Part shown: positions 1 to 33,966 of the stretch, in pieces | Layout of the letters: each line of letters starts with the position of its first letter | How positions within the stretch are numbered: position 1 is the stretch's first letter | NCBI GenBank assembly: GCA_031258225.1 | Contig: JAIRND010000040.1 | Location: 1-33,966, forward strand | Length of the DNA stretch: 33,966 nt | Source: Treponema sp. | GTDB lineage: Bacteria; Spirochaetota; Spirochaetia; Treponematales; Breznakiellaceae | Direction of reading: 5' to 3' | Notes under the pieces: model-generated | What the model saw: the letters and a program-made list of their open reading frames with translations, nothing else | What the model was told of the DNA's origin: nothing | Database searches by the model: none | Position numbers and translations under genes: made by a program

Positions 1-81
1 CCCCCCCCCCCCCCCCCCCCATTCGTATAGTAGTTTAGCGTGTAGTTCTCCTTCTCCTCATCTCTCTCGTGGGGTCCGGCC

Positions 82-995
82 ATGAAAAACTCTGGTTTTT
101 CAGTCAGGCTCAGGCGTTACCGGTCGCTCTACCTCTTTATCCTTATCCCTATTGTCTACTACATCGTGTACCGGTACTTCCCCATTGTGGCACAGTTCGT
201 CCTCTCGTTTAAGAACTACCGTATCAGGGCGGGCTCTGGGGCAGTCCTTGGGTGGGGTTTGAGAACTACAAATCCCTGTTCTCCACCCCCGAAACGAGCC
301 GTATTATCGTCAATACCGTGGTCATAAGCCTTTTGCGGCTGGCCATCGGCTTCCTGCCCCCCATCGTCCTGGCGATTTTTCTCTTTGACATGACCTCTTC
401 CCGGTATCGTAGAATTAGTCAGAGCATCCTGTACATACCCCACTTCTTTTCCTGGGTGGTTATCTACGCCATTGTCCAGGCCCTTTTCCAGTCCAGCGGC
501 TACGTCAGCAACATTCTTGTGAGTTTGGGGGGTAAACCGAAAAACTTCCTCATGGATATAAAGTGGTTCTACCCCCTGCTGTTCGGTTCCGAACTGTGGA
601 AGGAGATTGGCTGGGGGACCATCATCTACCTGGCCGCCCTGACCAACATCGACCCCCAGTTGTACGAAGCCGCCAGGGTTGACGGCGCGGGCCCCATACA
701 GCGAATCGTCCACATCACCCTGCCCGGCATCTTCCCGGTCATCGCCTTCTGTCTGACCATAGCCCTGGGGAACATCCTTAACAACGCGGGTACGGAGCAG
801 CTTCTGTTGTTTTATTCCCCTGCGACCTATTCAATCGGGGACGTTATCGGTACCTGGGTGTACCGGCGGGGTCTGGGGGAATTCAAGTACAGCCTGGGGG
901 CCGCGGTATCCCAGTTCAACTCGGTGGTGGGGCTTATTCTGGTCCTCTGTTTCAACAAGATTTCCCGCAAATTCTTCGGCGTGGGGATTTGGTAA
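82..995 (+). CDS. Carbohydrate ABC transporter permease (LplB-type, CUT1), split by a frameshift
   Basis: ORF 82-327 (YLFILIPIVYYIVYRYFPIVAQFVLSFKNYRIRAG) continues in another frame as LWGSPWVGFENYKSLFSTPETSRIIVNTVVISLLRL...; EAARVDGAGPIQRIVHITLPGI is the EAA loop of binding-protein-dependent permeases. Frame change near 231-235 (1-nt loss would explain it). Confidence 0.85.
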
Positions 996-1891
996 AGGGG
1001 GAAACGATGAGACTAACTGCCGGTGATAAGGTTTACCAAACAGTAATTTATGTAAGTATTTCCCTCTTACTAGTGTTTGCTCTTTTCCCGTTGTTCTATG
1101 TAGTAAGCACATCGCTTGTTTCTCAGGCCGACTGGGCAGCGTCAAACGGCAGAATGTTAATTCCACTGCATCCGACACTGGAAGCGTACCGGCATATTAT
1201 ACAGAACCGGACAACGTTTTTCCGCGCTTTCGGGGTGAGCATAATACGGACTATTTTGGGTACCGGCTCTACCGTGTTTTTCAGCATGTGCCTGGGTTAT
1301 GTACTGTCCCGGAAAGACCTTCCTTTTAAAAAAATACTGCTGTTAATGACCCTTATCACCATTCTTTTTAACGGCGGCCTTATCCCCACGTTCCTGGTAG
1401 TAAACGCCACAAAAATATACAACACCATCTGGGCGCTGATTATCCCCGGCATGGTCGATTCCTGGTCGGTATTGATATTCCGCCAGTTTTTTATGAATAC
1501 CCCCGAATCAATAGAAGAATCCGCACGCATAGACGGTTCGGGTGAAATCGCCATTATGTGGGTGATTGTGGTTCCCCTGAGCAAGGCGGTCATCGCTGCC
1601 CTTACGCTGTTTGCGGCGGTAGGTCACTGGAACGCCTGGTTTGACGCGGTAGTGTATATACAGAATGTGGAACTAAAGCCCTTCCAGCTTCTCATGCGGG
1701 ACCTGATGACAACGACATTTACCATGGCGTCGCCGGAAGCTACGGTCGGGGTCGATCTTAGCAGGCAAATAACGCCGAACGGCGTCCGTATGGCGGTTAC
1801 CGTAGCAGGGGTCCTGCCGATTTTATGCATCTATCCCTTTTTGCAGAAGTACTTTACCAAAGGCGTGTACATGGGGGCGGTAAAAGAATAA
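989..1891 (+). CDS. Carbohydrate ABC transporter permease (YtcP/LplC-type)
   Basis: 300 aa, multiple TM segments, EAA loop EESARIDGSGEIAIMWVIVVPLSKAVIAALTLF, C-terminus YPFLQKYFTKGVYMGAVKE typical of the family; overlaps the upstream permease by 7 nt. Confidence 0.92.
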   Translation: MVKGETMRLTAGDKVYQTVIYVSISLLLVFALFPLFYVVSTSLVSQADWAASNGRMLIPLHPTLEAYRHIIQNRTTFFRAFGVSIIRTILGTGSTVFFSMCLGYVLSRKDLPFKKILLLMTLITILFNGGLIPTFLVVNATKIYNTIWALIIPGMVDSWSVLIFRQFFMNTPESIEESARIDGSGEIAIMWVIVVPLSKAVIAALTLFAAVGHWNAWFDAVVYIQNVELKPFQLLMRDLMTTTFTMASPEATVGVDLSRQITPNGVRMAVTVAGVLPILCIYPFLQKYFTKGVYMGAVKE

Positions 1892-1911
1892 ACGGTTAGA
1901 TCCACAAGGTG

Positions 1912-1945
1912 TTTAATCCGCATCGCGGTTTAAATAAATTTTTTT
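1912..1945 (+). terminator. Hairpin plus T7 tract between permease and solute-binding protein genes (attenuator/terminator-like)
   Basis: TTTAAtCCGC-atc-GCGGtTTAAA (1912-1934), then TAAA and TTTTTTT (1939-1945). Confidence 0.55.
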
Positions 1946-1957
1946 AAGGAGAAAAGA

Positions 1958-3511
1958 ATGAAAAAAACAAAGTTTGTTTTGGCGGTACTACTCGCGGTAG
2001 TAACAACCCTTCCCGTTATGGCGGCCGGCAGGCAGGCCCAAAGCGGTACAGGTTCCGGCGGGGCCGTAAAGATTGAAGCCTTCCTGGAGCCATGGGTGAA
2101 CCAGACAATTGAAGGCAGCGACCCCTACCGGGATTACATCAACCAGCTTACGGGTGCGGACTGGACAATAACCATTACCAGCGATTTTACCGCTGAATTA
2201 ACCACCCGTGCCGTGGCGGGCAATCTCCCCGATTTGATCCAGCTTCCGGACACAAGGAGGCTGGACAGTATGTATAACGAAGGTATTCTGCTTGCCGACT
2301 GGACTCCCTACAAGGCCAGCCTTCCTAATGCTATTAAAGCCATGGGTGATTCCGCTATTACCAGGTTTACCACTAATGGAAAGCTGATATGTATAAGCAC
2401 CGAGCCGGGGGATCAACTCTGGGCATGGAACATCCGCAAAGACTGGCTTGCCAAGCTGGGTCTCAAAATGCCTACAACGCCCGACGAGTTTTTCAATGTC
2501 CTTAAGGCGTTTACCGAAAACGATCCTGACGGAAACGGCAAAAAAGACACCTACGGCTTAACGGCGGCAGGGGACGGAAAAAACATCAACGAATTGAGCA
2601 ATCTTGGGCTTATGTACGGGCCGACCAGTTGGTATGTTTCCAACAACAATGTGAGCCATCCGATTATTGACGGTAACTACCGGAAAACCCTCGACTTTAT
2701 CCGGCGCGTACACAGCGCCGGGTATATTGACCCGGATTGGTACACCATATCATGGGGAGATCGCGTCCCCGGGTTGCTGAATAATGGCATATACGGCGTG
2801 GCATGGTATCCACCTGAAGCCCTGTTGCAGGAAGGAGGACGCTATCGTCGCGACCAGGCTGGAACCGATTGGTGGGACGTCATGCCTACCCCCAAGGGCG
2901 GCCCCGACGGCGGCAAGCTGATTGCACTGCCCATTTATGGCGCCATCAACACGGTATCCGCAACAACCGGCAGGGATCAGGCCAAGATGGCAGCTATTAC
3001 CAAGCTGCTTAACGAAGCCGTCCCGCTGAACGAGGCCTACTACGCTATCAGATACGGTGTAGGCATTGACAAGTTCACCATGGAAATGATAGAGGGCCGG
3101 GCTTATGTTGACATGGGGGCAGGGCCGATTTCCCAGGGCGCCAGAATGGGCGAAGCTCCCGGACAGAGCCAAGCGCTCTGGAACTGGGGCAAGATCATTT
3201 GTACCTATTCCCTAACCGGAAACGGGCTTGTCGGGCAGGAACCTACCATCGATAGCCAGAATCGTCAGGGCATAAAACTGAGCAATATTGTAATGGCCCA
3301 GCCCAGGATTGGCAATGATCACCTCCTCCTCAACCTCAATAGTGATTACTCCACCGCTACCGAAACGCTAGTCAATGAATTCACCATCCAGTACATCCTG
3401 GGCCAGACCTCGGACTACGACGGCTTTGTACGGCAGTGGCTTGCCTCAGGCGGCCAGGCCCTGCTTGACGAAGCTACCCAACAGCTCAAGGGTTACGGCA
3501 GGATACGGTAA
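1958..3511 (+). CDS. Extracellular solute-binding protein (LplA-type) of the sugar ABC transporter
   Basis: Signal peptide MKKTKFVLAVLLAVVTTLPVMAAG; AGNLPDLIQLPD, WAWNIRKDWLAKLGLKMPTTPDEFFNVLKAFTENDPDGNGKKDTYGL are typical; RBS AAGGAG upstream. Confidence 0.93.
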   Translation: MKKTKFVLAVLLAVVTTLPVMAAGRQAQSGTGSGGAVKIEAFLEPWVNQTIEGSDPYRDYINQLTGADWTITITSDFTAELTTRAVAGNLPDLIQLPDTRRLDSMYNEGILLADWTPYKASLPNAIKAMGDSAITRFTTNGKLICISTEPGDQLWAWNIRKDWLAKLGLKMPTTPDEFFNVLKAFTENDPDGNGKKDTYGLTAAGDGKNINELSNLGLMYGPTSWYVSNNNVSHPIIDGNYRKTLDFIRRVHSAGYIDPDWYTISWGDRVPGLLNNGIYGVAWYPPEALLQEGGRYRRDQAGTDWWDVMPTPKGGPDGGKLIALPIYGAINTVSATTGRDQAKMAAITKLLNEAVPLNEAYYAIRYGVGIDKFTMEMIEGRAYVDMGAGPISQGARMGEAPGQSQALWNWGKIICTYSLTGNGLVGQEPTIDSQNRQGIKLSNIVMAQPRIGNDHLLLNLNSDYSTATETLVNEFTIQYILGQTSDYDGFVRQWLASGGQALLDEATQQLKGYGRIR

Positions 3512-3527
3512 CGGAGTCTTGTCGTTA

Positions 3528-3563
3528 AACCGGGAATTCGGCTAATATGCCGGATTCCCGGTT
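3528..3563 (+). terminator. Large intergenic hairpin after the SBP gene
   Basis: AACCGGGAATtCGGC-taatat-GCCGgATTCCCGGTT: 15-nt arms (3528-3542 / 3549-3563) with one mismatch; no strong T tract. Confidence 0.55.
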
Positions 3564-3609
3564 AGCGGGATAAGAATAATAATCGTGAAGATGGAGGAAG
3601 AAAATCATT

Positions 3610-4614
3610 ATGGACACAGACTCCCTGCTAAAAACCTACGCGACCCCCTATAAATACGGAAAGGCGGTACTGGAAGGCTCCGGCATCGAGGGGGCCTTTG
3701 ATTCCCTTGCGGTGGACGTTCCCTTTCTGTTCCGGCACCGGGGCCGGTATTTCATGCTCTACACCGGCTTTGACGGGACGGGCTACCAGTCCGCCCTGGC
3801 GGTAAGCGGCGATCTCCTCACCTGGAAGCATCACGGTATGGTTTTGAAACGGCTCAACCAAACAGGCAAGTGGGACGGCGTCAGCATTGCCGGCACCTGG
3901 ATACTCAGGGACATGGACCTCTGGGGGAATTACGAACTTGAAAAGTTCGAGAGCAGGTATTGGATGATCTACCACTCCTATCCGGGGGAAGGTTACGAGA
4001 CCGGCGCCGCCGAGATGGGCCTTGCCTGGACGGAGGACGAAAACCTCCTGGACTGGCACCGCCTGGAAGAACCGATCTATTCCTGGAGGGGCGGCGCGGA
4101 CTGGGAAAAGGCGGGCCTTTACAAAGCCTGCTTCTTCCGGCATCAAGACCTCTTTTACATGTACTACAACGCGAAAAACGAGGAGTCCGGCTGGGTCGAA
4201 CAGACCGGGCTGGCTACCTCAAAGGACCTGCTTCATTGGGAGCGGTACGAAGGCAATCCGGTACTTAAGGTAGAAGACGGCTCCTGGCGCAGCCTATTCG
4301 TTTCGGATCCCAACATTGTAAAGGACGGCGATCTGTGGCTCAACTTTTTCTTCGGGTATGACGGAAGGCACGCCCAGGGCGGCATAGCCTGTTCGACGGA
4401 TCTGTTCCACTGGGAGATGGCGGAAGAGCCTATTCTAAAGTCCGGCGCCGAAGGGGAAATCGACGCGACCCACGCCCACAAGTCCGGGATCATTACCGCA
4501 GGGAAACGGCTCTGGCATTTCTACAACGCGGTCAGGCCCTGGCGTCCCGGAGACCGGACGAAAAACGGCGATGAATACCGGGTCATCAGTGTAGCGAGTT
4601 CGGAGCCGTTTTAA
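3610..4614 (+). CDS. Five-bladed beta-propeller glycosidase/phosphorylase (GH43/GH32/GH130-like)
   Basis: DVPFLFRHRGRYFMLYTGFDGTGYQSALAVSGDLLTWKHHG; repeated 'YFMLYTG / FYMYYNAK / GLATSKDLLHWERYEGNPVL / FVSDPNIVKDGDLWLNFFFG' blade motifs. Confidence 0.8.
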   Translation: MDTDSLLKTYATPYKYGKAVLEGSGIEGAFDSLAVDVPFLFRHRGRYFMLYTGFDGTGYQSALAVSGDLLTWKHHGMVLKRLNQTGKWDGVSIAGTWILRDMDLWGNYELEKFESRYWMIYHSYPGEGYETGAAEMGLAWTEDENLLDWHRLEEPIYSWRGGADWEKAGLYKACFFRHQDLFYMYYNAKNEESGWVEQTGLATSKDLLHWERYEGNPVLKVEDGSWRSLFVSDPNIVKDGDLWLNFFFGYDGRHAQGGIACSTDLFHWEMAEEPILKSGAEGEIDATHAHKSGIITAGKRLWHFYNAVRPWRPGDRTKNGDEYRVISVASSEPF

Positions 4615-4628
4615 GAGCGACGGCTGAC

Positions 4629-6014
4629 TCATGCCCCGCAGCAGTGCTTGTACTTCTTGCCGCTGCCGCAGGGGCATGGATCGTTACGGCCCACCTTGGG
4701 CTGGGCGCGGTGGACGGTTTTCGGCGGCCCGTAATCCTGATCTTCATCCTGATCTTCATCTTCATCTTCATCTTCATCTTCATCGATGTCAAGCTGATTT
4801 TTCAATTTTTTTATTTTTTTTGAAAGTTGGTACAGCATCTTTTCCGGATCACGGGTACGCAGGGCGGTGTTGAAAAAAGAAGCGTGGAGGGCGTAAAGTT
4901 CGGGGAATTCTTCCCTTAGACGCCTAATCTGCGGATCGTATAATTTCTTGTCCCTTAAGAGATTGAATTCTATTGCCAATAGTTCAAGCTCGTCGTCTTC
5001 ATCCCTGTCTTCATAAGCGGTGTTTAATATTACGAAAAGGTCGCGGAAAATTTCATGATAGTTTTTCTCCAGCAGGTGTTGAGCCTCGAAGTTTATTCGG
5101 ATGTTTTCAAGCTGATCCAACATCGGCTGATTTAAATCCGGAAGCAAATCCGCCATTTCTTTTAATTCGGGGTAGAGTGCCGCCAGGCTGTCGTCCGGAA
5201 CAAACAAAGCTATTTCATGCAGGGCCTGCCGGCCTTCGCTTCTGCCATTCTGGCCTCCTTCGCGGATCAGACGGATAATCTGCTGTAAATGTCCCCTGGC
5301 ATTTTCGACTTTGCTGATACCGCTGGTAATAAACGCGTGGGCGTAGAGGTAGATTTTTTCCCACTCATTGGTCTTGACTTCTTTGACCGCTTCAAGGGCC
5401 TCATTACTAATCTCCTGAAGTTCGTCAAACATGCCGGGACCGCCTTTCGCGATGATACAGGAAACATGCAGGGACCAGCCATGAATGGAAGAAGGGTCCA
5501 GTACAAGGGCGCGCTGTACTTCGGTCAGGGCTTTTTTGTGCCAGCCGCGATCCAGATAACATTGGCCAAGTTTCCTGGCGTATTGGGCATTATCGGGATG
5601 CCTCCGGCAAAGTTCCTTCCAGACATCTGCGGCCTTGCCGTTTTTATCATCAGCCGAAAGGGAGAAGGCGTACTCTTTCCTGACGTTCTCCAGTTCGGGG
5701 TGGCGTTTCAGGATAAACTCGTACAAGTCCGCCGCTTCGTTGTGCTTGCCAAGGCTGTCCAGCCGGCGGGCCTCGTGGAAAAGGGGCGCGACGGAAGCGG
5801 GAAGTTTGCCTATGGCATCGTATTCGGCGCGTTTTTGCTTGTCGCTAAGGGTTTCGTAGGCGGCGCGGATTTCCTTGAATTCTTCGGGAAAACGGTCGGG
5901 CTGATAGGTACGGACCATGTTGAAGTAGGCCCGCTTTATCTCCGCGTCTGTGGCCTTGGGTGAAATTTCCAAAACCTCGTAATAAGTTTTTTGCTTTTTT
6001 TTAAAGAGGAACAA
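4629..6014 (-). CDS. J-domain-like protein with TPRs, acidic linker and C-terminal SEC-C zinc motif
   Basis: N-terminus [57 protein letters not shown] (J-like with QPD); TPR-like middle; [17 protein letters not shown] linker; C-terminus [21 protein letters not shown]. Confidence 0.88.
4738..4785. repeat. Hexanucleotide (ATCTTC)n-type repeat encoding the (DE)n linker
   Basis: ...tgatcttcatcctgatcttcatcttcatcttcatcttcatcttcatcgatg...; unit is a multiple of 3, so length change keeps frame. Confidence 0.75.
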
Positions 6015-6450
6015 AGAAACCTCCTAAAAATTTCCGCCGCCGGCCGCAAAGGCAGGCCAGGGCTTTCGCGGCAAGGGAATTTCCGCGATCCCGTGTCATG
6101 ACATCCGCAAAACAATCAAGGGCGGGACCATACCGTTTTGCCAGCGCCCAAAGACAGCCCTGTATGCTAAGGAACCGTACATTTTGGCAGGATCTTGCAG
6201 CCAGGGCCGCGGCTTTCCACTTTTTTTTACCGGCCAGGAGGACAATTCGATTCAGGGGCGATTCCGGTTCCCGTGTTTCTTCCCCAAGTTCAATCCGGCA
6301 AATCTCCGCCAGGCGGACCGCGCCTGAGTGTTCGGGATTCAAAAAATGGGCAAACTTCGCGTAAACAAGAGCCGCGCTCAGATCCCGCCGTTTCGCCGCC
6401 GCAAGGCCCAGCCGGTAGTAACGCCTTCCCAGCTCTTCTGTTATCATCAT
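6001..6450 (-). CDS. Small TPR-like protein of the chaperone operon
   Basis: 149 aa, helical repeats ([40 protein letters not shown]); 4-nt overlap with the Hsp70 gene and 14-nt overlap with the J/SEC-C gene on the same strand. Confidence 0.65.
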
Positions 6451-8129
6451 GACGATTTATCCATCTTTTCCATTACTTCAAGCATGAGCATTAATTGGTC
6501 CCGCAGTTCCTGGGCATTTTCCTGGTTTTTCAACAGTAACGCTTCCTTAAGCCGCCGCGTAAGAAGGCCGATGTCGCCGCCTATATCCCTGCCGGAAGCG
6601 ATAAGTTTTTCCGCCTTGCGTATCAGGGGACGGAAGGGCCGCGCCCCTTCCGCCTCCTCCCATTTCGATAAATCCAAAAGGGGCCCGGCCTTTACCCCGG
6701 TGGTGCTGATCTCCGCGGAAACCTGCCTGCCGGTAGAAACTACGCTTGCCTTTACCTGGAGGATGCCGTTCATATCGTAGCCAAAGGTTACTTCAATTTG
6801 TTCTTTCCCCTGTCTGGCGGAGGGGATTTCGGTAAGGTGCAGTTCGCCAAGCCGCTCGTTGTTGTCCGGGTCAGAAGATTCCCCCTGGTACACATGGATA
6901 AGTACCTCGGTCTGGTAGTCTGCTGCCGTAGTGTAGAGTTTCGTTCTTTCGGTAGGAATTGTGATGTTCCGGGGGATGACGGGATCAAATACCTGCCGGC
7001 TGCCGAACAGGCCGCGTTCCAGAGGCGCTGTTCCCAGGGTGTAGGGGCATACATCGGTAAGTACCAGGTCTTTATTGTGGATGCTGCCCTCGATAAGCCC
7101 CGCCTGAATTGCAGCGCCCCGGGCCACCGTTAGATCGGGGTCTACCAGGGAATGGGGAACCGTGCCCAGGGTGTCCTCCACCAGTTTTTTTACGCAGGGG
7201 ATCCGTGTGGAGCCCCCCACCAGGAGAATAATCTGCAAATCCTCACGGCCAAGTTTCGCGTCCGCCAGGGCGCTCAGCATTGGTTCCCGCGTGGACTGAA
7301 CCTTCTCCGTGATCCACTCTTCAAATTCATTACGGCCAATGGTCTTGTCCACCGAAATCGGCTTTCCGTCTTTACCGGTCAGGAGGAAGGGGAGGGACAC
7401 CCGGAATTCCTCCCGGGTGCTCAGGGCGATTTTGCAGTCCTCCGCGGCCTTTTTTAGCCGCATAAGGGCCCTTTCGTCCCCCAGGGGATCGGCAAGGCGG
7501 GTCATGATGATCTCATCAAAATCCTTGCCGCCCAGGTGGTTGTTGCCGCAGCTTGCCTTTACTTCAATAACCCCTTCAAAAAGTTCAAGGACCGTTACAT
7601 CAAGCGTGCCGCCCCCCAGATCGTAGACCAGCACGTTTTTACATTCCTTGAGGTTCGAAAGGCCGTAATCCAGGGCGGCCGCGGTAGGTTCATTGATGAT
7701 GCGTTCAACCTGCAGTCCCGCCAGTTCCCCCGCCTTCGCGGTGGCCCGCCGCTGGACATCGGTAAAATAGGCCGGTACGGTGATCACGGCACGGTCTATT
7801 TTTTCCCGCAGATTGGTTTCCGCGCAGCCGACCAGATACCTAAGGAGCATGGCCTGAATCTCCTCCGGCGCGTATTCCTTCCCGTGGGCTTTGAGTTTTT
7901 CATTGCTGCCGGTGAGCCGTTTAACCTCCATAAAGGTACAGTCGGGCCGTGTAAAAAGGTATTCCGCGGCTTCCTCACCCGCGAGTATTTCTCCATCCTG
8001 GCCAATGTGTACCACCGAAGGAGTAATCAGCTTGCCCAGCGTATTGGGAATCAGCTTTGCCGCGCCATTGACAATACAGCCAATTTCCGATGTGGAGGTT
8101 CCAAGATCAATACCAACTATTCTGCTCAT
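6447..8129 (-). CDS. Hsp70-family chaperone (short, HscC-like)
   Basis: Start at MSRIVGIDLGTSTSEIG; VYDLGGGTLDVTVLELFEG, VPAYFTDVQRRATAKAGELAGLQVERIINEPTAAALDYG, ILLVGGSTRIPCVKKLVE; about 560 aa. Confidence 0.93.
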   Translation of the reverse strand: MSRIVGIDLGTSTSEIGCIVNGAAKLIPNTLGKLITPSVVHIGQDGEILAGEEAAEYLFTRPDCTFMEVKRLTGSNEKLKAHGKEYAPEEIQAMLLRYLVGCAETNLREKIDRAVITVPAYFTDVQRRATAKAGELAGLQVERIINEPTAAALDYGLSNLKECKNVLVYDLGGGTLDVTVLELFEGVIEVKASCGNNHLGGKDFDEIIMTRLADPLGDERALMRLKKAAEDCKIALSTREEFRVSLPFLLTGKDGKPISVDKTIGRNEFEEWITEKVQSTREPMLSALADAKLGREDLQIILLVGGSTRIPCVKKLVEDTLGTVPHSLVDPDLTVARGAAIQAGLIEGSIHNKDLVLTDVCPYTLGTAPLERGLFGSRQVFDPVIPRNITIPTERTKLYTTAADYQTEVLIHVYQGESSDPDNNERLGELHLTEIPSARQGKEQIEVTFGYDMNGILQVKASVVSTGRQVSAEISTTGVKAGPLLDLSKWEEAEGARPFRPLIRKAEKLIASGRDIGGDIGLLTRRLKEALLLKNQENAQELRDQLMLMLEVMEKMDKSS

Positions 8130-8730
8130 CTTCCTGTTCTCCTTTGTCATATTCTTGATCGTCATCATGATCTATGATTGATGTTTCTTCGGGTACCTGC
8201 CCCCGGCTTACTACCACCGCGGCCTTGCGGACAATGGCGCCTTGATACACGTAACCGCTTTGAAGGACCTGAACCACCTGTTCCTTCGGGAAAGGCGATT
8301 CAACGCTTGCCTTCACCGTATGGTACTGGGGATTCAGAGCCTGCCCCGCTTCCCCAAAACGGAGTACGCCGCAGCTGGAGAGGATGCCGCCGGCGTTCTC
8401 CCGCTGGAGTTTTGCCTGGTGTTTTAATTCTTCACTGCCGCTCTGCCCGGCGTAGGCGTAGAAATCTTCCAGCAGGTCGGCAAGACCTATTATCGCCGGT
8501 ATCAGACGATCGGCCCTGGCCCTTTCGGATGCCGCGGTTTCCCGCAAAAAATCCTGTTCTTTTACAAGATCGTAGATTTCCTCAATTTGCAGGGAAGTAT
8601 CGGTCTGCTTCTTGTCGAATTCCGCCAGAATCTCCCGGCCTGCCGCCGCAATCTCCGCGAATTCATAGTCGGGAAGTTCCCCGGTTTCAAGGGAAAGCAA
8701 TTTATTAAGTTCGGTTTCAAAGTTTATCAT
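8107..8730 (-). CDS. GrpE-like nucleotide exchange factor
   Basis: Trimmed to MINFETELNKLL; C-terminal half GVLRFGEAGQALNPQYHTVKASVESPFPKEQVVQVLQSGYVYQGAIVRKAAVVVSRG matches the GrpE core; overlaps the Hsp70 start by about 23 nt. Confidence 0.82.
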   Translation of the reverse strand: MINFETELNKLLSLETGELPDYEFAEIAAAGREILAEFDKKQTDTSLQIEEIYDLVKEQDFLRETAASERARADRLIPAIIGLADLLEDFYAYAGQSGSEELKHQAKLQRENAGGILSSCGVLRFGEAGQALNPQYHTVKASVESPFPKEQVVQVLQSGYVYQGAIVRKAAVVVSRGQVPEETSIIDHDDDQEYDKGEQEDEQNSWY

Positions 8731-8788
8731 AGGGTTACACTGTTGAGAAATTATGCCCGGAAAGGGGGGACATTGGCAAGGGCCCCGG

Positions 8789-8839
8789 ACCGGGGGTCTC
8801 CACCGGGGGTCTCCCCGCTCCAGCCACCCCGCTCCAGCC
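8789..8839. repeat. Two adjacent 13-bp tandem duplications in a divergent intergenic region
   Basis: ACCGGGGGTCTCC x2 (8789-8801, 8802-8814) then CCCCGCTCCAGCC x2 (8813-8825, 8827-8839). Confidence 0.85.
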
Positions 8840-8913
8840 GGCTTGACCTGGAAAATCCATACGGATAAACTAATCCGCATAGTTAGTTTTAGCTAACAAT
8901 AAAAGGAAGGATT

Positions 8914-11307
8914 ATGCACGTTGACAGTATCAACCGCCGTTTTATCCGGTTTGGGACCTTCCAACTCCGGTACCGCCGGTTCATTATCGCGGCTCTGGCC
9001 GTTTTTACCATTCTAGGCCTGGCGGGATTGGGCAAGATGACCACCAGCGACAACATGGACGAATGGTTTAACGAGTACGACGCCATACAGGTGAATACCG
9101 ACCGTTTCGAGGAGCTTTTTGGTAACGAAGACCAGGTTCTTGTACTGGTCCAGGCGGAGGACGTGTTTGATCCTGTCGTACTCACCATGATCCGTTCCCT
9201 GGGGGCGGAACTTTTGGAAAAGGTTCCCTACGCGAAGGAACTGCGATCCCTTACGGATATGTCTGTCGTTTTTGGGTCCGAGGAAGGTATCGAGGTACGC
9301 AGCCCCTTTGAGGACGGTATTCCCCCCGCAGGACCGGAGATGGAGGAAAAGCGCGCCTATATCCTGTCCCGTTCTTCCCTGGTAAATATGCTGGTCTCCG
9401 ACGACTGCCGGGAAACCTGGCTGGCCTTAAGCCTTTACAACTATGAAAATAAAACCGATTCCACCGAAATGTACTCCGTGGGGCGGGCCGCCCAGGAGAT
9501 TATCACGGACCCCAAATGGCAAAGCCCCCACTACACCTTGAAGCCTTCGGGCGTGGCCTATACGGAATGGGAGGAAAGCCAGGTTATTATGTCGGAAACC
9601 GGCAGGCGGATCATAGGCGGCTTTATCGTGGCGATCTTCTGCCTTATCATCTTTACCCGGTCTTTTAGGGGAGTCATCGTCCCGGTACTAACCATGATCG
9701 GGGGCGTAGGATCGGTTTTTGGTTACATGGCCCACCTGGGGATTCCCGCCGATTCCAACCTCATGACTCTGCCCATCCTGCTTGCCATGGCCCTTTCCAT
9801 CGGCTACGCCATACATCTGGTGAACTCCTTCAAACTTCATTCCCGCCGCCTGGGGAAACGGAAGGAGGCCCTTATCGCCGCAGTGGGGGAAACGGGCTGG
9901 CCCATACTGTTTACCGCGGTTACCACCATCGGCGGTCTTCTCTCCTTCCTCTTTACCGGTATTGGCGCCCTGCGCTGGGTAGGCGTTAGCAGTGCCCTTA
10001 CGGTTTTCGCGGTCTACCTCTACGTGATCCTCCTGGTTCCGGTCCTTTTCAGCTTCGGTAAAGACCGGCGGGGTTCTGAAACTGTTGAAAGCGGAAGTAC
10101 CGCTGTGGACAGTAAGTTCTGCCGTTTTGGGGAACTGTTAATGCAAAAGCGTGTTCCGGTGATCATCATCGCTTTTGTCATCATAGCCGCCTTTGTCCCC
10201 GGTATTTTCGGCATGACCGTGAATCTGGATTATTTTTCGTTTATGGGAAAAAAGATTCCCTACATTGCCCGGCTTGCCGGGATGCTTGAGGCCAAAATCG
10301 GTTCCCTCTACACCTATACAGTAATGGTGAGTTTTGACGAACCAGACCGGTTCAAGGACCCGGTGGAGATGCGGAACCTGGACTCTCTTGCCCAGGACCT
10401 GGGGGCCTTGAGCCTGACCAAGATTTCCGGGACAAGGCCCCGTGTGTCTTCGGTAACGGAAATTGTCAAGGAAATGTACCGGACATTGAACGGGGATGAT
10501 CCCGCCTTTTATTCCATCCCCGGCGATCCTGATCTGCTTGCCCAGATTCTCTTTCTCTACGAGATTTCCGGGGGTAGTGATCTTTTTAACCGGATAAGCG
10601 AAGATTTTTCCACCGCGGTCCTGACGGTGGAACTTGCCGGCTATGACGGCAACCGTATCGTAGAAACCATCAAAGACGCTGAAGCGGCCGCCCGGGCCCG
10701 CTTTCCAGGCGGGAACGCGGTGGTGGTGGGCATGATCGCCAGTTTCGCTGAAATGAACAACAAGGTGGTGTACGGGGAATTAAAATCATTTGCCGGTTCT
10801 TTCCTTATCGTGTTTATTCTCCTGGCCCTGGTTTTCGGGAGCGTCAGAACAGCCCTTATCGGCATGATCCCCAATGTCGCGCCGATTATCATTATCGGCG
10901 GGATCATGGGCTACGCGAAAATACCCCTTGATATGCTTACCATGACCGTCATGCCCATGCTTTTGGGCATTGCCGTGGACGATACAATTCACTTTATTAC
11001 CCACACGCGGCTGGAGCTGGAACGGACCGGGTCTTACCGGCAGGGGGTGTTGAATTGCTTTGGTAAGATCGGCAAGACTCTGGGGACAACAACGGTAATA
11101 CTGTGCGCCATGTTTGCGGTCTATGCCCTTAGCCCCATTGCCATGCTTTTCCATGTAGGAATACTGTCTATTATCGGAATGGGTTCAGCCCTGCTGGCGG
11201 ATTATACCCTTACCCCGCTGCTCGTCCTTACGCTAAAACCGCTGGGAAAAGAGAGGCTTGCGGAAAGGCCGGACACCGGTACAATCAGGAAAGGAGAAAA
11301 GGCATGA
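8914..11307 (+). CDS. RND-superfamily (MMPL-type) exporter
   Basis: 797 aa with two TM-rich halves; GMIGGVGSVFGYMAHLGIPADSNLMTLPILLAMALSIGYAIHLVNSFK and MPMLLGIAVDDTIHFITHTRLELERTGSYRQGV; RBS AAGGAAGG. Confidence 0.92.
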   Translation: MHVDSINRRFIRFGTFQLRYRRFIIAALAVFTILGLAGLGKMTTSDNMDEWFNEYDAIQVNTDRFEELFGNEDQVLVLVQAEDVFDPVVLTMIRSLGAELLEKVPYAKELRSLTDMSVVFGSEEGIEVRSPFEDGIPPAGPEMEEKRAYILSRSSLVNMLVSDDCRETWLALSLYNYENKTDSTEMYSVGRAAQEIITDPKWQSPHYTLKPSGVAYTEWEESQVIMSETGRRIIGGFIVAIFCLIIFTRSFRGVIVPVLTMIGGVGSVFGYMAHLGIPADSNLMTLPILLAMALSIGYAIHLVNSFKLHSRRLGKRKEALIAAVGETGWPILFTAVTTIGGLLSFLFTGIGALRWVGVSSALTVFAVYLYVILLVPVLFSFGKDRRGSETVESGSTAVDSKFCRFGELLMQKRVPVIIIAFVIIAAFVPGIFGMTVNLDYFSFMGKKIPYIARLAGMLEAKIGSLYTYTVMVSFDEPDRFKDPVEMRNLDSLAQDLGALSLTKISGTRPRVSSVTEIVKEMYRTLNGDDPAFYSIPGDPDLLAQILFLYEISGGSDLFNRISEDFSTAVLTVELAGYDGNRIVETIKDAEAAARARFPGGNAVVVGMIASFAEMNNKVVYGELKSFAGSFLIVFILLALVFGSVRTALIGMIPNVAPIIIIGGIMGYAKIPLDMLTMTVMPMLLGIAVDDTIHFITHTRLELERTGSYRQGVLNCFGKIGKTLGTTTVILCAMFAVYALSPIAMLFHVGILSIIGMGSALLADYTLTPLLVLTLKPLGKERLAERPDTGTIRKGEKA

Positions 11308-12107
11308 AGACAAAAGACAGGTTTGCTGTGTTTATTATGGCGTTATTCGCGCTGATTACCGTCCGGGAACGGCTTCCCGCCCAGAGTCCCGGCGGACAGA
11401 GCGGATACGACATCATGAAACTGGCCGATGACCGTTACACCGGGGATACCGCCCAATACAACCTGACTATGACCCTTGACAGCGGCCGGGGTACGCCGCG
11501 GGTTCGGGAAGTTTCCTGGTTTTTTAAGGACTCTGGCGATACGGAAAAGACCCTTATGGTTTTCAGAAACCCCCGTGATGTGGCGGGCACGGGGTATCTG
11601 TCCTTCTCCTACGACGACGGCCGGGATGATGATATATGGCTCTACCTTCCGGCCATGAAACGGGTCAGGCGTATTACCGGGTCGGGAAAAAACGACGACT
11701 TTATGGGAACCGATTTTACCTACGAGGATATGGGAAGCCGGAGTCTTGACAAGGATAATTTCACCCTTCTCAGGGAGGAGGTTCTTGACGGCGAACCCTG
11801 CTGGGTTGTGGAAGCCAGGCCAAAGGACAGCAGAGACCCCTACGGCAGACGCCTTATGTGGATCCGCGAAGATTCCTGTATTATCAATGCCGTGGATTAC
11901 TACGACCGTCAGGACCGCCTGCTTAAAACGCTGCGGGTATCGGGCATCAGCCGGATTGACGGCATCTGGACGCCCCGGAAGATGGAGATGACCAACGTAC
12001 AGAACAGACATTCTACGGTCATCGAACTGTCGGATATCCGGTTTAACGTACCCCTGGACGATAGTCTTTTTACCGTTACGAATCTTGAACGGGGGAGTCC
12101 CAGATGA
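11304..12107 (+). CDS. Outer-membrane lipoprotein-sorting (LolA-like) protein
   Basis: Signal peptide; TMVFRNPRDVAGTGYLSFSYDDGRDDDIWLYLPAMKRVRRITGSGKNDDFMGTDFTYEDMGSR is diagnostic of the LolA-like family paired with RND exporters; ATGA overlap. Confidence 0.9.
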   Translation: MKTKDRFAVFIMALFALITVRERLPAQSPGGQSGYDIMKLADDRYTGDTAQYNLTMTLDSGRGTPRVREVSWFFKDSGDTEKTLMVFRNPRDVAGTGYLSFSYDDGRDDDIWLYLPAMKRVRRITGSGKNDDFMGTDFTYEDMGSRSLDKDNFTLLREEVLDGEPCWVVEARPKDSRDPYGRRLMWIREDSCIINAVDYYDRQDRLLKTLRVSGISRIDGIWTPRKMEMTNVQNRHSTVIELSDIRFNVPLDDSLFTVTNLERGSPR

Positions 12108-13405
12108 ACCCGGTAAAAAAAGGAATCGCAGGCGCCCTGTTGTCTGCCGCTCTTTTTCCCCTGGCCGCCCAGGCGGAGTTACACGGTTCGCTGGAAACCT
12201 TCCATGCCTTTCCCTTCTCCCGCGATCTGGACCTGACCGATTCCCGTACCGCTTTTACCGGGGAGATCGCTGTCTATGCCGGGGAAGCCGCGGACTTTGT
12301 TTCCCTTTCCGCGGAGTACAACGGCGTAAGCCGCGACCGCGGCGGTTTTTCCCTTGGGGAAGCCTGGCTTGGTGAAGCCTGGATAGACTGGAACGCCGGG
12401 GGCCTCCGCCTCCGCCTGGGAAGGCAGCTTTTGTCCTGGGGCGCCGCCGACGGCCTGGTCCTGACCGATGTGGTCTGTCCGCAAAATTTGACCGCCTACG
12501 CGGGCCTTGACTTTGCCGGCGGCCGCCTCGCGGTGGACGGCCTCAAGCTACGCTACTCCTTTCCGGTACTTGCCGTAGAGGCCCTGTGGCTCCCCCTCTT
12601 TACCCCCGCCCGGCTGCCCGGGGACGGAAATCCCCTGCGTGAAATTTTTTACCCGCCTTCGGTTGATGTGGGTCCGGCCAGGATACCGGTTTCCTATGCC
12701 GACCCGGTCCTGCCGCGGGCCGCCGCCGATGGGGAATACGGCCTCCGCGTTTCCTGCTATACCTCGGCCCTGGATTTTTCTTTTATGGGATTTTGCGGCT
12801 GGAATGATATTCCCTGGATAAGCAAAACCGTAGTACCATCATCCGGATCAACCACGATTGAAGTTACGCCGGGATACGGCAGAACCATCACCGCCGGGTT
12901 TGACGCCGCCATACCTCTGGGGGAGGTGCTGCTGCGGCTGGAAACGGCCTGGACCGGAGGCGGCCGCTACGACCGGCCCCCGGAAGAAAGCGCGGCGCTT
13001 TTATCCGGCGGGTACAGGGATGATCCTGTGGAACAGCACAACCTCAAACTGCTGGCGGGCATTGACTGGAACCCGTCGGGCTGGAGCCTTTCCGCCCAGT
13101 ATTACGAAGACCTCCTCCCCGGCGCTTACCGCGGCGGTACGGCGCGGTCCTGGCGGAAAACCGGCCTTACCCTGGGGATAGCCAAGGCCTTTTTCCGGGA
13201 ACCCCTTGATCTTTCCGCCTGGGGCTATCTTGACTTACAGGATTTTGACGCCGCCGGCAGCGTCTCCGCCGCTTACGCCTTAACCGACGCCTTAAGCTTT
13301 GCCCTGGGGAGCGATTTTTTTACCGGGGGCATTGATGACCGGGGAACTTACGCGGTCTATAAGGATCTAAGCTGTCTGTGGATTAAGGGAATTTTCCGGT
13401 TCTGA
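12104..13405 (+). CDS. Predicted outer-membrane beta-barrel protein (DUF1302-like)
   Basis: Signal peptide MNPVKKGIAGALLSAALFPLAAQAE; GLRLRLGRQLLSWGAADGLVLTDVVCPQNLT; alternating beta-strand pattern and C-terminal aromatic (FRF); ATGA overlap with the LolA-like gene. Confidence 0.78.
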   Translation: MNPVKKGIAGALLSAALFPLAAQAELHGSLETFHAFPFSRDLDLTDSRTAFTGEIAVYAGEAADFVSLSAEYNGVSRDRGGFSLGEAWLGEAWIDWNAGGLRLRLGRQLLSWGAADGLVLTDVVCPQNLTAYAGLDFAGGRLAVDGLKLRYSFPVLAVEALWLPLFTPARLPGDGNPLREIFYPPSVDVGPARIPVSYADPVLPRAAADGEYGLRVSCYTSALDFSFMGFCGWNDIPWISKTVVPSSGSTTIEVTPGYGRTITAGFDAAIPLGEVLLRLETAWTGGGRYDRPPEESAALLSGGYRDDPVEQHNLKLLAGIDWNPSGWSLSAQYYEDLLPGAYRGGTARSWRKTGLTLGIAKAFFREPLDLSAWGYLDLQDFDAAGSVSAAYALTDALSFALGSDFFTGGIDDRGTYAVYKDLSCLWIKGIFRF

Positions 13406-13503
13406 AGACACGTACCCTGGTTTTTTCGGCGCTCGCCCTGGGGCGACGCGCCCTCACTTGCAAAAATCCGCAAAGTCCTGTATAGTAATTTAACGAAGGA
13501 CAA

Positions 13504-14883
13504 ATGACAAAACAACAAATAGATACTCTTATCAAATATTATTCTGACTATGTCACAAGCAACGGGGTTATCGATAACGATCTTTACGCCAAATATGAAG
13601 TAAAGCGCGGGCTTAGGGATATCAGCGGCAGGGGCGTATTTGTCGGTCTTACGGAAATTTCGGAGATTGTTTCGTACATTATCGAAGACGGCGATCTTAT
13701 CCCCTGCGAGGGGAAGCTTTATTACCGGGGCATCAATATTGAACACATAGTCCGGGGCTTTATCGACGAGAATCGTTTTGGGTTTGGGGAAGTTTGCTTT
13801 CTGCTTCTCTTTGGGCACCTTCCGCTTAAAAAAGAATTGGAGGAATTTACCGCCCTTCTGGAAGAAAACGCCGTTTTACCGGAAAACTTTGTCCGGGACA
13901 CGATCATGAACGCCCCCAGCAGAGATATGATGAATTCCCTGGCTAAAAGTGTACTGACCCTTTACGCCTATGATGACAATCCGGATGATATTTCCATACC
14001 AAATGTGATCCGCCAGTCGATCCGGCTTATCGCCCAGTTTCCCCTGCTTGCGGTTTACGGGCATCAATCCTTTGCCCATTACCACAACAACCAGAGCCTG
14101 GTGATCCACCCGCCGAAAATGGGCATCTCCATAGCCGAAAATATTCTGCACATGCTGCGGCAGGATTCCAGTTATACTGCCCTGGAGGCGCGTATCCTTG
14201 ACCTTGTTCTGGTGCTTCACGCGGAACACGGCGGCGGTAACAACTCTACTTTTACAACTCATGTGGTAACATCGTCGCACACGGATACCTATTCATCTGT
14301 TGCCGCTTCTCTTGGCTCCCTCAAAGGTCCACGGCATGGCGGGGCAAACATAAAGGTTGTGCAGATGTTTCGGGAGATGCAGGAAAACGTTTCCGACTGG
14401 CACGACGATGACGAAATTGCCGCCTATCTTGAAAAGATACTCAGGGGGGAGGCCTTTGACAGGTCCGGCCTGATCTACGGCATAGGCCATGCGGTTTACT
14501 CCCTCTCCGACCCCCGGGCGCTTATCTTCCGGCGCTTTGTGGAAAAGCTGGCGGAGGAAAAAAACCGCCGGGAGGAGTACGTGCTCTATTCAAAGGTAGA
14601 ATACCTGGCCCCGCGGATCATCGCGAAGGTACGGAAAATGTACAAGGGCGTCAGCGCCAACGTGGATTTCTACTCCGGTTTTGTTTACAGCATGCTGGAC
14701 CTGCCCGAAGAACTCTACACCCCGCTTTTTGCCGTTTCCCGCATAGCGGGCTGGAGCGCCCACCGGATAGAAGAACTGGTGAATACCGGTAAAATTATCC
14801 GCCCGGCCTACAAATCGGTATCAAAGCAGATCCCCTATACCCCGCTGGAAGAGCGGGGTACACCGCTGGAAAAGCGGGGGTAG
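13504..14883 (+). CDS. gltA: Citrate synthase family protein
   Basis: EGKLYYRGINIEHIV, LHAEHGGGNNSTFTTHVVTSSHTDTYSSVAASLGSLKGPRHGGANIKV, GIGHAVYSLSDPRALI are citrate synthase motifs. Confidence 0.88.
   Translation: MTKQQIDTLIKYYSDYVTSNGVIDNDLYAKYEVKRGLRDISGRGVFVGLTEISEIVSYIIEDGDLIPCEGKLYYRGINIEHIVRGFIDENRFGFGEVCFLLLFGHLPLKKELEEFTALLEENAVLPENFVRDTIMNAPSRDMMNSLAKSVLTLYAYDDNPDDISIPNVIRQSIRLIAQFPLLAVYGHQSFAHYHNNQSLVIHPPKMGISIAENILHMLRQDSSYTALEARILDLVLVLHAEHGGGNNSTFTTHVVTSSHTDTYSSVAASLGSLKGPRHGGANIKVVQMFREMQENVSDWHDDDEIAAYLEKILRGEAFDRSGLIYGIGHAVYSLSDPRALIFRRFVEKLAEEKNRREEYVLYSKVEYLAPRIIAKVRKMYKGVSANVDFYSGFVYSMLDLPEELYTPLFAVSRIAGWSAHRIEELVNTGKIIRPAYKSVSKQIPYTPLEERGTPLEKRG
14838..14879 (+). repeat. 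21-bp tandem duplication with hairpins at the citrate synthase 3' end
   Basis: TACCCCGCTGGAAGAGCGGGG / TACACCGCTGGAAAAGCGGGG; first unit forms TACCCCGCT-ggaag-AGCGGGGTA; in frame, encodes TPLEERG/TPLEKRG. Confidence 0.85.
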
Positions 14884-14942
14884 CCGGCAGGGGGCGCTGA
14901 CGCTCCTGTTCATTAACCGGCAGTTTGTGCTATCCTGTTTCC

Positions 14943-15617
14943 ATGATGACTGCCGAACTTTCAACCTGGGCCAGTTATTCACCGAAAACACCGCCTGTAC
15001 CGGCCAGGACGGAGGTAAAACCGACGGAGGTAAAATCCAAAAAGAAAATCGGCAGAAATGATCCCTGTCCCTGCGGCAGCGGGAAAAAATACAAAAAATG
15101 CTGCCTTTCAAAGGGCATCACCTTCAAAGAGGAGACCAGTGACGATAAGCCTGATGATCTAATGGAAGACTTCATGGGGCATGGGGAATTGTACAATGAC
15201 AGCAAACCCTACAATTTATTGCACAGGTACCCCGGTCTGGACCCGGAGGTCAGGGAAGGTGAATATAAATTCGCGGAATTCTTTAGTCCCCGGGGTATTG
15301 AGATCGATGTACCGGTATACAAGGCTCTGCATCACCGGTCAATTCCGATGTGGATAGAACGAAACCATGAAAAGGAAGACAGGGAACGCATTGATTTACT
15401 GCTTGAGGCGTTTGCGTTGTTTACGCAAACTTGTGCCAATGACAGCATCGATTCCTTTGATGCCTTTGATGAGAAGTATATGGTCCACTACCACGCGGTT
15501 GAATGGATTAGCCGTCTTCAGGATCTGCTTGAAAAATACGAGGGCGCAGTTCCCCAGGAACAGTACGCCATGCTTGAAAACGTGACCCAAACGCTGGAGC
15601 GCATGGGTACGCCGTAA
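14943..15617 (+). CDS. SEC-C zinc-motif protein, otherwise uncharacterised
   Basis: MMTAELSTW...[26 protein letters not shown] near the N-terminus, then a conserved-looking acidic domain. Confidence 0.8.
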
Positions 15618-15662
15618 CTCCGCCTGTCTTTATAAGCCCCGCGATCTTGTGTACTATGGGTC

Positions 15663-16826
15663 ATGGCTTCCTTTGACATTTCCAAACGATGGGTTGTTTT
15701 GGCGCCCTTGCCGGCGCCGGCCGCGGCGGAGGACCTGGCCCGCCGGATTGGCGCGCTTCGTGAACGGGACGGTCTGGGTAACGATGTTCCCGTTATCCTG
15801 GACGCCGCCGGTCCCGCGCCGGGGGATTCCGTTCCCATCATCGTGCTGAACATGGAACACGCATGTAACGAGCGGGGGGGCTATACCTGGCGGGCCGGTC
15901 AGGACCGGGTGGAGATATACGGCGATTCCCAGCGGGGGCTTTGCAATGGTATCTACAGCTTTCTTGCGGCCCTGGGCTTCCGCTGGCCCGGTCCCGCCCA
16001 GGAGCCCTCCGTTCCGTCTGCCGGGCCGGGGGGCTATCCTCTCAGGGTTCCGGGGCTCTACGTCCGCTCCAACCCTTCCCCGGAAAGCCGGCGCCGCCTG
16101 GTCATTCCCCCCCGGGTTGCTGACAGGGAGATCCCCGGCCTGTGCTGTTGGGCCGTCCGGAACCGCGTGGATGCCCTGGTGTTTTCGCTGAGGGACAGGC
16201 GGTTCCTGGGGGCCGCGAAAACCGCGGCTTTTGTGGCGGGCCTGGAAAAAGACTGGGGTCTTATCATTGAACGGGGGGGCTGGGATCTGGGTTCCCTCAT
16301 ACCCCGGCGCTATTTCTTTTTCAGGCGGGACCTGTTCCGTATGGAAGGCGGGAAAAGAACGGGGGATCACCATTTCTGTCCCACCAACCCGGAGACTATC
16401 AGGCTTGTGCGGCTGCGTATAGCGGCGCTGTTTGAACGGGGGGAGGCCTGGCGCGGCGCGGCGCGGGGTAAGGCGGACCCTCCCGGCGCGGGGCCGGAAC
16501 CCCGGCGGATCTACCACCTCTGGCCGGACCGGGAAGCGGAACATCTATGGTGCGCCTGTCCCGCCTGCCGGGCCTTTAGCCCCCGTGAACAGATCCGCCT
16601 GGCGGTAAATACCGCGGCGGCGCTTATCGGGGAAAAGGATCCCCAGGCGCTTGTTTCCTGTTGGGAACAGGAGGAGAACCCCGACGAACAACTCCCCGGG
16701 GGCAGTGAGATTAGCCTGCGGCCCAATGTCTTTGCGTTGAAAATGAAGGTCCCCCCGGACAGCGGGGAGGCGGAGGGAAGTCCTGCCCTGTATACCTATG
16801 AGCATGGCGTTATCAGGGAACTGTGA
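15663..16826 (+). CDS. DUF4838-like glycoside hydrolase-related protein
   Basis: GLCNGIYSFLAALGFRWPGP; HFCPTNPETIRLVRLRI; IYHLWPDREAEHLWCACPACRAFSPREQIRLAVN. Confidence 0.72.
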   Translation: MASFDISKRWVVLAPLPAPAAAEDLARRIGALRERDGLGNDVPVILDAAGPAPGDSVPIIVLNMEHACNERGGYTWRAGQDRVEIYGDSQRGLCNGIYSFLAALGFRWPGPAQEPSVPSAGPGGYPLRVPGLYVRSNPSPESRRRLVIPPRVADREIPGLCCWAVRNRVDALVFSLRDRRFLGAAKTAAFVAGLEKDWGLIIERGGWDLGSLIPRRYFFFRRDLFRMEGGKRTGDHHFCPTNPETIRLVRLRIAALFERGEAWRGAARGKADPPGAGPEPRRIYHLWPDREAEHLWCACPACRAFSPREQIRLAVNTAAALIGEKDPQALVSCWEQEENPDEQLPGGSEISLRPNVFALKMKVPPDSGEAEGSPALYTYEHGVIREL

Positions 16827-16898
16827 AGCCGGCCTGGCCCGTGCCCTGGCTGTATAGTTTGGCAGGATCGTTTATTGTATGGTTTATAGGGGTACACT

Positions 16899-19800
16899 AT
16901 GCTGGAAGCAAAACAGATCGATAGGGTCATCAGGAAGCTGGAACGTTTCTGCGGTATGTTGGAACAGCGGGTTTTTGTCAAGGCGGCGGAACTTTCCATG
17001 AGCCGTTTTGAGACCGCAGGGCGGTTGCATCGTGTGCCCGATGAAAAGTTTTTTACCGCCTTTAGTCCTGGCGAAAGCTGGGGCGGGGAGGGAAGATTCT
17101 GCTGGGAGCGGGGAACATTCACCCCCGGCGGGGAACTTGCGGGTAAAAGGCTCTACGTGTATCCGCACAGTACGCGGAGCGAAGGCATGCTCTGGGTTGC
17201 GGGAGAACCTTTTGGCATCTTTTCAAAAACCAAAGAGCCCCATGCCGATCATTACTGCGGCCTTATTGCCCTAAGGGCTGAGGCGGGCAAACCCATAGAT
17301 ATTGCCTTTGAATGGTACGCCGGGCATGAGGTTATCGGTACTCAGCCATTTGAACACAGTAAAGCCGGTTATACCTACACCCTGGATAGAACCGATGTCT
17401 GCCTTAAGGACGAGGAGCTGGGCGATTTTTGCGCCGATCTTGCCGTTGTGGTGGACATGGAAAAAGCTATGGGCGACAGCAGTTTCCGCCGCGCCGATAT
17501 TCAGAATACCCTTCTTGAAGTTCACAGGATCATCTACACCGATCCTGACAACGTAACGGACGATGAATTCCGCCGCGCCCTGCGGGAAGCGGCGCCGCTG
17601 CTCAAGGATGTGTTAAAGCCAAAAAACAGCGGGACTGTTCCCTTTGCGGGTCTTATCGGACATTCCCACATGGATACGGCCTGGCTGTGGTCCATTGACG
17701 AGACCCTTAAAAAGTGCGCCCGGACCTATTCCAACCAGATTTCCCTGATGGAACAGTACCCTGAGTACCTGTTTGTGCAAAGTTCGTCCTACCACACGGA
17801 ACTGATACGGCGGAACTACCCGCAGCTTTTTGAGCGGATCAAAGAAAAGGTACTGGAGGGCCGTTACGAACCAAACGGCGCCGTATGGGTTGAATGTGAT
17901 TGTAATATCGCATCCGGGGAATCCATGGTCCGGCAGTTTTTGTGGGGCCAGCGTTATACCAGAAAACACTTTGGTTACACCTCCGATGCCTTCTGGCTCC
18001 CCGACACCTTTGGCTACAACGCGGCGATACCACAGATCATGCGCCGCGCGGGGGTCCGTTATTTTCTTACCACCAAAATTTCCTGGAACGATACGAACCG
18101 CTTCCCCTACGATACCTTTTACTGGCAGGGCATAGACGGGACCAGGGTACTGACCCATTTTAACCAGAGCCACCTCTGGCCCCTGCCTTCCGAACTTATC
18201 CGGCACACCACGGAGAACATCCGCGAAAAGAATGTGAGCCGGAGCAAGCTCTTTTCCTTTGGTTTTGGCGATGGAGGCGGCGGCCCCTACGCGGAAATGC
18301 TCGAAGTCGTCCGCCGTGTTGCCGATACCGAGGGGGTTCCCCGCGCGGCCTATACCACGGTGAGCGCCTTTATGCGGGGCCTGGAACAGGAAATTCGGGA
18401 ACCGTCGGTCTACGCGGGGGAACTCTACCTGGAGATTCACCGGGGAACCCTTACCAACCAGCACCAGATAAAGCGCAACAACCGTCTTGCGGAAATCGCG
18501 CTTAGGGACCTTGAATACGCCGAGGTCCGCGCCGCCGTCGCGGGCGGCAGGGAAGCTTCCGGCGCGGAGATTCAGGGCCTTATGGAAACCCTGCTGGTGA
18601 ACCAGTTCCACGACATACTTCCCGGTACCTGTATTCCGGAGGTTCACAAAAAGTCGGTTGCGGACACTGCCGCGTTAATCGCCAAAAGCCGTTCCCTTAC
18701 GGCGGGACTGCTTGGAAACGCCGGAGGGGGATTTACCGTTACCAACACCCTCTCCTTTGAGCGCGATGATGCTTTTTATCTTGATGAGGGGGACTACGAA
18801 CTGCCCGGCGGCGCGCGGCAGCAGAAAACCGACACCCTTTTTGGCGGAAGGAAAACAGCCGTCGCGGGTTTCGTCCTTCCCGCCCTGGGCAGCCGGACCA
18901 TAGCGCCCGCGGTAAAGGCGCCGGAGGCCGGGGCAAGCCCCTTCACGTTCTCCGGGGATAAACTGGAGACCCCCTTCGCGCTGATCCGCTTTGCCGAAAA
19001 CGGGACTATCGCCTCGTTTCTGGACAAAACCGCGGGGAACCGGGAACTCCGGGGCGACGGCTTTCCGCTGGGAACCCTGCTCATGGCCGAGGATGTATCC
19101 CTAAGCTGGGACAACTGGGACATTGACGCGGATATCGAGTACAAATTCCGGGATTGCTCGGAACTGCTGGAACGGGCAGTGGTCTCCGACGGGGCGGTAG
19201 AATTCCGTGTACGGAGCAGGTACCGCGTATCGCCTGAGTCTACGGTGGAACAGGATCTGGTGTTCTACGCCGGATCGCCCCTGGTCCTCTACGAGACCAA
19301 AATTGACTGGCACGATCAGCACCGTTTCCTTAAAGCCGCCTTTGACACAACGGTGTTCAGCCCGGAGGCGCGGTACGAAATCCAGTTCGGCCACATCAGG
19401 CGTCCGGTGTTCCGCAGTACCTCGATGGAAAAAGCCAAGTTTGAGGTAACCAACCACAAGTACACGGACCTTTCCGAAAGCCGTTATGGTACGGCGGTTC
19501 TGAACGATTCAAAATACGGCATATCGGTAAAGGATTCGCGGATGCGCCTTTCCCTTCACAAGGGGGGGAACCGGCCCGATTACAACGCTGATGAGGGCCT
19601 CCACGAGTGCCGCTACGCCTTCCTGCCCCACAACAGTCCCTTCTCGGCGGAGTCCGTGGTTCGTCCGGCTTACGCGTTTAACTGCCTGCCGGTCATTACC
19701 GCCGGCAAGCATGAAGCGGATTCCCTTTTCCGGCTTGACGCGCCCGCCGTCATTGCCGAGGCCGTAAAGCCCTGCGAGGATGCCCAAAAGGCCTACATTG

Positions 19801-19985
19801 TGCGGCTATACGAATGTGAAGGTTCCACAGCCCTGGCCGCGCTGGACGTACCGGGGGCGCGGGAAATTACCGAAACTAACCTGCTGGAGGAACCGGACGG
19901 CGAAACAGGCGGAAGCGTCCGGGGGGGCCGCGTTTCCCTCTGTTTCAGGCCCTTTGAAATCAAGACGTTGAAGGTAGTCTATTAG
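16899..19985 (+). CDS. Alpha-mannosidase, glycoside hydrolase family 38
   Basis: [107 protein letters not shown]. Confidence 0.96.
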   Translation: [1028 protein letters not shown]

Positions 19986-19986
19986 C

Positions 19987-20017
19987 GGCCAATTTAGTCC
20001 AGGGGCTAAACTTGGCC
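19987..20017. terminator. Bidirectional terminator-like hairpin between convergent genes
   Basis: GGCCAATTTAG-tccagggg-CTAAAcTTGGCC, 11-bp stem with one bulge, between the GH38 stop (+) and the HD-GYP stop (-). Confidence 0.7.
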
Positions 20018-21121
20018 CGGCAAACAGCCTACCTGCCGGGGCGGGGTTGTAATTTGCTGCACCTGACCGGAAACCGAAAGGAAAAGATCGACCAGGGCCG
20101 GGTCAAAGTGGGTGCCCTTTCCGTGGGCGATTATCCGCATGGCCTCCTCGTGGGTGCAGGCCTTCTTATAGGGACGCTCGGTAATCAGGGCGGTATACAC
20201 GTCAACGATGGCCATGATCCGTCCCTGCAGGGGGATATTGTAGCCTTTTAGGCCGTAGGGATACCCGGTCCCGTCCCAGTGTTCGTGGTGGCATCCGGCA
20301 AAGGCCTTGGCGTGGTCAAGGAAGCCGGCCCCGGCCAAATTCTCCTTAAGGTCTGTCTCAATATCTTCCAGTATCTTTACCCCCAACAGGGTATGCTTCT
20401 GCATTTCGGCGTATTCCTCATCGGTTAACTTGCCGGGCTTTAACAGGATCCGGTCATTGATCGACACCTTTCCCAGATCGTAGAGCAGTGTGGACTGGAG
20501 CAAAAAATCCTTTTCCCAGGACCGCACAATATCCTGGTAGATGTTGTTCTTGATTAACACATCCAGAAGTATCTCGACATAGCGGTGGGTCAGTTCCATG
20601 TGCCCGCCCGTTACCTCGTCCCGGCGCTCAACCAGTTCCGTTACAATCTTGATTACCTTCTTGTGCAGTTCCGCCAGGGCCCTTGTCTTGTCCATCTCCG
20701 TCTGCCGGAGTTTTGCCTCGTATTCAAGGATAATCTTCCGCTGGGATTCTACACGTATCTGTGTTCCAACCCGGTTAAGAAGCATCTGGGGGCAATAGGG
20801 TTTTGTTATAAAATCGACCGCCCCCAGGGCCAATCCTTCCGACTCGCTGGCCAGATCGGTGTTGGCGGAGAGGAAAATTACAGGAATTTCCCTGAACGCC
20901 CGGTTTCCCTTGATGATTCGCAGTGTCTCATACCCATTCATGCCCGGCATGTCAATGTCCAATAGAATTAAATCAGGGGTAATCTCTTTAAGCATCCGGA
21001 AAAGTTTTTCGGCGGAAGGAACGGTAAAAACGTCATAGGTATCGCTCAGAATTCTGCTGCCAATTTTTAGGTTGGTAAGCATGTCGTCCACCAGGATTAT
21101 TTTTTTACGCCCGTGATCCAC
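20006..21121 (-). CDS. Two-component response regulator, REC-HD-GYP domain
   Basis: REC: KIILVDDMLTN, LILLDIDMPGMNGYET, ITKP; HD-GYP: RRDEVTGGHMELTHRY, LLYDLGKVSINDRILLKPGKLTDEEYAEMQKHTLLG, HHEHWDGTGYPYGLKGYNIPLQGRIMAIVDVYTAL. Confidence 0.95.
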   Translation of the reverse strand: MDHGRKKIILVDDMLTNLKIGSRILSDTYDVFTVPSAEKLFRMLKEITPDLILLDIDMPGMNGYETLRIIKGNRAFREIPVIFLSANTDLASESEGLALGAVDFITKPYCPQMLLNRVGTQIRVESQRKIILEYEAKLRQTEMDKTRALAELHKKVIKIVTELVERRDEVTGGHMELTHRYVEILLDVLIKNNIYQDIVRSWEKDFLLQSTLLYDLGKVSINDRILLKPGKLTDEEYAEMQKHTLLGVKILEDIETDLKENLAGAGFLDHAKAFAGCHHEHWDGTGYPYGLKGYNIPLQGRIMAIVDVYTALITERPYKKACTHEEAMRIIAHGKGTHFDPALVDLFLSVSGQVQQITTPPRQVGCLPGQV

Positions 21122-21175
21122 ACAACCCCCCCAGGTTTATTTTTGGTTCAAAATTCGCGAAATGTTTCATTCGAC

Positions 21176-21205
21176 ACACTTTTAAGGAAAAATCCTTTCA
21201 AGTGT
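21176..21205. promoter_or_regulatory. Palindromic hairpin upstream of the HD-GYP gene
   Basis: ACACTT-tt-AAGGA-aaaa-TCCTT-tc-AAGTGT. Confidence 0.45.
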
Positions 21206-21231
21206 AATCGTAAATTCGGCCAAGGTCAAGG

Positions 21232-21287
21232 AAAAATACACAAAAACCACATAAAACCGCATAAAAAGTGTATAAAAATCGATTTTT
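21232..21287. promoter_or_regulatory. Helically phased A/T tracts (predicted intrinsically curved DNA)
   Basis: A-tracts at 21232-21236, 21242-21246, 21253-21256, 21263-21267, 21274-21278 and T-tract 21283-21287; centre spacing 9-11 bp. Confidence 0.65.
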
Positions 21288-21337
21288 GGAGTTTTTCCGG
21301 ACCCGGTACCCGGGTTGCGGGGGTTCCGGCCCGCCGT

Positions 21338-21490
21338 CTACGTTTTTGGCAGGGGCCAAAGGTTCCCCCCTTCCGGCATGCCGGGGAGGATAAGCCCGCC
21401 GTCCAGCTTGACGATGTTACCGGTCATGTAGTCCGCCTCATCACTGGCGATGTAGCGGACCAGGCAGCCCACCTCACGGGGGGTACCCCG
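21338..21490 (-). pseudogene. C-terminal remnant of a short-chain dehydrogenase/reductase
   Basis: Minus-strand reading TPREVGCLVRYIASDEADYMTGNIVKLDGGLILPGMPEGGNLWPLPKT* matches the SDR C-terminus (ASDEADYMTGNIVKLDGG) with no N-terminal Rossmann part. Confidence 0.75.
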
Positions 21491-21995
21491 GCTGCCGCCG
21501 GTTCTTCGTTGATGTCGATACCCAGGCCGGGCTTGTCGTTGGCGTAGACGTAACCGTTCCGCAGTTCCGGGGAACCCGGGAAAACCTCCAGAGCGGCATC
21601 CCTAATGCCGTTCCATTCCTGGACGCCGAAGTTATGGCACACCAGATCCAGGTGGATGTTGGCGGCATGGCCCACAGGGGATACATCGCCGGGACCGTGC
21701 CAGGCGGTACGGATACCGAATTGTTCGCAGAAAATCGCCAATTTGCGGGCCGCCGTGATCCCGCCTATCTGCAAGGACCACCGCGTCTATCGGACTCAGG
21801 CGCTCGTGGGTATCGTGGAGCAGTTCGACATCGTACCCTATCCTGTTACGGATATACTCAAAGAGTTTTATTGTGTTCCGCAGGTAAAGTTTTGGATCGT
21901 AGTAGATTCCCTGTGGCGCGGCATCGGGCCGGTGAAGATTTTCGGGATTTTTTGCGGCATCAAGCGCAAAAAATCCACAAGTGCGACAGGCTGCT
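21490..21995 (-). pseudogene. Internally deleted mannonate dehydratase-like (ManD/RspA, enolase superfamily) remnant
   Basis: Minus-strand NPENLHRPDAAPQGIYYDPKLYLRNTIKLFEYIRNRIGYDVELLHDTHERLSPIDAVVLA, then in another frame QIGGITAARKLAIFCEQFGIRTAWHGPGDVSPVGHAANIHLDLVCHNFGVQEWNGI...GLGIDINEE. The part between HDTHERL and IGGIT is missing. Confidence 0.82.
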
Positions 21996-22018
21996 CGGTT
22001 AGTTTTGCAAGAGGCTCT

Positions 22019-23155
22019 TCATTGGGAAATTTTTGAGCGGTAGCGTTCAACTTCCCAATTATTGATAAACGCCGCCTGATCGGAAGACATAAAGAGGGGA
22101 CCGCCGAAACTTTCGGAGTAAACCGCTACCTTAACCGCGTCGTTAAAAAGCCTGACGGCGTTGGCGGCGGCGTTTTCGGAACCAGCCAGGCCGAACACAC
22201 CCAGCCCCTGAACCGCCACGGTTTTAGGAATACTGCCGGTTTTTTCGGTGTGTTTTTTGAGGCTTTCCCTGATACCCCCGGCGCTTTCCACCGTTCCGGC
22301 GTTTATGAACAACGGCGCGCTTCCGGCATAGACAATATGATCCGGTGAAAAGGGCCGGGACACGCCTTCAAAGGCGTTCTTATCGGCGGTAAAGCGGACA
22401 ATCTCCGGGTTCCGTTCAAACGCGATAAACCACCGCGCCTGACCGTCTATGGCGGCTGCCGCCGCAAGGAGTTCCCTGCCCGTGGAATCGGAGTTTCCGA
22501 ACGAGGCCAGCTTTTCACCTGTATCTGGGGTCCGTGTGATCTTCCCGCCAATGGTGTTCATGATCCGGTCATAAAGGGCCTTAACGCTGCCGGCCGTATC
22601 GGCGCCGGCAAAGACCCCGTGGTTTTGCAGAAAGATAATATCGGGGACTGTGCCCTTTTTGGCCCTGTAGTCAGCCATAGCGTCTTTTACGGTCTTTGAG
22701 AGAATGTAACCGGGGGTTGTCGAGGGAATCCACAGGCTTCCGCCGGCAAAAAGCTCCGCGGCCGACGCTTCGCCGTTCCGCGCACAGGTAATGCCGTTGA
22801 CCAGCGCGGGGTGGGTGTGAACAACAAAGGTAAAGGGAAGAATATCGTGGAGCAGGGTTTCCACGCTGGGCCGCTTGTTTTCCTCACCGGGAACTCTGGC
22901 GGCCATCATGTCGGCCAGCACGGCGGCTTCCCGCGCATCGGCCCCGGCGGGATAGGTTTTTTCCCAGATACGCGCCAGAGAACCCCGGTCCATTTTAACA
23001 AAATCTCCCGGCCGGGCATCGGCCAGGCTGGTTCCCGAAGCCTTTACGTAAAGATAATCCCTGTCCTTAAACGAGGTGTTTCCGCCCCCGGCAATCACAT
23101 AATCGGGGTTGGACCCGTAAAAACGGGAAATTTCCGCCAGTTCCTGTAAACTCAT
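22019..23155 (-). CDS. Class II aldolase/adducin-family protein (rhamnulose-1-phosphate aldolase/RhaD-type)
   Basis: YVIAGGGNTSFKDRDYLYVKASGTSLADA, FVVHTHPALVNGITCARNG, FLQNHGVFAGADT; start MSLQELAEISRFYG with upstream AAGGAG. Confidence 0.85.
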   Translation of the reverse strand: MSLQELAEISRFYGSNPDYVIAGGGNTSFKDRDYLYVKASGTSLADARPGDFVKMDRGSLARIWEKTYPAGADAREAAVLADMMAARVPGEENKRPSVETLLHDILPFTFVVHTHPALVNGITCARNGEASAAELFAGGSLWIPSTTPGYILSKTVKDAMADYRAKKGTVPDIIFLQNHGVFAGADTAGSVKALYDRIMNTIGGKITRTPDTGEKLASFGNSDSTGRELLAAAAAIDGQARWFIAFERNPEIVRFTADKNAFEGVSRPFSPDHIVYAGSAPLFINAGTVESAGGIRESLKKHTEKTGSIPKTVAVQGLGVFGLAGSENAAANAVRLFNDAVKVAVYSESFGGPLFMSSDQAAFINNWEVERYRSKISQ

Positions 23156-23310
23156 GCCATACTCCTTATCAATTTTGGTTGTCCGGGAGTTCTTCATTAA
23201 CAAACAATACCACTTGGGATGATGGTATGACGTTACGGGATTTTGTTCAATGCTTCCCGTCTGTAGTGGGCGTTACGGTTTCTTGACTAGATATACTGTT
23301 TGTCGCGTCA

Positions 23311-23487
23311 ATGCCCCCGGAGATGCTGGCGGATTTGGATCAGGTGAACCTGGCGAATTGGCAGAGTATTTTCCAGCAAATCCGTTATTCAGTTCTTGTG
23401 GTGGGCGCTCTGCCCATGATGATCATTTATCCTTTTATTCAAAAGTATTTTATCAAAGGCATGATGATTGGTTCACTGAAAGAGTAA
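23311..23487 (+). pseudogene. C-terminal remnant of a carbohydrate ABC permease (YtcP/LplC-type)
   Basis: MPPEMLADLDQVNLANWQSIFQQIRYSVLVVGALPMMIIYPFIQKYFIKGMMIGSLKE*; C-terminus parallels the intact permease end (VLPILCIYPFLQKYFTKGVYMGAVKE). In-frame TGA shortly upstream. Confidence 0.8.
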
Positions 23488-23691
23488 GTATCACCTGTAA
23501 AATTGCTGATCCCGGAGGTGGGGCTAAATTTGGCCCACATTGCGCATCACCACTGCCGCGGCACAAATCCGTCCGGCGGGGCGACAAGATGGACCGATTC
23601 GCCGGCTAGTACGCAGTCATGATTGTAATTGTGGGTTTTTTGGTGCTTCCGATGCTTCCCGAACCTCCACGACTCTGCCCTCTTTGTGGTG

Positions 23692-23837
23692 TAGTCAGAC
23701 ATCATTCAACCTGGGTTTTAGGTTTGATACCCTCCTAACCTTAACTCCCTATCGTGAACCGCTGCGGGGGCGGTAGAGGGTTACGTTCAGGCGTATCAAA
23801 CTGAACTACTCACAGGTTGAATGCTGACTGCGTACTA
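23692..23837. repeat. Inverted-repeat (MITE-like) element
   Basis: TAGTcagacatCATTCAACCTGgGttttaGgTTTGATAC (23692-23730) is inverted relative to the complement of 23792-23837 (TAGTACGCAGTCAGCATTCAACCTGTGAGTAGTTCAGTTTGATACG). Confidence 0.65.
23792..23837 (-). repeat. 46-bp repeat copy, starting at the nuclease stop codon
   Basis: Reverse complement TAGTACGCAGTCAGCATTCAACCTGTGAGTAGTTCAGTTTGATACG; 43/46 identical to 28985-29030. Confidence 0.9.
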
Positions 23838-24602
23838 GCCCCACAGACCGCGCCCCGTGCGGCGGGCCTCCTGTTCCAACGCGCGGAACTCGTCCATGAA
23901 CTGAAAACTGTAGACGGTGTAGGCGTGGGCGTACCCTTCCCGGATAAGGGCGGCGTTATGACAGTCCCCATCGGGGCCGTAGATGTAGGCCAGGAGCCGG
24001 CCATAGCGATCCCGCCGGTCCCAGTCAAAGGCCAGGAAGACGGATTTGCCCAAAAGTTTTTGCCGGGTGAACTCGCTGGCCTCCTTGCCAAAGAATTCCA
24101 GGTCCCGCCTCGGGTGAACGGTCTCCGGGGTATCTACCCCGATCATCCTGATGGTTTCCACCGCCTCCAGCCCCAACGGAGGATTCCTGATCCGTACCCG
24201 CACCGTATCGCCATCCACGTGGTCCACTACGTCGGCCCTGGTCATGCGGGACAGGTCCGCCTGGCCGGTACCGCGCAGTCCCGCGATGTTCACCTGGTAC
24301 AACGCGGCTGTCCGGAAAGGAACCGGCGGGACCTCAAGCACCGGCGGCTTACAGATAGCGCAGGGCTCGTAACCGGACCCTGCGGCGTCTGCCAGGGTTA
24401 AGGCAATTTTTGAGCGGCTAAGGCTGCCGCAGTTTTCCCGGTGGTACTTTTTTCCCGTGCTGGTTACATAAACCGTATAGTCATCCGGGTTTTCGGCATC
24501 CGCGGGTGTTTCGGCGGCCAGCGGACCCCGGAGGAGCAGCAGGGCCGCCAGCAGAACCGGCGGTACCGCCAGAAATTTCATTATGGCGCCTTCTTTTTTC
24601 AT
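23835..24602 (-). CDS. Secreted thermonuclease (SNase)-family protein with N-terminal CxxC motif segment
   Basis: Signal peptide MKFLAVPPVLLAALLLLRGPLAAE; YVTSTGKKYHRENCGSLSRSK...GYEPCAICKPP; SNase motifs VDHVDGDTVRV, IRMIGVDTPETVHPRRDLEFFGKEASEFTRQKLLGK, DRYGRLLAYIY, LIREGYAHAYT. Confidence 0.92.
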   Translation of the reverse strand: MKKEGAIMKFLAVPPVLLAALLLLRGPLAAETPADAENPDDYTVYVTSTGKKYHRENCGSLSRSKIALTLADAAGSGYEPCAICKPPVLEVPPVPFRTAALYQVNIAGLRGTGQADLSRMTRADVVDHVDGDTVRVRIRNPPLGLEAVETIRMIGVDTPETVHPRRDLEFFGKEASEFTRQKLLGKSVFLAFDWDRRDRYGRLLAYIYGPDGDCHNAALIREGYAHAYTVYSFQFMDEFRALEQEARRTGRGLWG

Positions 24603-24659
24603 TGGGTGAGTATACCAAGAGCAATAGTTCAACACTATACTAAACTACAGTGGAGAATC

Positions 24660-26075
24660 ATGGAAAGGGAAGGAGCGGTTGAAAGATTTCGCCGGGCCAT
24701 ACGGATCAGGACCGATTGGCCGGAAAACGCGCGGGGAAAAGAACCGCCCCCGGAGGTTCTGGAGGCCGCCGAGGCGCCGCTAAGGGCTTTTCAGGATTTT
24801 TTGGCCGTGGCGTATCCCCGTTTCTTCCGTACCGCGGAACACTGGGTTCTTAATCCCTACGCTCTGGTGTTCCGTTGGCCCGGCGCGTCATCCGGCGCAA
24901 TTCCGGGTCCGGAGGCGGTGCTGATCCTGGCCCACTACGACGTGGTGCCGGTGGAGGCGGACAAGTGGAGCGCCGATCCCTTTGGGGCGGAAATCAAGGG
25001 GGGCTTCCTGTACGGCCGGGGCGCCCAGGATATGAAGGGGAATCTTATCGCCCTTATGGAGGCGGCGGAAGAACTTAGTATCCAGGGTTTCAGGCCGCGG
25101 CGGGACATCTGGTTTGCCTTTGGCGGCGACGAGGAACGTTCCGGCCTTATGGGCGCCCAGACAATGGCCGCCTGGTTTGCCGGCCGGGGACAGCGGTTTT
25201 CGTGGATTCTGGACGAGGGAAGCCCGGTAACTATCAACCAGATACGGGGAATCAACATCCCCCTGGCCCTGTTCAGCGTTGAGGAAAAGGGCTTTCTAAG
25301 CCTGGAGTTGGCGGTGGATCAAAAACCCGGACATTCGTCCCGGCCTCCCCGTGTGCAGGCGGTTGCCCTGCTGGCCCGGGCGCTGCTGCGGATATCCCGC
25401 CGGCCCTTTCCCGTCCGGCTAAGCCCCACGGTGGCGGCGCTTTTTTCCCATCTGACGGAATTACGGGCCCAGGAACGGGGCAGAACCCCCCGCCCCTGGG
25501 CTATTGCGTTAACGACCGCTATTCTGAGCGCCCTGGGCCCCCTGGTGGCGCCGATCCTGGCCCTTGGCTTCCGCAAGGATCCGCAGATCCTCGCCCTGCT
25601 CTGTACCACTGTGGCAATGACCCAACTGGAGGGCAGTCCGGCGGACAATGTTATGCCCTCCCGGGCGCGGGCCGTGATCAATCTGCGGCTTCTGGCCCCC
25701 TGGTCCGTGGACGACGCGATCAACTACATAAGCTGGATCATAGGGGATGACCGGGTTAAAATTCGTGTCCTGGGCTTTGCCTCCTCCCCGGTTCCGGCGC
25801 ACCCCGAACATGGACGCGAGCGGGGACCCGGTTGGGAGGAAATGGCAAAGGCGGTACGGGCGGTTTTTCCCGGCGCGGTTCCAATACCCTTTATCATGAC
25901 CGCCGCCACCGATTCCCGGCATTACCAGAAACTTGCCGGGGGGATATTCCGGTTCAGTCCCATGCGGCTTTCACCGGCGGATATGAGTTCGGTACACGGC
26001 CATGATGAGCGAATTTCCCTGGAGAATTTCTTCCTGGCTATCAAGTTCTATACCACCCTTATTGGGATGCTGTAG
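24660..26075 (+). CDS. M20-family metallopeptidase (PM20D1/carboxypeptidase S-like)
   Basis: VLILAHYDVVPVEADKWSADPFGAEIKGGFLYGRGAQDMKGNL; FAFGGDEERSGLMGA; start trimmed to MEREGAVERF. Confidence 0.92.
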   Translation: MEREGAVERFRRAIRIRTDWPENARGKEPPPEVLEAAEAPLRAFQDFLAVAYPRFFRTAEHWVLNPYALVFRWPGASSGAIPGPEAVLILAHYDVVPVEADKWSADPFGAEIKGGFLYGRGAQDMKGNLIALMEAAEELSIQGFRPRRDIWFAFGGDEERSGLMGAQTMAAWFAGRGQRFSWILDEGSPVTINQIRGINIPLALFSVEEKGFLSLELAVDQKPGHSSRPPRVQAVALLARALLRISRRPFPVRLSPTVAALFSHLTELRAQERGRTPRPWAIALTTAILSALGPLVAPILALGFRKDPQILALLCTTVAMTQLEGSPADNVMPSRARAVINLRLLAPWSVDDAINYISWIIGDDRVKIRVLGFASSPVPAHPEHGRERGPGWEEMAKAVRAVFPGAVPIPFIMTAATDSRHYQKLAGGIFRFSPMRLSPADMSSVHGHDERISLENFFLAIKFYTTLIGML

Positions 26076-26084
26076 GTTCAGCCC

Positions 26085-27023
26085 GTGCCAAGCATCGAAT
26101 ACCGGGCAAAACTTATAAGGGCCGCCTCCCTTATCGCCCTGGGGGGGAATTTGGTCCTGGGGACCTTCAAAATTGGAAGCGGGATCCTGGCCGGCAGCCT
26201 GGCGGTTTTAGGAGACGGTATCGACTCCCTGGTGGATATCCTTATCGCCATCATGGCCCTGGTGGTGTCCCGTGTGGTGTCCCGCCCGGCTGACCTGGAG
26301 CACCCCTGGGGTCATGGCCGGGCGGAGACCATCGCCACCGCCCTTTTGGCCTTTTTGCTGTTCTTTGCGGGGGCCCAGCTTATCCTTAACTCGATAAACC
26401 AGCTTGTTTTTGAGCGGAGCCGTGAGCTACCCGGGCGGCTGGCCCTGGCGGCTACCCTGGTTTCCATCGTGGGCAAGACCTTACTGGCCCTTGTTCAGTC
26501 CTTTTTCGGCAAAAAGGCGGATTCCGCCATGCTGCGGGCCAACGCCAAGAACATGACCGGAGACGTGATCCTCTCCCTGGGGGTGCTGGCCGGCCTGGGG
26601 ATTTCACTTGGAACCGGAATCGCCGTTTTGGATTCCATTACCGCCATTCTGGTGGGGCTGTGGGTTATCCGTTCCGCAGTGGGTATTTTTATCGAGGCGA
26701 ATCTGGAACTGATGGACGGCAGCGCGGAGACTGACGCCTACAAGTCGGTTTTTGACGCGGTCCATTCGGTTCCGGGGGCGGGGAACCCCCACCGGACCCG
26801 GATGCGGCGCATCGCGGGACTTTGGGACATCGACATTGATATTGAGGTGGACCCGAACCTTACGGTATACGCCGCTCACCGCATCGCTACCCAGGTGGAA
26901 CTGGCGATCAAGAACAGGTTAGAGGGTATCTTTGACATTATGGTCCATGTGGAACCTTCCGGAGACCACCATCGCGGGGATACGGAAGGTTACGGCCTGA
27001 GTGAAGAGGAGATTCACGTCTAA
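26085..27023 (+). CDS. Cation diffusion facilitator (CDF) family transporter
   Basis: NLVLGTFKIGSGILAGSLAVLGDGIDSLVDILIAIMALV, HPWGHGRAETIATALLAFLLFFAGAQL; GTG start. Confidence 0.92.
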   Translation: MPSIEYRAKLIRAASLIALGGNLVLGTFKIGSGILAGSLAVLGDGIDSLVDILIAIMALVVSRVVSRPADLEHPWGHGRAETIATALLAFLLFFAGAQLILNSINQLVFERSRELPGRLALAATLVSIVGKTLLALVQSFFGKKADSAMLRANAKNMTGDVILSLGVLAGLGISLGTGIAVLDSITAILVGLWVIRSAVGIFIEANLELMDGSAETDAYKSVFDAVHSVPGAGNPHRTRMRRIAGLWDIDIDIEVDPNLTVYAAHRIATQVELAIKNRLEGIFDIMVHVEPSGDHHRGDTEGYGLSEEEIHV

Positions 27024-27070
27024 CACAGGCTTACGTTGATAGTGAGAATTCCGATATTATAACTATACCT

Positions 27071-28987
27071 ATGACCAAGGCAACGGACCTTTATGCCATT
27101 ATGCGGGCGTATTCGAAAAAAAATAACTCTCCTTACATCGAGATAGACACCTTTATCGCCTTTCTTTCGAAATATGTTGCCCGCCTGGCCGCCGAGCAGC
27201 CCGAATGGACCGATTGGATCAACGACACAAGCCTCAAATTCTGGAATACCCTGGGCGAATACTCCGAAGATGGCCGCTGTATCCTTCTTACCGATACCCC
27301 CCAGGGCCGGGTATACCTGCCCTACTACATCGTGGACAAGCTGAAGGAGGCGTACCGGGACCTGGATGAGTCCGCCGACATGCCCTTTCCAAACGAGGAC
27401 TACTTCGCGGTCAAGCTGCCGCCGGATGAGATCCAAATGCTCAGTCTGGAAACGGATCTGGTTCCCTACTTTGACAAACCGGCCACTTCGTTTCTTCCGG
27501 TTATAAAGCTGGTATTTTCCGAAAGTGGAATAGACGCGCTGATCCTTGCCCCCATGATCCCCCACCGTCTGCTGGAGGCGGCAATCCTCAAGGTACGGTA
27601 CCACGTCAAGCAGCACAACAACCGCGAGTACTACATGCACAAACTGCTCCCCATGTTCCAGAGCAAGGAAGGTTCCCTGCGTGAAACCCTGGAAATGCTG
27701 AATTCCCGGCCCCTGGACTGCCTTAACGCCATAGAGGGAGGGGGAGAGGTAACTTACCTGTTCTGGGCTTCCCTCTGTTCATTTCTTAAAAGTGATATCC
27801 GGAAAAAAACCGAACGGCTTTCCGGGGATGTGGCCGTTTTGGAGGGGATTCACATTATTGAAACCTGCCTGAACCTCTATAAAACCCGGCTGCAACGGGA
27901 ACGGGAACGGGAAACCGCCCTTAGGGCCCTGGATCAGCTTATGGAGAAACCCCCCTATTACTTCACCCAGGATCAGATCATCAAATTTACCGACAACAAA
28001 GGGGCGCTCCTTCTTACCCAGTACACCGAAGCGGATTTGAACGACTTTATCAGGAAAAAGGTCAACGAAAGTGTAGAGGGGGCAATTCCCGAATGGCTGG
28101 TGGTGCAGTCAAAGAACGGGGAGCAGTACTATCTAAAAAAAGACAAGTACCTGCCCCTGGTAACCCGGCTTGTCTTTGACGCCCAGAGTGTCATAAAACA
28201 GGAAGTTGCCAACCGCTGGGCCACAATGCTCGGTGATTTTAAGTCTGAACCGGCAATGGAAACAGATGCGGAATTTGAGCGGCTTCTTGCCAATCTTAAC
28301 GCCGCCATGAATCCGCTGCTTGCCACTTTTTTGGGGAATAAAAAACTCCCCTGGGTCTATGATGAGCTGGAACGGACCCAAAAGGTCATTCCGCCCGCTT
28401 CCCGCATTTTTGAACGGGGGAAACTTATCCCCTACAGCCTGCTTTTTGTGATGAAACGCAAAGATATGCTCTTTGACGCCAAGATGGCCCTGCCCTTTTG
28501 GTACTCAATTCCCATCATCAGTTCAATTATCGCCTTCTTTGTTAAGCTGGGGAAGAAGAAGAAAAAGAGCTACCAAACAGCCAAAAAACCCAACGAAAAC
28601 GCCGGCCTGACCGACGGAGAGATTGTGGAAGTCAAAAAACATTCCAGAGATTTTATCAACAGTATTCGGGAAATGGAGACCCAAATGGTCCCCATAGACA
28701 AGGATATTGACGGCTATCTTGGGGAACTGAAAAATCATTGGGGGCAGCTTGTGGACCCAAAAGCCCAGCGGAATCTGGTGGAAGATGTCAATTCCCTGGT
28801 GCGGGATAACCTGCGGCAGTCGATACGCGTATGGAAAAAACAGCGCCTTAGTCAGATCAACCTGCAGGACCTGGCCCAGGGAATTGTCAACGGGAACCCC
28901 GTGCTGCGGAACATAAACAGCCGGGACGCCCTTCTTCTCTACATGCAAATTTACATGGTAAAAATGCTAAAAACCATAAAAATCTAG
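27071..28987 (+). CDS. Conserved-looking protein of unknown function, 638 aa, one predicted TM segment
   Basis: Long ORF with codon usage like its neighbours; hydrophobic segment PFWYSIPIISSIIAFFVKLGKKKKKS near residue 480. No family recognised. Confidence 0.75.
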   Translation: MTKATDLYAIMRAYSKKNNSPYIEIDTFIAFLSKYVARLAAEQPEWTDWINDTSLKFWNTLGEYSEDGRCILLTDTPQGRVYLPYYIVDKLKEAYRDLDESADMPFPNEDYFAVKLPPDEIQMLSLETDLVPYFDKPATSFLPVIKLVFSESGIDALILAPMIPHRLLEAAILKVRYHVKQHNNREYYMHKLLPMFQSKEGSLRETLEMLNSRPLDCLNAIEGGGEVTYLFWASLCSFLKSDIRKKTERLSGDVAVLEGIHIIETCLNLYKTRLQRERERETALRALDQLMEKPPYYFTQDQIIKFTDNKGALLLTQYTEADLNDFIRKKVNESVEGAIPEWLVVQSKNGEQYYLKKDKYLPLVTRLVFDAQSVIKQEVANRWATMLGDFKSEPAMETDAEFERLLANLNAAMNPLLATFLGNKKLPWVYDELERTQKVIPPASRIFERGKLIPYSLLFVMKRKDMLFDAKMALPFWYSIPIISSIIAFFVKLGKKKKKSYQTAKKPNENAGLTDGEIVEVKKHSRDFINSIREMETQMVPIDKDIDGYLGELKNHWGQLVDPKAQRNLVEDVNSLVRDNLRQSIRVWKKQRLSQINLQDLAQGIVNGNPVLRNINSRDALLLYMQIYMVKMLKTIKI

Positions 28988-29030
28988 TACGCAGTCAGCA
29001 TTCAACCTGTGGATAGTTTAGTTTGATACG
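28985..29030 (+). repeat. 46-bp repeat copy, starting at the stop codon of the 638-aa ORF
   Basis: TAGTACGCAGTCAGCATTCAACCTGTGGATAGTTTAGTTTGATACG, inverted relative to 23792-23837. Confidence 0.9.
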
Positions 29031-29090
29031 TGCCCTGACCTTCCCTACCCTTGTCCCGGCAGGGGCGGGGATAGCCCGGCGGAAAACCTT

Positions 29091-29191
29091 GTATAACGGT
29101 CTCTCGAACTCCTCCAACATTAATTCGGCTGGAGAGCGGCCTGCCGCTCCCCAGCGGGTTGCTGTTGGAGGAAATCAACAGATCGTTATAC
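29091..29191. repeat. Large two-level hairpin element (101 bp)
   Basis: Outer arms GTATAACGGTCTCTCGAACTCCTCCAACA (29091-29119) / TGTTGGAGGAAATCAACAGATCGTTATAC (29163-29191), about 24/29 paired; inner CTGGAGAGCGGC-ct-GCCGCTCCCCAG (29129-29154). Confidence 0.85.
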
Positions 29192-29260
29192 CTAAGTAAA
29201 CGCACATGGTGCCTGACACCGGTTCCATTTGGGCCGGGGCCATGCTACAATCCGGTTGTC

Positions 29261-31642
29261 ATGGAACACTACAGATTCGCCGGACCCGCCTGGGTTATCG
29301 GCGCGCCGGAACGGATTTTGGGAAAGGGGCCGGGACTGCCGATTGAGACAGCCTATTATAAACTGGTTTTCCCGGTTACGGGAAAGGCGGGCCTTACCGC
29401 GGTAATATCCGCCAGCTCACGGTACAGTCTGTACGTGAACGGCAGCATTGTTACCCACGGTCCGGTCAAGGGGGACCGAACTCAGCATTACTGCGATGAA
29501 CTTGACCTGAGCGGGTTTCTCCGTGAAGGCCCCAATGTTATAGCCGTTAAGGTCGTCTCGTTTCCGCCCCAGGAGGCGTTTCAGGGCGAAAGCGGCAACT
29601 ACACCAACAGAGGCCCCTATTCAGTAATAGGAACCGCCTCCGGCCCCTGCCTCCTCTTTATCGGAACCTGTACCGGCGTTGCCGGGGAGAAACTCGACCT
29701 TTCCACGGGCTATGCCGATTGGCTGGTTCAAAACGATACCGCCATTTCGTGGCTGAACCAGAGCGGAGCCCTGGTGTTTTGTCATGAAGAAGTGGATGGA
29801 CATAGGCTCCCCCCGGGATGGGAAACCGATGCGGAGATTGGCCCCGGTTTTGTTCCGGCTGTTAAACGCTGGTTTTACGACGATGCCCATTTCGATCCCC
29901 TTTCCCCGCTGCCCCTTTTCAAACGGCCCATCCCACGGCTTTTTGAGGAGCCCCGGAAACTTACGCGGGAAATGCCCGCCGAAGCCGCCGGTACAACGCG
30001 GTTTACCTTTTCCCCGGACCAGGGGGACCACCCGGTAACTCTAAAAAGCCGGGGACATTACCGTCTCGATCTTGACGCGGGGGAATTGACGACCGGGTAT
30101 GTGTCCATCGAAACCGAAGGGGGAGCCGGCGCCGTCATAACCCTGACCTACGCGGAATCCTACGGCGGCCCCTGGGTTGGAACTATCAAGGGCATACGGA
30201 GCGATTGGAAAAATTTTGATCTGGGCGGTTTTCAGGACCGTTTTTATCCGTCGGGGGGCCGCCACCACTACGAATTTTTCTGGTTCCGTACCTTTCGTTT
30301 TGTCCGCCTTGAAATCGAAACAGGGGATTCCGTCCTGACCCTGCGGCCCATACGGTACCGGGAAACAGGGTATCCCCTGAATTGCGAAACCACTATTGCC
30401 CCTTCCGCATCCTGGGTATCCCGGCTCTGGGAATTAAGCGTCCGTACCCTCAGACGCTGTATGCATGAATCCTACGAGGATTGTCCGTACTATGAACAAC
30501 TGCAGTACGCCTTTGATACCCGGCTGCAGATACTGTTCACCTATTGCCTGGGCGGCGATACGCGGCTGGCCCTTAAAACCATAGACGATTTTCACCGCTC
30601 CCGGCTGCCGGAAGGGATTCTCCAGTCCCGCTATCCTTCCAACGGTCCCCAGGTAATCCCCACCTTTTCCATTTCCTGGATTTCCATGCTCCTGGATTAC
30701 TACGATCAGACCGGAGACACATCGGTTTTATGGAACTACCGGTTTACCGCGGAAGCCGTTATCCACTGGTTCCGGCAGAAAAAAAATGCCGATGGCTTTG
30801 TAGAATCCCTGGGGTATTGGAACTACATCGACTGGCCCCACGAGTGGAACGACAACAGCGGGGCCCCCCACGCGGTGCGGCACGGTCCGTCAACTATCCA
30901 GAACTTCATGTACGTGTATGGCCTGCGGGAACTGGCGCGGATCATGACCATCCTTGGCTTTGAGGATCTGGCGGAATACTATTCGACTGAGGAAACGCGC
31001 CTGCGGGCCCTGCTTCTGGATCGGTGCTATGATGAAAAACGGGGCCTGTTCCGGGAAGGCCCCCGGTACAGCGCGGAGTACACCCAGCACGCCCAGGTAT
31101 GGGCGGTTATTACCAGAACGGTAAGCGGGGATGAAAGCGCGGCATTGATGCGGCGAACCCTGTCGGACCCCGATTTGATTAAATGCACGTTCCCCTCGAA
31201 ATTTTATCTGTTCAGGGCCCTGGAGGCGGCGGGACTGTACGAAGAAACAGAATCCCTCTGGGATGACTGGAAACGCCTTCTGGACCTGGACCTTACCACC
31301 ATACCGGAGACCCCCTATGATACGGTACGCAGCGACTGTCATGCCTGGAGTTCCCTGCTGCTCTATGAGTACCCGTCAAAAATCCTGGGCGTGTCTCCCC
31401 GGGAGCCGGGATACGGCGTTATCAACATAAAACCGCTGGGCCTTTACATGGGAAGCGCCGGTGGAACAGTCTCCACCCCGGCGGGCCCCGTGAACATTGC
31501 CTGGGAGTACCGGAACAACGTATTCACCATTAACGGCGCCGTCCCGCGAAACGGACAGGCAACGCTTGTCCTGCCCGATTCCTCGCGCCACAATTTGGGG
31601 GAAGGAAGTTTTTCGTACCGCATTGACTACCCGGCCCCCTGA
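29261..31642 (+). CDS. Alpha-L-rhamnosidase-like protein (GH78)
   Basis: Start MEHYRFAGPAWVIGAP; YSLYVNGSIVTHGPVKGDRTQHYCDELDLSGFLREGPNVIAVKV; CMHESYEDCPYYEQLQYAFDTRLQILFTYCLGGD; SDCHAWSSLLLYEYPSKILGVSP. Confidence 0.9.
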   Translation: MEHYRFAGPAWVIGAPERILGKGPGLPIETAYYKLVFPVTGKAGLTAVISASSRYSLYVNGSIVTHGPVKGDRTQHYCDELDLSGFLREGPNVIAVKVVSFPPQEAFQGESGNYTNRGPYSVIGTASGPCLLFIGTCTGVAGEKLDLSTGYADWLVQNDTAISWLNQSGALVFCHEEVDGHRLPPGWETDAEIGPGFVPAVKRWFYDDAHFDPLSPLPLFKRPIPRLFEEPRKLTREMPAEAAGTTRFTFSPDQGDHPVTLKSRGHYRLDLDAGELTTGYVSIETEGGAGAVITLTYAESYGGPWVGTIKGIRSDWKNFDLGGFQDRFYPSGGRHHYEFFWFRTFRFVRLEIETGDSVLTLRPIRYRETGYPLNCETTIAPSASWVSRLWELSVRTLRRCMHESYEDCPYYEQLQYAFDTRLQILFTYCLGGDTRLALKTIDDFHRSRLPEGILQSRYPSNGPQVIPTFSISWISMLLDYYDQTGDTSVLWNYRFTAEAVIHWFRQKKNADGFVESLGYWNYIDWPHEWNDNSGAPHAVRHGPSTIQNFMYVYGLRELARIMTILGFEDLAEYYSTEETRLRALLLDRCYDEKRGLFREGPRYSAEYTQHAQVWAVITRTVSGDESAALMRRTLSDPDLIKCTFPSKFYLFRALEAAGLYEETESLWDDWKRLLDLDLTTIPETPYDTVRSDCHAWSSLLLYEYPSKILGVSPREPGYGVINIKPLGLYMGSAGGTVSTPAGPVNIAWEYRNNVFTINGAVPRNGQATLVLPDSSRHNLGEGSFSYRIDYPAP

Positions 31643-31718
31643 TAAACGGAGGGAAAGCCTCTGGTTTTGTATACTATCGCGGATGGTTTTTCCTTTCGGG
31701 AATTTTGAAGGTTTTAGT

Positions 31719-33527
31719 TCAGGGGCCGGGGTACTCCAGGCGCACGGCGATAAGGTCAAGTTTTTCGGTTACTTCCCCGGGTATCGTTTCCCTGGGACAG
31801 AAGGCTACAAGACGGTAGAATTCCCCCTTGGTAAGCAGCATGGGCTGATCCATTTTTTCCGCGTAAAGCCGGAAAGCCGTTTCCGCAATTTCGCTCATCT
31901 TCACATTCCGCAGCATAAAACGCTTTACGTCTCTGCTTCCCCTGTAATACTGTTCCAAAATTTCACTGCTGCCGTTAAAAACCGAAGACAGCAAAACTTC
32001 ACGCAAAGAACGATCAAAAATTTCTATGTCGCCATGTGTAAAGAGATCCCGTTCTTTGTTCCTGCAGTGATCTTTGACAAATGCCGTCAATACATCCGGG
32101 CTGATAAAATAATTTTCAATCTCATATTCTTTCCAAAATACCGTTGCGATAGAATCGGTAATAATATCATGCCGGTTATTACCGTCATTGTCAAACAACG
32201 CAAACCCCTTTAATTCGGGAACAAAGGCCTTTAACGCGCCAAAATGGGAAAGATGATTCCTGTTAAACGCCCCGCCGGCACGATCCAGTTGGTTTTCAAT
32301 ACTGTCTTCCGGCTCGATATTTTGAGTGTAGTAGAGATTTAACCTGTCGTTCAAAACCTTCTCAGCTTTTTTATGGCCCAGTAAACCTGCCAGCCTGCGC
32401 AGTATTTCAATGTCGGTGCTGCCTTCAATATAAAATATTCTTGGATGTACCTTGGCCTTGTAATAATGCTCAATCCCATAGGTTCTAAGGGTGTTACGCA
32501 CATCCTTTTTATCCCCGATATTATCGACAGTCCCGTCAAGGAGGAGCAGGGTCAAATTGGTGTCTACCGCGTCATCCAATATGGCCTCCGAATGTGTTGC
32601 GATAATCACCTGGGATCCGTTTTCCCGGGCGGCTGTCTTTAACAAGGCGTAAATTTGCCGCTGCCGCAGAATTTCAAGGTGCGCATCGGGTTCGTCTATA
32701 AGGATAACCGAATTTTTATGCCAATAAATATATGAAAGGATAAGCAGAACCTGCTGCAAGCCCCTTCCGGCAAGGGAAATGTCAAGATTCGTGGACATAT
32801 TATTTGGCCTGTAGGTAACAAGCAATTTGGCCCTGCTTTCGATAAACTCCGGTTTGTTTATTCTGACCAAAAAAAGACGCTGCATAAATTCCACTATTTT
32901 GTCCCAGTCTCCGGTATCATTATTTTTGTCGTTTTCCGCGACTTTATAACAAATGTTCCGCAAAACCTGGGCGGTCTGTCCCTGTCCCAGCAGCGTTTTA
33001 ATCCACCCGTCCTGATAAAGCGTCTCTTCGGTTTCAATGCCGGACATGGGGTACAAAAGATGAAACTGCAGACCCGAAGCATATTGAATCAATTCCGGAT
33101 CTTTCATGATTGCCGCATCCGGGGCGCTGTAAATAACCTCCGGGTCCCTATAGGTAAAAACAAAGGGGCAATCGGTTATTTTTCCTTTAAACTCAAGGCC
33201 GATGGTTATCCGCATTTTTACAGATTCGTTTTTTTGCCTAACCTGGGTTTTGTTCCAGAGAAAACGTGTTTCGGCCACCGGAACTTCAAGTATATTCAGC
33301 CGGTTTATACCGGCGCCGTACCGCTCCCGTTCTTTAGTAGAATTGGCTTCCCCCTTTTTTTCATACCATGACTTTACACCCCGGTCCCAGAGCGACAACG
33401 CCTGAATAACGCTGGTTTTTCCGGAGTTATTGGGACCAATAATAACCGCCGGATGGCTTAACTCTATGCGTACCTTATGCGAAAAGGTTTTAAAATTTTC
33501 AATTTCCACATAATGGAGTACCGCCAT
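31719..33527 (-). CDS. OLD-like ATP-dependent endonuclease (AAA ATPase + TOPRIM)
   Basis: Start MAVLHYVEIENFKTF with GGAGG RBS; Walker A IIGPNNSGKTSVIQAL; LAGRGLQQVLLILSYIYW; Walker B VILIDEPDAHLE; IIATHSEAIL; TOPRIM IFYIEGSTDIEILRRL...FALFDNDGNN. Confidence 0.9.
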   Translation of the reverse strand: MAVLHYVEIENFKTFSHKVRIELSHPAVIIGPNNSGKTSVIQALSLWDRGVKSWYEKKGEANSTKERERYGAGINRLNILEVPVAETRFLWNKTQVRQKNESVKMRITIGLEFKGKITDCPFVFTYRDPEVIYSAPDAAIMKDPELIQYASGLQFHLLYPMSGIETEETLYQDGWIKTLLGQGQTAQVLRNICYKVAENDKNNDTGDWDKIVEFMQRLFLVRINKPEFIESRAKLLVTYRPNNMSTNLDISLAGRGLQQVLLILSYIYWHKNSVILIDEPDAHLEILRQRQIYALLKTAARENGSQVIIATHSEAILDDAVDTNLTLLLLDGTVDNIGDKKDVRNTLRTYGIEHYYKAKVHPRIFYIEGSTDIEILRRLAGLLGHKKAEKVLNDRLNLYYTQNIEPEDSIENQLDRAGGAFNRNHLSHFGALKAFVPELKGFALFDNDGNNRHDIITDSIATVFWKEYEIENYFISPDVLTAFVKDHCRNKERDLFTHGDIEIFDRSLREVLLSSVFNGSSEILEQYYRGSRDVKRFMLRNVKMSEIAETAFRLYAEKMDQPMLLTKGEFYRLVAFCPRETIPGEVTEKLDLIAVRLEYPGP

Positions 33528-33832
33528 TATAAACCTCCGATTCAATCCAAAAACCAGAATACCACAAAATTGGCGGCTGTAAAAGCGGAAGCGGCCTGGC
33601 GGCAGCAATCCCGAATTCATAAGCGGCGCCAACCGCTCATACTCCTGAAACTCTAATACAAGAGGCGGGTTGGCGTCAAATACCGTTACTTCAGGCACTA
33701 TTTAGATAATTGGATATAGATGGGCCGGTTCAAAGCCTTTACCGGCCCCGCAAACGCCCGCAGGAGGGCCAAATTCCTCCCCTTGTATAAATTTATCATG
33801 TGTGGATAACATAGCGATATGAAGGAGTGAAT

Positions 33833-33966
33833 ATGATAAAAAATCTAAGCCATTCTATGGTATTTACCCTGGCGGCGGTGTTTATTTCGGGAATAATCGG
33901 CATAGCGCTGTTATTATCCCTTGTTTTTATAAGCAATTTCCATTCCCTTACCCAGCGGGAAATTGA
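33833..33966 (+). CDS. N-terminus of a membrane protein, possibly a chemoreceptor or sensor (truncated by the window end)
   Basis: AAGGAG RBS then MIKNLSHSMVFTLAAVFISGIIGIALLLSLVFISNFHSLTQREI, open to the window end. Confidence 0.6.
   Translation, partial: MIKNLSHSMVFTLAAVFISGIIGIALLLSLVFISNFHSLTQREI

Follow-up and report, generated by a model that had tools for sequence, protein, structure and literature searches.

The two inverted repeats of the window, by which we mean the whole stretch of 33,966 nucleotides that was analysed (contig C68; the draft amounts to 2.61 Mb in 254 contigs and is 76.5% complete), are very probably ends belonging to two copies, independent of each other, of a high-copy MITE of the IS630 (Tc1/mariner) type, with ordinary chromosome in the block between them. 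The family is a new one, of high copy number and of a known kind. The first-pass annotation had described the repeats as bracketing a 5.2-kb unit of four genes, with the TAG of each repeat being the stop codon of the adjacent gene, and had suggested either an element whose insertions fall on stop codons or provide them, or a regulatory or terminator module at 3' ends. The coincidence with stop codons is real and largely explained, and the bias in orientation is the point that remains.

Element Copies in the Window

The repeats themselves are as real as first described: by far the best inverted repeat of the window has its arms at 23792–23838 and 28984–29030, which are 47 nt long and 94% complementary, and TAG is the in-frame stop in both flanking genes. 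The element has two types of end, L (TAGTACGCAGTCATCATTCAACCTGTGAG...) and R (TAGTACGCAGTCATGATTGTAATTGTGGGG...). Each of the two repeats is the L end of a separate copy, and since the left one belongs to a complete 231-bp element with its opposite end at 23607, the two copies are not a pair bracketing a unit. The features of the region are as follows.

23547–23606, minus strand: 3' remnant of a gene that the element has split at a CTAG, compared with an uninterrupted copy (C219) and with 5' halves (C81 and C148)
23607–23837, minus strand: complete element copy, 231 bp, with L at 23837, R at 23607 and CTAG on both sides; its opposite ends are paired, and it was aligned with four other complete copies
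23607–23633, plus strand: R end of the left copy, TAGTACGCAGTCATGATTGTAATTGTG, from the repeat search and the genome-wide comparison of ends
23792–23837, minus strand: L end of the left copy, i.e., the left repeat as first described; its TAG (the complement of 23835–23837) is the SNase stop
23835–24635, minus strand: staphylococcal nuclease-like (SNase) protein, 266 aa (PF00565, E 1.8e-24), with an orthologue in G066; host gene that runs up to the left copy
24660–26075, plus strand: M20 peptidase (PF01546, E 1.4e-30), host gene
26085–27023, plus strand: cation-efflux (CDF) transporter (PF01545, E 1.9e-33), host gene
27071–28987, plus strand: 638-aa protein without a match in Pfam; host gene that runs up to the right copy
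28985–29030, plus strand: L end of the right copy, i.e., the right repeat as first described; its TAG is the stop of the 638-aa gene
28985–29195, plus strand: right element copy, R half missing and right limit approximate, with no R end within 520 bp and a nested palindromic unit inside
29092–29190, plus strand: nested inverted repeat TATAACGGTCTCTCGAACTCCTCCAACA / TGTTGGAGGAAATCAACAGATCGTTATA in the right copy, read from the sequence

The left arm of the nested repeat recurs in copies on five other contigs (C34, C52, C114, C160 and C252), and a further related piece lies at 23691 of the window. The remnant at 23547–23606 comes from a gene present in several copies, which by eye resembles PD-(D/E)XK proteins and has no Pfam match above the cut-off; the 5' part of the gene is not adjacent.

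The Element Family and Its Probable IS630 Parentage

In the genome search that the first-pass annotation had proposed, the core TAGTACGCAGTCA was found 90 times at no more than one mismatch in the 2.6-Mb draft, against a single occurrence of the reversed-pattern control, and the genome holds roughly 60 copies of the element. Eleven copies are complete, with L and R facing each other and a length of 231–503 bp; they have both ends in common and differ in their middles by nested palindromic inserts; these copies carry no transposase and are too short for a transposase gene. The base before most ends is C, giving CTAG, and in all complete copies both flanks read CTAG. Many contigs end in the element. 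The exact long end pattern had no match in a scan of 84,980 species, a collection that possibly does not include the element's own genome, while the exact 13-mer matched in other genomes of the family at about chance level by our estimate, with some of the matches at stops and none for the reversed control.

One genome of the same genus (G145) has the remnant of an IS630 transposase that ends in CTAGTATCCCGACATCATTCAAACTGTAGG, read inward, and this is the same end as that of the MITE. A nearly intact IS630 copy, with one internal stop codon, is present in G127, which belongs to a different genus of the family; the two halves of the copy match NCBIfam NF033545 (E 1.4e-26 and 2.4e-22, each just under the whole-protein cut-off), and the second half of its transposase matches Pfam DDE_3 (PF13358). 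The L end has 21 of 27 identities with the 3' end of this transposon and the R end 18 of 27, and none of 200,000 shuffles was as good; the R end matches both ends of the transposon equally well, so it can be assigned to the 5' end only weakly. Since the ends match an IS630-family transposon of relatives, we take the element, as judged from its termini, to be an IS630 (Tc1/mariner) MITE, the matching TIR being that of a transposon of a related genus and not from its own genome. No IS630 transposase (PF13358/DDE_3) was found in its own assembly, which is 76% complete, and so the transposase on which the copies here probably depend would be either lost by now or in the missing quarter of the genome.

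Stop Codons and the Orientation of the Copies

By simple reading-frame calls, which make the shares approximate, 29 of 50 usable L flanks end exactly at the in-frame stop that closes a long reading frame, and four adjoin an out-of-frame stop. Of the 33 L junctions that a long sense frame reaches, 29 have the TAG in frame, one third being expected (p ~1e-10), which places the coincidence that had been seen in the window beyond chance. Four of the stop-codon copies are without the preceding C (C65, C102 and, twice, C224). The R ends are at stops in 5 of 25 cases by the classifier, or in 3 of 25 when two doubtful reading frames are left out, and the difference between L and R corresponds to Fisher p values of 0.003 and 0.00015, respectively. 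Copies are also found between genes, beside or at the ends of another repeat family, 3' of tRNA-like sequence, or inside a gene at an out-of-frame CTAG. At C217 6442, the L end directly follows sequence that resembles the 3' end of a tRNA gene. A second palindromic repeat, of about 75 bp (TAGCAGCCTGTTGC...), is likewise located on CTAG and at stop codons (G066 C57 4721–4797, C146 5380–5453, and flanks in the own genome), and in G066 it occupies the stop of the same gene whose stop holds an L end on the own contig C234.

Most orthologues in sister species have their last residue at the same position or at one next to it, followed by TAA, TGA or TAG, and lack the element, and hence the element did not shorten the proteins; orthologues of the 638-aa protein in four other genomes of the genus likewise have the same end position and no element. 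Related families in sister species are at stops in a minority of sites, and the related MITEs of G145 have neither a strong stop preference nor a clear L bias (L 2/15, R 1/11).

If the target is palindromic, L and R should be equally frequent at stops, and the excess of L over R is the remaining anomaly. It would be accounted for if the L end had become a 3'-UTR module, kept after stops since its transcribed hairpin stabilises or ends the mRNA, and two further observations agree with this: L ends are retained at stops in copies that have lost the R half, and each strand of the window copy at 23607–23837 folds better than all of 200 shuffles (z −5.3 and −6.7). However, as both strands fold strongly, folding does not explain the bias, and the G145 counts given above also speak against such a module. 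Additionally, no terminator-like site (a stem and then a run of T) was present at either L end of the window, and no Rfam family was matched by the element, by which an intrinsic terminator or a known RNA family is rejected, and the terminator module first suggested finds no support. We therefore regard a 3'-UTR module as unlikely, and there is an equally small chance that, within one species, the L end was recruited by dozens of genes as a common 3'-UTR, with selection keeping one orientation after stops.

Target Site and Insertion

Coming back to the IS630-type MITE, its target can be seen in the gene whose remnant lies at 23547–23606. The uninterrupted paralogue on C219 reads GGAACTAGCCGG, the interrupted paralogues on C81 and C148 pass from GGAACTA into the L end, and TAGCCGG comes after the R end in the window; the site is inside coding sequence, where the CTAG is out of frame and spans a Leu and an Ala codon. 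These empty and interrupted sites fit a TA duplication, although the CTAG flanks fit a 4-bp duplication equally, and the two are indistinguishable because both flanks read CTAG. When the flanks of complete copies were joined, no match spanning the junction was seen across species in the stretches searched. A MITE of the IS5 type that duplicates the 4-bp CTAG, instead of an IS630-type one with TA, would also have CTAG on both flanks of every complete copy, and MITEPsy1, which is probably IS5-related, uses CTAG or YTAA (PMC3189936); nevertheless, comparison with IS630 elements gave a match between their ends and those of our element, which makes an IS5-type origin very unlikely.

For IS630, TA within CTAG has been reported as the preferred target (Tenzen and Ohtsubo 1991, as cited in PMC2170065). 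In the mechanism that we propose, an IS630 transposase acting in trans would have moved the MITE in a cut-and-paste manner to TA sites, most of them in a CTAG, and the insertion would have duplicated TA rather than the 4-bp CTAG. The element starts with G and ends with C, by which CTAG would be restored at each junction, and since each junction reads CTAG, an insertion at a C-TAG stop would leave the protein unchanged. With a TA target and G as the first base, a TAG or TAA stop would become or stay TAG, whichever end faces the gene. Insertions inside genes would mostly be lost, presumably through selection, and CTAG outside genes is mostly at stops in this GC-rich genome, so that the surviving copies would gather at stops.

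The background of CTAG sites can be put in numbers. CTAG is rare (74 sites in 532 kb, element ends excluded), and outside genes it is at stops in 18 of 26 cases in the own genome and, by the same classifier, in 23 of 35 in G066, the latter figure including stops already occupied by another repeat family. Since stops make up about two thirds of the CTAG sites outside genes, and in-gene insertions would be removed by selection, a high share of stops is expected, and the stop-codon coincidence is in this way largely explained. There is only a very small chance that stop codons or termination regions are what the element recognises: the 29 of 33 sense-frame L ends that are in frame and the stop-codon copies without the C of CTAG would agree with it, but the high share at stops is already predicted by the CTAG background, the copies on C81 and C148 are inside coding sequence at an out-of-frame CTAG, and others come after tRNA-like sequence (C217) or at the ends of another repeat family. 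On the in-gene out-of-frame insertions together with the CTAG background, the stop codon was rejected as the recognised target. What stands of the proposal that the element inserts at or supplies stop codons is that the TA target and the G of the element rebuild TAG, with more than half of the usable L flanks exactly at a stop; recognition of stop codons, from which copies are also found away, does not stand.

Gene Block and Synteny

In a Pfam search, nothing in the block resembled a mobile-element gene, in agreement with the first description of the block as free of a transposase. Positions 23838–28990 of the window align with C57 of G066, a sister species, over 5,168 columns at 87% DNA identity, colinear and without elements, and the alignment stops within a few bases of both elements, at both of which synteny is broken; the block is largely colinear also in G095, G118 and G018, again without any element. 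That two inverted repeats carry the 5.2-kb block as a composite mobile unit is scarcely credible, since, although the ends at its flanks are inverted and G066 synteny breaks at both elements, the block is colinear or largely so in four genomes without the element, the L ends face into it, which is the wrong direction for outer ends, and it has no mobile-element gene, the synteny with G066 being the ground on which such a unit was rejected.

Beyond the block, G066 carries thyX and an ssb-like gene (both named from their sequences), and thyX of the own genome is on C234. A rhamnosidase-like gene that directly follows the right copy (window 29249) is found in G066 at C57 30533, about 17 kb further from the block. 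These shifted neighbours, together with the orphan 3' remnant at 23547–23606, suggest that flanks at the block were exchanged by recombination between element copies, although an assembler misjoin at the repeat would look the same. Another exchanged flank is seen at the complete copy on C252, where the R flank beyond 12434 matches sequence downstream of a cytidine deaminase gene in G135, while the own cytidine deaminase is on C159.

Significance

Three things together, the preference for CTAG, the scarcity of this word within genes and the element's first base, allow a transposon to occupy stop codons while proteins stay unharmed, and such harmless filling is a simple, quantitative route to the tolerance of a mobile element at high copy number. 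The presence of the element at contig ends and synteny breaks also matters for the reading of the assembly.

Comparison with Known Systems

Among the closest known systems is RUP of Streptococcus pneumoniae, which, according to PMC2229807, is 107 bp long, is present in about 100 copies, has a TA target and is mobilised by IS630-Spn1. Like our element, it is an IS630-derived MITE with a TA target and with ends common to an IS630 element. The present family differs in that its target is mostly CTAG, about half of its L ends are on stops, and its copies are 231–503 bp long with nested palindromes; no sequence identity with RUP is claimed. The Correia/NEMIS elements of Neisseria are short TA-flanked hairpin MITEs as well, whose transcribed stem-loops act on neighbouring mRNAs; their end sequences are different, and the part of PMC2229807 consulted mentions no stop-codon coincidence for them. 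IS630 of Shigella sonnei and ISY100 have Tc1/mariner-type transposases and insert at TA, IS630 with the CTAG preference already cited (PMC2170065); unlike the present element, which carries no transposase, both are autonomous. Finally, MITEPsy1 of Pseudomonas syringae is similar as a short MITE that uses CTAG or YTAA (PMC3189936), but it is 100 bp long, has few copies and is probably IS5-derived.
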